DNA of 64,000 bases from Sulfitobacter sp. SK012 (GTDB lineage: Bacteria; Pseudomonadota; Alphaproteobacteria; Rhodobacterales; Rhodobacteraceae), in the NCBI RefSeq assembly GCF_003352085.1, contig NZ_CP025804.1:4278001-4342000 (forward strand), in the 5' to 3' direction. The notes under the pieces are model-generated. The model did not search any database. It had not been told where the DNA came from and worked only from the letters and a program-made list of their open reading frames with translations. A program made the position numbers and the translations under genes. The number at the start of each line of letters is the position of its first letter. Positions within the stretch are counted from its first letter, which is position 1. Below, in pieces: positions 1-64,000 of this stretch.

Positions 1-225
1 TTCGCATTCTGGCACGGTTGTCATCACGCCGCCGATGCCGCCATCACGGGCGTTAATCATCGTGAAGTAATCCGCATAGCCGTCAGCAAAAGGGATGCCC
101 CCTGCCGCATATGGCCCAGTCCGGTAGCTCATGCTTGGAAATACAAGATCCGCCATCACGGGGCTTGCTGCCATCAGACCTGCGACGGCCCCCGCAGCAA
201 CTCGTTTACCTAGTCTATATTTCAT
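1..225 (-). CDS. ABC transporter substrate-binding protein, branched-chain amino acid/amide type (5' part only)
   Basis: The first 75 codons of a periplasmic binding protein; the gene runs off the left edge. The ATG at 225 follows the ribosome site GAGGAAACACC. The product begins with a Sec signal peptide (basic start MKYRLGKR, hydrophobic core, likely cleavage after SPVMA). It continues with YRTGPYAAGGIPFADGYADY and then MINARDGGIGGV, the N-terminal signature of the LivJ/LivK-type (Peripla_BP_6) family. It lies downstream of two permease genes and an ATPase gene on the same strand, so it should deliver ligand to that importer. The ligand cannot be read from the sequence; the acyl-CoA synthetase that heads the operon suggests an organic acid rather than, or as well as, an amino acid. 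Confidence 0.85.
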   Translation of the reverse strand, partial: MKYRLGKRVAAGAVAGLMAASPVMADLVFPSMSYRTGPYAAGGIPFADGYADYFTMINARDGGIGGVMTTVPECE

Positions 226-261
226 CGGTGTTTCCTCCCTTGGATATTATCCGATTAACTG

Positions 262-275
262 CCGGGTTTTCCCGG
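262..275 (-). other. Small stem-loop between permease and binding-protein genes
   Basis: A perfect 5-bp inverted repeat CCGGG/CCCGG with a 4-nt loop lies in the 94-bp gap between the LivM-type permease and the binding-protein gene. Intercistronic hairpins at this position often stabilise the binding-protein message relative to the permease message. There is no T-tract, so a terminator role is unlikely. The stem is short and could be chance. Confidence 0.25.
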
Positions 276-319
276 TCGTCCCGTAGGGTGAGCAATCTGC
301 CCACCCATGTGCCCCCAGC

Positions 320-1396
320 CTAGTGCGGGAAGGGCCACAATCTCAATTTCTCTTTGGCCACGCGCCACAGTTGCGCGATGCCATGTGGTTCTGCGATCAA
401 GAATATCACGATCAGCGCGCCCACGATCACCAACTGCAAATGCGCCACGATGTCCGTAGGCCAGCCCAGCAGATCCACGCCCACAACCTTGAGCACCACT
501 GGAAGCAATACCAAGAATGCCGCCCCGGCAAAGCTGCCAAAGATGCTGCCAAGCCCACCAATGATGATCATGAACAGCACCAAGAAAGACTTGGTGATGC
601 CGAACACCTCGCCGACCTCAACCGCGCCCAGATAGATCGCAAAGAACAATGCGCCTGAAATCCCGATGAAAAACGAGCTGACCGCAAATGCCGTCAGTTT
701 CGCACGCAGTGGGTTCACACCGATGATCTCGGCGGCGATATCCATATCCCGGATCGCCATCCAACGGCGCCCAACAGAGCCCCGCGTCAGATTGCGCGCG
801 ATCACCGCAGAGGCGATCGTAAAGATAAGACAGAACCCGTAAGCCGCCCAGGCTTCGGTGTTCGGCCCGGTGATGATGATCCCGAAAGTATCGCGTTCTG
901 GTGCACTGATCTGGCCCGAAGCGGAGTAGTTGTAAAACCACGGCACCCGGTTAAACAGCCACACCAAAAAGAACTGCGCCGCAAGCGTCGCCACGGCGAG
1001 GTAAAACCCCTTGATCCGCAAGCTTGGCAGACCAAACAGCACACCAACCGCGGCCGTAATCAGACCCGACAGCAAAACATGCACAAACATGCTCACATCA
1101 GGCATCGACGTCATCAACTTATAGCAAGCGTATGCCCCCACAGCCATGAACCCGCCGGTCCCAAGGCTCACCTGTCCGCAATATCCCACCAGAATATTCA
1201 ATCCAATCGCCGCGATCGCGTAGATCAAGAAGGGCATGAAAATCGAGTTCACCCAGTAGTCATTGACCATGAATGGAATGACCACAATCGCGATGAACAG
1301 CACCACATAGTAGCGGTAGCGATCAAACTTGATCGGAAATGTCTGCTGGTCCTCAGCATAGGTTGTGCTGAAATCGCCTGCTTCACGATAGAACAT
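320..1396 (-). CDS. Branched-chain amino acid-type ABC transporter permease (LivM family)
   Basis: 358-residue integral membrane protein, one of two permease subunits of the importer. After a hydrophilic N-terminus of about 28 residues come multiple hydrophobic helices. The segment NILVGYCGQVSLGTGGFMAVGAYA (about 67-90) is typical of LivM, and GGLGSIFGSFAGAAFLVLLP near residues 280-300 is the conserved late loop. The ATG at 1396 is preceded by GAAAGGGCTGC. The gene is separated from the upstream LivH-type permease by a small secreted-protein gene, which is unusual. It would pair with that permease in the inner membrane, driven by the ATPase encoded at 3504-4322. Confidence 0.9.
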   Translation of the reverse strand: MFYREAGDFSTTYAEDQQTFPIKFDRYRYYVVLFIAIVVIPFMVNDYWVNSIFMPFLIYAIAAIGLNILVGYCGQVSLGTGGFMAVGAYACYKLMTSMPDVSMFVHVLLSGLITAAVGVLFGLPSLRIKGFYLAVATLAAQFFLVWLFNRVPWFYNYSASGQISAPERDTFGIIITGPNTEAWAAYGFCLIFTIASAVIARNLTRGSVGRRWMAIRDMDIAAEIIGVNPLRAKLTAFAVSSFFIGISGALFFAIYLGAVEVGEVFGITKSFLVLFMIIIGGLGSIFGSFAGAAFLVLLPVVLKVVGVDLLGWPTDIVAHLQLVIVGALIVIFLIAEPHGIAQLWRVAKEKLRLWPFPH

Positions 1397-1441
1397 ATGT
1401 GCAGCCCTTTCTGGACATTTGTGATCGTGCCGAAATACTCA

Positions 1442-1882
1442 TCATTGCAGCCACTCCCGGAACCGCTTGTAACTATCGCTCAAGGTTACATCCGTCAAAG
1501 ATACCTCGCCGTCGACCTGCACCGCAGACAACAACAACCAGTATTCGACGTCTGCACCAACGGTGAAGTACAATATCTCAGATGTGAAATTGGGGCTGTG
1601 AACCCGGCGGCTTAGCAAAACGCATCGGTCGAAACCTTCAAGCCCCTGCAGTTTGAGCCGATTAAGACCCCTAACCACTTCGTTCTCGCGGTTGCCGCCC
1701 ATATCCACCTGCGCGGCAGCCAACTCAAAGTTTCCTTCAAGCATTGCTGCCTTAAAGGTCTCAAATTTCTCGATCTGCGGGCCGCCGGCGTCGTCGATAC
1801 AGGCAGCTTGAACAGTTGTGGCTACGCCGAGAGCGCACGCAAAGAGGCCTATACGCTTCGCTAATTCTAACAGTCGCGTCAT
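1442..1882 (-). CDS. Small secreted protein of unknown function inside the ABC operon
   Basis: 146 residues if started at the ATG at 1882, which has GAGAGG seven bases upstream within the end of the preceding permease gene; a TTG at 1897 is an alternative. The first 26 residues form a clear signal peptide (MTRLLELAKRIGLFACALGV, cleavage after VQA). The mature protein has only two cysteines, an acidic middle, and a C-terminal stretch DVEYWLLLSAVQVDGEVSLT that looks like beta-strands. No family was recognised. It sits between the LivH-type and LivM-type permease genes with a 1-nt gap to the former, so it is almost certainly co-translated with the importer. A periplasmic accessory role is inferred only from context. 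Confidence 0.7.
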   Translation of the reverse strand: MTRLLELAKRIGLFACALGVATTVQAACIDDAGGPQIEKFETFKAAMLEGNFELAAAQVDMGGNRENEVVRGLNRLKLQGLEGFDRCVLLSRRVHSPNFTSEILYFTVGADVEYWLLLSAVQVDGEVSLTDVTLSDSYKRFREWLQ

Positions 1883-1883
1883 A

Positions 1884-2891
1884 TCAAACCCTCTCAATGA
1901 TCTTCTCCCCGAACAAACCCTGCGGACGGAACACCAGGAAGACGAGCGCTAGCATGTAGGCAAACCAATTCTCTGTGGCACCACCAAGGAATGGCGAACC
2001 GATTAAGAACTCAAACATCTTCTCGCCGACCCCGATGATCAAACCGCCGACGATTGCACCAGGGATCGAGGTAAACCCACCCAGCATCAACACTGGCAAT
2101 GCCTTAAGCGCGATGAGTGACAGCGAGAACTGCACACCCGACTTCGCGCCCCACATGATCCCTGCAACCAGCGCCACGAAACCAGCCAGCGACCATACCA
2201 ATATCCAGATGAAGTTCAGCGAAACCCCCACGGACAGTGCTGCCTGATGGTCATCCGCCACAGCCCGCATCGCGCGCCCTTGCTTGGTATATTGCGCAAA
2301 CATCACCAACCCTAAGACCAAGACCGCGGCAATGATGCTCGCCACGATATCCAAATTGTCGATGAAAAAGCCGTAGCCAAAGGTGTTGTACGTCGTCTCA
2401 TCAATCCACGAGTTCAGCCCTTGAGGAAGGCAAAGCCCTTCGGTCGCACAAACATTCAGCGCCTTAAGTTCGGACCCCCACATCAAATCGGCCACGCCCT
2501 CAAGGAAATACGCCAATCCAATCGTCGCCATGAACAGGATGATCGGCTCTTGGCCCACTAGATGTCGAAACACCAACCGCTGCACCAGTACAGCCAGCAC
2601 AACCATCACCATAACGGTAAATAGGATCGCAAAACCCGAATGCACGGTCCACCCGAACTTGTGCACATCCGTGCCAAAGATCGCGTTGATCAGATGCGCA
2701 AACGGCACCTGCCCGTTTTGAATACCCACCAGCGTCATCGCCGCAAAAAGCGCCATAACCCCTTGGGCATAATTGAAAATTCCGGATGCTTTGTAGATCA
2801 ATACAAAGCCCAAAGCCACAAGCGCATAGAGCACCCCTGCCATCAGCCCGTTAAGAAACACCTCGATGGTGAAAGCCAGTTGTTCGTTCAT
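1884..2891 (-). CDS. Branched-chain amino acid-type ABC transporter permease (LivH family)
   Basis: 335-residue membrane protein, the second permease subunit. It opens with FLNGLMAGVLYALVALGFVL and continues IYKASGIFNYAQGVMALF (about 33-50), the N-terminal LivH signature. A second conserved block, GFTSIPGAIVGGLIIGVGEK, lies near residues 270-290. The start ATG at 2891 overlaps the stop of the preceding gene by one base (TGATG), so translation is coupled. It forms the membrane channel together with the LivM-type permease at 320-1396. Confidence 0.92.
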   Translation of the reverse strand: MNEQLAFTIEVFLNGLMAGVLYALVALGFVLIYKASGIFNYAQGVMALFAAMTLVGIQNGQVPFAHLINAIFGTDVHKFGWTVHSGFAILFTVMVMVVLAVLVQRLVFRHLVGQEPIILFMATIGLAYFLEGVADLMWGSELKALNVCATEGLCLPQGLNSWIDETTYNTFGYGFFIDNLDIVASIIAAVLVLGLVMFAQYTKQGRAMRAVADDHQAALSVGVSLNFIWILVWSLAGFVALVAGIMWGAKSGVQFSLSLIALKALPVLMLGGFTSIPGAIVGGLIIGVGEKMFEFLIGSPFLGGATENWFAYMLALVFLVFRPQGLFGEKIIERV

Positions 2892-3511
2892 CAGTTTTTC
2901 TCCATCGACAACAACTTACGTGTGTGTTCGCGCGGGCGCATGTAAGCAACCTTAACCCGGGTGAGTCCCTTCGAAAGGTTCCAGTTCATCGTCAATTCAG
3001 TGACGCGTCCGTCGTCACGCTGCCCTGCCAGAAAAACTGCAGCAAACGCATGATCCATTCGTTTTGCTGACTTGGGTTCGATCGAACTTCTCGTCGCAAA
3101 ATCCTTGCCGGTACCTTGCTTCCACACTCGATAGCCGTTCGAAAAATCAGCGTAGCTGACACCGACCATCAGCAACTCGCAGGCTGGCGTGTTGTCGTAA
3201 TAGACGACCGAAATACGCGAATGCGGTGTTTTAAGAAAACCCAGCGTGTCGCTGTGGAGCTTAGGGAACGCAAAGTCGCGGCGCGCCTTACCCGGTAACG
3301 GAGAAAGGGATGAACGATCGAGTGTTTCCGGATCAGCCAGAAACGCAGAGCAAAAGGCCGTGTAAGCCGCACACATGTGCCTATACTCCGCGACTCTCTC
3401 GCCATCGCACAGCTCAGCATCCTTTGCCTGAGCCGCCGAAGACAACAAAGCAAAGGCTACAATTGTCCCGCATCTACGCAACGCCGCCACAAGTCTCCCC
3501 AAATCAATCAT
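2891..3511 (-). CDS. Second small secreted protein of unknown function inside the ABC operon
   Basis: 206 residues from the ATG at 3511, which overlaps the end of the ATPase gene by eight bases. The start MIDLGRLVAALRRCGTIVAF and a cut after AAQA (about residue 29) form a signal peptide. The mature protein has several cysteines in its first third (ELC, HMC, FC) and one later (PAC), suggesting periplasmic disulfides, and ends basic (REHTRKLLSMEKN). No family was recognised. It overlaps genes at both ends (ATPase by 8 bp, LivH-type permease by 1 bp), which is strong evidence of co-translation with the importer. TTG at 3535 is an alternative start. Confidence 0.68.
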   Translation of the reverse strand: MIDLGRLVAALRRCGTIVAFALLSSAAQAKDAELCDGERVAEYRHMCAAYTAFCSAFLADPETLDRSSLSPLPGKARRDFAFPKLHSDTLGFLKTPHSRISVVYYDNTPACELLMVGVSYADFSNGYRVWKQGTGKDFATRSSIEPKSAKRMDHAFAAVFLAGQRDDGRVTELTMNWNLSKGLTRVKVAYMRPREHTRKLLSMEKN

Positions 3512-4322
3512 GCGCAACACCCAGATACGCATCAATCACCTCTTGATTGTTGCGTACTTCGCTTGGTGTCCCGTCGCCGATCTTGCGGCCATAATCCATC
3601 ACGACCACCCGGTCGCTCAGGTCCATCACCACGCCCATGTCATGCTCAATCAGCGCAATCGTGGTGCCAAATTCGTCGTTCACGTCCAGAATAAAGCGGC
3701 TCATGTCCTCTTTTTCCTCGACGTTCATTCCCGCCATCGGTTCATCCAGCAACAAGATCGACGGCTCAGCGGCCAAGGCCCGCGCCAGCTCGACGCGCTT
3801 TTTCAAACCGTAAGGCAGACGCGATACAGGCGTCTTGCGAATGGCCTGAATTTCCAAGAAATCGATGATCCTTTCGGCAACTTCCCGGTTCGCAATCTCT
3901 TCTGCTTCCGCTTTGCCCTTCCAGAACGCCTGCGCGAACAACCCGGTCTTCATGTGGGTCAACCGCCCCGTCATCACGTTATCAAGCACAGACATGCCCT
4001 CAAACAGCGCAATATTCTGGAACGTCCGCGCAATTCCCTGCTCGGCCACCTGAAACGGCTTCATCTGCGGACGGCGCGCGCCCTTGTACCAGACTTCACC
4101 TTTTTGCGGCACGTAAAAGCCTGAAATCACATTCAACATCGACGATTTCCCAGCCCCATTCGGCCCAATAATCGCCCGAATCTCACCTTCGCGAATATCA
4201 AACGAGATATCCTTGATCGCCTCCACCCCGCCAAAGCTCAGCGTGATGTTTTTCATCTCCATGACCACAGGGCCAATCGTGCGCCCGTCTGCCGTCTGAT
4301 AGCTGTCGGCCAAATCCTTCAT
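3504..4322 (-). CDS. Branched-chain amino acid-type ABC transporter ATP-binding protein (LivG family)
   Basis: 272-residue cytoplasmic ATPase. Walker A is GPNGAGKS at 53-60, the signature-like LPYGLKKR is at 169-176, Walker B ILLLDEP at 189-195 and the switch histidine H227 in LIEHDMG. FQNIALFEGMSVLDNV near 101-116 and the C-terminal GTPSEV region are typical of LivG. The ATG at 4322 has GAGAGGATCC upstream. The partner LivF ATPase is not in the window and is probably beyond the left edge. A 130-bp gap separates it from the acyl-CoA synthetase gene upstream. Confidence 0.93.
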   Translation of the reverse strand: MKDLADSYQTADGRTIGPVVMEMKNITLSFGGVEAIKDISFDIREGEIRAIIGPNGAGKSSMLNVISGFYVPQKGEVWYKGARRPQMKPFQVAEQGIARTFQNIALFEGMSVLDNVMTGRLTHMKTGLFAQAFWKGKAEAEEIANREVAERIIDFLEIQAIRKTPVSRLPYGLKKRVELARALAAEPSILLLDEPMAGMNVEEKEDMSRFILDVNDEFGTTIALIEHDMGVVMDLSDRVVVMDYGRKIGDGTPSEVRNNQEVIDAYLGVAHD

Positions 4323-4452
4323 GCGGATCCTCTCTCACAATTGGATATCATTCCCCAAACGCAGTTTTCGGTCCCGTGACACGTCACACGCATGCTGGCA
4401 TTCCGATTACGGGATGGCGGGCGGGACGTCGTCGCAGACGCGTGCTGTTGCG

Positions 4453-6423
4453 TCATTGCGCCGCCATCCGGGCCGCAACCGGCATCACATTGGCGCTGCG
4501 CACTTCTAGCGTCGCTTTGATCGACCCCTTGCGACCATCTTCATAGGTCACTTCTGTCTCGGTGCTCACCGACTTGGACCCATCATAAAGTGCCGCGATG
4601 ATATCGGCGTATTTCTCACCGATAATCTTGCGGCGTACTTTGCGGGTGCGGGTCAATTCGCCGTCATCCGCATCCAGCTCTTTGTGCAGGACAACAAAGC
4701 GGTGCACTTGGCAGCCCGACAGCATCTCGTCTTGGGCAACGCTCGCGTTGACCTCTTCGACATGTTCCTGGATTTGCCCCATCACCTGCGGATGCCGCGC
4801 AAGCTCTTGGTAGGACGCGTAACCGATGTTGTTTCGCTCAGCCCAGTTGCCCACAGCCGTCAGGTCAATATTGATAAACGCAGTGCATTCGCTGCGCTCA
4901 TTACCAAACAGCACAACCTCAAGAATGTTGGGAAAGAACTTCAGTTTATTCTCAACGTATTTTGGCGCAAAGAGTGATCCATCAGCCATTTTGCCAACGT
5001 CTTTGGCCCGGTCAATGATCCGCAAATGGCCTGAACCTTCTTCGATAAACCCTGCATCGCCTGTCGCAACCCAACCTTCGGCATCCTTGGTGTCGCGGGT
5101 GCTTTCGGGGTTTTTGTAATACTCAACGAACACGCCCGGCGAGCGGTAGAAAACCTCACCGTTGTCAGCAATCTTCAGCTCCACACCGGGGCACGCAACC
5201 CCCACCGTATCGCTGCGCACTTCGCCATCAGGCTGCGCGGTGATGAAAACCGTCGCTTCTGTCTGGCCGTAAAGCTGTTTGAGGTTGATCCCGAGGCTTC
5301 GGTAGAAATCAAAGATCTCCGGCCCAATCGCCTCGCCCGCCGTATAGCCCACACGCACGCGGCTAAAGCCCAGCGTGTTTTTGAGTGGCCCATAGATGAA
5401 CAACTCGCCCAGACGGTATTTCAGCCGGTCCATCCCGCCAACATCTTCGCCATCAAGGATCGCAGGGCCCACTTTGCGCGCATGGGCCATGAAATAATCG
5501 AACAGCCGTTTTTTCATCGGGCTGGCATCTTCCATTCGGATCATCACATTGGTCAGCTGCGTTTCAAACACCCGAGGCGGTGCAAAATAATAGGTAGGGC
5601 CTATTTCACGCAGATCGACATGCATGGTTTCCGCGCTTTCAGGACAGTTGGTGCAAAACCCCGTCCACAGCGCTTGGCCCACCGAAAAGATAAAATCGCC
5701 AACCCAAGCCATCGGCAGGTAGGCAAGAATGTCATCGCTTTGGCGCAAATCATCAAACTCAGACGAAGATTTTGCCGTCTCGATGATGTTGCGGTTGCTC
5801 AACACCACGCCCTTAGGCTTGCCGGTTGTGCCGGAAGTATAAAGCATCACACCAGTGCTGTCGTAATTCAGCTTGGCCTCACGTGACGCCAGCTCAGCTT
5901 CGAGTTTGCCGCGCGCCTTCCGGCCCGCTTCCTGAACCAATGCATATTGGTCCAGCAGCGCATGGTCATATTTGCGCAATCCCCGCGGATCGAGGTAAAC
6001 CATCCGCTCAAAATTCGGCAGCTGGTCTTCGACTTCAAGGATCTTATCCACCTGTTCTTGGTCGCCGACCACGGCCATGCGCGCACCACAATGGCTCATC
6101 ACATAGGCCATCTCTTCGGCGTTGGCGTCTTGATACAGGGGCACAGGTACGCCGCCACACATCTCAATCGCCATCATCGCCCAATAAAGCGTTGGCCGGT
6201 TGCGTCCGATCACAGCGACAAAATCGCCTTCGTTGACCCCTAGATTCAAAAGCCCCAGCGCCAGCGCTTCGACTTCTTCAAGCGTCTGCGACCAGCTCCA
6301 CGTCTGCCAGATGCCATATTCTTTTTCACGATAAGCAGGAGCGTCGGCAAACATCGCCGCATTGCGTCGCAGCAACGCAGGCATTGAACGGGTATCCCCG
6401 CCTTGAGGTGTCATGTCGGCCAA
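4453..6423 (-). CDS. AMP-dependent acyl-CoA synthetase (long-chain type)
   Basis: 656 residues from a TTG at 6423, chosen because GGGAGGAG lies eight bases upstream; the ATG at 6414 is the next choice. It activates a carboxylic acid to its CoA thioester via an acyl-adenylate. The ATP-binding motif YTSGTTGKPKG is at about 195-205, followed by YGQTEATVF and a GDAGFIEEGSGHLRIIDRAK block holding the conserved Asp/Arg, then KYVENKLKF. Length and motifs match long-chain (FadD15-like) ligases. As first gene of the importer operon it suggests that the imported compound, or a product of it, is trapped as a CoA ester. The acyl specificity is unknown. Confidence 0.88.
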   Translation of the reverse strand: MADMTPQGGDTRSMPALLRRNAAMFADAPAYREKEYGIWQTWSWSQTLEEVEALALGLLNLGVNEGDFVAVIGRNRPTLYWAMMAIEMCGGVPVPLYQDANAEEMAYVMSHCGARMAVVGDQEQVDKILEVEDQLPNFERMVYLDPRGLRKYDHALLDQYALVQEAGRKARGKLEAELASREAKLNYDSTGVMLYTSGTTGKPKGVVLSNRNIIETAKSSSEFDDLRQSDDILAYLPMAWVGDFIFSVGQALWTGFCTNCPESAETMHVDLREIGPTYYFAPPRVFETQLTNVMIRMEDASPMKKRLFDYFMAHARKVGPAILDGEDVGGMDRLKYRLGELFIYGPLKNTLGFSRVRVGYTAGEAIGPEIFDFYRSLGINLKQLYGQTEATVFITAQPDGEVRSDTVGVACPGVELKIADNGEVFYRSPGVFVEYYKNPESTRDTKDAEGWVATGDAGFIEEGSGHLRIIDRAKDVGKMADGSLFAPKYVENKLKFFPNILEVVLFGNERSECTAFINIDLTAVGNWAERNNIGYASYQELARHPQVMGQIQEHVEEVNASVAQDEMLSGCQVHRFVVLHKELDADDGELTRTRKVRRKIIGEKYADIIAALYDGSKSVSTETEVTYEDGRKGSIKATLEVRSANVMPVAARMAAQ

Positions 6424-6616
6424 AAAAGTCTCCTCCCAAACCGCGCCTCTATTGGGCACGTATAATCGCTTGCACGATTCTGTTGTCGTACAAGGATGAT
6501 GCATCCACTGTCAGCGTCAACTTTTTCCTGATGTTTTCGCAATCCTTACGAATTGTTACAGCCCTTCCCCCCTCTCGCTCTCTGGTGCAAAGTTGGCATT
6601 GCGAAAGGAGACACCG

Positions 6617-8527
6617 ATGCACATTGCTGATGACGTGACCAAGGCTATGACCACTGCCGGGCTGAACCTGATTGCTCAGGCGCTGTCCATCTATAACAAT
6701 GACCTGCGCCTCGTTGTCTGCAACGCCCCTTTTCAGCAGATGTTTTCTCTTCCCGATGCGCTTGTCACGCCCGGTGCTACATTTCAGGACAGCATCCTCT
6801 TTCTCGCTCAATCTGGCGAATATGGGCATATCGAAGACCTTGAGGCTTTCTTGACAGAACGGACAATGCAGGCCCGCGCATTCGAGCCGCATTACATGGA
6901 ACGCACCCGCGCCAATGGCAGAACCATTAGCGTTGAAGGATCACCCCTTCCCGATGGCGGTTGGGTCACCGTCTACACCGACATCTCCGCCACCAAAGCG
7001 CAGGAAACATTGCTGCGCGCCCGTGCTGGTGCGCTGAATGATCAGGTCCTTGCGCACACTGAACAATTGGCGGCGACCAACCGCGAACTTGCCGCCAGCA
7101 TCACAGCTCTTGAGGAAACCAAACGCCAGCTTACCGCCAGTGAGGCCCGTACGCGACTGACAACCGAAATGATGCCGGCTCATATCGCGCATGTGGACGC
7201 CACAGGTCACTATACGTACTCCAACCGCAAGCTATCATCGGTGCTGCCCGGCAGACACTCCGCGATCCTTGGCCGCCACATTCGTGACGCGCTTGGAACT
7301 TTTGCCCATGACAAAATCGCATCCGCGCTCGATACGGCCTACAGCGGCGCCGCAAGCGTTGTGGAATTCACCGATGATCCCAGCGCGCGTCGCATCCGTA
7401 CGGCCTTTACCCCTGACATGCAGGGCGGCGTCTATATCCTGTCGATGGACGTGACCGAAGAAACCCAAACCCGCGTGGCCCTACAACAGACCCGCAAACG
7501 CGAACTCGCCGCGCAGATGATCTCTGGCCTTGCGCATGATTTCTCGAATTTGCTGACCATCATCCTTGGCATGCAATCGCGCCTTGGCACCCTGCCCACC
7601 TTGCCCGGTGATGCCGAACCGCTGATCGAAGGCACGCTGGCTGCGGCCCGCCGTGGGGGTGCGCTGCTCAGCACAATCGCCGAGATGACAGGCGCGCGCA
7701 CCCTGCGCCCCGTTGCCACTGACATACCCACCCTCATGGGTGATCTCGCGACACTTGCCGCCGCAACGTTGCCAACGGCTGTGCAACTTGACCTCGATAT
7801 CCAGACACCACAAAGCCCTGTTTTACTTGACAAAGGCATGGTGCAAGACAGCCTGCTGAACCTCATTCTCAATGCCCGTGATGCTTGCGGTGCGTCGGGG
7901 CGTATCACCCTGACGGTTCGGCTGGTGCATGACACGTGGATCGAATGGCAACTCGCTGATACTGGTCCCGGCTTCTCAGACGCCGCACTCAAACGTGCCT
8001 TCGATCCATTCTTTACCACCAAAGGGGCCGAAGGGTCGGGCCTCGGGCTCTCCATGGTTTACGACATGACCAAAATCGCTGGCGGTGATCTGCGCCTATC
8101 CAACGGCCCAGACGGAGCCTGCGTTACACTACGCCTGCCCTACCGCGCCGCGGTCAGTGCTCCCACCGGTCTGGCTTTGCTTGTCGAAGACCGCGACGAT
8201 CTGCGCGCGTTGCTGCGCGACATGTTGATGGAAATCGGCCATTCCGTGATCGAAGCTGCCAGCGCCGATGAAGCCACCGCCCTGCTTGCCGATCTACCTG
8301 AGATTTCGCTGATCCTCTCAGACATCCAACTTGCAGGTGCCGCAACCGGCATCGACCTCGTGCGGCGTCTTGGCCCCGGCTGTCTGCCGCTGATCCTGAT
8401 GACCTCGTTGCCGCCCGACGCCCCCTTGTTCCTTGAGGCGCAAAAACACGCCCCCGTCTTGCGCAAACCCTTTGCTGCGTCTGATCTGACATCGTTGATC
8501 GCCCCGCGCGATGTGGCCGCCCAATGA
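6617..8527 (+). CDS. Hybrid sensor histidine kinase with two PAS-like domains and a C-terminal receiver
   Basis: 636 residues from the ATG at 6617 (AAAGGAG eight bases upstream). The N-terminal region (about 10-110) resembles PAS_7, then comes a coiled coil (about 130-175) and a second PAS-like segment. The HisKA box LAHDFSNLLT carries phospho-acceptor H307. The catalytic domain has NLILNARDAC (N box) and DTGPGFSD, FDPFFTTK, GSGLGLS (G boxes). A degenerate receiver domain follows, with D569 in LILSDIQL and a C-terminal RKPF. There are no transmembrane segments, so it senses an internal signal. It overlaps the next regulator gene by 4 bp and is divergent from the acyl-CoA synthetase/importer operon, which it may control. 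Confidence 0.9.
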   Translation: MHIADDVTKAMTTAGLNLIAQALSIYNNDLRLVVCNAPFQQMFSLPDALVTPGATFQDSILFLAQSGEYGHIEDLEAFLTERTMQARAFEPHYMERTRANGRTISVEGSPLPDGGWVTVYTDISATKAQETLLRARAGALNDQVLAHTEQLAATNRELAASITALEETKRQLTASEARTRLTTEMMPAHIAHVDATGHYTYSNRKLSSVLPGRHSAILGRHIRDALGTFAHDKIASALDTAYSGAASVVEFTDDPSARRIRTAFTPDMQGGVYILSMDVTEETQTRVALQQTRKRELAAQMISGLAHDFSNLLTIILGMQSRLGTLPTLPGDAEPLIEGTLAAARRGGALLSTIAEMTGARTLRPVATDIPTLMGDLATLAAATLPTAVQLDLDIQTPQSPVLLDKGMVQDSLLNLILNARDACGASGRITLTVRLVHDTWIEWQLADTGPGFSDAALKRAFDPFFTTKGAEGSGLGLSMVYDMTKIAGGDLRLSNGPDGACVTLRLPYRAAVSAPTGLALLVEDRDDLRALLRDMLMEIGHSVIEAASADEATALLADLPEISLILSDIQLAGAATGIDLVRRLGPGCLPLILMTSLPPDAPLFLEAQKHAPVLRKPFAASDLTSLIAPRDVAAQ

Positions 8528-9225
8528 AGCGCCCGCTGGTCAGCATTCTCGACGATGAACCCGAGATTCGCAGCCTGTTGTCAGACGTCCTGCAAGAGGC
8601 TGGATTTGACACGCTCAGCTTTGGCCGCGCATCTGCGTTTGAGGCCGCCCTTGCCCGTCAAACGCCCGATGTCTGCTTGGTGGATTTATCGCTGCCCGAC
8701 ACAGACGGGCTGACGCTCGTGCACCGGTTGGCGCTTGAAAAAGGCGCTGTGGTGATCATCATCTCTGGCCGCGCTCAGGTGCAGGACCGCGTCACCGGGC
8801 TTGAGCTTGGGGCGGACGACTACATCATCAAACCTTTTGATCCCGCCGAAGTTGTCGCCCGCATCCGCGCCCGCCTGCGCAGCAACCGCCCCGCGCCGCA
8901 AACCGCCAACACTGCCCGCTTCAACGATTGGACCGCGCATTTTGACAGATACATGCTCGAAGATGCCCAAGGGGTTGAGACGCCCTTTTCGCATGCCGAA
9001 GGCGAAGTGTTGCGGCTGTTTCTGGATGCACCCAAACGCCTGATCAGCCGCACACAAATGCAAGAAACCCTTGGCGGTGCTGCATCAGAGAGCTTTGACC
9101 GCGCGATGGACGTCCGCATCTCGCGCCTGCGTACAAAACTGCGGGAAGACCCCAAAAACCCGCAGCTGATCAAAACGATCTACGGAGCTGGGTATATTTT
9201 CCTTGGCGACGTGGTCTGGAGCTAA
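8524..9225 (+). CDS. OmpR/PhoB-family response regulator
   Basis: 233 residues. The receiver domain has acidic residues DDEPE at the start, phospho-acceptor D54 in CLVDLSLPD, and K103 in IIKPFDP. The C-terminal winged helix includes SRTQMQETL and RAMDVRISRLRTKL, ending with IKTIYGAGYIF, the standard OmpR wing. It starts with an ATGA overlap with the hybrid kinase, so the two form a phosphorelay pair. Target genes are unknown; the divergent transport operon is the nearest candidate. Confidence 0.92.
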   Translation: MKRPLVSILDDEPEIRSLLSDVLQEAGFDTLSFGRASAFEAALARQTPDVCLVDLSLPDTDGLTLVHRLALEKGAVVIIISGRAQVQDRVTGLELGADDYIIKPFDPAEVVARIRARLRSNRPAPQTANTARFNDWTAHFDRYMLEDAQGVETPFSHAEGEVLRLFLDAPKRLISRTQMQETLGGAASESFDRAMDVRISRLRTKLREDPKNPQLIKTIYGAGYIFLGDVVWS

Positions 9226-9242
9226 GGCAAAGCTCAGCCTAA

Positions 9243-9461
9243 TCAGATGCCTGAACTGATCATTTCCCGAATTTTCACGGCCTTCTCGAAATGATCAAGC
9301 TCGTGCGTTTTGATCCACCACGTAGCCGCTTCCATCAACAGCTCGGGTTGGTCATTTTTGTTTGCAAAAAACGCATAGAACGACAGGCCCACCGTCGCGC
9401 CTTTCTTTGCAATCTTTTCATCACAAACAGCGATGGCTCTTTGCCTTAAACTCGATCTCAT
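9243..9461 (-). CDS. Small conserved protein of unknown function (DUF6500-like)
   Basis: 72 residues from the ATG at 9461, with GGGGGTAGC upstream. The sequence MRSSLRQRAIAVCDEKIAKK, then SFYAFFANKNDQPELL and WWIKTHELDHFEKAVKI, resembles a small roseobacter family that I recall as DUF6500; the assignment is from memory and uncertain. There is no signal peptide. An upstream extension to 9557 is unlikely because it would translate through the tandem hexamer array at 9509-9548. The gene stands alone between the convergent regulator gene and the amidohydrolase. Function is unknown. Confidence 0.6.
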   Translation of the reverse strand: MRSSLRQRAIAVCDEKIAKKGATVGLSFYAFFANKNDQPELLMEAATWWIKTHELDHFEKAVKIREMISSGI

Positions 9462-9508
9462 GGCGCTACCCCCGTTTACATCCGCTCGGCTTGTTAACCC
9501 TCCGCCCC

Positions 9509-9548
9509 GTGCACACAACGGTGCACAGGTTGTGCACGCGGCGTGTAC
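9509..9548 (-). promoter_or_regulatory. Operator-like array: four GTGYAC hexamers at one-turn spacing (array A)
   Basis: GTGCAC occurs at 9509-9514, 9521-9526 and 9532-9537, and GTGTAC at 9543-9548, giving offsets of 12, 11 and 11 bp. The gene-proximal hexamer is 48 bp upstream of the start of the small gene at 9461. Read on the minus strand, the core GTGCACAACCTGTGCACCG matches 17 of 19 bases of the array at 62292-62330. Phasing on one face of the helix suggests cooperative binding by a dimeric regulator. The regulator is not known. Confidence 0.6.
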
Positions 9549-9586
9549 GGATGTCACATCCCGATTTCCAGCGTGTTTTCAGCCCG

Positions 9587-10771
9587 TTAACCGAGGTTCA
9601 CTACGGCTTGCGCCAACACCTCAACCCCGACCACCAAATCGGCCTCGTGGGTGTCCTCCTCAAAGGCATGGCTGATCCCTCCGATGGACGGCACAAAGAC
9701 CATCGCGACAGGCATCAACCGCGCCACATTGGTGGCATCATGCAACGCTCCAGACGGCATCTGTCGCCACTTGCCCGGCGTCACGGTTTCTGCTGCCGTC
9801 TCAACCGCTTGGCGCAACGTCGTATCCATCGCGACAGGCTCAAGACCCAACATTTGACCGAACCCCACGACCATCCCGCGCGCCGCTGCAATTTCCTCCG
9901 CTGTTTCGCGGATGATCTTTTCCATTCGGCCCAGTCGACCAGCGTCGGCATCACGCCACTGCATTGAAAACACGGCCTTTCCCGGAACAATCGACGAAGC
10001 GTTAGGGTGCAGCGATACATGCCCAAGTGTCCAAACCGTTTGCGGCGTTACCACATTCCGTAACCGCTCATTCAGCGTCTGATTGAACGTGGCAAGCGCC
10101 TGAAATGCATCGCGACGCAGGTGCATCGGCGTGGTTCCTGCGTGGTTTTGCTGGCCCTCAAAGGTAACCTTCATGTCGCGGATACCCACGATATCTGTGA
10201 CGGCACCTATCTGCTCTCCAGATTGATCCAGTGTCGGCCCTTGTTCAATGTGAAGTTCAATAAAACCCTGAAATTGCTTCGGATTTATGGGGCCGGTCAC
10301 CATCGAAGCCACCGCCTGCCGCGCCTCGCTAAGCCGAATTCCATCGTGATCTTTCAGCTCATCCGCATGATCTTGCGACAGATGCCCGGACCAAACAGCG
10401 CTGCCTGTGGTGACGCCAAATCGCCCCTCTTCATCTTGAAAAGACACAACTGACACGGGCCACTGAGACACCCGCGCCACCTCAAGCGCTGCGATCACGC
10501 CCAGCGCGCCGTCCAGCCAGCCCCCTTCGGGTTGGCTGTCTGAATGCGACCCCAGCAAAATCGACGTTTCATCCGCGAGCCCAAAGAGGTTGCCCATCGC
10601 GTCCATCTCGACCCGCAAACCTGCGTCCTGCATGCGCTCCGCCAGCCATCCTCGCGCGGCAACATCTGCATCAGAGTAGGCTGGCCGGACCACACCATTT
10701 CCGCTGCCTGCAGCACCGAAACTGCGCAACTCTTTCAAATCATTCAAAAACCGTACGGCATCAACGGACAT
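9587..10771 (-). CDS. M20-family Zn-dependent amidohydrolase (N-carbamoyl-amino acid hydrolase / allantoate amidohydrolase type)
   Basis: 394 residues. Metal-site motifs are [19 protein letters not shown] (about 72-90) and FQDEEGRFG (about 113-121), followed by IELHIEQGP, the usual third ligand region. [11 protein letters not shown] and [12 protein letters not shown] also mark the AmaB/HyuC/AllC family. These enzymes cleave N-carbamoyl groups or ureido compounds with two metal ions. The start ATG at 10771 follows GGGGGCAAT. It lies 65 bp downstream of the formate dehydrogenase gene on the same strand, with a strong palindrome between them. The substrate cannot be decided from sequence; ureide degradation would fit with uraH elsewhere in the window. 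Confidence 0.85.
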
Positions 10772-10813
10772 ATTGCCCCCATATCTTTTGGCCTAGGGTT
10801 CTCAAGCGGCGTC

Positions 10814-10835
10814 TGAAGGGGCCATGGCCCCTTCA
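10814..10835 (-). terminator. 22-bp perfect palindrome just after the formate dehydrogenase stop codon
   Basis: A perfect 22-bp palindrome centred on CCATGG, with arms TGAAGGGGCC and GGCCCCTTCA, begins two bases after the stop codon of the 922-residue dehydrogenase gene. It would form a very stable RNA hairpin. No U-tract follows, so it may be an attenuator, a message-stabilising element or a factor-assisted terminator rather than a classical intrinsic terminator. Confidence 0.5.
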
Positions 10836-10836
10836 T

Positions 10837-13605
10837 TCACTCTGCGGCGATTGCATCCGTCACAGCTTCGACTTTTACGGCCGAGAACTTGAATTCCGGG
10901 ATTTTGCCAAAAGGGTCCACCGCCGGATTGGTCAAGATATTCGCCGCCGCTTCAACAAAGGCAAAGGGTAGAAACACCATGTCTGGCGACACGGCCCGGT
11001 CGGAGCGCGCCATAATCTCGATGCTGCCGCGTTTCGTCGTCAGACGCACATGACCACCTGGGTCAATACCAAGCTTACGGAAGGTCGATGGATGCAGCGA
11101 ACAGTTCGCTTCAGGCTCCACCGCATCCAGAACCGCCGAACGCCGCGTCATTGAACCCGTGTGCCAATGCTCCAACTGCCGACCTGTGGTTAGGATCATC
11201 GGATACTCTGCATCGGGCGTGTCATCTGGCGCAATAATGCTTGCTGGCGTGAATTTGGCACGGCCGTCCACACGTGGAAAACCATCCGCGAAAACAATAG
11301 CCTGCCCGGGATCTTCGGGCGACAGCGACGGATACGTCACCGCATCCTGCGCCTCCAGGCGATCCCACGTGATGTTGTTGAGGGACTTCATGTTCAGCTT
11401 CATTTCCGCAAACACATCTGCGGGGCTTTCGTAAGACCAACCAAGGCCCAGCCGTTTGGCCAGCTCAACCTCGATCCACCAATCCTGGCGTGCTTCACCA
11501 GGTGGTGCCAGCGCAGCCCGGCCCATTTGCACCTGACGATTGGTGTTTGTGACAGTCCCCGATTTCTCAGCAAAGGCGCTGGCGGGCAGGATCACATCGG
11601 CGAAGTTTGCAGTCTCTGTGAGAAAGATATCTTGGACGACAAGATGCTCCAACTTGGCCAATGCGGCGCGAGCATGTGCCGTGTCGGGGTCCGACATCGC
11701 TGGGTTCTCGCCCATCACATACATCGACCGAATGTCGCCATCATGCACCGCATCGATGATCTCGGTCACGGTCAGACCTTTTTCATTGCTGAAATCGTCG
11801 CTCTTCCAGACGTCCGTAAAGGCAGACCGGACGCCATCATCCGTCACAGACTGATAGTCAGGCAAGAACATCGGAACGAGACCCGCGTCAGAAGCACCTT
11901 GTACGTTGTTTTGACCACGCAAAGGATGCAGGCCTGCACCGGGACGCCCAACTTGGCCGGTCATCAGTGCCAAACTGATTAGGCAGCGCGAATTATCGGT
12001 GCCGTGGATGTGCTGCGAAATGCCCATCCCCCAAAAGATCATCGCGGCCTTGGCACCCGCAAACACCCGTGCAACCTCGCGGATTACATCCGCTTCGATC
12101 CCGCAAATGCCAGCCATCTTTTCGGGCGAGAAATCCTTCAGATGCGCTTTTTCGGCTTCCCAGTTTTCGGTGTAGGCAGCGATATATTGCGCGTCATAAA
12201 GCTCTTCTTCCACGATCACATGCATGATCGCGTTGAGCATGGACACATCCGTGCCAGGCCGGAATTGCAGCATATGCGACGCAAACCGCCGCAAACCAAC
12301 GCCGCGTGGATCCATTACGATCAGCTTGCCACCGCGTTTGGTGAACTGCTTAAAGAAGGTCGCGGCGACGGGGTGGTTTTCGACAGGGTTAGCCCCGATC
12401 ACAATCGCCACATCCGCGTTTTCGATCTCGTTGAAGGTCGCGGTCACAGCACCAGATCCAACATTTTCCATCAAAGCGGCAACCGAGGATGCATGGCAAA
12501 GCCGCGTGCAGTGATCGACGTTGTTATGACCAAAGCCCTGACGGATCATCTTTTGAAAGAGATACGCTTCTTCATTGGTGCATTTGGCGGATCCAAAGCC
12601 CGCGACGCCGCGGCCACCGACCTTTTTCATACCGTCTGCGGCGAGATCCAGTGCTTCTTCCCATGACGCTTCACGGAAATGGCTTTCCCAGTTGCCGGGG
12701 TCCACGTTCAACCCCTTTGCCGGAGCATCGTCGCGCCGGATCAAGGGTTTCGTCAGGCGATGCGCATGGTGGATGTAGTCAAAGCCAAAACGCCCTTTGA
12801 CGCAGAGCCGTCCCTCATTCGCAGGCCCATTGATGCCTTCGACGTATTTCACACGGCCGTCTTTGACTTTGAGTGATATCTGGCAGCCGACACCGCAGAA
12901 TGGGCAAATGCTTTTGGTTTCGCTATCGAAATCAGCACTGTCACCGATCTGGTTTTCATCAACAACTGTCGCGGGCAACAACGCGCCCGTCGGACAAGCT
13001 TGCACACATTCGCCACACGCCACACAGGTTGATGCGCCCATCGGATCAGCCATATCAAACGTTGGATAGGTGTCTTGGCCACGTCCAGACATCCCGATCA
13101 CGTCATTGACCTGAACCTCGCGGCAGGCCCGCACACAAAGCCCGCATTGGATGCAAGCATCCAGATTGACGCTCATCGCAACATGGCTGTCATCCAACAG
13201 TGGAATATGATCCACTTCGATCTTAGGAAAGCGGCTTTCTTCGACACCATTCAGCGCGACCATGTCCCACATGTGGCTGGATTTATCGTGGCTTACGGCT
13301 TGTTCAGGATGATCGGCTAGCAGCAGCTCCACAACCATTTTGCGGGCGTTTTGCGCGCGCGCATTGTCAGTTGTCACAACCATCCCGTCGGAAGGTTCGC
13401 GGATGCAAGATGCAGCTAAGGTGCGTTCGCCCTCAATCTCAACCATGCAGGCGCGGCAGTTGCCATCGGGGCGATACCCCGGTGCTGGCTTCAAGCACAG
13501 ATGCGGGATGATCAGGCCACGACCATTGGCAACCTCCCAGATTGTCATACCTGCTTCAGCCTCAACGGTTTCGCCGTCCAGCGTGAATGTGACCTTATCC
13601 GCCAT
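10837..13605 (-). CDS. fdsA: Molybdenum formate dehydrogenase, alpha subunit
   Basis: 922 residues; oxidises formate to CO2 at a bis-MGD molybdenum centre. The N-terminal plant-type [2Fe-2S] domain has C37, C50, C53 and C67. Two ferredoxin-type clusters follow (C151/154/157/161 and C194/197/200/204), then the catalytic-domain cluster C234/237/241/268. The active-site Cys is C370 in HCTRLCHASS, where Sec occurs in E. coli FdhF. The C-terminal molydopterin-binding domain includes LTTGRQLEHWHTG. The ATG at 13605 has AGGAGATTAGC upstream. The NuoG/FdsA-type H-x3-C-x2-C-x5-C motif expected near residues 100-120 is absent. No fdsB, fdsG or accessory genes are adjacent, so its electron partner must lie elsewhere. 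The symbol is by family resemblance. Confidence 0.85.
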   Translation of the reverse strand: MADKVTFTLDGETVEAEAGMTIWEVANGRGLIIPHLCLKPAPGYRPDGNCRACMVEIEGERTLAASCIREPSDGMVVTTDNARAQNARKMVVELLLADHPEQAVSHDKSSHMWDMVALNGVEESRFPKIEVDHIPLLDDSHVAMSVNLDACIQCGLCVRACREVQVNDVIGMSGRGQDTYPTFDMADPMGASTCVACGECVQACPTGALLPATVVDENQIGDSADFDSETKSICPFCGVGCQISLKVKDGRVKYVEGINGPANEGRLCVKGRFGFDYIHHAHRLTKPLIRRDDAPAKGLNVDPGNWESHFREASWEEALDLAADGMKKVGGRGVAGFGSAKCTNEEAYLFQKMIRQGFGHNNVDHCTRLCHASSVAALMENVGSGAVTATFNEIENADVAIVIGANPVENHPVAATFFKQFTKRGGKLIVMDPRGVGLRRFASHMLQFRPGTDVSMLNAIMHVIVEEELYDAQYIAAYTENWEAEKAHLKDFSPEKMAGICGIEADVIREVARVFAGAKAAMIFWGMGISQHIHGTDNSRCLISLALMTGQVGRPGAGLHPLRGQNNVQGASDAGLVPMFLPDYQSVTDDGVRSAFTDVWKSDDFSNEKGLTVTEIIDAVHDGDIRSMYVMGENPAMSDPDTAHARAALAKLEHLVVQDIFLTETANFADVILPASAFAEKSGTVTNTNRQVQMGRAALAPPGEARQDWWIEVELAKRLGLGWSYESPADVFAEMKLNMKSLNNITWDRLEAQDAVTYPSLSPEDPGQAIVFADGFPRVDGRAKFTPASIIAPDDTPDAEYPMILTTGRQLEHWHTGSMTRRSAVLDAVEPEANCSLHPSTFRKLGIDPGGHVRLTTKRGSIEIMARSDRAVSPDMVFLPFAFVEAAANILTNPAVDPFGKIPEFKFSAVKVEAVTDAIAAE

Positions 13606-13817
13606 GCTAATCTCCTAAACACTCTCCCACTCTATAGCGAAATCTGTCGCACGTCAGGAGTCCCATTCCCGACCCTGCACCCCGGATTTACGCCATCAGG
13701 GTTTCCGATACGCTCCGTCTGGGGGTTGTTTGACCAAAAATACCCTTGTTGGAGGCGCGCGCGCTTTCAAACGGCGCAGGCCTGACCTATCACGGAAGCA
13801 CCCAGTGAAAGAGCCTC

Positions 13818-14471
13818 ATGTCCTACGTCACCCTCATCCGCCACGGCCAAGCCAATTCTAGTGCCCGCGACGAAGCCAGTTATGATCGTCTCAGCCCGCT
13901 GGGCCACGAACAAGCGCAATGGCTTGGCACCCATCTGAACGACAGCCAGACCCCACACATGCGCCTTTATACTGGCACCCTGCGTCGCCATATTGAGACT
14001 GCCGATGGTATGGACACTGGGCTTGAACCAGAGCGCGATCCGCGTCTGAACGAACTTGAGTATTTCACCCTCGCAACACTGTTGCAGGAACAACATGGCG
14101 TTCCGTTTCCCACGGAACAGGGGCAGTTTTCACAGCACCTGCCAGAAGTCTTTGAAAGCTGGAAATCAGGCCGTATCGAAGGCGCGCCTGAAACTTTTGT
14201 CGAGTTTGAGACCCGTATTGAAGACGTGATTGCAGAGATCGGCGCGGGCGATGGCCCGGCATTGGTCGTGACATCTGGCGGGTTGATCTCCATGGTGATG
14301 GGACAGGCGATGGGTCTTGGCATTCCGGCAATGGCGCGGGTGGCGCTGGCAATCATGCACACGTCGCTGCACCGGCTGCATCCCATTGGCGGGCATTGGT
14401 CTCCTGTACTATTCAACGCTGTTCCGCATCTCGATACTGTTGCACGTCGACAGTTTCAAACTCACATCTGA
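13818..14471 (+). CDS. Histidine phosphatase family protein
   Basis: 217 residues, cytoplasmic. The family signature LIRHGQANSSA at residues 6-16 contains the catalytic His. R58-area TGTLRRHIETA and the late TSGGLISMVMG replace the usual second His block of the phosphoglycerate-mutase superfamily. Such proteins dephosphorylate small molecules or proteins and specificity is not predictable. It is followed 12 bp later by a glutathione transferase gene on the same strand, so the three genes to 16159 look like one operon. Confidence 0.85.
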   Translation: MSYVTLIRHGQANSSARDEASYDRLSPLGHEQAQWLGTHLNDSQTPHMRLYTGTLRRHIETADGMDTGLEPERDPRLNELEYFTLATLLQEQHGVPFPTEQGQFSQHLPEVFESWKSGRIEGAPETFVEFETRIEDVIAEIGAGDGPALVVTSGGLISMVMGQAMGLGIPAMARVALAIMHTSLHRLHPIGGHWSPVLFNAVPHLDTVARRQFQTHI

Positions 14472-14483
14472 AGGGGTCGTCCT

Positions 14484-15101
14484 GTGAAACTCTATTTTGC
14501 CAAACGCACCGTCTCGATTGCTGTCGCCATTGGACTGCAAGAATCCGGACTGGATTGGACCGCGCAGCGGGTTGATTTTGGAAGCGCTGAGCAGACCAAA
14601 CCCGAGTTTCGCGCTATCAACCCAAAGGCCCGTGTGCCCGCGTTGCAGCTTTCGGACGGCACAGTGTTGACCGAAACCGGTGCGCTGCTGGATTATATTG
14701 CCGCCTGCGCACCACAAAAGGGGTTGGTGCCGTCAGACCCGGAGCCAGCGGCGCATGTGCGGAGCGTGATGTACTACCTCGCCTCCACCATGCATGTGAA
14801 TCACGCCCACAGAGGGCGCGGTACCCGCTGGGCAGATCAGGCCAGCAGCCATGAAGATATGGCGGCCAAAGTTCCTCAAACCATGGCAGCCAGTGCGGCC
14901 TATGTTGAGGATGAATGCCTGCGCGGCACTTACGTGCTTGGCGAGACCTTCTCGATTGCAGATGCGTATCTTTTTGTGGTTTGCAGCTGGCTTGAAGGTG
15001 ACGGTGTGCCCTTGGACGGCTTGCCCGGCATCACGGCATTTATGAAGGCAATGGACGCCCGTGACAGCGTCAAGTTTTGCCGCGCGGAGGACATGCTATG
15101 A
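14484..15101 (+). CDS. Glutathione S-transferase family protein
   Basis: 205 residues. The N-terminal thioredoxin-like half begins KLYFAKRTVSIAVAIGLQE and contains INPKARVPALQLSDGTVLTETGALLDYI, the glutathione-binding VPAL/E-(T/S) region (about 45-75). The C-terminal helical domain includes YVLGETFSIADAYLFVV, the N-capping box typical of the family. Substrate unknown; detoxification or isomerase roles are common. Its stop overlaps the next gene by 4 bp (ATGA), implying coupled expression with the saccharopine-dehydrogenase-like enzyme. Confidence 0.88.
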   Translation: MKLYFAKRTVSIAVAIGLQESGLDWTAQRVDFGSAEQTKPEFRAINPKARVPALQLSDGTVLTETGALLDYIAACAPQKGLVPSDPEPAAHVRSVMYYLASTMHVNHAHRGRGTRWADQASSHEDMAAKVPQTMAASAAYVEDECLRGTYVLGETFSIADAYLFVVCSWLEGDGVPLDGLPGITAFMKAMDARDSVKFCRAEDML

Positions 15102-16159
15102 GCGCGCCTCATATCTGGCTGCGTGCAGAACAGCGCGCGAATGAAACGCGGACGGGCTTGACACCTCAAGGAGCGGCTACCCTGCGCGACGCGGGTTTTG
15201 AAGTGTCAGTAGAGGCCACAGACAGCCGCGTGATCGATACGCAGGCCTACGCCGCGGCCGGATGCACAGTCGTTGCTGCTGGGTCTTGGCCTGATGCGCC
15301 CAAGGACGCGGTTATTTTCGGTCTCAAGGAATTGCCGGATGACGGCACGCCCCTGCGGCACCGCCACATCATGTTCGGCCATGCCTATAAAGGACAAACC
15401 GCGGGGCAGATACTGCTTCGTCGGTTTAAGGCGGGCTGTGGCACGCTGCTTGATCTGGAATACCTCACGAATGGGGATGGTCGCCGGGTTGCTGCGTTTG
15501 GATATTGGGCGGGCTTTGCGGGCGCCGCAATGGCCATTAAATGCTGGATCGCCCAACAAGATGGTAGCATTTGCGGCCCCGTTGCGTCCTATCCAGATGC
15601 CACAGCGCTTAAGGCTGATTTGCGCGCTGATCTGTCCAGTTTGGGCACAACAATGCCTGATGCGTTGATCATTGGGGCGCTGGGGCGTGTTGGGGCCGGG
15701 GCTGCCGATCTTTGCGAGGCACTTGGTGTTTCCGTGACAAAATGGGACATGGAAGAAACCGCAAAGGGTGGTCCATTTCCGGAAATCCTTGCTCATGCTC
15801 TGTTTTTCAATTGCATCCTAGCGCGCGAAAGCACGCCTGTTTTTGTCCCGTCCACAGCTATGGATCAGTCGCGGAATTTGCGCGTGATAGGGGATATTGC
15901 TTGCGACCCTGACAGTGCGTTCAATCCCGTACCGGTCTATGATCGCGCCACAAGTTGGGATGCCCCTGCCCTGCGCGTGCATCAAACGCCGCCTCTGGAT
16001 GTCATGGCCATCGACAACCTGCCATCGCTCTTACCGCTGGAAAGCTCAGAGGATTTTGCCGCCCAGTTGCTTCCGACGCTTGTGCAGCTTGCCCAGACAC
16101 ACGCCGATGTCTGGTCGCGCGCTGATACGCTCTATCACCAGCATAGTGCCACGCTTTAG
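15098..16159 (+). CDS. Saccharopine dehydrogenase (lysine-forming)-like protein
   Basis: 353 residues from the ATG at 15098, which overlaps the glutathione transferase stop. The N-terminus IWLRAEQRANETRTGLTPQG and HIMFGHAYKGQ with AFGYWAGFAGAA match the alanine dehydrogenase/PNT-like family of NAD+ L-lysine-forming saccharopine dehydrogenases. DALIIGALGRVGAGAADL near 190-207 is the Rossmann dinucleotide-binding site. Bacterial members of this family occur without a full aminoadipate pathway, so the true substrate may differ. No other lysine-aminoadipate genes are nearby. Confidence 0.8.
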   Translation: MSAPHIWLRAEQRANETRTGLTPQGAATLRDAGFEVSVEATDSRVIDTQAYAAAGCTVVAAGSWPDAPKDAVIFGLKELPDDGTPLRHRHIMFGHAYKGQTAGQILLRRFKAGCGTLLDLEYLTNGDGRRVAAFGYWAGFAGAAMAIKCWIAQQDGSICGPVASYPDATALKADLRADLSSLGTTMPDALIIGALGRVGAGAADLCEALGVSVTKWDMEETAKGGPFPEILAHALFFNCILARESTPVFVPSTAMDQSRNLRVIGDIACDPDSAFNPVPVYDRATSWDAPALRVHQTPPLDVMAIDNLPSLLPLESSEDFAAQLLPTLVQLAQTHADVWSRADTLYHQHSATL

Positions 16160-16161
16160 CG

Positions 16162-16893
16162 TTAGGAAAAAATCCGGTAGTAGATGCTATCTGGCAAGAA
16201 TTGACTGCCGCGAAATAACAGCGAAAAGAGCCATGGAAAGCTCTTTTTGAAACCGTCGCCATTCATGTGTTCAAACACCTCGCGCGCGGCGTCCTCAGGT
16301 TCCATCAAGAATGGCATTTTAAAGTCATTCTTTTCGGTAAGCTGCGTGCGAATGAAACCCGGATTAACAACCTGAACCTGCACGCCAGTTTTGCGTAAAT
16401 CGGCATACATGCATTCCGCCAAAGACATCGTCGCAGCCTTTGATGCGGTATATCCAATGGATCCCGGCAGCCCCCGAAAACCCGTCAAGCTTGACGTGAT
16501 CACGATATGCCCTGCATCCCGCGTCACCATTTGCGGGACCACTTGACCCATCACACGCATCAATCCAGTAAAGTTTATATCCGCCATTGCTGTGGCTTGT
16601 TCTGCGTTCCAATCCTTTGCCCCAAACGGCCAGTACACGCCGGCCAAATAAACAATCCCGTCTACGTCGCCGACAGCTTTAGCCGCAGCATTCACACTGT
16701 CTTGATCGGAGACGTCGACCTTTTGCACCTGCACGCGACCAGGCAATGTCTTGGCTAGCGCATGGAGCTTGTCCTCAGACCGCGCCGACAAGATCACTTC
16801 GGCCCCTGCACGGCTCAACTGTTGGGCCAATGCCGCGCCCAGCCCGTCGCTTGCCCCAACCAACCAATATCTTTTGCCCTGCCACGTCTTCAT
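16162..16893 (-). CDS. Short-chain dehydrogenase/reductase (last gene of the RpoE-linked operon)
   Basis: 243 residues. The cofactor motif is LVGASDGLGAALA (TGxxxGxG type with V-G-A-S-D, about 11-23), followed by YLAGVY for the NAG motif. The catalytic Ser is in ITSSLTGFRGLPG, with Tyr-x3-Lys as YTASKAA. It overlaps the upstream DUF3833 gene by 4 bp. The gene corresponds in position to the last gene of the five-gene cluster beside rpoE-chrR in Rhodobacter sphaeroides (RSP1087, from memory). Substrate is unknown; lipid modification in response to singlet oxygen is the contextual guess. Confidence 0.88.
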   Translation of the reverse strand: MKTWQGKRYWLVGASDGLGAALAQQLSRAGAEVILSARSEDKLHALAKTLPGRVQVQKVDVSDQDSVNAAAKAVGDVDGIVYLAGVYWPFGAKDWNAEQATAMADINFTGLMRVMGQVVPQMVTRDAGHIVITSSLTGFRGLPGSIGYTASKAATMSLAECMYADLRKTGVQVQVVNPGFIRTQLTEKNDFKMPFLMEPEDAAREVFEHMNGDGFKKSFPWLFSLLFRGSQFLPDSIYYRIFS

Positions 16894-17456
16894 GATTGGT
16901 CCTCTTTACGAATTGTGGCCACAAGCTCTGCGACCTTGATACCGAATTTGCGAAATTGGCTGCGGTTCACGATCGTGCCATTTGACGTCAAGTACATGCA
17001 ATCAAATGCATTTAGCACATATCCCCCGGCGCTTTCTGGCATCCTAATCGGATAGCGGAACAAAACCACCGGCCCCGCTTCATGTCCTTGCGCAACGCCC
17101 GGAACGTCATCTGCAGTTGCGGTAAAGTGGCCCCGATCACCGAGCGTAATCGTCCACGCACGCTCCTGCACACTGCCATCGTTATAGGTAAAAACCTCTT
17201 TTATGGTGCCAACATTGTTGATCCAACGCGCATCAAAATCAGCGACGAAACTGCTGGTCATACCGCCTAGAGGGCCAAAGATCACACCCTCGCAGATCAT
17301 CTTTCCGTTCAAATGTTCTTTGAGGTCGAACTGCGGCGCACCACCTGCGTAATCGGTCTCGCGCTGGCTGGCAAAGCCGGCAAATCGGCGCAACAAAATC
17401 AGCACCATGAATACGGCTCCTACGCCGAGCATGAAGAAGATGATTGGGTCACTCAT
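16890..17456 (-). CDS. DUF3833 family membrane-anchored protein
   Basis: 188 residues from the ATG at 17456, chosen for GAGGAGG immediately upstream inside the end of the MFS gene. One N-terminal transmembrane segment (about 5-23, IIFFMLGVGAVFMVLIL) precedes a soluble domain. FDLKEHLNGKMICEGVIFG, the ERAWTITLGDRGHFTATADD strand pattern and YLTSNGTIVNRSQFRKFG match DUF3833, a lipocalin-like family. It probably faces the periplasm. It is the fourth gene of the RpoE-linked operon; binding or moving a modified lipid is a possible role, not demonstrated. Confidence 0.82.
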   Translation of the reverse strand: MSDPIIFFMLGVGAVFMVLILLRRFAGFASQRETDYAGGAPQFDLKEHLNGKMICEGVIFGPLGGMTSSFVADFDARWINNVGTIKEVFTYNDGSVQERAWTITLGDRGHFTATADDVPGVAQGHEAGPVVLFRYPIRMPESAGGYVLNAFDCMYLTSNGTIVNRSQFRKFGIKVAELVATIRKEDQS

Positions 17457-17460
17457 TCGC

Positions 17461-18711
17461 TCAGACCTCCTCGATTTCTGTGCGCCACAAAAGCGCAATG
17501 GCGGCGAGTTTCAGCACACACGGAACACCCGCATAAAGCAGCCGCAACAGATCAAGTGCTTGGGGCGGCGGAGCCGCGGCACCACCGTCAAATCCAGCTG
17601 TTTCCAATGCAGGAAGTAGGGTGATCGCCGCCAAAGCCAACGTCAATTTGGATACAAAAGACCAAATCCCGAACCCTTCGGCGGCAGAAGGCGCGATTTG
17701 AGACATGCGAGTCGCGAATAACGCGGGCAACAGCGTCAGGTCAGCCCCCATCGCGGCACCTGATGCCAGACAAACAGCGGCGAACAGCCATACATCGCCC
17801 GGTCCTAAAAACAGCGCACCGCCAAACGCAAAAATCGCCAACATCATGGCCCATAGCAGAACGCGTTTTGGGCCGTGGCGCTGCGCGAGCGCTCCCCAGA
17901 TCGGAGCTGCTCCGGCGGCTGAAAGGAAAAACAGCAACAGCAGCGGGCCTTCATAGCCCGGCGCATCCAACGCACTTTCAACGTAAAACAGAAACAAGGT
18001 TGAACTGACAGCGACCGGCGCTGCGTTGAAGAGCGCAATCAGCAGCAAACGCCGCGCCAGCGGATCACGCAAGACGGTGCCAAACCCGGTGCTTTCGGGA
18101 ATGCCAGCGCTGCGCCATTCACTGCGCATCGCGATCACAGCAACAACGGCAAGCACGGAAAAACCAACAGCAAAGCCGGCAAAGGGCTGGTCCATCGCGA
18201 CACCTAACGCCACCGGCGCAACTGACGCTGCACAAACGCCCAAGAGCGCGCCCGTCTCGCGCCATGTCGCAAGCTGCACATGGCTTTTACCGGGCATCCC
18301 GTCTGCCTTAGCGACACCCTGAGCATAAAAGCAGATTGTCAGAAAGCTGAAGGCGGAAAACACCAACGTCAGCATAGCTCCGAACCACACAAGCGGGCTG
18401 GTCAGTGGTGGGACGGCAAACAGCCCGATCATCGCGGCGGCCATGATAATGCAGGCAACAGTTACGGCTGTTGCACGGTGGTGGCGCAGCCTTTCTGACA
18501 GACGGCCCAACAACGGATCTTGGACAACATCAAGCAGTCGTAGCGCAAAGAGAACCGTACCGAGGGCTGCAAGTGAGACCCCAAATTCATCAACATAGAA
18601 TTTCGGAGCATGGATATATATTGGCAGGCCCGCACAGGCCAACAACGCCGCAAAAAGCGCATATGCAGGCAAGCGATCTGCACGCGCGGGCATATCACCA
18701 AGCACCGTCAC
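17461..18711 (-). CDS. MFS transporter, GPH/MelB-like (MFS_2)
   Basis: 416 residues with about 12 hydrophobic helices. The cytoplasmic loop DVVQDPLLGRLSERLRHH near 60-77 is the MFS_2/melibiose-permease-like signature (D-x-x-x-D-P). A GTG at 18711 overlaps the stop of the DUF1365 gene (GTGA), suggesting coupling; the ATG at 18693 is an alternative. Homologues are found beside rpoE-chrR in related bacteria. Cargo unknown; given its neighbours it may move a lipid or lipid-derived compound across the inner membrane. Confidence 0.87.
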   Translation of the reverse strand: MTVLGDMPARADRLPAYALFAALLACAGLPIYIHAPKFYVDEFGVSLAALGTVLFALRLLDVVQDPLLGRLSERLRHHRATAVTVACIIMAAAMIGLFAVPPLTSPLVWFGAMLTLVFSAFSFLTICFYAQGVAKADGMPGKSHVQLATWRETGALLGVCAASVAPVALGVAMDQPFAGFAVGFSVLAVVAVIAMRSEWRSAGIPESTGFGTVLRDPLARRLLLIALFNAAPVAVSSTLFLFYVESALDAPGYEGPLLLLFFLSAAGAAPIWGALAQRHGPKRVLLWAMMLAIFAFGGALFLGPGDVWLFAAVCLASGAAMGADLTLLPALFATRMSQIAPSAAEGFGIWSFVSKLTLALAAITLLPALETAGFDGGAAAPPPQALDLLRLLYAGVPCVLKLAAIALLWRTEIEEV

Positions 18712-19469
18712 CCGCGTGTTACTTCTTTGGATGGCGGTTCAGGGGGCGCGCGGTATCCTGCGCCCTTAAACCAAAGTTTTAGAGCCTGCCAATGGATCAA
18801 TGCCAGCACACGGCGCGCGCCCAAAGGACGGCGGATCATGCTTTGCAAGATGCGCCGATTGCTGAGTGGTGTGCGCTTGCCGGTGAGGGTGGCGATCAGG
18901 CCGCCGTCACCTTGCTCATAATCTATCCAGATCCCGATGCGCTCAGGCGTGATGTCAAATCTAAATGTGTACCCACCCTCGACTGGTTGAAAGGGGGAGA
19001 CGTGGAATATCTTGGTCGCGGTCAGTTTGTCTTGCGGCAAAATCTCTGACCCATCCGAATGATAGCAGAGGTAACTGTGCCGGCCACCAAAGGTGTTGGA
19101 AACTTCAGCGATAACAACGATTAACGCGCCCGCAATATCCCGGCAGAGCCAAAAGCTAACCGGATTGAACACATGGCCCAGCACCCGAGGTTGCGCAAGC
19201 AACTCGATCCGCGCGACGCCGTCGATCTGGTGTTGCGACAGCACATCACGCACCCAAACCGGGCCGCGTCCCAGACCCGGCGCACCGCCGTGATCCACGT
19301 CATGAATTGCGGTCAAACCACGCCCGTTGCGCGAAAAAAGACCCGGCGTTTCTAGATCTGCCTCTGCGTCCAACAGCATATAATCGATCGAATAGCGAAA
19401 GGCATTGCTGATCGCACCTTTGCGGGCATGGAACGTTGTCCCTGCGATATGATCAACGCCAGAGGTCAC
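18708..19469 (-). CDS. DUF1365 family protein
   Basis: 253 residues from the GTG at 19469, which overlaps the stop of the FAD-oxidoreductase gene by 4 bp (GTGA). Family landmarks are HARKGAISNAFRYSIDYMLLD near the N-terminus, RVLGHVFNPVSFWLC in the middle and KIFHVSPFQPVEGGYTFRF further on. DUF1365 proteins (COG3496) are regularly linked to COG2907 oxidoreductases and cyclopropane-type fatty-acid methyltransferases, suggesting a role in fatty-acid modification on phospholipids. No catalytic mechanism can be read from the sequence. Confidence 0.88.
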   Translation of the reverse strand: MTSGVDHIAGTTFHARKGAISNAFRYSIDYMLLDAEADLETPGLFSRNGRGLTAIHDVDHGGAPGLGRGPVWVRDVLSQHQIDGVARIELLAQPRVLGHVFNPVSFWLCRDIAGALIVVIAEVSNTFGGRHSYLCYHSDGSEILPQDKLTATKIFHVSPFQPVEGGYTFRFDITPERIGIWIDYEQGDGGLIATLTGKRTPLSNRRILQSMIRRPLGARRVLALIHWQALKLWFKGAGYRAPPEPPSKEVTRG

Positions 19470-20785
19470 TCGGCGGCCATGGGCAATGCCAACGCACCCT
19501 GAATGCCGCGTACGACATTTACGGCACTTGCCAGACCATCTTCGTGAAATCCATGTCGCGTCCAAGCACCACAGAACCATGTCGCGTTGGATCCATTAAA
19601 GCCCTGCAATTGTTCCTGTGCTGCCATCGCTGCAAGATCAAAGACTGGATGGCGCAAGGTGGTCTGGTCATGAATCAAATCTTCACGGATGGTGCGTTTC
19701 GTGTTGAGCGTCACGAAATATGGCTCATCCATCGGAATAGGTTGCAGAGAGTTCATCCAATAGGTCAGGTCGATCCGGTCAGATTTGACTTTCCTATCTT
19801 CGGAGTAAACCCACGAGGCCCACGTCGCGCGACGTTGGGGCATCATAGCCGTATCTGAGTGCAGGACGATATCATTGGGCTGATAAGCAATCGCACCCAG
19901 CGTCGCAGTTTCCTGCGAACTTGGATCATCTAGCATCGCCAGCGTGTCATCCGAGTGAGTGGCAAAGATGACCGCGTCAAAATCTTCCCATTCGCCGCCC
20001 CATGTCTTGATCTGCACACCAAAGCCCGTGCGGCGGACTGACTGAACAGCTGCATTCAAACGAACATCAGTACCCACACTGTTCATTGCAGCCTCGATCC
20101 GAGACACATAGGCCTGCGCACCGCCCTGAATCGTATACCATTGGGGTTGCCCGGAATATTGCAACAGCGCGTGGTTTTCAAAGAACTGCACAAGCGCGTG
20201 AGCGGGGAAATCCATGATCTGCCGGGTCGGCGTCGACCAGATCGCACCGGACAATGGCAGCAGGTAGTAGTCCCGAAAATAGTCACCTGTCCCAAGGGCG
20301 GCCAGAAATTGACCGATCGTTTTGGACCGATCACTTGCCAACTCGACGGCGCGTTTGTTGAAGGTCACAATATCGCGCAGCATGCGCAAAAACTTAGGGT
20401 TCGCCAGATTGCGGCGCTGCGCAAACATCGCATTAAAACTGGTCAGCGCGTATTCGAGACGGCCACCATCGATGGACGCGCCAAAACTCATGTTGGATTT
20501 GACCACCGGCACGTCAAGCTCGGCGAAAAGTGCGGCGAGATGCGGGTAGTTCGCGTAATTGAACACGATGAACCCCGTATCAACAGGCTGATCCGCGTTC
20601 CTACCTGCCATCACCGTGCGCGCGTGACCGCCTAGGCGTGACCGGCTTTCGAATAGCGTAACGCGGTTATCAGCACCCAGCATATGCGCCGCACCCATCC
20701 CGGAAATTCCGGCACCGACGACTGCGATTTTTTGGGATATTGAGGCGCTGGGTATAATGTCCCGTTGGGGGGCTTCAAAAGGCAT
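19466..20785 (-). CDS. FAD-dependent amine oxidase/desaturase-like protein (COG2907), first gene of the RpoE-linked operon
   Basis: 439 residues from the ATG at 20785; orthologues start in the same way (MPFE...), so longer upstream starts are discounted. The FAD motif IAVVGAGISGMGAAHML is at about 20-36, followed by ESRSRLGGHARTV. DTGFIVFNYANYPHL and the C-terminal WFCGAWTRHGFHEDGL are typical of the COG2907 group. The corresponding R. sphaeroides gene (RSP1091, from memory) belongs to the RpoE regulon, and furan-fatty-acid work there described a desaturase, UfaD; I believe this is that family but cannot verify it. It heads a tightly overlapped five-gene operon divergent from rpoE. Confidence 0.85.
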   Translation of the reverse strand: MPFEAPQRDIIPSASISQKIAVVGAGISGMGAAHMLGADNRVTLFESRSRLGGHARTVMAGRNADQPVDTGFIVFNYANYPHLAALFAELDVPVVKSNMSFGASIDGGRLEYALTSFNAMFAQRRNLANPKFLRMLRDIVTFNKRAVELASDRSKTIGQFLAALGTGDYFRDYYLLPLSGAIWSTPTRQIMDFPAHALVQFFENHALLQYSGQPQWYTIQGGAQAYVSRIEAAMNSVGTDVRLNAAVQSVRRTGFGVQIKTWGGEWEDFDAVIFATHSDDTLAMLDDPSSQETATLGAIAYQPNDIVLHSDTAMMPQRRATWASWVYSEDRKVKSDRIDLTYWMNSLQPIPMDEPYFVTLNTKRTIREDLIHDQTTLRHPVFDLAAMAAQEQLQGFNGSNATWFCGAWTRHGFHEDGLASAVNVVRGIQGALALPMAAE

Positions 20786-20875
20786 ATTGTGCAGCAGTCC
20801 TGTATTTTCATTCGCAATAAACACTATACGGCTCAGATACGTTTCTGGATGTAAATGAGTTTCGATTTTCTTTTT

Positions 20876-20904
20876 GATCCAACCGGGTAGCCCGGGCGTA
20901 GACA
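20876..20904 (+). promoter_or_regulatory. Candidate RpoE (ECF sigma) promoter upstream of rpoE
   Basis: TGATCC at 20876-20881 is followed after exactly 18 bases by TAGAC at 20900-20904. This resembles the TGATC / about 18 bp / TAAGA-type promoter described for RpoE of Rhodobacter sphaeroides, with two departures in the -10. It is oriented toward rpoE and would give autoregulation. Transcription would begin near 20911, after the ATG at 20909, which supports the downstream GTG at 21014 as the rpoE start. A matching promoter for the divergent operon was not found. Confidence 0.6.
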
Positions 20905-21013
20905 ATACATGTTAGTTGATTTTCAAACACAAACACACGACACTCAGCGCGGGGCCTTGGCCTGGGCTGCTCAAAGCGGTGACCGTAAGCAAACGAGAGC
21001 AGGGCAACATCAG

Positions 21014-21559
21014 GTGACCAAAGATCAGCAGTCAGCAAACTGGGTAGATCAAATGTTGCGCGTCCGAGATGAGCGGGACACTGACGCCTTTAGTGCTCTT
21101 TTTTCCCATTTTGCTCCACGTATCAAAGGTTTCTTGATCAATTCAGGTACTGACCCGGCCACTGCGGAGGAATGCGCGCAAGATGTTATGGCAACGCTTT
21201 GGCACAAGGCAGCGCAGTTTGACCCGACCCGCGCCACCGTCGCTACTTGGGTTTTTACAATTGCAAGGAACCGGCGCACGGATATTTTCCGGCGTGACAG
21301 GCGCCCTGAACCTGAAGACCTAACATGGGGCCCTGAGCCTGAACCCGACCAAGCAGAGGTCATCGCGTTTCAGCAAGAGGCGACCCTGCTTCGAACGGCC
21401 CTTGCCGACCTGCCCGAGGAACAACGCAGTTTAATTCAACAAGCCTATTTCGGCGACCTCAGCCAGTCTGAGATCGCAACCCTCACCGGTCTGCCCCTTG
21501 GCACGATCAAATCCCGTATCCGGTTGGCGCTTGAAAAACTACGCCACAGTTTGAAGTGA
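21014..21559 (+). CDS. rpoE: ECF sigma factor RpoE (singlet-oxygen response type)
   Basis: 181 residues from the GTG at 21014. Region 2 reads FSALFSHFAPRIKGFL, EECAQDVMATLWHKA and ATVATWVFTIARNRRTDIF. Region 4 reads LPEEQRSLIQQAYFGDLSQS and TGLPLGTIKSRIRLALEKLR, the helix-turn-helix that contacts the -35. The downstream zinc anti-sigma gene and the divergent COG2907/DUF1365/MFS/DUF3833/SDR operon identify it as the RpoE of the photooxidative-stress response rather than a heat or envelope sigma. Held inactive by ChrR and released on singlet oxygen, as established in R. sphaeroides. Confidence 0.92.
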   Translation: MTKDQQSANWVDQMLRVRDERDTDAFSALFSHFAPRIKGFLINSGTDPATAEECAQDVMATLWHKAAQFDPTRATVATWVFTIARNRRTDIFRRDRRPEPEDLTWGPEPEPDQAEVIAFQQEATLLRTALADLPEEQRSLIQQAYFGDLSQSEIATLTGLPLGTIKSRIRLALEKLRHSLK

Positions 21560-21564
21560 CAGAA

Positions 21565-22209
21565 ATGACCAAGATTAATCACCACCTAGATGACGACACA
21601 CTAATGGCCTACGCCACTGGTAGTTTACCCGAGGCGTTCAACTTGATCGTCGCGGCACATGTATCGATGTGCGACGTCTGCCGCGCTGCTGCTGATAGCT
21701 TTGACACGCTCGGCGGCGCTGTTCTGGAGGAAGAAGACGTTGCGAGCCTGTCTGAGACAAGCCTCGCGCGCACGCTGGCGCAACTGAAGGAACGGTATGC
21801 CGAGGTGCCCGCCACGCGCCGCCCTGCCGGGGCGCTTCCTGCGCCACTTCAGGATTACGTTGGCGGTGATCTGGATGCGATCCGCTGGCGGCCCGTTGGC
21901 ATGGGTGTAAAACAAGCGATCCTAAAGACATCCACCCGGGCCACCGCACGACTGCTCTTTATTCCAGCGGGCGCTGCGATGCCAGATCACGGTCACCATG
22001 GGACTGAGATGACGCTCGTGCTGCAGGGTGCTTTTCACGACGACGACGAAGTTTTTGCGCGCGGCGATATCGAGATCGCGGATTCTGATGTTCAGCATAT
22101 TCCGGTTGCCGACATTGCTTGCGATTGTATTTGCCTTGCCGTTACCGACGCGCCACTGCGTTTCGCCGGTTGGTTACCGCGTCTGGTGCAAAAATTCGTC
22201 CGGATTTAA
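21565..22209 (+). CDS. chrR: Anti-sigma factor ChrR, zinc ASD plus cupin
   Basis: 214 residues from the ATG at 21565; GTG at 21556, overlapping the rpoE stop, is an alternative. The N-terminal anti-sigma domain has H6/H7, H32, C36 and C39 in HVSMCDVC, the zinc ligands (H6, H31, C35, C38 in R. sphaeroides, so one residue of offset). The C-terminal cupin has DHGHHGTE and later VQHIPV, supplying His/Glu metal ligands needed for the singlet-oxygen response. ChrR binds RpoE in the cytoplasm. The gene ends 4 bp into the stop region of the convergent lyase gene. Confidence 0.93.
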   Translation: MTKINHHLDDDTLMAYATGSLPEAFNLIVAAHVSMCDVCRAAADSFDTLGGAVLEEEDVASLSETSLARTLAQLKERYAEVPATRRPAGALPAPLQDYVGGDLDAIRWRPVGMGVKQAILKTSTRATARLLFIPAGAAMPDHGHHGTEMTLVLQGAFHDDDEVFARGDIEIADSDVQHIPVADIACDCICLAVTDAPLRFAGWLPRLVQKFVRI

Positions 22210-23219
22210 GTGCAAAGACCGTCCAGAGCCGATCTGCCACGGGCCATCAGCTTTAGGTAAGATTGGGCGTCGATATTCGCGCCGCATACAATTACCCCTA
22301 CGCGCCGCCCTGCAAGGCGGTCGCGTAAGGGCCCCAACACAGCCGCAAGAGCTGCCCCTGCCGCGGGCTCAACAGCGAGTTTTGCTTCTTGTTGGAAAAC
22401 CACCATGCCGGCGCAGATCATGTCATCGTCCAACGTCACAATGTCGTCGAGATAGGCTGCACATAGCGCGTGACTAAAGGGCAGCGCCATCGGCGCTCCT
22501 AGGCTGTCGGCAATTGTATCCACCTTATCTAGATGAACAGGTGCGCCTTGAGACATCGATTGTGACATGCTGGCGGCACCTGTTGGTTCGACGCCAAAAA
22601 CTTCGCAGGCCGGATTGATCTGTTTTACCGCTGCTGCGATCCCACTGATCAACCCTCCACCGCCAATTGACACCACGACGGCATCAAGCCCCACTGCATT
22701 CTCCATCAGTTCTAAGCCCACCCCCGCTGTGCCCAGCGATGTGCCAAGGCCCTCAAAGGGATGGATAAACGTCCGACCTTCGTCGCGGACCAGGCGCTCT
22801 GCTTCAGCAAAGGTTTCGGGACCCGGTGGCATCATCACAACTTCAGCACCTTCTGCGCGGGCCATGGCGACGCGAAACGGATTTGCGTTCGATTGGATCA
22901 CCACTTTGGCCGATGCCCCAATCTGCCGCGCAGCCCAAGCGGCCGCAATGGCGTGGTTCCCCGCACTCGCCGCCGTGATCCCGCGCGCCCGTTGATCCGC
23001 ATCAAGGCCGCGCGCAACGCTCAGTGCGCCGCGGGCTTTGAAGGTGCCCGTGTGCTGAAAACACTCGAGCTTGAGGGTTACCGACCCGCCATCCAACACG
23101 CGATCTATCAGCGGTGAATGCATCTCAATGCTCGGTGTATGCACCACCTGCCCTGCAATTGCAGCGGTGTTGGTTCGGATCGCGTCCAGCGTCATACCGC
23201 TGGTGTCGGGGCCGGTCAT
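22206..23219 (-). CDS. PLP-dependent threonine/serine ammonia-lyase family protein
   Basis: 337 residues from the ATG at 23219, with AAAGGAAGTT upstream. The PLP lysine lies in HTGTFKARGA (usual S/T-F-K-x-R-G-A), followed by SAGNHA, which binds the substrate carboxylate, and SIGGGGLISG, which holds the cofactor phosphate. It lacks the C-terminal ACT domain of biosynthetic IlvA, so it resembles catabolic TdcB-type or hydroxyamino-acid dehydratases. It starts just after the rmuC stop on the same strand and is convergent with chrR (4-bp overlap of the ends). Threonine, serine or hydroxyaspartate are possible substrates. Confidence 0.87.
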   Translation of the reverse strand: MTGPDTSGMTLDAIRTNTAAIAGQVVHTPSIEMHSPLIDRVLDGGSVTLKLECFQHTGTFKARGALSVARGLDADQRARGITAASAGNHAIAAAWAARQIGASAKVVIQSNANPFRVAMARAEGAEVVMMPPGPETFAEAERLVRDEGRTFIHPFEGLGTSLGTAGVGLELMENAVGLDAVVVSIGGGGLISGIAAAVKQINPACEVFGVEPTGAASMSQSMSQGAPVHLDKVDTIADSLGAPMALPFSHALCAAYLDDIVTLDDDMICAGMVVFQQEAKLAVEPAAGAALAAVLGPLRDRLAGRRVGVIVCGANIDAQSYLKLMARGRSALDGLCT

Positions 23220-23220
23220 T

Positions 23221-24465
23221 TTAACTTCCTTTGCTCTGCGGGGCCAGGGGCACAACTTGTGCAGTATCTTCGGGGGCAAGCTCTTCGAAATCAAAATCAT
23301 GCAAACGACCTGCGCGTTTGGCAGCTTTTTCGCCGCTAATCATGATTTCTTCTACGTCTTTGCGGGCTTGACCAAAGTGCCGATCTAGGTTGCCCACGCG
23401 TGACACCAAACGCTCTACATCACTGTGCAGCAGGCCCAGTTCTTTGCGGATCGCACCGGCCTGTTCGCGCATCCGGGCGTCTTTGAGGATCGCGCGCATG
23501 GTATTGAGCGTGGCCATGCAGGTCGTCGGCGAAACAATCCAGACCCGTGCGGCAAACCCTTCGCGCACGACTTCGGGCAGTCGTGAATGTAGCTCCGCAT
23601 AGACCGCTTCGGAGGGCAAAAACATGATCGCGCCATCCGCGGTTTCGCCTTCGATAATGTACTTCGCCGAGATCGCTTTGATATGCACTCGTACGGATTG
23701 AGCCAAAGCGCGCAGGGCGCGGGCCTGATCCTCTTTGGTCTCCGCAGCAGCGAGCGCCTCAAACGCTTCAAAGGGAAACTTCGCGTCAATGACGATGGGT
23801 CCCGGCGGGTTGGGCAAGTGCACCAAGCAATCTGCGCGTTTGCCGTTCGAAAGGGTATGCTGCATCGCATAACTGTCTGATGGCAACGCCTTGGACACGA
23901 TGTCCGTCAGTTGAATTTCTCCAAACATCCCGCGTCGCTGTTTGTTGCTCAGGATGTCTTGCAACGACAACACGTCACCCGACAGCTTGGTGATGTTGTC
24001 TTGTGCGCGGTCGATGGCGGCCAGCCGCTCTTGCAGCTGCGTCAGGCTCGTTGTTGTCTGCTTGGACGAACCACTCAGAGTCTGGCCGATGCGTTCCTGC
24101 ATTTCCGCCAGCGCACGGGCAGATCGCGTGGCGTTATCGGCCAACTTTTCTTGCATCTGCATTTGCACTGCATTCAGGCGCGTTTCCATGGATTGAATAA
24201 TCTGACTTTGGCCGTTGGCTTGAGTATCCGACACGGTTTGAAGCCCGCCCCGCAGCTGTTCCTGACCCGCGCCAAGCTGCTGTACATGACCGCCTAAAAC
24301 GGCCATCTGGCGCGCGAGCGGTTCGGTAACCCGCGCCGATCGCCCAGCGGCGCGCACTGCCATGATCAGCAAGGCAAAAAGGATCAACAGCAATGCCGCC
24401 CCAATTCCGGCGGCAATCACCCTTGGGTCATCTAGGGCAAAGCTATAGGTGCCAATTTCAATCAT
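23221..24465 (-). CDS. rmuC: DNA recombination protein RmuC
   Basis: 414 residues. An N-terminal membrane helix (about 16-38, [20 protein letters not shown]) is followed by a long coiled coil (about 50-165). The RmuC nuclease-like domain includes [30 protein letters not shown] (the D-x-K of the PD-(D/E)xK fold) and [15 protein letters not shown]. It limits inversions at short repeats and acts in DNA repair. Its ATG overlaps the mutL stop by 4 bp, so the two repair genes are coupled. Confidence 0.93.
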
Positions 24466-26288
24466 GTGCGGCCAAAGAGCCGTTCAATATCGCTCAACTT
24501 TAGTTCGACATAGGTGGGGCGGCCGTGGTTGCATTGCCCAGAATGCGGTGTCGCCTCCATATCACGAAGGAGGGCGTTCATCTCTTCGGCGCGCATCCTG
24601 CGGCCTGAGCGAATAGAACCGTGACAGGCAACCCGGCTTAGGATTGCTTCGATCCGGGCCTGAACCAGCAAGCTTTCGCCTTCGCCGTCTAGTTCATCTA
24701 AGATATCTCGCAGCATGGCGCCTGCATCTACTTCACCAAGGATCGCAGGCGTTTCGCGCACGGCGACAGCATCCCCACCGAAGGGTTCAATGGTCAGGCC
24801 AAAGCGGGCGAGATCAGCCGAAACCGATAATATCTGCGCGCGATCTGAGGGCGACAGACTGATGATTTCGGGGATCAAAAGCGCCTGCGCCGCGACGCCA
24901 TTTTCGGCCATCTGGCCTTTGAGGCGCTCATAGACCAAACGCTCATGCGCGGCGTGTTGATCCACGATCACCATGCCATTGGCCGTCTGCGCGATTATGT
25001 AATTTTCATGTACCTGACCGCGGGCCGTTCCGAGGGGGTAGTCGGGAGCTTCTTCATTTTCCTGCGTGGGCTCCGGCGCTTCGACCCGCCCCCACATGCC
25101 TGCAGTTTCCGCAAACGCAGGTTCAATCACCCCGCCGCGCGGTCCCATTGAGGGTCGATCCATTTGGTATACGCGCGCGCCTGCTGGCTCTGGCGTAAAT
25201 GCACCCAGCGTCGCATTAGCAACCGTCGTCGATGCGCGGTGCCCCGCCTCTGCCAACGCATGGCGCAAGGCAGATACGATAAGCCCGCGCACGAGGCCGG
25301 GATCCCGAAAACGGACTTCAGATTTGGCAGGATGCACGTTCACGTCGACCAGCGTTGGATCACAGTCGACAAAAAGTGCCGCAGCGGGGTGTCGGTCGCG
25401 GCTTAGGAAATCGAAATAGGCACCGCGCAGGGCCCCAATCAGCATTTTGTCCCGAACCGGGCGGCCGTTCACAAAGAGATATTGAGCCATGGTCGAACCG
25501 CGCGAATACGTTGGCAGGGCGGCAAATCCGGTCAGATGAAACCCTTCGCGCTGTGCGTCGATAGGCAGGGCATTTTCGGCGAATTCCTTGCCCAAAACGG
25601 TGCGCAATCGGCCGTGGAGCGCGTCAAATAGATCGCCCTGCTCCGCTTCGGCGCGAAAAACATCGCGGCACGGTCCATCGCCCGAGACATCACGCAGCAC
25701 AAACCTAACAAAGGGCTCAGCCATGGCGAGGCGTTTGATCACATCGGCAATCGCTTGCGCTTCAGCGCGGTCGGTCCGCATGAATTTTAGCCGCGCGGGC
25801 GTAGCATAAAAGAGATCGCGCAGGGTCACTATTGTTCCAGCGCTGAGTGCTGCAGGGCGGAGAGGCTCGTGGTGACCTCCTGCGACCGTGATCTCAGCTC
25901 CTTCTTGGCCAGCGACACGGCTGGTTATGGTTAGCCGGCCGACGGAACCAAGTGATGGCAGCGCCTCGCCCCGAAAACCGAAGCTATGAATATTAAGCAG
26001 GTCGCTTCCATCAATCTTGGACGTCGCATGGCGTGACAAGGCAAGCGGAAGATCTTGGGCCGACATGCCGCAGCCGTCGTCCGTAACGCGAATGAGTGTT
26101 TTGCCGCCATCAGCGTAATCGATGGCGATGCGCGTGGCCCCTGCATCGATAGCATTCTCAACCAGTTCTTTGACTGCCGATGCCGGGCGCTCCACGACCT
26201 CGCCGGCAGCGATCCGGTTGATCGCCATCTCGTCGAGCTGCCGGATTACCGGGGCCGTAGCGCTTATGTTGGGGTTGGGATGTGCCAT
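24462..26288 (-). CDS. mutL: DNA mismatch repair endonuclease MutL
   Basis: 608 residues from the ATG at 26288. The GHKL ATPase domain shows [26 protein letters not shown] and GFRGEALPS. The C-terminal domain has [12 protein letters not shown], the DQHA(x)2E(x)4E endonuclease motif, and CNHGRP near the end, so this is the nicking type of MutL used where MutH is absent. Upstream lies a 411-bp intergenic region with stem-loops. It is co-transcribed with rmuC and the lyase gene. Confidence 0.95.
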
Positions 26289-26497
26289 GCCGCAATACCT
26301 AGCATATTGCCGCCCGATTCTGCCAGAGGATCGGCACGCTTGAACAGTCAAAATTGATGACCTGCCCCCAAACGCGAACGAGCCGGACAATTTGCCCGAC
26401 CCGCTGACTGCTCGACGTTCTAATTGCGCCGTATGCCTGGAAGCTAATGTTCGTGCTTAAATGCGTACTCAAATGCAGCACACACAAGATCTTGATG

Positions 26498-26553
26498 ATC
26501 CTTCGCCGAAACATTGCCTGTCTAGTTTGTGAAACTAGATATAGGCGAAGGAT
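26498..26553 (+). repeat. Nested inverted repeats (two-tier dyad)
   Basis: Outer arms ATCCTTCGCC (26498-26507) and GGCGAAGGAT (26544-26553) are perfect 10-bp inverted copies. They enclose a second perfect dyad, TCTAGTTT/AAACTAGA (26521-26539) with a GTG loop. Two coaxial stems in a 56-bp intergenic span are unlikely by chance. It could be an RNA hairpin, a recombination site or an operator. No coding function. Confidence 0.55.
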
Positions 26554-26644
26554 GATTCGTAGGTCAAAGCAAAAACGAATCGGCGGCCAATTAATTACGA
26601 ATCGCTTGGTTAAACGGGGGGTTATGAGAGCACTGGCAGTTGGA

Positions 26645-26665
26645 CTAGCGAGCAAAACTCGCTAG
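26645..26665 (+). repeat. Stem-loop upstream of uraH
   Basis: Perfect 8-bp inverted repeat CTAGCGAG/CTCGCTAG with loop CAAAA, 34 bp before the uraH start. The stem lacks a T-tract. It shares the CTAG core with the nested dyad about 110 bp upstream. It could act in the uraH leader or mark the end of a short transcript. Confidence 0.4.
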
Positions 26666-26699
26666 CTTGCGGAAAACCATCCATTTCGGAGTACGCCAG

Positions 26700-27059
26700 A
26701 TGACCCAAGGATACCTCACGACGCATGTGCTTGATACAGCAAGTGGACAACCTGCAGGCGGCATGGCGATTTCGCTCTACCGCTTAGAGGGTGAAAATCG
26801 CACGAAGTTGGCGCAAGTCAGCACCAATACAGATGGTCGCACAGACACGCCGATTTTGCCAAAAGGCGAATGTGTGCCCGGCACCTATGAGCTGGTCTTT
26901 GAGACGGGGGCTTATCTGGACCGCATCGGGGTTCCAGCAGAAGAGCCGCGCTTTCTAGATCATATTCCGATCCGATTTGGGATTTCGGACAAAGAGGCGC
27001 ACTACCATGTGCCCCTTTTGCTGTCGCCGTTTGGGTTTTCAACCTACCGCGGCAGCTGA
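26700..27059 (+). CDS. uraH: 5-hydroxyisourate hydrolase (transthyretin-like)
   Basis: 119 residues from the ATG at 26700 with a GGAG nine bases upstream. It hydrolyses 5-hydroxyisourate to OHCU in urate degradation. TTHVLDTASGQPA near the start, TNTDGRTD in the middle and the C-terminal tetrapeptide YRGS are the defining motifs and contain the catalytic His/Arg residues. There is no signal peptide. No other purine-catabolism gene is adjacent, although an M20 ureide-type amidohydrolase is at 9587-10771. Its 3' end overlaps the convergent permease gene by 21 bp. Confidence 0.93.
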   Translation: MTQGYLTTHVLDTASGQPAGGMAISLYRLEGENRTKLAQVSTNTDGRTDTPILPKGECVPGTYELVFETGAYLDRIGVPAEEPRFLDHIPIRFGISDKEAHYHVPLLLSPFGFSTYRGS

Positions 27060-27968
27060 CCCTCGGGTTCGGTGCGGTCCAAAGACCGCTGCCACTGCCA
27101 GAATAAGACCTGAGATTGTCGCAATCATTCCGGCGGCAGACACGGCATCTGCCATGCCAATCCATAGCGGCCCGTATCCAGCAATCACGTAGCCAAGGAT
27201 CGCGGATAAAGCAGCAAAGCCAGCAGACCACGCCAGTTGATGTTCCAACCGGTTGGTCATCATGCGCGCAGCGGCGGGCGGGCAGATGAACATGGCAATG
27301 ACAATAATACTGCCCACAGCGTCAAATGCGGCGACGGCGGCAATGGCAGCAACAATGACAAGTGCCAGACCCAGCGGTGCCGTATGCAAGCCAATCGTCT
27401 GGGCAAATCCCTCGTCAAAGGTGCTGATCTTTAAGGGGCGCCAAAAGACCGCGATGAAGGCGCAGACAAAGATCAGCGTGAACACCATCCGCGGCAGTTC
27501 GACAGGCAGGCCAGCAAGCGCTTGGACATCCCAAAGCGACGACCAACCGGTAGCATCGAGCCAGATCAAGCTTTCCAGATTGCCATAAAGCGCATGTTCC
27601 ACATCAAGGTGCACTGATGAGGTGTCTGACTGCTCGAGCAGCAACACCCCGCCTGCAAACATCGCGGTAAAAATCACGCCCATGGCCGCACCGGGTTCGA
27701 TCTTGCCCAGACGGCGCACGGCCTCGATACAGACAACCGCAACCACGGCGGCACCCGCAGCACCAAGCAACATGGGCCAGGTCGACACCTCGCCAGTTAT
27801 CAAAAATGCAACGACGATCCCCGGCAACACAACGTGACTGATGGCGTCGCCAATCAGCGCCTGACGCCGCAGCACCAGAAAGTTACCCGGCAGAGCACAG
27901 GCTACAGCAACACAGATGCCGATCAGCATGGGTACGAGCGACAGTGGGACGAACTCATCACCGCTCAT
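27039..27968 (-). CDS. Metal (Mn/Zn/Fe) ABC transporter permease, ZnuB/SitD-like
   Basis: 309-residue membrane protein of the ABC-3 family. ALPGNFLVLRRQALIGDAISHVVLPGIV near residues 24-51 is the conserved cytoplasmic coupling region, and FDAVGSIIVIAMFICPPAAARM near 212-233 the second signature. Its start overlaps the stop of the longer permease by 4 bp. It is the last gene of a four-gene importer operon running from 30972. It forms the channel with the permease encoded at 27965-29170. Confidence 0.92.
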   Translation of the reverse strand: MSGDEFVPLSLVPMLIGICVAVACALPGNFLVLRRQALIGDAISHVVLPGIVVAFLITGEVSTWPMLLGAAGAAVVAVVCIEAVRRLGKIEPGAAMGVIFTAMFAGGVLLLEQSDTSSVHLDVEHALYGNLESLIWLDATGWSSLWDVQALAGLPVELPRMVFTLIFVCAFIAVFWRPLKISTFDEGFAQTIGLHTAPLGLALVIVAAIAAVAAFDAVGSIIVIAMFICPPAAARMMTNRLEHQLAWSAGFAALSAILGYVIAGYGPLWIGMADAVSAAGMIATISGLILAVAAVFGPHRTRGSAAAVG

Positions 27969-29170
27969 GATGTCACCCCGCGCGGCGCACCAATGTCTCG
28001 GTCCACCTGTTCGATTTGATCGGTGGTAAGTACCGTTTCAATGGGTGTGAGACCATCGTAATGGGCCGCGGCGGCCTCATAGGCCGGGTCGCGGCGAATG
28101 GTCTGCCAGCGGGTCTCGTCGCGCAGCGCTTTGGCGGCGCGGGCGCGGCCATCGTCTGTTGCAACACCGTCGGGCAATGCCCACCCTTCTGAGCGGAGCA
28201 GTCGAAGCGTTAGGCGTTCATAGATGGGTTGGCCTTGGGCCAGCGCCAGCAACCCTTGGCGCAGATGCACGCGGCGCTGAAATTGGCGATGCCGGATCAG
28301 CGCTGAAACGACACCACGCTCAGGGGCAAGCAACAAAGACAGCGCAAATAGGCCAAAGCCTACCAGCACGATAATGGGTCCGGTGGGCATGGCAGGTTGC
28401 GCCGCCGAAATCGCGGCACCCACATAGGCTGACACGCCCCCAAGTGCGCCCGCAATAAGCACGACGTGATCAGTCCGGTCCGTCCAGAACCGCGCCGTAA
28501 CGGGCGGAATAATCAGCAGTGCGACAATCAGGATCAGGCCCACAATCTTGAGACCAACAACCGTCACAGCAAGGACAATTCCCATCATGGCAAGGTCGGT
28601 GCGGGTTACGTTTTGCCCTGTCGTCGTCGCGAAATCTGGATCAAAGCTGGCAAGGGTCAGTGGACGGCGCAGCACCAAAACCAACATCAGCGTCAGAGCC
28701 GCAGAGACCGCGATGATCAGCGCGTCACTGCGCAACATGCCTGCCGTTGAGCCAAGCAAGAAGCCCTCTAGCCCCGCTTGGCGGCCCGCGCTCATGGTCT
28801 GAATAATGGTCAGCAGCACGATGCCAAAACCAAAGAAAACCGACAAGACGGCACCAATGGCGGCGTCTTCGGCAAGACGGGTGCGCGTGCTCAGCCAGTT
28901 AACGCACAGCAGCCCCAAAGCCGCCGACACCGCGGCCCCGCTCAACAGTCCGATCAGGTTGCGCCCTTCTCCTCCAAACGCCACCATGACCATGAACGCG
29001 ATGCCAACACCGGGCAGCGTCGCATGGCTGATTGCGTCAGAGACGAGGGCGCGTTTGCGCAGAAAAAGGAATGTGCCGCCGACACCAGCAGCCATGCCCA
29101 AAAGGCATGCGCCAATGGTCACGAGGGTGGCATTGTACCCCAGTTGCAGCAGCAGCGCGTCGGTTATCAT
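27965..29170 (-). CDS. Metal (Mn/Zn/Fe) ABC transporter permease with C-terminal cytoplasmic extension
   Basis: 401 residues. The first 290 are an ABC-3 permease (GGTFLFLRKRALVSDAISHATLPGV near 30-54; VGLKIVGLILIVALLIIPP near 205-223). Beyond about residue 295 lies a soluble tail of roughly 100 residues (RHRQFQRRVHLRQGLLALAQ, then ERLTLRLLRSEGW) resembling the winged-helix extension seen on some TroC/MntC-type permeases. Typical permeases end near 290 residues, so the tail is a real extension. It might sense metal or modulate transport. Confidence 0.88.
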   Translation of the reverse strand: MITDALLLQLGYNATLVTIGACLLGMAAGVGGTFLFLRKRALVSDAISHATLPGVGIAFMVMVAFGGEGRNLIGLLSGAAVSAALGLLCVNWLSTRTRLAEDAAIGAVLSVFFGFGIVLLTIIQTMSAGRQAGLEGFLLGSTAGMLRSDALIIAVSAALTLMLVLVLRRPLTLASFDPDFATTTGQNVTRTDLAMMGIVLAVTVVGLKIVGLILIVALLIIPPVTARFWTDRTDHVVLIAGALGGVSAYVGAAISAAQPAMPTGPIIVLVGFGLFALSLLLAPERGVVSALIRHRQFQRRVHLRQGLLALAQGQPIYERLTLRLLRSEGWALPDGVATDDGRARAAKALRDETRWQTIRRDPAYEAAAAHYDGLTPIETVLTTDQIEQVDRDIGAPRGVTS

Positions 29171-29173
29171 AGC

Positions 29174-29980
29174 TTAGCCAGACGTGCCGCTAAGCGCATC
29201 AACCTGAGCGCCAGCAAGACGGCCACCATAAGCGATTTGTAAAGTCTCGGGGGTAAAGACGTCTTCAACAGAACCTTCGCCGACCCGGCGCGTGTTGATC
29301 AAGAACACATTGTCGAAATATTCAGCAACGGTGCTTAGATCGTGGTGCACGGCGACGACGGTTTTGCCTGCATCGCGCAAGGATTTCAGCACGCTGATAA
29401 TCGCCTTTTCGGTTGCTGCATCGACGCCCGCAAATGGTTCATCCAGCAGATATAGATCGGCGTCCTGCGCCAAAGCGCGCGCCAAGAAAACACGTTGCTG
29501 CTGGCCACCTGAAAGCTGGCCGATTTGGCGGGTCGCAAAATCCTGCATGCCAACACGCTCAAGACAGCCTTCGGCCTTGGCCCGGTGGGTGGCACGCACC
29601 CGGCCAAGCAGCCCAAGTTGCGGGTAGAGCCCCATCAACACCACGTCGATCACCCGTGTTGGGAAATCCCAGTCGACACTGGCGCGCTGGGGCACATAAG
29701 CGATGCGGTTACGCTGTTGGCCGACTGGTTTTCCATAAACCGTTACACTGCCGGCTAGCGGTTTAAGAATGCCCAGCGCGGCTTTCAACAATGTTGATTT
29801 ACCAGCACCGTTCGGGCCGATGATCGCAGTCATCTTGCCCGGTTCAATCGTCATATCAACCGAAAACACAGCGGGCTTTTGTCCATAAGATACGGTCATC
29901 CCACGGATTGCCAACGGGCTCGCGTTGCGCGCACCATCGCTGAGGGCGACGCCGTGATCTGTTGCAAGCTCCAGTGTCAT
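29174..29980 (-). CDS. Metal (Mn/Zn/Fe) ABC transporter ATP-binding protein
   Basis: 268 residues. Walker A GPNGAGKS (about 56-63), Q-loop YVPQRASVDWDFP, signature LSGGQQQRV (about 158-166) and Walker B LYLLDEPFAGVD are intact. VPQRASVDWDFP and VIDVVLMG are characteristic of the Mn/Zn/Fe importer ATPases (TroB/SitB). It lies 2 bp after the binding-protein gene and 3 bp before the first permease gene, so the operon is compact. Confidence 0.94.
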   Translation of the reverse strand: MTLELATDHGVALSDGARNASPLAIRGMTVSYGQKPAVFSVDMTIEPGKMTAIIGPNGAGKSTLLKAALGILKPLAGSVTVYGKPVGQQRNRIAYVPQRASVDWDFPTRVIDVVLMGLYPQLGLLGRVRATHRAKAEGCLERVGMQDFATRQIGQLSGGQQQRVFLARALAQDADLYLLDEPFAGVDAATEKAIISVLKSLRDAGKTVVAVHHDLSTVAEYFDNVFLINTRRVGEGSVEDVFTPETLQIAYGGRLAGAQVDALSGTSG

Positions 29981-29982
29981 GT

Positions 29983-30972
29983 TTAGCCTTCTCCCTTGAG
30001 TTTGCCTGCCATGCCGCGCGGATCGATATCTGCGCCCAGTGCTTTGGCAATGGTCGTAACATTGTGGTCGATCATGCCCAGATACGTGCCCTCATAGGTT
30101 CCGTCTGGCCCCATGGCATCGCTATAAAGCGACCCGCCGATAGCAACGTTGTGACCCTGCGCATGGGCCCCTTCGATCAAGGCGCGGATATTGCGATCTG
30201 ACACCGACGTCTCGACAAAGGCGGCCCTAATCTTGCGGTCCACTAGCGTGTCGACCAGATTACTGATCCGGTTCAGGCCTGCCTCACTTTGGGTGGAGAT
30301 CCCTTGGATGCCAATCACCTCAAACCCGTAAGCACGGCCAAAATACCCGAAAGCGTCATGGGCTGTCAGCAGCACACGCTGATCCGGCGCGACTTGTGCG
30401 AGTGTTTGACTTGCATAGGCCGACAGCGCGTCGAGGCGCGCAATATACGTGCTTGCGTTAGCGGCAAAAATATTCGCGTGTTGGGGGGCCATAATGTTCA
30501 GCGCGCGTTCAACTTCGGAGACCACACCACGCCACTGGCTAGGGTCCATCCAAACGTGGGGATCATAGCGCCCATCATAGTCAGCATGGCTTAACAGCTG
30601 GTCTTTTGGAATAGCTTCGGCCACCGCAATCACGGTGCGTTTACGCCCAAGGTCTTCAAAGAACCGCTCCATCTGCGCTTCAAGATAAAGGCCATGCCAA
30701 AGCACAAGATCAGCACGGGTCATCGCGACAATATCACTGCGGGTCTGACGGTAGCCATGTGGGTCAACGCCCGGCCCCATCAGTGCACGCACATTGATCA
30801 GATCACCCCCGATCTGGCGTGCCGCATCTGCAATCATGCCTGTGGTAGCCACAACGTTTGGCGTTGTCTCAGCCTGTGCGGAAATTGGCGAAAGCGCCAA
30901 ACCAGTCGCAGCCAGCCCTCCCAAAAGGGCAGCACGGCGTGTCGAGGTCAGATCTGACTTATTTACTTTCAT
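29983..30972 (-). CDS. Metal ABC transporter substrate-binding protein (cluster A-I, Mn/Fe/Zn)
   Basis: 329 residues from the ATG at 30972. A Tat-like leader (TSTRRAALLGGLAATGLAL) ends after ISAQA. Ligand histidines are visible in GVDPHGYRQTRSD, YDPHVWMDPSQW and LTAHDAFGYFG, with a late acidic region. The His-rich loop of ZnuA is absent, favouring manganese or iron, though zinc cannot be excluded. It is the first gene of the importer operon and lies directly behind a paired-dyad operator, suggesting metal-dependent repression by a Fur/Mur/Zur-type regulator. Confidence 0.92.
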   Translation of the reverse strand: MKVNKSDLTSTRRAALLGGLAATGLALSPISAQAETTPNVVATTGMIADAARQIGGDLINVRALMGPGVDPHGYRQTRSDIVAMTRADLVLWHGLYLEAQMERFFEDLGRKRTVIAVAEAIPKDQLLSHADYDGRYDPHVWMDPSQWRGVVSEVERALNIMAPQHANIFAANASTYIARLDALSAYASQTLAQVAPDQRVLLTAHDAFGYFGRAYGFEVIGIQGISTQSEAGLNRISNLVDTLVDRKIRAAFVETSVSDRNIRALIEGAHAQGHNVAIGGSLYSDAMGPDGTYEGTYLGMIDHNVTTIAKALGADIDPRGMAGKLKGEG

Positions 30973-30981
30973 GGGTCCAAT

Positions 30982-31029
30982 ATGAGAGTGACTCGCAACT
31001 AAGTCAATGCACTTGCGACTTATTCGCAA
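30982..31029 (-). promoter_or_regulatory. Paired 6-5-6 dyad operator upstream of the metal importer operon
   Basis: On the minus strand TTGCGAATAAGTCGCAA (31029-31013) is a perfect TTGCGA-N5-TCGCAA dyad. A second, imperfect copy TTGCGAGTCACTCTCAT (30998-30982) lies closer to the gene. Their centres are 31 bp apart, close to three helical turns. The layout and sequence resemble Fur-superfamily boxes (Fur/Mur/Zur). The proximal site ends ten bases before the start codon of the binding-protein gene, so occupancy would block transcription or translation initiation. Confidence 0.6.
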
Positions 31030-31047
31030 TAAAGCTGGCGGTATCCC

Positions 31048-31995
31048 TTAAAAGGCAATCACAAACTCTGTCCCAATCTCCGTCGGAGACAGCACAATCT
31101 GAGCGCCGCGCGCCAACAAAAGACTGTGCACAATGCTGAGGCCCATGCCGGTTCCCCCCTCATCGCGACGGGTCGTAAAAAACGGATCGAATATGCGCGC
31201 CCGATTACCCTGCGCCACGCCGCTGCCGTCGTCTGATACTACAAGTTCAGATCCGGCCCAGTTCAACGTAAGGGTTTGGGCTCCATGATCCGCAGCGTTT
31301 TGCGCCAGCTGCGTCAGCACAACCGTTAGGTCCGCCGGCGGAAGTGGGATCATCCCCCCGACCTGCACGATCATCTCTAACCCTTCAATGTCGATGCGCT
31401 CAGCACCTTCCAACAAATCCGTCTCACCCAATTCGCCCGTCTGAGAAGCAACCGCGTGCTGGCGCATATCGTCCAACAGGCGCTGCATCCGGCTGGCGGC
31501 TTGGGTGATTGTCGCGCCTAGAGCCGCGCGATCTTCGGGCGATAGATCGGTCTCAAGCAGCTCGGCGGCACCCGTGATGGCGGTCAGCGGCGATTTTAGC
31601 TCATGGGTGACATGATCGGCATAAGCGCGCAGGCTAGCAGTACGGTTTTGCAGCGCGGCTCCCATGTCGATGACGCTATCAGCCAGATCAGAAAATTCGG
31701 GCGTGCCAAAATGATCCGGGGGGCGCACGCCAGTTTGCCCAACACGCACAGATCGCGCATGGACCGTAAGCGCATAGACCGGGCGCAGTACCAGTCGCCA
31801 CAAAAGAAACCCAAGGATCGACGTCGCGATCACCGCCATCCACCCCAAAAGCCACGCCGTTTCGGCCCGACCTAAGATATCGCCCGCAACCTTAAGGTAC
31901 CCAATCGCGATCAGCGGCAGGCAAAGCACCGCTGCCAACGTTCCGCCAATGACCAACGCCAACGGCGGTCGCCATTTGGGCGCTACCCTGCGCAC
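31048..31995 (-). CDS. Sensor histidine kinase
   Basis: 315 residues from a GTG at 31995, overlapping the end of the regulator gene. Two transmembrane helices (about 13-34 and 48-70) are separated by only a short periplasmic loop, so there is no large sensor domain. A HAMP-like linker is followed by the H box ADHVTHELKSPLTAI with H131, then QLAQNAADHG (N box), VVSDDGSGV and GTGMGLSIVHSLL (G boxes). It pairs with the OmpR-type regulator encoded just upstream and sits next to the metal importer, but a metal signal is only a guess. Confidence 0.92.
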   Translation of the reverse strand: MRRVAPKWRPPLALVIGGTLAAVLCLPLIAIGYLKVAGDILGRAETAWLLGWMAVIATSILGFLLWRLVLRPVYALTVHARSVRVGQTGVRPPDHFGTPEFSDLADSVIDMGAALQNRTASLRAYADHVTHELKSPLTAITGAAELLETDLSPEDRAALGATITQAASRMQRLLDDMRQHAVASQTGELGETDLLEGAERIDIEGLEMIVQVGGMIPLPPADLTVVLTQLAQNAADHGAQTLTLNWAGSELVVSDDGSGVAQGNRARIFDPFFTTRRDEGGTGMGLSIVHSLLLARGAQIVLSPTEIGTEFVIAF

Positions 31996-32675
31996 GGGCC
32001 CATCCGAATACCAACGCCGTGCACCGTTTCAATGGCGTCCGCGCAACCCGCTTTGGACAGTTTTGACCGCAGGTTTCGCAGATGACTGTCGAGGGTTCGG
32101 TCAGATACATGAATATGCGCGCCGTATACCGCATCGGTCAGCGCTGGCCGCGGCATTACCTGATCAGGCCGGGACATAAGCTGACTTAGGATCGTCATTT
32201 CACGCGCGGTCAGGGTGACCGGGGCACCGCCGACCGTGCAACTGTGGCGCGCCAAATCGATCCGAAGAACCCCTTTGGACTGCGCAGTGTCGGTCGGCGT
32301 TGTGGCCACCCCCTTGGTGCGTTTCAAGATTGCTTTGATCCGGGCAAGCAACTCTCGGGGGGAGAATGGCTTGGTGACATAATCGTCGCCTCCCAATTCG
32401 AACCCCAGCACGCGGTCGATCTCATCTTGGCGTGCGGTCAGGAACAAGACGGGTGTATCGTCGCTGGCCCGCAAGGACCGACAAACCTCAAGCCCGTCGA
32501 TCTCTGGCATCCCGATATCAAGCACGATCAGGTCAAACCGGCCGGTCCGCGCTTTGGCGAGGCCCTCGGCCCCATCGCCGGCCTCGGACACTTCATGGCC
32601 CGCGCGGGTCAAGGCAATGCGCAAGACAGCGCGGATTTGTGGGTCGTCATCGACGATCAGGATATGGGTACTCAA
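31983..32675 (-). CDS. OmpR/PhoB-family response regulator
   Basis: 230 residues from a TTG at 32675 that overlaps the stop of the DUF4173 gene (TTGA). The receiver has VDDD at 8-11, phospho-acceptor D53 in LIVLDIGMPE and K102 in VTKPFSP. The DNA-binding half includes VTLTAREMTILSQLMSRPD and SDRTLDSHLRNLRSKL, ending ETVHGVGIRMG. It is translationally linked to both the membrane protein upstream and the histidine kinase downstream, so these three form one operon. Confidence 0.93.
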   Translation of the reverse strand: MSTHILIVDDDPQIRAVLRIALTRAGHEVSEAGDGAEGLAKARTGRFDLIVLDIGMPEIDGLEVCRSLRASDDTPVLFLTARQDEIDRVLGFELGGDDYVTKPFSPRELLARIKAILKRTKGVATTPTDTAQSKGVLRIDLARHSCTVGGAPVTLTAREMTILSQLMSRPDQVMPRPALTDAVYGAHIHVSDRTLDSHLRNLRSKLSKAGCADAIETVHGVGIRMGPCAG

Positions 32676-34165
32676 AACGCGACCTCTGCAGTGACTGCGT
32701 CAAGGCTACGGCGCGCGCGCCAGTTTCGAAAGCCCCATTCGCGCCAATCCGCCGGGGCCACAATTTCACGATTTTTGCCCGGGCAGATGCTGCGGCCACG
32801 CTGCTCGGCTTGCGCAATTATGGGCTTTGCCGCGTCGCCAAGCCTGCACAGGTAATAAGTGTCGCTCTGCACAGGCATGGACAGATTGTGGCGTGCGATG
32901 ACCGCGTCAAAACTGATGAAGCAACTTAGATATAGCACCCCGACCCCCAACACCGCGCTGCGGTTTAACATCCAAGCGTTCGCGTGACCGCGCCAAATCT
33001 GCCAAATGACCAATGCTAGGCCGGTCGCCACAAGCGCCATCCAAATCGCCGCGGCCATGCGCAAATGTGTCAGTCCGTAGATGTCGACATAAAGGTCGAG
33101 CCGCACCAGCGAGCTGACAACAAGCGCGACGTTCTGTGCGATCCAAATCATCAAGAGCAGACGCAGCGCTTTGTCTCCGTCGACCCATTTGCGCGTCACC
33201 AATGCAAAGCCCCCGGCCAAAAGCGCGGTAACCAACAAAGGATAGGCCCCACGATGGGCGTATTGAGCATACGTAATGCCCTCTGGTAGGCCAACGCCGC
33301 CATAAAGATAGACGATATCCATCACCGTCTGCAGGGCAAAGACCACGTTAAAGAGCAACAGCGCCCGTGTGACCGACGCCTGATTGATAAAACCTTGGCG
33401 CACAGGACGGAATGCTTGTGCCTTGCGCGCGGCTGGGCGGCGCAGACGTTCGCGCGTTTCAATCAAGGACAAGACTGTCCATCCTAGCGGCACCAGACAC
33501 AACCAAAAGGCGACGCGTGCTGGATTGGGCATGTTAACTTCGGGCAGTCGTTCAATCCAATCGAGCAACACCGGATTCGCATCAGCCAAAAGTAAAATGA
33601 AAATCGCACCAAGGACCAGCGGCATAAGCCAAGCAAAAGCCATCCGCTGCGCTCGGTTCTGCAACGCTTGATTGGACTGCGCTTCAAAAAGACCAACTGC
33701 ATCCTTTGCAGTCTGCTGTACGCCCAACGGCCAAAGGCGGCGCGCGCCTCGCAACAGCTCAGACGCGTGCAGACCAGCGATAAGGGCAAGGATCATCGAC
33801 AAACCGGCAAACGACACCAACAAGGACAGCGGCTGCACCAACTCCACCAACGGCATCAACACCAGCAAGGACAGACCCGCCACAAGCGAGAGTTGCGTGG
33901 GCGATGTTTTTCGACCGCTGGCGATCAGCGCCATTATAATCAGTGCTGCCCCAAAAACGGCCAAAGACAGGCCCGGAAGAACCTGCCAAACCAACACATC
34001 CCCCAACGCGATCGACAAAATCAGCAATCCGAGCCGCAAATGCTCCGCCCCCAGTTTGCCTGCCTTGTCTGACGTAGGCTGTTTATTTGACGGTGCACTA
34101 CTCGATAGCCACCAGCCATCTTGGCTGACACTTGGCGGAACGCCCTGGATCAGAAATGTTTTCAT
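32672..34165 (-). CDS. DUF4173 family integral membrane protein
   Basis: 497 residues with about 12 hydrophobic segments after a hydrophilic N-terminus of about 40 residues. TYAQYAHRGAYPLLVTALLA near 295-315 is the hallmark of DUF4173 (previously grouped with DUF4153), and WVDGDKALRLLLMIWIAQN follows. Function unknown. It is the first gene of an operon with a two-component system, a linkage that suggests it is part of the signalling module or is its regulated target. Confidence 0.82.
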   Translation of the reverse strand: MKTFLIQGVPPSVSQDGWWLSSSAPSNKQPTSDKAGKLGAEHLRLGLLILSIALGDVLVWQVLPGLSLAVFGAALIIMALIASGRKTSPTQLSLVAGLSLLVLMPLVELVQPLSLLVSFAGLSMILALIAGLHASELLRGARRLWPLGVQQTAKDAVGLFEAQSNQALQNRAQRMAFAWLMPLVLGAIFILLLADANPVLLDWIERLPEVNMPNPARVAFWLCLVPLGWTVLSLIETRERLRRPAARKAQAFRPVRQGFINQASVTRALLLFNVVFALQTVMDIVYLYGGVGLPEGITYAQYAHRGAYPLLVTALLAGGFALVTRKWVDGDKALRLLLMIWIAQNVALVVSSLVRLDLYVDIYGLTHLRMAAAIWMALVATGLALVIWQIWRGHANAWMLNRSAVLGVGVLYLSCFISFDAVIARHNLSMPVQSDTYYLCRLGDAAKPIIAQAEQRGRSICPGKNREIVAPADWREWGFRNWRARRSLDAVTAEVAF

Positions 34166-34341
34166 CTGTTGGCCTTTCTTAGCCTAACTGCCCTGTTGCA
34201 TTCGTTTTGACATTCAGGCGTGCACACCACGCGCGAGATTTGTGCAGCTTTTGCGCAGAGGTTACGCGGCGCTGCGGCTTGCATTTGCGGGCATTGTCAT
34301 GCGATCTTTGCTGCCTGATCCTTTGTGTGAAAGCTGATTTG

Positions 34342-35352
34342 ATGACCGTTCCTTCAACCGATATGCTTCGGGCCCCGACAGCCACGGAAAACCACCTGCC
34401 GCAGGTGGCCGAGCCACGTAACCCGGGAATGCCTCTGGACCTCAATTGGGTGCTGGGCGCGCAGGCGAACACCTCGGCGATTGAACGGCGCGCGGCATCA
34501 CTGCCTGCGCGGCGGTCCGTCAAAAAGGCGCATCAAGCCGCATGGCTTTTGCGCGCGATCACCTGCATCGACCTGACGACCCTGTCGGGCGATGACACCG
34601 ATCGCCGCGTTGCGCGGCTCTGTGCCAAGGCGCGCCAGCCGGTCGCACCCGCGCTGTTGAAGAGCCTCGGCATGGCCCCTGTCACCACCGGAGCCGTCTG
34701 CGTCTATCACGAGATGATCCCAGCCGCGGTCAAGGCGCTGGCCGGCAGCGGCATCCCAGTAGCAGCGGTATCCACAGGATTTCCGGCGGGTTTATCCCCT
34801 TTGCCACTCCGCATTGCTGAGATTGAGCAAAGCGTAGCCGAAGGTGCCGCAGAAATTGATATTGTGATCTCTCGCCGTCATGTGCTGACCGGCAATTGGC
34901 ACGCGCTTTATAACGAAATGCAGCAATTCCACGTGGCGTGTGGCGACGCCCATGTCAAAGCGATCCTAGCCACTGGAGAGTTGGGCAGCCTGCGCAACGT
35001 CGCGCGCGCCTCGTTGGTGTGCATGATGGCGGGGGCTGATTTCATCAAAACATCGACCGGCAAAGAAAGCGTCAACGCGACCCTTCCCGTCAGTTTGGTG
35101 ATGATCCGTGCGATCCGAGATTACTATGACCGCACAGGCATCCGTGTCGGGTACAAGCCCGCGGGCGGGATATCAAAGGCTAAGGATTCGATTACGTATC
35201 TGGCGTTGATCAAAGAAGAGCTGGGCGATCGCTGGCTGCGGCCTGACCTTTTCCGCTTTGGTGCGTCGTCGCTGTTAAATGATATCGAGCGGCAGCTGGA
35301 GCATCACGTGACAGGCAATTACTCGGCAGGCTACCGGCATGCGACAAGCTAA
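34342..35352 (+). CDS. deoC: Deoxyribose-phosphate aldolase
   Basis: 336 residues from the ATG at 34342. A class I aldolase that splits 2-deoxyribose 5-phosphate to acetaldehyde and glyceraldehyde 3-phosphate. The Schiff-base lysine is K236 in ADFIKTSTGK, and a second catalytic lysine is K272 in VGYKPAGGI. The N-terminal 60 residues extend beyond short bacterial DeoC, matching the longer eukaryote-like form. It is followed 36 bp later by a double aldehyde dehydrogenase, which could oxidise the acetaldehyde produced. Confidence 0.92.
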   Translation: MTVPSTDMLRAPTATENHLPQVAEPRNPGMPLDLNWVLGAQANTSAIERRAASLPARRSVKKAHQAAWLLRAITCIDLTTLSGDDTDRRVARLCAKARQPVAPALLKSLGMAPVTTGAVCVYHEMIPAAVKALAGSGIPVAAVSTGFPAGLSPLPLRIAEIEQSVAEGAAEIDIVISRRHVLTGNWHALYNEMQQFHVACGDAHVKAILATGELGSLRNVARASLVCMMAGADFIKTSTGKESVNATLPVSLVMIRAIRDYYDRTGIRVGYKPAGGISKAKDSITYLALIKEELGDRWLRPDLFRFGASSLLNDIERQLEHHVTGNYSAGYRHATS

Positions 35353-35388
35353 GCAGGCCGATTTGAATTTATTTGGAAAGATGAAGCC

Positions 35389-37731
35389 ATGAGCGTCTCT
35401 GAGATTTTCGAAACGATGGACTATGGTGTGGCCCCAGAATCTGCGGCCGAAGCGCTGGCTTGGATCGTCGATCAAGGCGGGCAGTTTGGCCATTTCATCG
35501 ATGGAGCTTTTACCGAAGTTGGCGACGGCTTTGAGAGCCGCAACCCAGCGACAGGCGACGTGCTGGCGACAATTTCCCAAGCGGGGCAGTCAGATGTGGA
35601 CGCCGCCGTCAAAGCGGCGCGGCGCGCGCAACCCAAGTGGGAAAAGGCCGGAGGGGCTGCACGGGCACGGTACCTTTATGCATTAGCGCGGCTTTTGCAG
35701 AAACACGCCCGACTGTTTGCTGTGCTCGAAGTGCTTGATAACGGTAAGCCGATCCGGGAGGCGCGCGACATCGATGTGCCGCTGGCGCAACGGCATTTTT
35801 ACTACCACGCCGGCATGGCCCAACTGATGGAAAGCGAGCTGCCAGATCGGTCCGCGCTGGGTGTTTGCGGGCAAGTGATCCCGTGGAACTTCCCGCTACT
35901 CATGCTGGCGTGGAAGGTGGCTCCAGCATTGGCCATGGGCAACACGGTGGTGTTGAAACCAGCTGAGTATACGTCCCTAACCGCGCTGTTATTCGCAGAT
36001 ATTTGCCAACAGGCGGGCCTGCCTAAGGGCGTCGTCAACATTGTGACTGGTGATGGCGCTGTGGGCGAAATGGTTGTGGCAGCGGATGTCGACAAAGTGG
36101 CGTTTACTGGGTCCACCGCTGTGGGCCGGCGCATTCGCGAGGCCACGGCAGGAAGCGGCAAGGCGCTGACCCTCGAGCTGGGGGGGAAATCACCCTACAT
36201 CGTTTTCGACGATGCGGATCTTGATTCAGCGGTCGAGGGGTTGGTCGACGCGATCTGGTTCAATCAAGGTCAAGTCTGTTGCGCGGGATCACGACTGCTG
36301 GTGCATGAGCCTGTTGCAGATGTGTTCTATGCCAAGCTGCGCGCGCGGATGGACAAGTTGCGGATGGGCAGCCCCTTAGACAAATCTATCGACGTGGGTG
36401 CAATTGTGGACCCGGTTCAATTGGCGAACATCCGGGCTTTGGTCGCAGCAAACGACGCCGGGCAGACCCATGTGGCCGCTTGTGAAATCCCCTCAGAGGG
36501 AAGCTATTATCCGCCAACATTGATCACTGGATTGAATCCGGCTGATACGGTGATGCAGGAAGAGATATTCGGACCTGTGCTGGTTTCAACAACGTTCCGC
36601 ACCCCTGCTGAGGCCGTGGCCTTGGCCAATAACACCCGTTACGGGCTGGCCGCGACTGTTTGGTCTGAAAACGTAAATCTTGCATTGGATATTGCGCCAA
36701 AACTTGCTGCTGGGATCGTTTGGATCAATGGAACCAATATGATGGATGCCGCTGCTGGCTTTGGCGGCGTACGCGAAAGCGGCTTTGGTCGTGAAGGCGG
36801 TTGGGAGGGGTTGTTTGGCTACACCAAACCGTCAGGCAACGCCAAGCCACTGAAAGACCTGCAGCCATTTACCGGAGAAGACGCACCAAAGGGCGGTATC
36901 GACCGGACAGCCAAGCTTTATATCGGGGGCAAACAAGCGCGACCAGACAGCGGATATTCCGCGCCCGTTTGGGGCAAATCAGGTGCGCTTTTGGGGCATG
37001 TGTCACAAGCCAACCGCAAAGATGTGCGCAACGCAGTTGAGGCAGCACAAGCGGCCAACGGGTGGAGCAAAACCACCGGACATCTTCGGGCACAGATCCT
37101 GTATTACATCGCTGAAAACCTGTCAGCGCGCCGCGACGAATTCGGCAAGCAGATTGATGCGATGACCGGCGGCAAGGTTGGCGGCAAAGAGGTTGATGCC
37201 AGCATCGACCGTCTATTCACCTATGCAGCCTGGGCAGATAAATACGACGGCCAAGTGCACGGCGTTCCGATCCGCGGTGTGGCTTTGGCGATGAAGGAAC
37301 CCGTGGGTGTGATCGGCGCGTTGTGCCCGACAGAAGCACCCCTGCTTGGTCTGATTTCTTGCATGGCTCCGGCGATTGCCATGGGTAACCGTGTGATCTT
37401 GGCAGCGAGCGAAGCATTCCCGCTGGCATCCACAGACTTCATTCAAGTGCTTGAGACGTCGGACGTGCCTGCTGGGGTGGTCAACATCCTGACCGGCCCA
37501 CACAAAGCTGTCGCTGACACTATGGCGCGGCATATGGATATTGATGCGATCTGGAGCTTTGGTGCGGCGGCGCATTCCGCCGTGATCGAGCATGGTTCTG
37601 CCAGCAACCTCAAACGAACATGGGTTAACAACGGCATGGCCCGTGATTGGATGAGCAGCGAAGGTCACGGCCACGCATTTCTGCAGGCCGCAACAGAGAT
37701 CAAGAATGTCTGGGTGCCCTACGGCGAATAG
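35389..37731 (+). CDS. ALDH16-type double-domain aldehyde dehydrogenase
   Basis: 780 residues, far longer than the usual 480-500. The first ALDH domain (about 25-485) is complete, with E263 in LELGGKSP and catalytic C297 in GQVCCAGS. A second, partial ALDH-like domain (about 505-780) repeats the fold (YIGGKQARPDSGY, GVIGALCPTEAPL) but lacks a catalytic Cys region. This layout is that of ALDH16; a bacterial ALDH16 structure from a Loktanella species is known to me from memory. Adjacent to deoC, it probably oxidises acetaldehyde to acetate in deoxynucleoside use. The ATG at 35389 follows GATGAAGCC. Confidence 0.9.
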   Translation: MSVSEIFETMDYGVAPESAAEALAWIVDQGGQFGHFIDGAFTEVGDGFESRNPATGDVLATISQAGQSDVDAAVKAARRAQPKWEKAGGAARARYLYALARLLQKHARLFAVLEVLDNGKPIREARDIDVPLAQRHFYYHAGMAQLMESELPDRSALGVCGQVIPWNFPLLMLAWKVAPALAMGNTVVLKPAEYTSLTALLFADICQQAGLPKGVVNIVTGDGAVGEMVVAADVDKVAFTGSTAVGRRIREATAGSGKALTLELGGKSPYIVFDDADLDSAVEGLVDAIWFNQGQVCCAGSRLLVHEPVADVFYAKLRARMDKLRMGSPLDKSIDVGAIVDPVQLANIRALVAANDAGQTHVAACEIPSEGSYYPPTLITGLNPADTVMQEEIFGPVLVSTTFRTPAEAVALANNTRYGLAATVWSENVNLALDIAPKLAAGIVWINGTNMMDAAAGFGGVRESGFGREGGWEGLFGYTKPSGNAKPLKDLQPFTGEDAPKGGIDRTAKLYIGGKQARPDSGYSAPVWGKSGALLGHVSQANRKDVRNAVEAAQAANGWSKTTGHLRAQILYYIAENLSARRDEFGKQIDAMTGGKVGGKEVDASIDRLFTYAAWADKYDGQVHGVPIRGVALAMKEPVGVIGALCPTEAPLLGLISCMAPAIAMGNRVILAASEAFPLASTDFIQVLETSDVPAGVVNILTGPHKAVADTMARHMDIDAIWSFGAAAHSAVIEHGSASNLKRTWVNNGMARDWMSSEGHGHAFLQAATEIKNVWVPYGE

Positions 37732-37737
37732 GGCACC
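37713..37737 (+). terminator. Stem-loop at the ALDH16 stop codon, between convergent genes
   Basis: Perfect 9-bp inverted repeat GGTGCCCTA/TAGGGCACC with a 7-nt loop. It includes the last codons and stop of the ALDH gene and ends 7 bp before the stop of the convergent M16 gene. There is no long T-tract. The location between convergent operons suggests a bidirectional transcript end. Confidence 0.5.
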
Positions 37738-37743
37738 GCACTG

Positions 37744-39057
37744 TTACTCGGTGGTCGTCTCAAGCCCAACGGGGCGGCCAACAACCACAAAATGCAACGC
37801 TTCGGGATCAAGAAGTTCACCAGCGACGCGTTTGACGTCTTCTAGGGTCACGGCCTCAACCAATTCATTGCGCGTTTTCACATACTCAGGCGTCAGCCCG
37901 ATCATCTGCATGCCCACAAGGATGCTGGCAATGGTGCTGTTGCCATCAAACCGCAGGGGATAGGCCCCCGTAAGATAAGTCTTTGCATCGCGCAGTTCGT
38001 TTTCGGTCACGCCTTGGGTTGCAGCCTTTTCCCATTCGTCGCGGATCACCTCGATGGCTTGGCCGATGCGGTCATTGGCTGAGCTCACAGAGCCCATATA
38101 AGTTGCCGCCAAATCACGTGGCCAGAGGTAGGAATAGACGCCGTAGGTCAGGCCACGCTTTTCACGCACTTCGGTCATCAAACGGCTCTCGAATGACCCA
38201 CCCCCCAAAATCTGGTTAAGCAAAACAGCGGCAAAGTAATCCGGATCATCAATGCCAATACCGGACTGACCAAAGAGCGCGACGGACTGCGGCGTATCAA
38301 AGTCGATAACCGTAACGCCCGGCGGAATTTGAGGCTCAATCTTCGGCGGCATCGGGGCCCCCGTCTCGGGCAATGCACCCAGCAACGTATCGATCAAAAC
38401 GCCCAACTGCTCGGGGGTGATGTCACCCACGGCACTAAACAACACGCGGTCACGGGCCAGCACCGCGCGGTGGGCTGCAACGATGTCGTCGCGTGTCAGG
38501 GCCGCAACACTCTCAAGCGTGCCTTGCTCGGGCGTGCCATAAGGATGATCGCCGTAGGTCGCCGCAGCGAATGCGGCGCTGGCGATGTCGCCAGGATCTT
38601 TGAGTTCAAAGGTAATACCTGAGATCACCTGCGCGCGAACACGTTCAACATCTGCCGGATCAAAGCGCGGCTCTTGCAGGGCCTTGCGCAACAGTTCCAC
38701 CGAAGCATCGAAGTTCTCGGTCAGGAAACGCGCCGAGATCGTCACGTCCTCGCTGCCCGCAGAAAAGCCAAAGCTGGTCGCCATGGCCTCCGTTGCGCGG
38801 GCAAATTCACGTGCGTCTAAGTCCGCAGCCCCTTCTTCAATGAGGCCCATCATCAGATTGGTGGCACCGCGTTTGCCGGGCGCATCCAATGATGTACCGC
38901 CACGAAATGACAGCTCTAGGGCGACAAAAGGCAGCGAGTGCTCCTCTACCAACCAAGCGGTGGTCCTGCCCGGAGACGTCACAGCCTGAATATCGACCTC
39001 AGCATGTGCGGGGGCGGTGAGGGTCAGGCTTAGCAAAATGGCTGCGAAAAATCTCAT
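37744..39057 (-). CDS. M16 peptidase-like protein lacking the zinc motif
   Basis: 437 residues with a signal peptide (MRFFAAILLSLTLTAPAHA). The M16 fold is evident, but the HxxEH position reads NLMMGLIEEGA, so the zinc site is missing. The C-terminal R/Y pair of M16 domains is kept in REKRGLTYGVYSY (about 304-316). It overlaps the active M16 gene upstream by 4 bp. Such active/inactive pairs form a heterodimer in which the inactive subunit helps bind peptide. Location: periplasm. Confidence 0.88.
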   Translation of the reverse strand: MRFFAAILLSLTLTAPAHAEVDIQAVTSPGRTTAWLVEEHSLPFVALELSFRGGTSLDAPGKRGATNLMMGLIEEGAADLDAREFARATEAMATSFGFSAGSEDVTISARFLTENFDASVELLRKALQEPRFDPADVERVRAQVISGITFELKDPGDIASAAFAAATYGDHPYGTPEQGTLESVAALTRDDIVAAHRAVLARDRVLFSAVGDITPEQLGVLIDTLLGALPETGAPMPPKIEPQIPPGVTVIDFDTPQSVALFGQSGIGIDDPDYFAAVLLNQILGGGSFESRLMTEVREKRGLTYGVYSYLWPRDLAATYMGSVSSANDRIGQAIEVIRDEWEKAATQGVTENELRDAKTYLTGAYPLRFDGNSTIASILVGMQMIGLTPEYVKTRNELVEAVTLEDVKRVAGELLDPEALHFVVVGRPVGLETTTE

Positions 39058-40409
39058 TGGGTTTCTCCTGACTGGACGGGTGCTTCTGGCTTCATGAGCC
39101 AGCCCGTGACGGAAGCCTCACGGCGCAACAGCTTTGCCGCCTCCATGATTTCGTCTTCGGTGACGGCATCAAGCAATCCGGGCCAGTCCTGCACATCTTT
39201 GATGGTGAGGCCGGACGTCAGCGCGCGGCCATAGCGATTGGCGATCCCGTCAACGTTGTCTTGGGCGTAAATCTCGCTTGCTCGGATCTGCAGCTTAATC
39301 CGCTCCAGCTGTTCGGGGTTCACACCGTCGAGGGCAAACTGAGCCAGTGCTGCATCCATCGCATCTTCGGCCTCTTGCAGGCTTACGCCGTCGCTGGGCA
39401 CCACTATCATACGAAACGTCGTGTCATCCAAAGAGACGCTTGAATAGTAAGCTGTGGAATAGGTCGCGACCGGTTCGTCGAACTGGAGCTTTTCGGCGAA
39501 ATAGCTGGTCGTGCCGCCGCCCAGAATCTGCGCAAGAATAGTCAGCGCCGCAGAGGTTTCTTGCGCGCCGCTGTCACGTTCCGGCATCAGATAGCTCCGG
39601 CTGACGTAAGGTTGCGCCACGCGCGCATCCCGAAAGATCACACGCCGTTCTGCATTTTGCGGCGGCTCTTCTGTGCGCAAACGGTCCGGCAAATCAGGGT
39701 TTGCTGGGATGACACCATAGTATTTTTCGGCCAAAGCGCGCACTTCATCTGGTTTCACATCGCCTGAGACGACCAAAATGGCGTTATTGGGTGAGTAGTA
39801 AAGCTCGTAGAAAGACAGCGCATCTTCCAGATCAAGTTCGCGCATCTCGTGCATCCAACCGATGATCGGCGTACCGTACCGGTGATTGAGATACTGCGCC
39901 GCAGACATCTGTTCACCAAAAAGAGCACCGGGATCATTCTCGGTACGCTGGTTGCGTTCTTCGATGATCACGTCTCGTTCTGTTTCGATGTTTTCAGGCG
40001 TCAGACGGATGTTTTTCATCCGGTCAGCTTCCATGGACATCATCAGCTCAAGGCGGTCAGCTGCGATACGTTGGAAATATGCGGTGTAGTCGTGGCTGGT
40101 AAACGCATTGTCGCGCCCGCCATTGGCCGCAACTGTGGCCGATAGCTCTCCGGCTTCAAGCTTGTCGGTTGCTTTGAACAGCAGGTGTTCCAGGAAATGC
40201 GCAACCCCTGATGACCCTTTGGGTTCATCCGCTGATCCCGCGCGGTACCACAGCATATGCTGGACGACCGGCGCACGGTGGTCTTCGACGACAACGATCT
40301 GCATGCCGTTATCAAGCACGAAATCGGTCACGCCACCCCGTGTCTCACTTTGTGCGGCGGCTGGTGCCAGTGCTGCGGCAAGCGCCGCGCTTTGCAGGAG
40401 TCTCAGCAT
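39054..40409 (-). CDS. M16 zinc peptidase, active subunit (periplasmic)
   Basis: 451 residues with signal peptide (LLQSAALAAALAPAAAQS). The inverted zinc motif HFLEH is at 71-75 (H71, E74 catalytic, H75), with the distal Glu ligand expected in the following helix (RLELMMSMEADR). TDKLEAGELSATVAANGG follows the motif as in other bacterial M16B members. It is paired with the inactive M16 protein encoded 4 bp overlapped downstream. It probably degrades small peptides in the periplasm. AAAGGATCC precedes the ATG. Confidence 0.92.
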   Translation of the reverse strand: MLRLLQSAALAAALAPAAAQSETRGGVTDFVLDNGMQIVVVEDHRAPVVQHMLWYRAGSADEPKGSSGVAHFLEHLLFKATDKLEAGELSATVAANGGRDNAFTSHDYTAYFQRIAADRLELMMSMEADRMKNIRLTPENIETERDVIIEERNQRTENDPGALFGEQMSAAQYLNHRYGTPIIGWMHEMRELDLEDALSFYELYYSPNNAILVVSGDVKPDEVRALAEKYYGVIPANPDLPDRLRTEEPPQNAERRVIFRDARVAQPYVSRSYLMPERDSGAQETSAALTILAQILGGGTTSYFAEKLQFDEPVATYSTAYYSSVSLDDTTFRMIVVPSDGVSLQEAEDAMDAALAQFALDGVNPEQLERIKLQIRASEIYAQDNVDGIANRYGRALTSGLTIKDVQDWPGLLDAVTEDEIMEAAKLLRREASVTGWLMKPEAPVQSGETQ

Positions 40410-40521
40410 CGGGGATCCTTTGAATGGGGAGGCAATTTTATCTGTACCACAGTACCTACGCCCAATCCGCCAAGGATCAAGGCAGGCAGTAGAAGATCAC
40501 AAAGATGTAATGCTCTTTGGA

Positions 40522-41025
40522 TTAGCTAGGTGGAGGGGCAGACGGCGTGCGGGCACCTGCTTGGCGCCAGCGCGCAGCTTCGCGCTGCGCATCGATGGCC
40601 TGAGAGCGGTAAGCTTGATCATAGCGATCGACCGGGACAATGCGGTACTGTGTGAATCGCGATTTGCTGCGGCGGAATTCAGCGTCGGCTACCGCCAGAT
40701 CCTGACGTATGCTGGGGGTCACTCCCAAGCGACTTGCGTGCTGGACAAGTGCGCCATTGCTTGCAGGGATCGGTCCTGTTGGATTACCAATGCTGCCGCC
40801 AAAGGCCGTAAGCCCTTCTTGTTTGGGGTTGCGGTCCGTGAGGTTGGCTTGGCCGGGCGTCGGTGCCGGCAGGGCCCTATAATCTGATGGCTGCTGAAGC
40901 GCTCCAACAGGCTGCACACTGAATTCGTCCGGGCCTTCTGAATCGCTACGAAGATCCCGCAGGCCGACGTTGGCACACCCCGCCAAAAAGGCAGGGATCA
41001 GCAATATGGCAAACATCAGACGCAT
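40522..41025 (-). CDS. DUF3035 family lipoprotein
   Basis: 167 residues from the ATG at 41025 (GAGGAGACGACCC upstream). The lipobox FLAGC is at 13-17 (C17 lipidated), after a short hydrophobic leader. The rest is low-complexity and polar, with NPKQEGLTAFGGS and the C-terminal SRFTQYRIVPVDRYDQAYR typical of DUF3035 in Rhodobacterales. Function unknown. It follows lspA, the enzyme that processes such lipoproteins, in a conserved gene order. Confidence 0.85.
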   Translation of the reverse strand: MRLMFAILLIPAFLAGCANVGLRDLRSDSEGPDEFSVQPVGALQQPSDYRALPAPTPGQANLTDRNPKQEGLTAFGGSIGNPTGPIPASNGALVQHASRLGVTPSIRQDLAVADAEFRRSKSRFTQYRIVPVDRYDQAYRSQAIDAQREAARWRQAGARTPSAPPPS

Positions 41026-41076
41026 GGGTCGTCTCCTCGGGTACTGCCCCTCAATATCGCAGGCCAACAGGCAATG

Positions 41077-41577
41077 TCACCCGACTTTTTTGACGGGCTT
41101 CTTTTTTCCTTTTGGTTTGGTCGGTTCTGCAAAGACGATCAATCCAATCGCCCCTGCAAAAATGAACACATCCGCAAGGTTATACACAAACGGGTTGGTG
41201 AACCCGCAGCATGAGTTGTTCAAGAAATCGAGTACGTAGCCATAGATCAAACGGTCCACCACATTCGCAAGTGCTCCGCCCACCAGCAAACCGGTACTGA
41301 TCAGGCCAATCCGACCCAACGGTGTGCGCATGGCCCAAATCAGGACCGCGCCGCAGATCACCAGCGCCAGGACAATCAAAATCCAACGGCTGGCGTCTGA
41401 GCCGTCGCCAAAGAGGCCAAAGTTGATGCCCCGGTTTTCGCCGTAGCGGAAATTGAGCACCGGCGGCAAGACATCAATGCTGCGGATACGGGCGAGTTCC
41501 ATCATATGGATCACCACATATTTGCTGACCTGATCGGCCAGAAAGGCTGTGAGCCCCGCCCAGAAGATGACCTTCAT
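41077..41577 (-). CDS. lspA: Lipoprotein signal peptidase II
   Basis: 166 residues with four transmembrane helices. It cleaves prolipoprotein signal peptides after diacylglyceryl transfer. DQVSKYVV near the start, NRGINFGLF, and the catalytic aspartates in GALANVVDRLIYG and FVYNLADVFIFAG are all present. It lies 14 bp after purH and upstream of a lipoprotein gene on the same strand. The basic C-terminus (KPKGKKKPVKK) faces the cytoplasm. Confidence 0.95.
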   Translation of the reverse strand: MKVIFWAGLTAFLADQVSKYVVIHMMELARIRSIDVLPPVLNFRYGENRGINFGLFGDGSDASRWILIVLALVICGAVLIWAMRTPLGRIGLISTGLLVGGALANVVDRLIYGYVLDFLNNSCCGFTNPFVYNLADVFIFAGAIGLIVFAEPTKPKGKKKPVKKVG

Positions 41578-41591
41578 AACCCTTGCCCCTT

Positions 41592-43178
41592 TTAGTGCCT
41601 AAAGTGGCGCATGCCGGTAAAGACCATCGCCAAACCTGCCGCGTCAGCAGCCGCGATCACCTCGTCATCGCGCATTGATCCACCGGGCTGAATAAGCGCT
41701 GTTGCACCCGCTTCAGCTGCAGTGATCAACCCGTCGGCAAACGGGAAAAATGCATCTGACGCCACAACCGACCCTTGGGTCAGGGGCGTGGGCAGGCCCA
41801 TCGCTTCGGCCATGTCCTGTGCTTTGCGGGCGGCAATGCGTGTGCTGTCAACGCGGCTCATCTGGCCTGCTCCAACGCCCACGGTTGCGCCGTCTTTGAC
41901 ATAGATTATCGCATTGGATTTCACATGTTTCGCGACCGTCCAAGCAAAGAGCAGATCGCTCAACTCTTGATCTGATGGCGCGCGTTTGGTCACAACTTTC
42001 AGATCATCTCGGCTGATCCGGCCTACGTCTTTGTCCTGCACAAGATAGCCGCCGGACACCTGCCGCACAGCCAGTTTGGCCACAGCAGGGTTCGACAGAC
42101 CGTCCGTGGTCAGCAGGCGCAGGTTTTTCTTTTTGGCAAAGATCGCCAGCGCATCAGCATCAGCACCCGGAGCGATGACAACTTCGGTAAAGATGCCACT
42201 AATCGCCTCTGCTGTGGCACCATCCAGCGTCTGGTTCAGCGCGATAATCCCGCCAAATGCACTCGTGCGGTCACAGTCAAATGCGCGGATATAGGCCTCA
42301 ATCATGGTGCTGCCCGTCCCTACGCCGCAAGGGTTGGCATGTTTGATGATTGCGCATGCTGGGCCGTTTTGGGGATCAAACTCACTCACCAGCTCAAACG
42401 CGGCATCCGTGTCGTTGATATTGTTATAGGACAGGTCCTTGCCCTGATGTTGGGCCGCCGTCGCCACGCCGGCAGCACTTGTGCCATCGGTGTAAAAAGC
42501 CGCCTGCTGATGCGGGTTTTCGCCATAGCGCAAGGTTTGAGCAAGTGTTCCGCCAAAGCTCCGGCGGCGCGGCGTGCCGCCAACTGCATCTGCCATCCAC
42601 GTGCTCACGGCTGTGTCGTAAGCTGCCGTGCGCGCATAGGCGGTCTGGGCCAACCGTTGGCGCAAGGCATAGGTCGTCTGGCCTCCATGTGTCGCAAGCT
42701 CTTCGAGGAAGGGAGCGTAATCCTCCACATCGACGATCACATTCACAAACCCATGGTTTTTTGCAGCCGAGCGAATCATAGCCGGACCGCCGATATCAAT
42801 GTTTTCGATCACATCGTCATAAGCAGCGCCCTTGGCCACGGTGGCCTCAAACGGATAAAGGTTCACCACGACTAGATCAATTTCGCCGATGCCATGTTCG
42901 TCCATCGCCGCGCGGTGAGTATCATTATCGCGCAACGCCAGCAGACCGCCGTGCACCACCGGGTGCAACGTCTTGACCCTGCCGTCCATCATCTCGGGAT
43001 ATCCCGTTGCATCCGCCACATCGCGCACTTCAAGACCGGCATCGCGTAGGGCCTTTGCAGTGCCTCCTGTGCTCAACAATTCGATCCCTCGATCGGCAAG
43101 AGCGCGGCCCAGATCAACTAGCCCCGTTTTGTCGGATACGGAAAGAAGGGCGCGTTTGACGGGGTGCAGATCGGGCAT
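41592..43178 (-). CDS. purH: Bifunctional AICAR transformylase / IMP cyclohydrolase
   Basis: 528 residues, the usual length. It performs the last two steps of IMP synthesis. The N-terminal MGS-like cyclohydrolase domain has [18 protein letters not shown] and [24 protein letters not shown] and [13 protein letters not shown] mark the transformylase half, with [10 protein letters not shown] at its active site. AAAGGACCCC precedes the ATG at 43178. It is 18 bp downstream of the heparinase-like gene, in the conserved roseobacter order. Confidence 0.96.
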
Positions 43179-43196
43179 AGATTGGGGTCCTTTATG

Positions 43197-44945
43197 TCAG
43201 TCTTCGTCGCGGTATGGATCTTCTCGCGACAGATCACGCACGCCAATCGCAGTTTCCTGCGCTTTGGACAAGGACCAGCGGACTCGGGTCACTTCGGTTA
43301 TTGCGCGGCCCGACAACACAATCTGCTGCGCCGCGCGGGGCTTGAGACGCGTGGTCTCAAGATACACGCCCGGTTCTAACGTCAGATCCAGCACCCCATC
43401 ATGGCGAAAGACCCAGATTTCTCCGCTCTTGAGCGCCATGCTGACGGCGGCACCACCCAAATCCACTGTCGCGTCGACTTCAGGATGCAAATGAAAGCGA
43501 ATTTCAAAGACGATGCCGGTCAATTTGGTGCCATCTAACGCCCGATCAAAGCGGCGCTTGTCGGCGTCTTCCATGGCCAACAGCATATCTTCACCAGCCA
43601 TCGCGCGGCCATCCAACGTCAGCTCCAGCGTCCGCGCATGGGTCAGGCCATGTGTCAAGACATAGCCGTCGTGTCCGCCCTGAAACCGCATCCCATCCGA
43701 GACCGGCGTGATTTCCACGGGAACATGAGCGGGGCCGTCAATCAACGATTCAACGCCAGAATTGCGGTCAGGCACATCCAAACGCGCGCTGGAATACCCG
43801 CCCAGCGACAGGGCAGAATGTGACGGGGTGGCCCGGCCGGCACGCCGCCAGTCCAGACCAAAAGACGCACCTGATCCGCAGTTTACAATCAACGGCCGAC
43901 GCCCAGACGTTAACTCAAACGCAAGGGTCGAGGCGTGGGCATTCGCCGAGGCGGCACCGCTGGGCGGCGGGCTGGCATCTACGATAACGCTTGTTCGCCC
44001 CGCCGAAAGCCGCGCGTAGCCCATGGCAAGCCCATCAGGGTGGCCCGCACGAACCCGAGCAGAGGCTAATGCGTGATCAAGCCAGCCTTCGGCACCGCGC
44101 CCGCCACCATGAAACCGCGCCAAAGCACCATCAGCATGGCGTAACGTTCGCAATGTCGGGGCGATGCGCTCAATGGCAGCCAGATGGGCCTGTGGCGTGC
44201 GACGGCCCGCATCGCTAAGTGCGGCGGCGGCCCATGTTAGCAGTGTGAACACCTGCAAAAGCTCTTCGGGATTGCGCGTCGGCAACCCTCCTTGGGCATC
44301 GATTTGGCTGGCGCATTCCCGCGCGAGCGCTTTGATCGCTGGATCAGCAAGTGTCTCGAGCCCCTCGATCGAAAGGCCTGCGTAAATCAATCCTGTTAGC
44401 GCTTCAAAACGCGGCAACCCGGGCCGAGCACCGTGCCAACGTCTGGATAGAAAACGCGTTTGCTGCACCAAAGACCGGTAGAATTCGTCGCTGTTGGGCG
44501 TGTCATTGCCGCGCAACATAAACAGGGCATGGTTGATCCACCGTATCAGACGGCGCCCCGTCAGGTCTGGCGTCCAGCCGGGGCCGCGCCCTTTCCCGTA
44601 AAGCTCAATCCAACCCCAAAGCCAGCGTTGCGCAGTTTGACGCGCAGCGATGTCGCCGACCGCGGCCAGGTCATCAAGCCAGGCAAACCCGTGCAATGCT
44701 TCGGCGAAACCAGCATCGGGGGGTGTAATGTCCCACGGAGATTTCTCCCGGTCGGCCACCAGATTGCCTGCAAACAGAAAATTGCCAGCGATCAGCTGAC
44801 GGCCCCGCGCAAAGGAACCGATCGTGCGCGGTTCAGGAGAAGACACGAATCCACGCGCTTTGCCACGCGAACGGGTTGCGGCCCGTGCGTGCCACAGGTT
44901 CAAAAAACGCGCCTTGCGCGCACCGATCCGGGTCTGGTTGAACAT
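43197..44945 (-). CDS. Heparinase II/III family protein
   Basis: 582 residues. The N-terminal alpha/alpha toroid (about 60-330) includes HGFAWLDDLAAV and WIELYGKGRGPGWTPDLTGRRL. The C-terminal beta-sandwich lyase domain has PLIVNCGSGASFGLDWR and SHSALSLGG. No signal peptide is evident, which is normal for this Rhodobacterales group, although the family acts on polysaccharides. The substrate is unknown; the constant link to purH and rsmB suggests a cell-envelope role rather than sugar use. First gene of the run down to 37744. Confidence 0.85.
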   Translation of the reverse strand: MFNQTRIGARKARFLNLWHARAATRSRGKARGFVSSPEPRTIGSFARGRQLIAGNFLFAGNLVADREKSPWDITPPDAGFAEALHGFAWLDDLAAVGDIAARQTAQRWLWGWIELYGKGRGPGWTPDLTGRRLIRWINHALFMLRGNDTPNSDEFYRSLVQQTRFLSRRWHGARPGLPRFEALTGLIYAGLSIEGLETLADPAIKALARECASQIDAQGGLPTRNPEELLQVFTLLTWAAAALSDAGRRTPQAHLAAIERIAPTLRTLRHADGALARFHGGGRGAEGWLDHALASARVRAGHPDGLAMGYARLSAGRTSVIVDASPPPSGAASANAHASTLAFELTSGRRPLIVNCGSGASFGLDWRRAGRATPSHSALSLGGYSSARLDVPDRNSGVESLIDGPAHVPVEITPVSDGMRFQGGHDGYVLTHGLTHARTLELTLDGRAMAGEDMLLAMEDADKRRFDRALDGTKLTGIVFEIRFHLHPEVDATVDLGGAAVSMALKSGEIWVFRHDGVLDLTLEPGVYLETTRLKPRAAQQIVLSGRAITEVTRVRWSLSKAQETAIGVRDLSREDPYRDED

Positions 44946-45131
44946 CTGCTATGCCTATCCACGCTCTACTGGCGTTTGTCAGCAACATAACGCCCAAGAC
45001 GCAGCAAGTCACCGACTTTCGCTGATGGAGCCAGAATCGCTGCAATCTCGGCAGGACCCGGCCTAAATTGGGCTTGCAGCAAGGGGGCGAGAGGCCCACC
45101 TTTGGGTCAAACCTGCGCCGGAGGCTGCACA

Positions 45132-45887
45132 ATGATCGCGAACCTAATGATGTATGCCCGCCCCGAACTGTCTGAGGCTCACGCGCGTTATTGGGCATTG
45201 CTGCGCACGTCCTTCGCGGACCGCGGGATCGCAAGCCCCGAAACCTTAGCACAAGAGGCCGAGGAATTCAGCGTTTGGCGCGACCCTGCACTGGTGCTCA
45301 GCCAAACCTGTGGAATGCCCTTTCGCACGCAATTGCAGGAAACCGTCACCCTGATTGGGACGCCCGATTTTGGATTAGACGGCTGCGCGCCGGGCTATTA
45401 CAACAGCGCGATTATCGTGCGGGAAGATGATCTGCGCGGCGATATTGCTGAATACCGCGAAGCTCGGTTCGCCTATAATATGGCAATCTCGCAATCCGGT
45501 TGGGCGGCACCTTACGCTCATCTGCAGCAGCACGGGTTTTGGTTCACCAAGCGGTTCGAAAGCGGTGGTCACGTCAATTCCGCCCATGCTGTCGCAAATG
45601 GGTCCGCAGATATCGCTGCGGTTGATGCGCAAACATGGGCTTTGATCAAGCGGTATGAGCCTTGGGCCGAAAAACTGCGGGTGCTTGAATACACGCAACC
45701 TACGCCCGGTCTGCCTTACATCGCCGGGCCAAATGCGGACGCAGATACGACATTTGATGCAGTCGCTGAGGCCATTGCCGCGTTGATCCCCGAGGACGCG
45801 GATTGCCTTGGCCTAAAGGGGATTGTGCGCATCCCCAAAGAGACGTACCTCGCCGTGCCGAACCCGCCTGCCAGTGCGGCGGATTAA
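45132..45887 (+). CDS. PhnD-like periplasmic-binding-protein fold without a signal peptide
   Basis: 251 residues from the ATG at 45132 with GGAGG seven bases upstream. LSQTCGMPFRTQL and YYNSAIIVREDD, then HVNSAHAVANGSADIAAVDAQTWALI, match the phosphate/phosphonate-binding PhnD family. No signal peptide precedes the domain and no ABC permease is nearby, so it is probably cytoplasmic and not a transporter component. It is convergent with rsmB, with ends overlapping by 4 bp. Confidence 0.82.
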   Translation: MIANLMMYARPELSEAHARYWALLRTSFADRGIASPETLAQEAEEFSVWRDPALVLSQTCGMPFRTQLQETVTLIGTPDFGLDGCAPGYYNSAIIVREDDLRGDIAEYREARFAYNMAISQSGWAAPYAHLQQHGFWFTKRFESGGHVNSAHAVANGSADIAAVDAQTWALIKRYEPWAEKLRVLEYTQPTPGLPYIAGPNADADTTFDAVAEAIAALIPEDADCLGLKGIVRIPKETYLAVPNPPASAAD

Positions 45888-47152
45888 GCTTTGCGCAAGC
45901 TAGCGATGTAGAATCCGTCCATGCCGCCATGCTCCGCCCAATAATCAGGACGTAGACGAAGGCCGCCTTCTGAGGTGATCCAGCTTGGATCAATGCCCGG
46001 CAATGCAAGAGCATCGCGGTCAACATGCATGTCGGCATGACGCTCCAATGCATCGTCAATTTGGACTTCGCCTTCGTCGGGCAACAGGCTGCAGGTACAA
46101 AACACCATGCGTCCGCCGGGCTTTAGCAGGCTCCACGCATGGTCGATCAACTGTTCTTGCAAGTCCATCAACGCCCCGAATTCTGAACCATCCTTAGCGT
46201 GGGGCAAATCAGGGTGACGGCGAATCGTTCCCGTGCCAGAGCACGGCGCATCAAGCAGGATCGCGTCAAATTCGCCTTCAACGGCGCGCGCATCCATCAC
46301 TTTGGTCTTGGCTGGAAGGTGCACACGAGCAAGGTTTTCGCGAACGCGCGCCATGCGCGAGGGCGAATTATCAACAGCGACAACCTGCGCGCCGCGCGAG
46401 GTCAACTGCATCGTTTTGCCCCCCGGTGCCGCACATAGGTCCAGAATTGCTTCGCCCTTTTGTGGGTTCAACACTTGGACGGGAAAAGCCGCTGCGGCGT
46501 CTTGGACCCACCAGTCACCAGCCTCGAAACCCGGCATTGCAGAAACTTGCCCTGCGTCTGTGATCCGCACCGAGCCATTGGGCAACATCGTACCAACAAC
46601 AGCTTCGGCCAATTCTGAAGCATCGCCCCGGGCTGTCAGATCAAGTGGCGCACCAGCAAGATGCGCGGCTTCCATCGCGGCCATGGCTTCGGCACCCCAA
46701 GCCTCAACCAAAGGAACGCGCAGCCATTTTGGCAAGCGTGGTGCACGCAAGGCCGCCCATGCCTCTGGGCCTTCGGCGGCAATCTTGCGCAGGACCGCAT
46801 TGACCAGCCCTTTAAGGTTGGCGTGGCGATGATGCGCACCAACCATCGTAACCATAGCGTTGACCACACCGTGGGCAGCACCGCCCTGACACAGTTCAAC
46901 CGTACCGACGCGCAATACATTGCGCACGGTCAGCGCCGGGTATTTGCTCAGGTGTTTCTGCAGCAACCGATCCGCGCGTTCCAGATTGCGCAACGTATCC
47001 AACGCCAGTCGCTGCGCACGGGCGCGGTCATCGGGCGGCAGCTTATCGAGAACGCCAGCCCCCAACAGTTCGGACATCAACTTGCCCTCTCCCAGCACCT
47101 CATCAAGGAGGTACACGGCACTTTTGCGGGCTTGAACGCCGGTGTCTGACAT
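45884..47152 (-). CDS. rsmB: 16S rRNA (cytosine-967-C5)-methyltransferase
   Basis: 422 residues from the ATG at 47152. The N-terminal NusB-like RNA-binding domain (about 1-125) is followed by the methyltransferase domain. AILDLCAAPGGKTMQL is the SAM site. The two catalytic cysteines lie in LLDAPCSGTGTIRRHPD and VFCTCSLLPDEGE. The C-terminal HGGMDGFYIASLRK is conserved. It is divergent from the small SdhAF4-like gene. Confidence 0.93.
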   Translation of the reverse strand: MSDTGVQARKSAVYLLDEVLGEGKLMSELLGAGVLDKLPPDDRARAQRLALDTLRNLERADRLLQKHLSKYPALTVRNVLRVGTVELCQGGAAHGVVNAMVTMVGAHHRHANLKGLVNAVLRKIAAEGPEAWAALRAPRLPKWLRVPLVEAWGAEAMAAMEAAHLAGAPLDLTARGDASELAEAVVGTMLPNGSVRITDAGQVSAMPGFEAGDWWVQDAAAAFPVQVLNPQKGEAILDLCAAPGGKTMQLTSRGAQVVAVDNSPSRMARVRENLARVHLPAKTKVMDARAVEGEFDAILLDAPCSGTGTIRRHPDLPHAKDGSEFGALMDLQEQLIDHAWSLLKPGGRMVFCTCSLLPDEGEVQIDDALERHADMHVDRDALALPGIDPSWITSEGGLRLRPDYWAEHGGMDGFYIASLRKA

Positions 47153-47240
47153 GATGAGGTCTTTCTGAATGGGGTCGTCGGGTTGTCTGGGCCAAGGCGC
47201 GGCGTATATCAAGAGCTAGCATAGAGCAAAGGGGCATCGC

Positions 47241-47474
47241 GTGGCAGGAAATCCTAAACCAGAGCCGAAACCGATTACCGACGCTGCGGTTATGCCGGTA
47301 CCTGAGCCTAAATCCGATCTGCCCCCTCCCGCGCAGCGCGCATTGGCCGAAGCCGAAGCGCGTCGTGCCGCAGCAAAAAAGCTTGATTTACCGCCCGAAC
47401 TGGGGGGTCGCGAAGGACCCGAGCCCGTCCGCTATGGCGATTGGGAGAAAAAGGGAATTGCCGTCGATTTTTGA
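47241..47474 (+). CDS. DUF1674 family protein (succinate dehydrogenase assembly factor 4-like)
   Basis: 77 residues. The N-terminal half is proline-rich and disordered (PEPKPITDAAVMPVPEPK). The C-terminal ELGGREGPEPVRYGDWEKKG is the DUF1674/SDHAF4 signature that binds flavinylated SdhA in mitochondria and alphaproteobacteria. It is a single gene divergent from rsmB. A role in SDH assembly is by family, not shown here. Confidence 0.88.
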   Translation: MAGNPKPEPKPITDAAVMPVPEPKSDLPPPAQRALAEAEARRAAAKKLDLPPELGGREGPEPVRYGDWEKKGIAVDF

Positions 47475-47492
47475 ACGGCCCGCCCAAACGCC

Positions 47493-47846
47493 TTAGCGCA
47501 GGCGGAAATCAGCGCTGTCGCCGGTGCCTTGGTCTGATGTGAAACGGATGGATGTGCCCGATGCCGCCACCTCTTGGCAGTTGTAGCCCAAATCATCACC
47601 GCCCCATTCAAGGCTTCGGCAAAAAAATCCATCTTCCCATGTCCATTTGCCCGCAACGTCCCAAATCGCACCCTTGCCGCTGATTTTACCGCTTGGGGAG
47701 AGGTTGATCTTGACCAACGGCCGGGTCAGCGTTTTGTCGCGCACCAGTTGGACGAATGCGGCCTCGCTTTTTACCGTTGCAAAATCGGCCAACGCTGGAG
47801 CTGCGGACACCACTATGGCGGTTATCAAGGCGAAAATGAACTTCAT
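47493..47846 (-). CDS. Small secreted protein of unknown function
   Basis: 117 residues from the ATG at 47846. The signal peptide MKFIFALITAIVVSAAPALA is followed by a compact beta-rich domain with two cysteines (GFFCRSLEWGGDD and GYNCQEVAASG). The motif SPSGKISGKGAIWDVAGKW suggests a small lipocalin-like or cystatin-like fold. Relatives in Rhodobacterales sit beside dapB and are often mislabelled dihydrodipicolinate reductase; there is no reductase motif here. Function unknown. Confidence 0.75.
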   Translation of the reverse strand: MKFIFALITAIVVSAAPALADFATVKSEAAFVQLVRDKTLTRPLVKINLSPSGKISGKGAIWDVAGKWTWEDGFFCRSLEWGGDDLGYNCQEVAASGTSIRFTSDQGTGDSADFRLR

Positions 47847-47938
47847 CGGTGCGATCCCCAAGTGGCGTACTTAAAGGGATACGCACCGAACCGCCGTTTG
47901 GTTTCATTTCGCCTGAAATTAGTTAACGCAGCCCCAGC

Positions 47939-48757
47939 TTAGTTTTCTGACAGACCCAAAACATCCAGCATGTCATATTGCCCCGGCGTGCGGCCTTGCC
48001 CCCAAAGCGCCGCCTTGAGCGCCCCTCTGGCAAAGACATTGCGGTCCGAAGCCACGTGGCGCAGCACGATCCGTTCGCCTGCGGCCGCAAAAAGCACGTC
48101 ATGTTCGCCCACAATGTCGCCGCCCCGAATAGCGGTAAAGCCAATATCGCCGCGTTTGCGCGCACCGGTTATGCCGTCGCGGCCTCGATCAGATACGTCG
48201 CCCAGCGCAACACCGCGCCCTTCGGCCGCAGCCTCGCCCAGCATAAGGGCCGTGCCCGAGGGCGCATCCACCTTTTGATTGTGATGCGACTCGATGATCT
48301 CAATGTCGAAATCATCGTCCAATGCGGCGGCCACGCGCTTGGTCAGTTGGGTCAGCAGATTAACGCCAAGGCTCATATTCCCCGCACGCACGATCACGGC
48401 ATGGCGCGCGGCCGGTTCAAGCGTTGCGATCTGCTCGTTGGTCATGCCAGTCGTCCCAATCACGTGGACCGCATGCGCTTGGGCCGCGAGTGTCGCAAAC
48501 TCCAACGTGGCTGCAGGTGCAGTGAAATCGATAATGGCCTGCGCGTCCTTGATCCCTTCCAAAGGATCATCCGTCACGAGCAAGCCCAAATCAGCCACGC
48601 CCATACAAGCTCCCAGATCACGCCCAACCCAGTCATGGCCTGCACGTTCAATAGCGCCGGCAAGATGGGTGTGCGGGTTTTGCAGCACCTCATGCACAAG
48701 CATTTGGCCCATGCGCCCTGATACGCCAGTGATTGCGATCCCTGTGGTGTCGGTCAT
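47939..48757 (-). CDS. dapB: 4-hydroxy-tetrahydrodipicolinate reductase
   Basis: 272 residues from the ATG at 48757. NAD(P)H-dependent step of diaminopimelate/lysine synthesis. [13 protein letters not shown] is the cofactor site, [18 protein letters not shown] the active-site loop (paired His, Lys and substrate-binding PSGTA), and [14 protein letters not shown] the C-terminal beta-strand. It stands alone, divergent from rbfA with a 76-bp gap. Confidence 0.95.
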
Positions 48758-48833
48758 GTGTTTTGCCCTCTGAAAAACTTGTCCCCGTCTAGCGTGCGGC
48801 GCGATGCTTGGCAAAGGCGCAATGACACCTTAG

Positions 48834-49280
48834 ATGGGGCGTATGGGAATGAACAAAGATCAAGAAGGCCGTGGCCCGGCACAAAGGCAACTGCGCGTTG
48901 GCGAACTGGTGCGCCGCTCGTTAAGCGAGGTTCTGGCGCGCGGCGACGTGCATGATCCAGATCTCAACCGCATGTCGATCACCGTGGGCGAGGTTCGTAT
49001 GTCGACCGACCTCAAGATCGCAACGGCATACGTTTTGCCGTTGGGCGGTATTGGACGCGAGGACGTGCTCAAGCTCTTGTCTCGCAACAAAGGCGAGTTG
49101 CGGCGGCTGGTTTCCAAAAAACTCGCCCTCAAATTCGCGCCAGATCTGCGGTTCCAACTGGACGAAACCTTTGACCGGATGGACGAAACACGCCGGATGC
49201 TGGCCCAGGACGTGGTACGCCGCGATGCCGAAGCGCCTGATACAGATGAAGATGGCGCGCCCGATCAAGGCCCAGCCTAA
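48834..49280 (+). CDS. rbfA: 30S ribosome-binding factor A
   Basis: 148 residues. A KH-like cold-shock ribosome maturation factor. [40 protein letters not shown] and [15 protein letters not shown] are conserved; [22 protein letters not shown] closes the domain, followed by an acidic tail typical of alphaproteobacteria. Its stop overlaps the next start by one base (TAATG), so the glycosidase gene is co-translated. Confidence 0.93.
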
Positions 49281-50020
49281 TGTGGCGTGTGCTGGCGGTG
49301 CTCGGGCTGCTGGCGGCCACTCCCCTGCACGCCGCGCAATGTCGCGACATTGAATATTCGGGCAATGGCTACACCATTTGCGAAGTCGATCTGGCGTCCG
49401 AAACCTTGCGTCTGTTCTTGCACAACGAATCCGGCACGCCATTTGGCTATTTCGGCAGCATCGATGGGGCGCTGAGTACGCAAGGAACGCGCCTAGGGTT
49501 TGCGACAAACGCCGGCATGTACCACGATGATCGCGCACCAGTCGGCCTTTATATCGAAGACGGCAAAGAGGTGCAGCGCGTAATCACGAACGCTGGCCCG
49601 GGAAATTTCGGGCTGCTGCCCAATGGCGTTTTGTGCCTAAATGACGGGCGCGCAGATGTCATCGAAACCCTCCGCTACGTTAACGAAGCCCGCAAATGCA
49701 AAAGCGCCACACAATCCGGGCCGATGCTGGTGATTGACGGAAAGCTGCACCCCCGTTTCCTCAAAGACAGCACTTCACGCTATATCCGCAACGGCGTTGG
49801 CAGCAGCCAAGATGGCCTAAGGGCGGTTTTTGCGATTTCGAATCAGCCGGTGACCTTCCACGAGTTCGGCAGCCTTTACCGCGACCACCTTGCGCTCAAG
49901 AATGCTCTCTATTTCGATGGTAACATCTCGCGCATGCGCGCACCCGATTTGGGCCGCAAAGGCGCGGGCTTTACTGCACTTGGGCCAATTATTGGCGTGG
50001 TTGAGCCTGAAAAAAAGTAA
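49280..50020 (+). CDS. Phosphodiester glycosidase (NAGPA domain) family protein
   Basis: 246 residues with a signal peptide ([17 protein letters not shown]). [23 protein letters not shown] and [19 protein letters not shown], then [12 protein letters not shown], are the NAGPA (DUF2233) signatures, in which an Asn and Asp line the active site. The substrate in bacteria is unknown, probably an envelope or exported glycoconjugate. It begins inside the rbfA stop and precedes truB by 95 bp. Confidence 0.88.
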
Positions 50021-50115
50021 ATTTCGGCCCATTTCGACGTTTTAGACATCTAACGGGCTGGGCAGCAGTGCCGTCAGCCGTTACAGCCCGCCAACCAAGC
50101 AATTTGAGGGACGAC

Positions 50116-51027
50116 ATGGGACGCAAACGCAAGGGACGCGATATTTCGGGGTGGGTCGTGATCGACAAGCCCGCCGGACCGACCTCAACTGCTGTGGTCA
50201 ACAAGGTCCGTTGGGCCTTTGATGCGCGCAAAGCGGGCCATGCAGGTACGCTTGATCCTGATGCAACCGGAGTGCTGGCCGTGGCTTTGGGTGAGGCAAC
50301 AAAAACCGTGCCCTACATTACTGATGCGTTGAAGGCTTACGTGTTTACCGTGCGGCTCGGCATTTCGACCAACACGGATGATGCAGAAGGCGAAGTTCTG
50401 AACACATCAGACCTGCGCCCAGACGATGCAGCGATCAAGGACGCGTTGGGTCAGTTTGTCGGCGACATCGAACAAGTCCCCCCGCAGTTTTCAGCCGTCA
50501 AGATTGACGGCGAGCGTGCTTATAAGCGTGCCCGCGACGGCGAGACGATGGAGATCGCGGCGCGCCCGCTCTTTGTCGAAAGCCTGCTGTTGATCGATCG
50601 TCCCGATGCAGACCACGTCACGCTAGAGATGGTCTGCGGCAAGGGTGGTTATGTGCGCTCTATCGCGCGGGATTTGGGGAATGTATTGGGCTGTCAGGGT
50701 CACGTGCGCGAACTGCGCCGTACTTGGTCGGGCCCCTTCGAGGTTGAGAATGCCCTGACCCTTGCGCAGGTCGAAGAGATGGCGCGCACCGAAGCGTTGG
50801 ATACGCATGTGGGACCGCTTGAGTTAGGACTACAGGACCTGCCAGAAGTCACCGCAACTGCCGAAGGGACCGCCAAGCTGCGCAATGGCAATCCGGGCTT
50901 GGTTTTTGCAGGCGACGCTGAATACGGCGATGAGGTCTGGGCCTCGTTCCAAGGCCGCGCTATCGCAGTGGGCCGCTATAAGTCAGGCGAGCTGCACCCG
51001 TCGCGGGTATTTAACCAAGAAAACTAA
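50116..51027 (+). CDS. truB: tRNA pseudouridine-55 synthase
   Basis: 303 residues from the ATG at 50116 with GAGGG upstream. Catalytic D47 is in [11 protein letters not shown]. The N-terminal [14 protein letters not shown] and the later [13 protein letters not shown] and [13 protein letters not shown] motifs are typical of the family; the C-terminal PUA-like region ends near [10 protein letters not shown]. Two tandem hairpins follow the stop codon. In most alphaproteobacteria rpsO follows directly; here three other genes intervene. Confidence 0.95.
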
Positions 51028-51085
51028 TTCGGAACTGATGAGTTCCGAATGTTACAGTCTGACATCCCGCACACGCGGATGTCAG
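51028..51085 (+). terminator. Tandem hairpins after truB
   Basis: First hairpin: 9-bp perfect stem TTCGGAACT/AGTTCCGAA with loop GATG (51028-51049). Second: CTGACATCC/GGATGTCAG (51059-51085), which with an inner CCGC/GCGG pairing makes an 11-bp stem with one bulge and loop ACAC. No T-tract follows. They probably end or protect the truB transcript. Confidence 0.5.
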
Positions 51086-51218
51086 CAGAATAAGGCGTTT
51101 GTGACAGGGTTTGTTTCAGTTAGCGTCGCGGCGATCATCCCTGCGTGAGGCCCCCTGCACAGGGGCCAACCGCACCTGCATATTGGTATCAACGAAACGC
51201 CATGCAGGAGAAAACACT

Positions 51219-51707
51219 ATGAAACAGGCCCTCTTCACCCTTCTAAGCGCCGGCGCGCTCGCCACCGTTGCCTTTGATGCCTACGGTCAAGGCATCAGCC
51301 CACTTTTGGGCATGGCCAAGCTCGCTCCGGTTGGATTGGCCAGCTCAACACTCAAGTCAGTCTTTGGAGCCAGCCCCAGCGGTCTTGCGCATTTGTTGCA
51401 CGCAATGACGGGCATGGTCGCCTACGTGCTGGGGTACTTCCTGATCGCCAGGCCACTTCAGCGGGCGAATTTGCCGTCCCTGCCTTGGGTAGTCACTGCG
51501 GCGGCTTACGGTGTGGTCCTGTGGGTGTTCGCACTTTATGTCATGGCGCATTTGGTGGCCGGCATGCCTGCCTTCCTCGGTTTTGGCGGCATCACTTGGG
51601 TCGCGCTGTATGGCCACGTGATCTATGCGCTGGTCGCCGCTTGGGTGATCGAAGCACACGGGCTCGCCTTTACGCCCAAACCGCGCCCCGCCGTCGCAAT
51701 CGGTTAA
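51219..51707 (+). CDS. Small integral membrane protein of unknown function
   Basis: 162 residues from the ATG at 51219, with CAGGAGAAAACACT upstream. About four hydrophobic helices: LFTLLSAGALATVAFDAYG, MTGMVAYVLGYFLIARPL, VVTAAAYGVVLWVFALYVMA and a last one ending WVALYGHVIYALVAAWVIEA. No family was recognised. It is monocistronic, with a strong terminator 17 bp after the stop. Confidence 0.75.
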   Translation: MKQALFTLLSAGALATVAFDAYGQGISPLLGMAKLAPVGLASSTLKSVFGASPSGLAHLLHAMTGMVAYVLGYFLIARPLQRANLPSLPWVVTAAAYGVVLWVFALYVMAHLVAGMPAFLGFGGITWVALYGHVIYALVAAWVIEAHGLAFTPKPRPAVAIG

Positions 51708-51723
51708 TCCCACCTCGCTCTCC

Positions 51724-51757
51724 AAACCGCCGCGCGCCCTCCCTCACGCGGCGGTTT
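51724..51757 (+). terminator. Intrinsic terminator after the small membrane protein gene
   Basis: Perfect 11-bp stem AAACCGCCGCG/CGCGGCGGTTT with a 12-nt loop, followed by TGCGTTTG. The A-tract on the left and T-run on the right let it function in either direction, but no minus-strand gene is nearby. Confidence 0.75.
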
Positions 51758-51797
51758 TGCGTTTGAAAATCAACCCGTCCACTGGCACAAGGGACGC

Positions 51798-52337
51798 ATG
51801 ATTACCCGTAGCCACACCAAAGCAGACGCTCCATCTACGGCCGTTTATTCCGACTGCGAACGCTACCGTTACGCGCTGACCCGGGTGTGGGACCCGACAG
51901 CCCAAAGCGTTCTTTTTGTTATGCTGAACCCGTCCACAGCCACAGAAGTGCATAACGATCCAACGGTCGAGCGGTGCGAGCGCCGCGCGCGCACATTGGG
52001 TTATGGTGGTTTTCGGGTCACCAACATCTTTGCTTACCGAGCCACAGATCCCCGCGATATGCGCGCGGCCACCGACCCAATTGGGCCCGATAATGACCGT
52101 ATGATTACTAAAGGGGTTCAGTGGGCCACAGATGTGATCGCCGCGTGGGGGACACATGGTGCGCATCTGGACCGTGGGGCGACTGTCGGCGCAATGCTGC
52201 GGCAGTTGGATAAGCCCGTTTTCCATCTGGGCCTCACCAAACATGGCCACCCAAAACACCCGCTTTACCTGCGCTATACCGCGCAACCTGACCACTGGGA
52301 AACTGCCGCTTCCGACAATGATCCATTAACCACTTAA
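51798..52337 (+). CDS. DUF1643 family protein
   Basis: 179 residues from the ATG at 51798 (AAGGGACGC upstream). VLFVMLNPSTATEVHNDPTVERCERRA (about 38-64) and GGFRVTNIFAYRATDPRDM are the DUF1643 signature. The end, HPLYLRYTAQP, matches as well. Cytoplasmic, no signal peptide. Function is unknown; these proteins occur widely as single genes. It lies between the small membrane protein and the RTX-like gene. Confidence 0.88.
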   Translation: MITRSHTKADAPSTAVYSDCERYRYALTRVWDPTAQSVLFVMLNPSTATEVHNDPTVERCERRARTLGYGGFRVTNIFAYRATDPRDMRAATDPIGPDNDRMITKGVQWATDVIAAWGTHGAHLDRGATVGAMLRQLDKPVFHLGLTKHGHPKHPLYLRYTAQPDHWETAASDNDPLTT

Positions 52338-52376
52338 CACTATAGCTTTTGACCTGAGGCGGCATTTGTTGCCAAT

Positions 52377-53474
52377 ATGTTCTGGGCTATGCGGTTCGCG
52401 CCGCCTGTTTTTGTATTGGATCGTCAGATGTTGTGGTTGGCTGGATTGATGGGATTGATGGCCGTGGGCTCGGTCGCCTTCGTTGATACCTCCGCCGATG
52501 AGGAAGATGATATTGCCCCGGTGCAAGGCCATCCCGATGATATGCTCAATCCCGATGTTGAGGCCTCTCCGCAAATAGAATTCGGTGATCCAAGCGACAT
52601 ATCAACTGACGAATATGAGACGACCCGTGAACAGATTTCCGGTTCTGCCACCGATGATACGCTGACTGGCAACGATGACGATCAGAATATTGCCGGTGAC
52701 GCAGGCGATGACCTGCTTTTCGGGAATGGCGGTGCTGATCACCTGCATGGCGATGACGGCGATGACAGCTTGTTGGGCGGGTCAGACGATGATTACCTTG
52801 ATGGGGATGACGGTGCCGACACGCTTTGGGGTGGCGATGCGAATGACACGCTTTTCGGCCACAGCGGTTCAGATGATCTTTATGGCGGGGCCGGTGACGA
52901 CTACCTGCACGGCTCTGACGGGGCGGACACGCTGTCTGGCGGCACAGGCGACGATGTACTTCAAGGTGGACTTGAGGACGACGTACTCACCGGTGGCGCG
53001 GGGGCCGATAGTTTATTTGGGGGTTGGGGTGATGACCTGATCAACGGCGTGGAAGCTGGTTCTAACGACGCCGAAAATACGGATACCGACGATGGCGATT
53101 TTCTAAATGGCGGTAGCGGCGATGATGTACTGATCGCTGGCAAAAACGATATCGTTACGGCGGGGAACGGCGAAGATACCATCGTGCTGGGCGATTGGAT
53201 CAATCAGGGCGACGCCGCAGAAATTCTCGATTTCGCCCAAGAAGACGACAGTCTTGTCCTAGTTTGGGATGACAGCGATAGCGCAGCACCCCAGCCAAAT
53301 GTTTCGATCGGCACTGATCCCGCCGTACCCGGGCAAATGCAAGTGATGCTGAACGACGTGGTGGTGGCGCAGGTCAACGGCACGGCGCTGAACATCGATG
53401 ATATCGCGCTTTTGCCCCTGAGTACCGCCGCGGCATCGGGCTTGCTGCTGGGTCACGGCGAAACGCCTCATTAA
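52377..53474 (+). CDS. Membrane-anchored calcium-binding RTX-like protein
   Basis: 365 residues, very acidic. An N-terminal hydrophobic segment (about 16-35, MLWLAGLMGLMAVGSVAF) has no clear cleavage site and could be a membrane anchor. An acidic linker (36-90) leads to about a dozen nonapeptide RTX repeats (about 93-225; DDDYLDGDDGADTLWGG, GAGDDYLHGSDG), which bind calcium on folding. A non-repeat C-terminal beta domain follows (EILDFAQEDDSLVLVWDD). No type I secretion genes are adjacent. The first start is used; no strong ribosome site was seen. Confidence 0.82.
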   Translation: MFWAMRFAPPVFVLDRQMLWLAGLMGLMAVGSVAFVDTSADEEDDIAPVQGHPDDMLNPDVEASPQIEFGDPSDISTDEYETTREQISGSATDDTLTGNDDDQNIAGDAGDDLLFGNGGADHLHGDDGDDSLLGGSDDDYLDGDDGADTLWGGDANDTLFGHSGSDDLYGGAGDDYLHGSDGADTLSGGTGDDVLQGGLEDDVLTGGAGADSLFGGWGDDLINGVEAGSNDAENTDTDDGDFLNGGSGDDVLIAGKNDIVTAGNGEDTIVLGDWINQGDAAEILDFAQEDDSLVLVWDDSDSAAPQPNVSIGTDPAVPGQMQVMLNDVVVAQVNGTALNIDDIALLPLSTAAASGLLLGHGETPH

Positions 53475-53613
53475 GGCTTTGCCAAACACGTAAAACTTTC
53501 CTATACGCGGCGATCTGAGGGCGACTCACTGTCGACCCGGAACACTCCATGGGCCTGTGCTGGACGACATCCCGGCCTGCGCCATCACACTAACCTTTGA
53601 AAAGGAGATCCCG

Positions 53614-53883
53614 ATGTCGATCACGCACGAAGAAAAAGCACGTGTCATGAAGGAATTCGGCCACAAAGAAGGTGACACTGGTTCACCCGAAGTTCAGGTC
53701 GCCGTTCTTAGCTCGCGCATCGCCACGCTGACAGAGCACTTCAAGACCCACAAAAAAGACAACCACGGCCGTCGCGGCCTGCTGAAAATGGTCGCCACAC
53801 GCCGTAAGCTCTTGGATTACGTTAAGTCCAAAGACGTTGCGCGTTACCAAGACCTGATCAAGCGTCTCGGCCTGCGCCGCTAA
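53614..53883 (+). CDS. rpsO: 30S ribosomal protein S15
   Basis: 89 residues, standard length, from the ATG at 53614 with AAAGGAG upstream. [20 protein letters not shown] and [21 protein letters not shown] are the S15 signatures that contact 16S helices 20-22; the end [13 protein letters not shown] is typical. A strong terminator follows, and pnp, which commonly comes next, is absent. Confidence 0.97.
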
Positions 53884-53906
53884 GCGCAAAAACTCTCGTA
53901 CGACAG

Positions 53907-53936
53907 AAAACCGCGTCCCAAGGGGCGCGGTTTTTT
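53907..53936 (+). terminator. Intrinsic rho-independent terminator of rpsO
   Basis: AAAACCGCG (53907-53915) pairs with CGCGGTTTT (53926-53934), with further CCC/GGG pairing inside, giving a GC-rich hairpin followed by six T residues. It lies 23 bp after the rpsO stop. Confidence 0.92.
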
Positions 53937-54154
53937 CGTTTCCTGCAGTCTAGGAAGTAGCCTTAGGCGTTTGCAAAAACACCGGGTAGTTGCGGCGAAG
54001 AGGTATTCTTCAGTTACGCCGCATTCTTCATCAATAACATCAAAGCAAATTCAGCCCGTTTTCGAGATCTCGTAAGTGCAGCCGATTTCATCATATGCGT
54101 CGTGACGAACCAACCGAAAACTTCAGGGCATTTTCCATTCCAATAGGCGCAGCG

Positions 54155-55036
54155 CTATCGCGCGCGATCGTTCATTGCCGTCGCTTTTCTGTGATACTCT
54201 TCAAAGCCGATCTGAGCGCGCAGGTCGGCGAAATCCAAAAGATGTTCCTGCGCAGACCGTCCCGCTGCAAGGTCCACAAGAGCCGCATTCATCGCCTTCA
54301 TCGCGGCAGAAAGCAGCGTCAGCGGATAGGCCGCGATTGAATAACCCAACTCAGCGAGCGTTTCGGGCGGCAGTATAGGCGTCTGCCCTCCTTCAAGCAT
54401 ATTCGCCATGTGAACGCCGTCGACAGAACTGCAAATCGTCGCCATTTCCTCGATGGTATACGGCTCCTCGACGAACAGAATATCGGCACCGATCTTGGCA
54501 AACGCCTCCGCACGCGCAAGTGCTTCATCAAGCCCATGCTCTCGGCGGGCATCCGTGCGCGCAAGGATCATAATGTCGTGGTCCGCCCGCGCCTCCACGG
54601 CGGCATGAATGCGGTCGATGGCTTCAGAACGACAGACGACGCTCTTGCCCATGGTATGACCGCACCGTTTTGGGGCGACCTGATCTTCGATCATAACCGC
54701 AGCACAGCCCGCGCGCGCAAACCCTGTTACCGTACGCATAACATTCATCGGGTTGTCGTGCCCCGTATCACCATCCACCATCATCGGAATTGTGAGCGGG
54801 CGCATGGCGTTACGCGCCTGATCAAGAACTTCGCCATAACTCATCAGCCCCGTATCGGGTGCGCCCAACCGCGACGCGGATGCACCGAACCCCGACAAAA
54901 AGGTAAGATCAAAACCAGCTTGCTCAATCAGTTTCGCTGAAAGCGCATCAAAGCAGCAGGGCATTTTGATCAATTCGCCCCGCGCGATAAGCGCGCGCAA
55001 ACGATCCGCCATCGGGTTCGCAACTGTCTCAGGCAT
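54155..55036 (-). CDS. Isocitrate lyase/PEP mutase family protein
   Basis: 293 residues from the ATG at 55036, with GGAG six bases upstream (ATG at 55048 is possible). A TIM-barrel lyase: PMMVDGDTGHDNP holds the Mg-binding Asp, IEDQVAPKRCGH carries the catalytic-loop Cys of the family (K-R-C-G-H), and ILARTDARREHGLDEAL and ILFVEEP follow. Members split 2-methylisocitrate, oxaloacetate or similar acids, or act on phosphonates. No prpC or other methylcitrate gene is adjacent, so the substrate is undecided. Confidence 0.88.
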   Translation of the reverse strand: MPETVANPMADRLRALIARGELIKMPCCFDALSAKLIEQAGFDLTFLSGFGASASRLGAPDTGLMSYGEVLDQARNAMRPLTIPMMVDGDTGHDNPMNVMRTVTGFARAGCAAVMIEDQVAPKRCGHTMGKSVVCRSEAIDRIHAAVEARADHDIMILARTDARREHGLDEALARAEAFAKIGADILFVEEPYTIEEMATICSSVDGVHMANMLEGGQTPILPPETLAELGYSIAAYPLTLLSAAMKAMNAALVDLAAGRSAQEHLLDFADLRAQIGFEEYHRKATAMNDRAR

Positions 55037-55270
55037 GTGCATCTCCATTCTTGAGCAAATGCGAACACCTGCCGGTGTCATTCTCCGCTAAACCAACGGG
55101 CCAAGGAAGCCTCAAGCAGTGATTTCCAGAAAATTCGCATCTGGATGCACGTAATGGCGCAAAGGTTGAACGCAATTGACTTGAGTATTTACTCATTCTG
55201 AGTTGAATTTATTACGCACCTATAGACGCTAATCGGCGTCAGGCAATCGTTCTGTGAAAGGATAGCGTCG

Positions 55271-55985
55271 GTGAAGCGGACAGCTCTGATCTATGCAATT
55301 CCCTATCTATTTTCCTTCGTCCTGGCGTTTGCGGCAAATGCCCAGCGCTCGCATGATTACGTGTCGTGCTACGGAGAGACCCTCGATGTTCGGATGCAAA
55401 CAACGGCCAAGAATGGCGACATTGTTGAATGTTTATCTATCCCTTCCAGATCTGGAAAGATGGAGTGTCGAACTCTCGATGAGACCAAATGAATATTTGA
55501 GAAAAGGAGAGGAGTGCCTGCCAGAACCGCTCACGGCAAGTCGTTTGGTCTACGGGAGCTTTGCTCCTGATCAGGCAAACGCCATTGGTTTCCCAGGACA
55601 ATTCCAGAAATTGCGTATACGTATGGTCGATACGGAAAGTGACATTTGGACAGGATTGGGACTCTTGGACCGCGTTCAGCAAATCGGTATTCCGCTGGAA
55701 GGTGGTTTCAAATGGTTTACGAGGGAGCCTCAAGATTTGCCCTAACCTACTGACCTGAAGGTCTCGCGCGGTGCCTACCTATTCCCGCAAGAACACCTGT
55801 CCCCGATAGGCGACCCTATCATTAGGCACTGCGGAACGTGGGCTTGCGGGACCAGTTACGGTCTCCCTGACCATATGTTTGTGCGGTTTGAGGTTTGGAA
55901 TCAGGTTCCTTACAGCGACTGGGATGAGCAAGACCTGATTTTCCAAGCGATGCTAAAGTCTATGATTTTAAAACAGGCCGAATGA
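55271..55985 (+). pseudogene. Broken gene for a secreted protein (one frameshift, one nonsense codon)
   Basis: A GTG at 55271 with GAAAGGATAG upstream starts a signal peptide (IYAIPYLFSFVLAFAANA). The frame stops at a TGA at 55490-55492. A shift of one base near 55487 joins it to a second frame that reads on as NEYLRKGEECLPEPL and FPGQFQKLRIRMVDTESD, then meets a TAA at 55743-55745. The same second frame then continues for 79 more codons without a stop (VSRGAYLFPQEHLSPIG, HCGTWACGTSYGLPDHM) to a TGA at 55983. Together this is about a 237-codon secreted protein. No family was recognised. Confidence 0.7.
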
Positions 55986-56102
55986 CATTTTCCGTCTCTC
56001 CTGAGGGCAACTTAGTTGGCCCTACGGGGTCACCTGTTCCGCACAGTCGCTATCTGAACCTATGAATAAACCCCAATAACGGCCTTCACATCCTCACCCG
56101 CC

Positions 56103-56966
56103 CTAACCCATCGCCATCTCAACAATCCTGGCGTGCACGGCGACCTGAGCCTCGGGGATCTTTGGGGTAGGACGCCCTGCAATGGCCGCCAACTTTTGCT
56201 GAAGGACCACAAACTCCCCCAAAACGACCGAGCCTACCGCCCTTTGGGCTGGCCCCTGCAGCGCGTCCTCAAGAGGGACAAAAACCGCGCCTTCTTCTTT
56301 TAGACGCGCAAAGTAGTCAGACGCGATATCGGCAAAAAACGGGACGTTATGCCCCAAAGTAATACCGATGATTTCCTCCCCGAACCAAGCCTCAGCAGCA
56401 GCCATATCATGGCGCAACTGGGCCGCTGAGAAATCCAAGAAACTTGCTTTTACGTGCTCTGCTGCGGCTTCGTCCTGCGCATCCAAAGCATTTCGGTAGG
56501 CGCGGTTCCATGTCCATTCATACGCCCAAGACGTCACATCAACCGGTGTTAAGCCCCTGCGTTGCAAATGAGCATTCACGTCCCCCAACTTTTCAGGCGT
56601 CTCGCCCCAATGGCACAAAGGATGCCGGAAAAGCTTTAACGGAGCTTTGGGCAGCCAAGGAGCCAGATGCCGTTCCGCCGCATCAATATCCTCAATAAAC
56701 GCCTCAGCTGTCACATCAGGCAACTCGATATGAGAATGGGTGTGATTGGCGATGTAATACCCATCACCAACCCAATCATCTAGGATTTTTGAAAACTCTG
56801 GATTTTTCAAAAGCGGCCAAGAGTTTGAAAACGAATAGACCCCAGAAATCGAATGTTGTTTTAACGCGCCCCGGATCGACGCCACAATGCCCTCAGCCGT
56901 ATATCCGGCCGGAGGATAGGACACAGGCCACAACGGCAGGTCGTCCATCGTAAAGGCAATCTTCAT
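56103..56966 (-). CDS. Polysaccharide deacetylase family protein
   Basis: 287 residues, no signal peptide. The NodB-type motifs are AFTMDDLPL (catalytic/metal Asp, residues 4-12) and ANHTHSHIELPD (metal His pair, about 72-83). KLFRHPLCHWGETPEKL replaces the usual R-x-P-x-G loop, and GITLGHNVPFFADI ends the barrel. Cytoplasmic members act on small acetylated or formylated compounds rather than chitin. It stands alone, beside the broken gene at 55271-55985. Confidence 0.85.
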   Translation of the reverse strand: MKIAFTMDDLPLWPVSYPPAGYTAEGIVASIRGALKQHSISGVYSFSNSWPLLKNPEFSKILDDWVGDGYYIANHTHSHIELPDVTAEAFIEDIDAAERHLAPWLPKAPLKLFRHPLCHWGETPEKLGDVNAHLQRRGLTPVDVTSWAYEWTWNRAYRNALDAQDEAAAEHVKASFLDFSAAQLRHDMAAAEAWFGEEIIGITLGHNVPFFADIASDYFARLKEEGAVFVPLEDALQGPAQRAVGSVVLGEFVVLQQKLAAIAGRPTPKIPEAQVAVHARIVEMAMG

Positions 56967-57105
56967 CTTTGGGCTCGATTTGCGGCTGTTTCTTTGGCTG
57001 TAACTATTGTGTCAAAGATCGCTCTTGTCGACGGCCCCCCAAGGATGAATGGTAGCCCGCAACAACCGGGTGCAAACTGCGCCTGCCCAACTTGGAATGC
57101 ACCTC

Positions 57106-57957
57106 ATGGAACCTATCGTCTTTTTCGCCGTTATCTTGGCCGCGCTGTTTCATGCTGTGTGGAATGCGATGGTCAAAGGGGACGGCGACAAATATCTGGC
57201 CATGACAGCGGTTGTGATTGGTCAGGGGTTGTTCGCAGTTCCCGCGCTGGCCTTCGTGCCGGCCCCCGCGCCGTCAAGTTATCCGTTGATCGCCGCCGGC
57301 ATTCTTTTGCATCTGGGCTATCAGTTCTTTTTGCTGGCCGCTTACCGCGTCGGCGACCTGACGCAGGTCTATCCCCTTGCACGCGGCACCGCGCCGTTGA
57401 TTGTCGCCGGTGTTTCGGTGATGTTTTTGGGCGTTGTCCTGTACCCAATCCAAATCGCAGCCATCGCGCTGATCGGGTTGGGGATCATTTCCTTGGCGCT
57501 GGTCAGGCGCGTTGACGGTGGGGCCAACCCAAAGGCGGCCGTTTTTGCACTTATCACGGGCTGCTTTATCGCATCTTATTCGCTCGTCGACGGTTTGGGC
57601 GCACGCCAGGCAGGAACAGCATTGGGGTATTATGGGTGGCTTGCCATCGGCAACACCATCGCAACGCTTGCAATCATGGCGATCACCCGCCCTGAAACCC
57701 TCCGCAAGGTGCCTCGCAAAGGCATACGCTTGGTGCTCTTGGGCGGGGGCGCATCTTATGTGGCCTACGCGCTGGTCGTTTGGTCCTTTACCCAAGCGCC
57801 GATTGCACTGGTTACCGCCTTGCGCGAAACGTCGATCGTCTTTGCGCTGTTGCTTGGTGTGTTCGTCCTTAACGAAAAGCTCAATCTAGCCAAGGTCCTG
57901 TCGACACTCCTGACCCTGATCGGGGCCGTGATGCTACGATTTGGACGTCAGTCATGA
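57106..57957 (+). CDS. EamA/DMT-family transporter
   Basis: 283 residues from the ATG at 57106. Ten predicted membrane helices in two EamA repeats; FHAVWNAMVKGDGDKYLAM near 14-32 and PLARGTAPLIVAGVSVMFLG in repeat one, VWSFTQAPIALVTALRETSIVFALLLG in repeat two. The substrate is usually a metabolite or amino acid exported by proton exchange, but is not predictable. It overlaps the metallophosphoesterase gene by 4 bp (ATGA). Confidence 0.9.
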   Translation: MEPIVFFAVILAALFHAVWNAMVKGDGDKYLAMTAVVIGQGLFAVPALAFVPAPAPSSYPLIAAGILLHLGYQFFLLAAYRVGDLTQVYPLARGTAPLIVAGVSVMFLGVVLYPIQIAAIALIGLGIISLALVRRVDGGANPKAAVFALITGCFIASYSLVDGLGARQAGTALGYYGWLAIGNTIATLAIMAITRPETLRKVPRKGIRLVLLGGGASYVAYALVVWSFTQAPIALVTALRETSIVFALLLGVFVLNEKLNLAKVLSTLLTLIGAVMLRFGRQS

Positions 57958-58553
57958 AAATTGTTGGTTTCTCAGATCTCCACCGGGACACGCGCGCAGC
58001 ACAGATCATCGTCGATTGCGCACACGACGCAGATATCGTCATCAGAGCGGGTGATTTTGCCACACACGGCCAGGGTGCCAATGACACCTTAAAGGTGCTG
58101 CGAGCGCTGCGTTGCCCCTTCGTAATTGTGCACGGAAACCATGACGACCCGGCGGCGCTGCGTTCAATCGCGCAGGACTGGACCGGGGCGCATTATTTGC
58201 ACGGTGACAGCGTCACCCTGAAAGGCCTGACCATTTTCGGCATGGGCGGCGAAACTCCAATCCAAAACGATGCCGTATGGAATGTCGGTCAGTCAGAGGC
58301 TGAGGCGCAAGAACTGCTAACCGCTTGTCCAAAAGACGCAATCCTCGTCAGTCACACGCCCCCCCTCGGTCATTGCGATGTTCAAGCGGATGGATCCCAC
58401 CAAGGCAGCCAAGCACTGACAACCCACATCGAAACACGGAACCCAAGCCATGTTTTATGCGGTCATATCCACGAGGCATGGGGGATGAAATCTACAATTG
58501 GGGCCAGCAAAATCAGCAATCTTGGCCCCAATCCAACCGTATTTTTGATCTGA
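57954..58553 (+). CDS. Calcineurin-like metallophosphoesterase
   Basis: 199 residues, cytoplasmic. Metal-site blocks are complete: FSDLHRD (D-x-H, 6-12), RAGDFATHG (G-D), VIVHGNHDDP (G-N-H-D), LVSHTPPLG (H) and LCGHIHEAWG (G-H-x-H). Length fits the small YfcE-like class that hydrolyses phosphodiesters. It is translationally coupled to the EamA transporter. The substrate is unknown. Confidence 0.9.
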   Translation: MKIVGFSDLHRDTRAAQIIVDCAHDADIVIRAGDFATHGQGANDTLKVLRALRCPFVIVHGNHDDPAALRSIAQDWTGAHYLHGDSVTLKGLTIFGMGGETPIQNDAVWNVGQSEAEAQELLTACPKDAILVSHTPPLGHCDVQADGSHQGSQALTTHIETRNPSHVLCGHIHEAWGMKSTIGASKISNLGPNPTVFLI

Positions 58554-58715
58554 GCGAACACGTCTGACATGCCCTCGCAGCACGCCTCAAATGCGCCTGC
58601 CCAACCTGCGATAAGGGTATGCGTCTAAACATCGCATTACTTGATTTGTCGATATCCGTTGCTCAAACGCTACTTTCGTTTATCAAGGCTCAAAATAACA
58701 ACCAGCGGCAGGCCC

Positions 58716-59744
58716 ATGACCCAAAAATCCGAATCGTCTCTGCAAAATCATAACTTGGGAGCGGCGCGCGATTGGGTCAAAGTCCTTTCAGAATATCGCG
58801 AGCCCAGCACATTGCGCAGTTCAGTTGAACTTGCGGTCACGCTTGGACCTTTCATTCTGCTCTGGGCACTCGCTTGGTGGGCCTATTCCATTAGCGGTTG
58901 GTTGACCCTCGCAATATCGCTGTGCAACGCAGGCTTTCTGCTGCGTCTCTTTACCATCCAACATGATTGCGGCCATGGCGCGTTCTTCAAGAACCGCACG
59001 GCCAGCGATTGGATCGGCCGCGTACTTGGCGTTCTGACCCTCACGCCATTCGATGTTTGGCGCCGCACCCATTCCATGCACCACAGCAGCTCGGGCAATC
59101 TTGGCCGTCGCGGCATCGGCGACATCTATACGCTTACCGTCGATGAATATAACGAACTTAGCCTTATCTGGCGGATACGCTACCGTATCATGCGCCACCC
59201 CATCATGCTCTTTGCCATCGGGCCGGGCTATCTCTTTTTTCTTCAAAACCGGATCCCCTTGGGTCTGATGAACAAAGCAAGATATTGGGCCAGTGCCATG
59301 TTCACCAATGCGGCTCTCGTGGGTGGTCTGCTTATTATTACGTATTTCGGTGGCTTGATGCCGATCTTGCTGATCTTCTTGCCCTCAACGCTTCTTGCTG
59401 CAACCGCAGGCGTCTGGCTCTTTTATGTCCAGCACCAGTTCGACACGACCCAGTGGGACGAAGAAGAAGGCTGGAACTTGCACGAAGCCGCCCTGCACGG
59501 CAGCTCGCATTACGTCCTGCCTTCAGTCCTGCAATGGTTCAGCGCAAACATCGGCATCCACCACGTGCACCATCTCTACAGCCGCATCCCGTTTTACCGG
59601 CTACCCGAAGTCCTGCGCGACCATGCCATCCTTGCTGACGTCAATCGCATGACCGTCCGTGAGAGCTTTGCAAACGCGCGCCTTCACCTTTGGGATGGAA
59701 AAAGCCAGCGCTTGTTGTCATTCGCCCAAGCGCGCCGGGCCTAA
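58716..59744 (+). CDS. Membrane fatty-acid desaturase
   Basis: 342 residues from the ATG at 58716. The three histidine boxes of di-iron acyl-lipid desaturases are present: HDCGHGAFF (about 86-94), HSMHHSSSGN (about 122-131) and GIHHVHHLYSRIP (about 286-298). Several transmembrane helices surround them. This layout matches desaturases of the omega-3/delta-12 type that act on phospholipid acyl chains with O2. It is alone; the RpoE-linked lipid operon is 38 kb away and no direct link is claimed. Confidence 0.9.
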   Translation: MTQKSESSLQNHNLGAARDWVKVLSEYREPSTLRSSVELAVTLGPFILLWALAWWAYSISGWLTLAISLCNAGFLLRLFTIQHDCGHGAFFKNRTASDWIGRVLGVLTLTPFDVWRRTHSMHHSSSGNLGRRGIGDIYTLTVDEYNELSLIWRIRYRIMRHPIMLFAIGPGYLFFLQNRIPLGLMNKARYWASAMFTNAALVGGLLIITYFGGLMPILLIFLPSTLLAATAGVWLFYVQHQFDTTQWDEEEGWNLHEAALHGSSHYVLPSVLQWFSANIGIHHVHHLYSRIPFYRLPEVLRDHAILADVNRMTVRESFANARLHLWDGKSQRLLSFAQARRA

Positions 59745-59888
59745 TTCACGACACTACGCACCGCTTAATCAGCATCTATTGCAAGCTTTCGGTTTCGGCC
59801 TTCCCAAGGCAGTCATTGAGCTTGCCTTGCATCCGGGTACATTGTTTCAATACCAACCCCCAGCGTTGGTGCAGCAAGGCGAGAGCGG

Positions 59889-60725
59889 ATGACATCAAAG
59901 CATGATCCAAAAAGCTGGATAGGGCGCACGGCGCAGATGCAGGACAACCTGCGTCCTCAACCAGCTCAATTCATGCAAGCCACGCTGGACCGCTCCCCGT
60001 CGTTTACCCACGCTGATCCTTTGCCGCCCCTGTGGCATTGGCTCTATTTCCTTGAGGCCACGCGGCACAGCGAATTGGGCCGCGACGCACAACCCAAAAA
60101 GGGTGGCTTCCTGCCTCCCATCGCTCTGCCGCGCCGCATGTGGGCTGGTGGTAATTTTACGTTCCACGTTCCGTTGATCTTGGGCAAGGATGTCGCAAAA
60201 CACTCGGCCATCAAAAGCGTTGTGGAAAAGGATGGCCGGTCGGGCAAGCTGTGCTTCGTGCAAGTTGAACACAAACTCTACCAGGACGATCGGCTCGCCC
60301 TCACCGAAGAACACGATATCGTCTACCGCGCAGATCCAGACCCTGCTGCCCCGTCCCCTGTGCGCACCCCCGCCCCTCTAGACCCTGAGTTCTCTCGCGT
60401 CGTCACACCAAGCGAAGCGCTCTTGTTTCGCTATTCCGCCCTGACCTTCAATGGACACCGCATCCATTATGACGCGGATTACGCGCGTGATGTCGAAGGC
60501 TATGACGGGTTGGTTTTCCACGGCCCCCTAACGGCCACACTGCTGGTCGATTTGGCCTGCGCAGAAACCGGCCAGACGCCAAGGCAATTCGCCTTCCGCG
60601 CTCTGGCTCCTATCTCGGGCCCCACGGCTTTCCACATCAAAGGCCGCCGCACCGGCAACACTGTCGATCTGTGGGCCAAGCGCCACGATGGCGTTTTGGC
60701 AATGACCGCAAAGGCGCACTTCTGA
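59889..60725 (+). CDS. MaoC-like hydratase with FAS1-like N-terminal half (mesaconyl-C4-CoA hydratase type)
   Basis: 278 residues, double hot-dog. The N-terminal half lacks catalytic residues but has PPLWHWLYFLEATRHSELGRD. The C-terminal half has the hydratase motif YSALTFNGHRIHYDADYAR (N and H catalytic; about 176-194) and GLVFHGPLTATLL. In known pathways such enzymes hydrate mesaconyl-C4-CoA or itaconyl-CoA. No neighbouring citramalyl or methylaspartate-cycle genes are visible, so the physiological substrate is open. Confidence 0.82.
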   Translation: MTSKHDPKSWIGRTAQMQDNLRPQPAQFMQATLDRSPSFTHADPLPPLWHWLYFLEATRHSELGRDAQPKKGGFLPPIALPRRMWAGGNFTFHVPLILGKDVAKHSAIKSVVEKDGRSGKLCFVQVEHKLYQDDRLALTEEHDIVYRADPDPAAPSPVRTPAPLDPEFSRVVTPSEALLFRYSALTFNGHRIHYDADYARDVEGYDGLVFHGPLTATLLVDLACAETGQTPRQFAFRALAPISGPTAFHIKGRRTGNTVDLWAKRHDGVLAMTAKAHF

Positions 60726-60937
60726 TCCGCCCTCACCAGGCCCATGGCGAGCATCCCGCTACGGCTGCGCCTCCAGTGGTTTCCGGAAAATGGCCGCTTG
60801 GCACCAATAGCGGCGGGTTCTTTAACCGGACAACTGCAAACTATCGCCAGGGCCATCCGAAAGTGCGGCACTAACTAATGTTGCACCTGCAACCTGACGG
60901 CCTGTTGATACCCGATAGAACGAGGAGGCCCAGTAGA

Positions 60938-61585
60938 ATGCTTGGAAGTACCTTTGCCAACATAGTTAGAAAAATGACCGTCTAGACCTACACACTTGCC
61001 CCCATCGTTCTGATCTATTTCGCGTTCGCTTTTCATGTAATGAACAGGTACCACCCCGCTTCAAGGTTTCTGCCCTTCCCTTACAATAGCGCTGAGTCTC
61101 TCTTAGCTGATTTACTTTTTGTAATGGCTCCGCTTGTCGGGGCTACGGCTTATTATGTCAAAAGGCTCAACAGTTCTCAGAGGGAAATTCGGCAAAAATT
61201 CACGCTCAATTACCAAAATTGCGATCTTCTTTATCACCCCCCCAACAGCAATCAGATCTACCTCGCTATTGATCGAAACGGCTCTGACATTGTTCGTAAG
61301 ATGCAGGTCATTTGGACACCTGAGGGACGCTGCATCGGTGGAAAAATCTATGACGTTGTTGATGGCGCCGATTTAAGAAAGTTCGATGCTGCCCGTTTTG
61401 AAAAGGGCTAGAATTGTGTATCAGCCCTGATAACGAATGCTATTCCAGATAGAACACTTGATCCCAAAATCAACTATGGGCAGGAAACCTCCATTGAGAA
61501 TCTCTTTAGAAATGCTCTTGGGCAAAATGCGCTAGGAGAGGAACGGTATGAGGAAATAAGCGCAGTTTATTGGTTTTGTTTGTGA
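60938..61585 (+). pseudogene. Decayed membrane protein gene with two in-frame stops
   Basis: A strong GAGGAGG site precedes the ATG at 60938. The frame reads MLGSTFANIVRKMTV, meets TAG at 60983-60985, then continues (YTLAPIVLIYFAFAFHV, a membrane helix; LLADLLFVMAPLVGATAYYV, a second). A 123-codon internal frame from 61040 ends at a second TAG at 61409-61411. The same frame then runs a further 57 codons (NYGQETSIENLFRNALGQN) to TGA at 61583. The base composition is more AT-rich than the flanks. An alternative is a short intact protein from 61040-61411, but the ribosome site favours decay. Confidence 0.45.
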
Positions 61586-61768
61586 TGGTTTTTGCTCTGC
61601 CTGCATTTGCGTAGCAAAAATCCGAATGTCGGGGCAAAAAAAGCATTCAAGTTGGACGATGGCGTTCCTTTTCTGGACGTCCATATGCCTGTTCAGATAC
61701 CCGGTTCTTATCAAGCACTGGCGCTTCGCCGCTTGAACACGCCCAACGTACTCCGACAAACACCATGA
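61548..61768 (+). pseudogene. Remnant of a small secreted protein gene, frameshifted twice
   Basis: GGAGAGGAACGGT precedes an ATG at 61548 whose frame stops at once. Skipping one base gives KRSLLVLFVMVFALPAFA, a clear signal peptide, ended by TAG at 61612. A third frame then reads AKKAFKLDDGVPFLDVHMPV and RRLNTPNVLRQTP to TGA at 61766. Coding character switches between frames, as expected for old decay. It overlaps the end of the preceding decayed frame. Confidence 0.3.
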
Positions 61769-61851
61769 AACGGCGCATCACTCTCGATGGATGAAGTGCA
61801 GCAGGGCCCAGCCACTAGCCTACACAACAATCGCCCGCAGGCCCTGCCCCC

Positions 61852-62220
61852 TCACTTCTTTTCACGCGCGGCACGATCTGCGCGCATCTCGTCAATCATC
61901 TGGTGCGCGTCGTTCAATATCCGTGGCACCGTATTGTCATTCGGATATCCCTTGATCTGCCCTGACAGCAACGCCGTCCAATACACCCGCAGCACCCGGT
62001 TTAGCCGCGTTTGATATCCCGGACCCAGCTTGCGAAACCAGCGCACCATGTCGCTGTCCAACCTCAGCGTCACGCGCGTTCTATGCGGTGCCACCGGCTC
62101 CCAGCCTTCCATCCCACTCCACTCAGTCGGCAGGCTTTCCCCCAGCCATTGCACGCTCAGCTCTGTCTGCAATTGCTCCAACTCATAAAGCATCTGGGTG
62201 TGAGCGTCTTTGTGCCGCAT
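61852..62220 (-). CDS. BrnA-like ribbon-helix-helix protein without an adjacent BrnT toxin
   Basis: 122 residues from the ATG at 62220 (GGAAGGGACACACC upstream). The middle segment TRVTLRLDSDMVRWFRKLGPG and YQTRLNRVLRVYWTALLSGQ is the BrnA_antitoxin (ribbon-helix-helix) signature; the N-terminal 65 residues are a helical extension. BrnA normally binds its own operator and the BrnT ribonuclease. No BrnT-like gene is within the window's flanking region, so this is an orphan, perhaps a transcription regulator. The array at 62292-62330 lies 72 bp upstream of its start. Confidence 0.8.
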   Translation of the reverse strand: MRHKDAHTQMLYELEQLQTELSVQWLGESLPTEWSGMEGWEPVAPHRTRVTLRLDSDMVRWFRKLGPGYQTRLNRVLRVYWTALLSGQIKGYPNDNTVPRILNDAHQMIDEMRADRAAREKK

Positions 62221-62291
62221 GGTGTGTCCCTTCCTGTCTGGTAAGGACAACATCATCCAAATACTCAAATCAGTCCTGAATGCGCCGTTCG

Positions 62292-62330
62292 GTGCACAGG
62301 CGGTGTACATGTTGTGCACGTCTGATGCAC
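62292..62330 (-). promoter_or_regulatory. Operator-like array: four GTGYAC-like hexamers at exact 11-bp spacing (array B)
   Basis: GTGCAC at 62292-62297, GTGTAC at 62303-62308, GTGCAC at 62314-62319 and ATGCAC at 62325-62330: three successive offsets of exactly 11 bp. On the minus strand the core GTGCACAACATGTACACCG differs from array A (9509-9548) at only two of 19 positions. It lies upstream of the BrnA-like gene and on the other side faces the MocR-type regulator gene (start 62492). Ribbon-helix-helix dimers often bind such tandem short sites, so autoregulation is plausible. Confidence 0.62.
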
Positions 62331-62385
62331 AGGCTAATGGCCAAGCATTTGTCGATTATTGAAACCTAAAGTCTCATTATCGATT

Positions 62386-62447
62386 TACATCTGAAGCCAT
62401 AGGTGGTAGTTTGGAATAACACCCAAATTCCAATTCAATCAGATGTA
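62386..62447 (+). promoter_or_regulatory. Two nested inverted repeats upstream of the MocR-type regulator
   Basis: Outer dyad: TACATCTGA (62386-62394) and TCAGATGTA (62439-62447), perfect 9-bp arms with centres 53 bp apart, about five turns. Inner dyad: TTGGAAT (62411-62417) and ATTCCAA (62427-62433). They end 45 bp before the regulator's start codon. MocR/PdxR dimers are known to bind separated half-sites, so this is a candidate autoregulatory operator. Confidence 0.45.
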
Positions 62448-62491
62448 TGGCCAGTTTGCACTCGCAATAGGTCCAATGTAAGACTGCTCAA

Positions 62492-63979
62492 ATGGCCCTG
62501 CCCGTCGAGACCTTCTTTCTACACCCTGACGCGCAGGGGACTCTGCAGTCGCAGATCCAACAAATGATTGCCCAAGGCATTTTGTCAGGTCGATTTCAGT
62601 GTCGGGAAAAGCTACCTTCAACGCGCAAGCTGGCCCAGCACCTTGGCGTCAGCCGTATCACTGTGACAATCGCCTATACCGAGCTTTTGGCGAATGATTA
62701 CCTGACATCACGCGGCCGATCCGGCTATTTTGTGTCTGATAATGCGCCTACGCCTCCCATTTTTGCGGCTCCTCAGGGCACAACGGATGCGGTCGACTGG
62801 ACCCGCGCCATTGGTCAACGTTTTAGCGGCGGCGTCACCCCCACCAAACCTCAGGACTGGGCCGAGTACCGCTATCCGTTTGTTTATGGTCAAGCCGATA
62901 GAACGTTGTTCGATCACGCGAATTGGCGGCTTTGCGCCTTGCAGGCCCTGGGGCAGCGCGACTTTACGTCTATGACTACGGACTACTACGATCAGGATGA
63001 TCCAAACCTCATCGAGTTCATCGCACGTCACACGCTGCCCCGCCGCGGCATTTCTGCAGCGCCAGAGCAAATCCTGATCACGCTTGGGGCCCAGAATGCG
63101 CTTTGGCTGACCGCTCAGGTTCTCCTGACACAGCGCCGCCGCGCCGCGCTCGAGGACCCCTGTTATCATGCCCTGCGCGACATTCTGATCCAGTCACGCT
63201 GCCATGTGACACCTGTGCGCGTCGATCAATACGGAATTCCGCCCGAGGCAATTCCACCAGATACAGACGTAATTTTCACAACGCCCAGCCATCAATGCCC
63301 CACCAACGCGACCATGCCGATGGAGCGCCGTCGCGCCCTTCTGGCGCGCGCCCGCGATATGGGCGCGCTGATCGTTGAAGATGATTACGAGTTCGAAACC
63401 TCGTTCCTGCGCCCTCCCTCTCCCGCGCTTAAATCGCTCGATAAGGATGGCCGCGTGATCTACGTCGGTAGCTTCTCTAAATCGCTCTTTCCAGGGCTGC
63501 GTCTGGGATATCTGGTAGGCTCTGAGCCCTTTATCCGCGAGGTCCGCGCCCTGCGGGCCTCCGTGCTGCGCCATCCCCCCGGTCATATTCAACGTACCGC
63601 TTCGTATTTCCTGTCGCTGGGCCATTATGACGCCCTCATTCGCCGGATGGCCGGCGCGCTAAACGAACGCCGCACTACGATGGAGGCCGGGATTGAACGC
63701 TACGGTCTACATATTGCCGGCCAAGGCGCGCATGGTGGATCGTCCTTTTGGATGCGCGCACCAGAGCATGTCGACACCGAACAGCTTGCCCGCAGCCTCA
63801 AATCGCGAGGGGTCTTAATCGAACCTGGCCGTTCGTTTTTTGGCGGCGCGCACCAAGCAACGAATTTCTACCGGTTAGGCTATTCATCCATTCCGGTGGG
63901 GCGCATTTCGGAGGGCTTGAAAGAGATCGCAGCGGCAATTTCTCAAGCCCCAGCATCTGGCCTTAGCCCAGCGACGTAA
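62492..63979 (+). CDS. MocR/PdxR-family transcriptional regulator (GntR HTH plus aminotransferase fold)
   Basis: 495 residues, complete. N-terminal GntR winged helix (about 15-85): GRFQCREKLPSTRKLAQHLG and VSRITVTIAYTELLANDYLTS. The C-terminal fold-type I aminotransferase-like domain (about 120-485) has TLGAQNALWLTAQVLL, VEDDYEFETSFL and the PLP lysine in YVGSFSKSLFPGLRLGYL. Such regulators use PLP-amino compounds as effectors, as PdxR does with PLP or TauR with taurine. No target enzyme genes are within view; the next gene downstream is beyond the window. Confidence 0.92.
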   Translation: MALPVETFFLHPDAQGTLQSQIQQMIAQGILSGRFQCREKLPSTRKLAQHLGVSRITVTIAYTELLANDYLTSRGRSGYFVSDNAPTPPIFAAPQGTTDAVDWTRAIGQRFSGGVTPTKPQDWAEYRYPFVYGQADRTLFDHANWRLCALQALGQRDFTSMTTDYYDQDDPNLIEFIARHTLPRRGISAAPEQILITLGAQNALWLTAQVLLTQRRRAALEDPCYHALRDILIQSRCHVTPVRVDQYGIPPEAIPPDTDVIFTTPSHQCPTNATMPMERRRALLARARDMGALIVEDDYEFETSFLRPPSPALKSLDKDGRVIYVGSFSKSLFPGLRLGYLVGSEPFIREVRALRASVLRHPPGHIQRTASYFLSLGHYDALIRRMAGALNERRTTMEAGIERYGLHIAGQGAHGGSSFWMRAPEHVDTEQLARSLKSRGVLIEPGRSFFGGAHQATNFYRLGYSSIPVGRISEGLKEIAAAISQAPASGLSPAT

Positions 63980-64000
63980 TTGGCCCTAACTTCAACCTGC

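Follow-up and report, generated by a model that had tools for sequence, protein, structure and literature searches.

Several described systems resemble in part the phased repeat arrays and the small BrnA-like protein of Sulfitobacter sp. SK012 reported here. BrnA of the BrnT/BrnA pairs shares PF14384 with this protein and likewise has an operator ahead of its own gene; unlike those pairs, the present gene has no toxin partner seen in its own window (the whole 64-kb stretch of DNA analysed), is in most cases transcribed away from a prfC-like, ketoacyl-synthase-like or GntR-type gene, and is accompanied by chromosome-wide arrays whose word changes between lineages. In excerpts of PMC9499535, Omega/ParB of pSM19035 belongs to the RHH family and acts on short contiguous repeats (parS), of which at least four are required for full activity and in which a head-to-tail orientation of the heptads is possible. 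These are gapless 7-bp heptads of a plasmid centromere, whereas the arrays here consist of 11-bp units in 2–5 copies and are dispersed over the chromosome. SlmA is described as TetR-like in an excerpt of PMC3573117, and its sites as chromosome-dispersed and commoner towards the origin in an excerpt of PMC4117426. The likeness to SlmA and Noc lies in the dispersed sites of a DNA-binding factor, here with a gap at ter. Noc is ParB-like, and we know of no oriented arrays for either factor. PF14384 is the only Pfam family matched above cut-off by the BrnA-like protein, which is thus neither TetR- nor ParB-like and, judged by its domain content, is not a SlmA/Noc member and would at most work alike. 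KOPS/AIMS-type sequences share the replichore orientation, but they are short single words that are dense near ter, whereas the present arrays are sparse and missing there. ZapT of Caulobacter was set aside as a parallel, being annotated as a MerR-family protein with mostly intragenic sites near ter in an excerpt of PMC7188993. A literature search covering the titles and the beginnings of abstracts of the papers listed found no description of these arrays or of such a BrnA-like system.

The features of the window that bear on the analysis are as follows.

9243–9461, minus strand: DUF6500 small gene (PF20110, E 5.9e-28), downstream of array A; a role as target is not indicated.
9509–9548, plus strand: array A, with GTGCAC at 9509, 9521 and 9532 and GTGTAC at 9543 (offsets 12, 11 and 11).
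9587–10771, minus strand: M20-peptidase-family gene (Pfam), with its 3' end 38 bp from array A.
61852–62220, minus strand: orphan BrnA-like protein of 122 aa, the proposed array binder (PF14384, E 1.4e-13; strand-residue conservation in 59 homologues).
62292–62319, plus strand: array B, with GTGCAC at 62292, GTGTAC at 62303 and GTGCAC at 62314 (offsets 11 and 11).
62492–63979, plus strand: GntR/aminotransferase-type regulator gene (Pfam), transcribed away from the BrnA-like gene, with array B between the two.

The M20-peptidase-family gene reaches its stop codon 38 bp ahead of array A, and 47 bp separate the array from the DUF6500 gene, a gap that the initial annotation had given as 48 bp. Two three-unit stretches of array A are among the genome-wide matches. 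Array B lies 71 bp upstream of the start of the BrnA-like gene. The four units of array A and their offsets, as first reported, match the exact unit positions, and the reported agreement of the two arrays at 17 of 19 positions was reproduced on the gene-ward reads, i.e. GTGCACAACCTGTGCACCG for array A and GTGCACAACATGTACACCG for array B. The GTGYAC word alone is not in excess in the window (53 occurrences, 60.5 expected); triples at 10–12-bp spacing gave 4 strand-hits versus none in 300 first-order Markov copies. The claim that only two clusters exist holds within the 64-kb window, where no third was found, but not genome-wide, where 16 arrays are present. Genes for a PAS-type hybrid histidine kinase and an OmpR-type response regulator (window positions 6617–9225) end 283 bp from array A.

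In the whole genome (5.18 Mb, four contigs), C1 (4.79 Mb) carries every one of these 16 occurrences of the three-unit pattern, defined as three GTGYAC words with 4–6-bp spacers. The pattern read backwards served as the control and gave no match in this genome, and the spacing is therefore not common by chance; commonness at random sites had been named as fatal to the operator idea. Among 394 family genomes, which are an even draw with complete per-genome match totals, 28 contain the pattern, with up to 27 + 29 strand hits and a control total of 3. In 39 other relatives, it was present in 9 of 23 congeners and in none of 16 members of other families, and 78 of 80 loci in a named species collection, among the matches listed, bear names recognised as Rhodobacterales or its families; Leisingera and Tateyamaria are two of the array-bearing genera. 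Array-bearing contigs labelled Flavobacteriia/Cupriavidus (L213, JAHBAN010000093.1; L220, JAPSLP010000006.1) are probably mis-binned Rhodobacterales. The array unit is directional, about KGTGYACR-N3, and is repeated head-to-tail in an 11-bp phase; within the own genome, the spacers vary and the hexamer and phase are constant. Mixing of GTGTAC and GTACAC was seen in 0 of 34 arrays, an outcome favoured by the search pattern itself; the gltD sites, selected without that bias, agree by eye at 11-bp spacing.

The arrays are almost exclusively intergenic, both for GTGYAC (33 of 34 arrays; 77 of 80 named loci among the matches listed) and for two words of other lineages described below (GGCTGM, 29 of 30 loci; GTATGG, 10 of 10). 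Of the pooled contexts, 94 are tandem (84.1 expected), 41 convergent (28.1) and 19 divergent (41.8), the expectations being taken from the intergenic length of the own genome (p 6e-5; the pooled sets may share genomes). In tandem contexts, the array strand agrees with the gene direction in 20 and opposes it in 17 of the named loci listed, and the corresponding numbers for the GGCTGM and GTATGG loci are 14 and 12; array strand is unrelated to gene direction. Neighbouring genes, named by eye, are functionally unrelated (gltD, glyS, an ABC-F gene and others). An array is present 3' of gltD in the own genome and at three other loci, with at least two units in 9 of 29 other congeners in which the locus is visible, and also in Leisingera, Lentibacter and Paracoccus contigs. 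Conservation at orthologues, on which the operator idea had been staked, was seen for gltD and the BrnA-like gene but not for array A, since neither of its flanking proteins recurs beside arrays in the sample of loci compared.

The concentration in promoters expected of a classical operator or regulon was not found, the BrnA-like promoter being the exception. The initial annotation had proposed a small regulon of two genes; this is unsupported because arrays occur genome-wide (16 here and dozens of hits in some other genomes, with functionally unrelated neighbours) and because divergent gaps hold fewer of them, and convergent gaps more, than expected. The operator idea survives for array B, upstream of the BrnA-like gene, but most array places are not promoters. 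The same counts bear on a broader alternative, namely that the BrnA-like protein is a global transcription regulator that represses or activates the array-flanking genes as a large regulon. The conserved array upstream of its own gene would suit such a regulator, as would the 5' flanks that do occur and a median distance of ~100 bp between arrays and gene starts, but the depletion of divergent and enrichment of convergent gaps, the indifference of array strand to gene direction and the unrelated neighbours make it unlikely.

The positions of ori and ter were judged by eye, using the skew of sampled stretches together with the polarity of GGGNAGGG, which served solely as a replichore marker, and also dnaA in the own genome and G238. 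Of 15 arrays in the own genome (the array at 4063 kb, which matches both strands, was left out), 11 have the GTGYAC strand as the lagging one; the same holds for 9 of 10 in G238, 10 of 11 in G007 and, weakly, 15 of 24 in G438, i.e. 45 of 60 in total (p 1.3e-4). Two other-word genomes examined afterwards follow the same rule (6 of 7 in G088 and 10 of 13 in G387; together 16 of 20, p 0.012), and the overall number is 61 of 80 arrays, although these counts are partly dependent because some arrays are orthologous. GC skew was rejected as the cause of the orientation, since in G238 and G007 the G-rich GTGYAC strand is the lagging one, contrary to the skew. The gap holding ter is the largest in five of six chromosomes and ranks second in G007, where it falls 1 kb short (the chances multiply to 4e-4 if the ranks are independent), and only 4 of the 61 arrays of the first four genomes are within 0.2 of ter (p 0.006). 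A pooled Kolmogorov–Smirnov (KS) test of the distance to ter for these 61 arrays was not significant (p 0.089); the depletion at ter of chromosome-wide sites that would liken the system to SlmA/Noc is seen in the gap ranks. All 61 arrays are on the main contig, and those of G387 are found on C2 and C3 as well. C1 and C2 of G000 contain nine near-identical short matches to the DnaA model (~102 aa, in frames of 153–270 aa), which we assume are perhaps a multicopy IstB-type insertion-sequence ATPase. Because the arrays are intergenic whatever the gene direction, avoid ter and are oriented with replication, those other than array B may, with less certainty, be dispersed marks rather than operators, serving chromosome organisation or a link between chromosome and cell cycle.

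The PF14384 match of the BrnA-like protein scores 51.4 bits against a gathering score of 26.1, and the family was likewise found in all 59 members of the homologue alignment and in all five others tried; we take PF14384 to be a family of ribbon-helix-helix DNA binders. The predicted strand comprises residues 47–55 (RTRVTLRLD), hereafter s1–s9, with R49 as s3 and R53 as s7. In an AlphaFold model (pTM 0.37), helices 56–64 and 69–86 follow the strand segment and no strand is assigned; PDB searches with the sequence and with this model returned no match. A protein database search yielded 87 homologues, all with PF14384, of which the named ones belong to Rhodobacterales genera or unassigned MAGs. 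The divergent partner of the gene, assigned by eye, is RF3-like (prfC) in 17 loci and ketoacyl-synthase-III-like in 17, and it is a GntR-type regulator in seven loci of the own genus, including that of SK012. Three nearby small ORFs of the window, considered as a BrnT toxin partner, have no Pfam match, and among the ten largest clusters of neighbouring genes the sole recognisable toxin candidate was a PIN-like gene at two loci. In L326 (G050) and L368 (G407), the BrnA-like gene is followed in tandem by a gene judged PIN-domain-like by eye. Fragmented or shortened copies of the BrnA-like gene are present in three congeners (L411/L425 in G022, L412 in G463 and L422 in G461), of which G022 keeps its arrays. 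G017 has two BrnA-like genes of different subclasses (L406 and L424), each with a GTRCAC-type array upstream.

Homologues at E <= 1e-8 were identified in 86 of the 394 family genomes, i.e. in 20 of 28 array-positive versus 66 of 366 array-negative genomes (Fisher 6e-9), and 11 of the 17 strongest matches are in array-positive genomes. Within the genus, at 1e-6, the homologue is present in 9 of the 14 genomes that have arrays and in 2 of the 14 that have none (p 0.018), where having arrays refers to the three-unit pattern, or two units for four genomes, and the gene of G022 is counted as present though in pieces. The gltD array and the BrnA-like gene occur together in eight genomes, the array alone in two, the gene alone in three and neither in 17 (p 0.001). 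Arrays without a detected homologue were found in 8 of the 28 family genomes at 1e-8, including G287 and G185, and in 5 of the 14 congeners at 1e-6, including G015; none of the 20 array loci of G015 (eight), G287 (eight) and G185 (four) has a BrnA-like gene beside it.

Most homologues have an upstream array with an 11-bp period, the word of which differs by lineage: GTGCAC/GTACAC, ATGCAC, GTATGG, GTCTGG, GTCTTG, GTCGGN, GTACAT, GGCTGC, CATAAC and others (framing partly by eye; L333, identical to L032, and the broken copies L412, L422 and L425 were left out of this survey). In 72 upstream regions, from which L333 was likewise omitted and to which L242, L244 and L032 were admitted through their arrays, the mean self-match at lag 11 is 16.93 versus 11.00 after shuffling (+5.9), that at lag 22 is 14.24 versus 10.88 (+3.4), and the excess at the remaining lags between 4 and 25 is 0.73 at most. 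The 11-bp signal is individually significant at p < 0.05 in 57 of these promoters and at p < 0.01 in 48; in 15 it is not significant. Words read from promoters therefore yield predictions of genome-wide arrays. GGCTGM gave 18, 29 and 36 strand hits in G387, G415 and G249, respectively, versus 0 in the control and 0 in three comparison genomes, but it was not found genome-wide in G048 and G108, although their promoters hold such units. GTATGG gave 125 strand hits in G105, 16 in G143, 9 in G088 and 3 in G154, with one control match (in G143), none in G119 and 0 in three comparison genomes. The promoter of G108 is mixed, with GTGCAC beside GGCTGA and GGCTGC, and looks transitional between words. 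GTTAAC/TTAACC words, which strike us as reminiscent of CtrA half-sites, often flank arrays and are also seen between the array and the BrnA-like start (by eye; L001, L014 and L015).

The recognition words covary with two residues of the predicted strand. Of 91 homologues, 64 have R and 24 have K at position s3, and RTRCA pairs at 11–12 bp are present upstream of 50 of the 64 genes with R versus none of the 24 with K (p 4e-12). Among the RTRCA arrays, the first base of the word is G in 39 of 41 when s7 is R (one A, one tie) and A in eight of nine when it is not (one tie; p 2e-8); both p values ignore relatedness. N at s5 occurs in two proteins, both associated with GTCTT words. On the best tree, for which the strand columns were left out, path-disjoint pairs gave 8.7 same, 0 opposite and 5.3 undecided for s3, and 6, 0 and 0 for s7; supported branches alone leave three pairs for s3 and one for s7, none opposite, which are too few for significance. 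This set left out L333 (identical to L032), the broken copies L412, L422 and L425, and L318 (internal stops); L242, L244, L032, L205 and L241 entered through their arrays, and the fragment L411 was additionally left out of the tree-based tests. Covariation at s3 and s7 would fit the expectation for a strand whose alternate residues read bases, and the pattern shown across lineages is one in which protein and arrays change their recognition word together. These data bear on a second alternative, that another protein binds the arrays and the BrnA-like gene is merely one conserved target: the genomes that have arrays but no detected homologue (G015, G287, G185 and others) speak for it, but covariation of strand residues with the word is not expected of a mere target, and we regard such a binder as quite improbable.

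REP-like repeats, mobile or recombinogenic and with no binder of their own, would also be dispersed and intergenic, with lineage-specific spacers, but the constancy of hexamer and phase amid spacers that vary within one genome, the orthology of some sites across genera and the tie to one gene leave this reading very little probability. The OmpR-type response regulator encoded beside array A (8524–9225) has a Trans_reg_C domain, and PhoB-like regulators bind 11-bp direct repeats, so head-to-tail 11-bp repeats near its gene recall such sites, but nothing beyond this ties its presence or sequence to the arrays, and it is an exceedingly improbable binder. RNA hairpins, in which GTGYAC repeats would pair in the transcript as 3' elements, are conceivable through G-U pairing and the frequent position of arrays shortly past stop codons, but are largely refuted and scarcely credible, because array strand is unrelated to the transcribed strand and the GTATGG and GTCTTG words of other lineages cannot self-pair.

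The BrnA-like protein, put forward in the initial annotation as one candidate partner, has gained strong support from co-occurrence, the array ahead of its own gene in other genera, the promoter words found genome-wide and the residue–word covariation. The likeliest reading is that of a DNA-binding protein that regulates its own gene and organises the chromosome. That the product of 61852–62220 binds the arrays is, in our judgement, highly probable. One unit of the protein may occupy each repeat on the same helix face, cooperatively, with strand residues s3 and s7 reading the repeat. On the evidence linking protein and arrays, array B looks like a true autoregulatory operator and is likely to be one, through which binding would adjust the level of the protein itself. 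To the whole statement, i.e. that the protein binds the family of arrays A and B and has a chromosome role, we lean with some reserve. More tentatively still, it can be suggested that an ex-antitoxin has become the binder of chromosome-wide, replication-oriented, terminus-free intergenic marks in Rhodobacterales, with a word that was repeatedly rewritten in the protein and dozens of sites together, and with a role in nucleoid occlusion, segregation or replication-coupled layout.

It has long been asked how a DNA binder with many sites can switch to another recognition word and still function, and here the protein, the array of its own gene and up to 125 genomic strand-hits (G105) can be read together across many lineages. 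PRDM9 and centromere proteins are fast-evolving binder/site pairs, and, if the above is true, this ex-antitoxin system would be a bacterial counterpart of their turnover. Annotation as an orphan antitoxin may hide another function, and in Rhodobacterales the BrnA-like protein may be considered a candidate for a role in chromosome organisation or division coupling.
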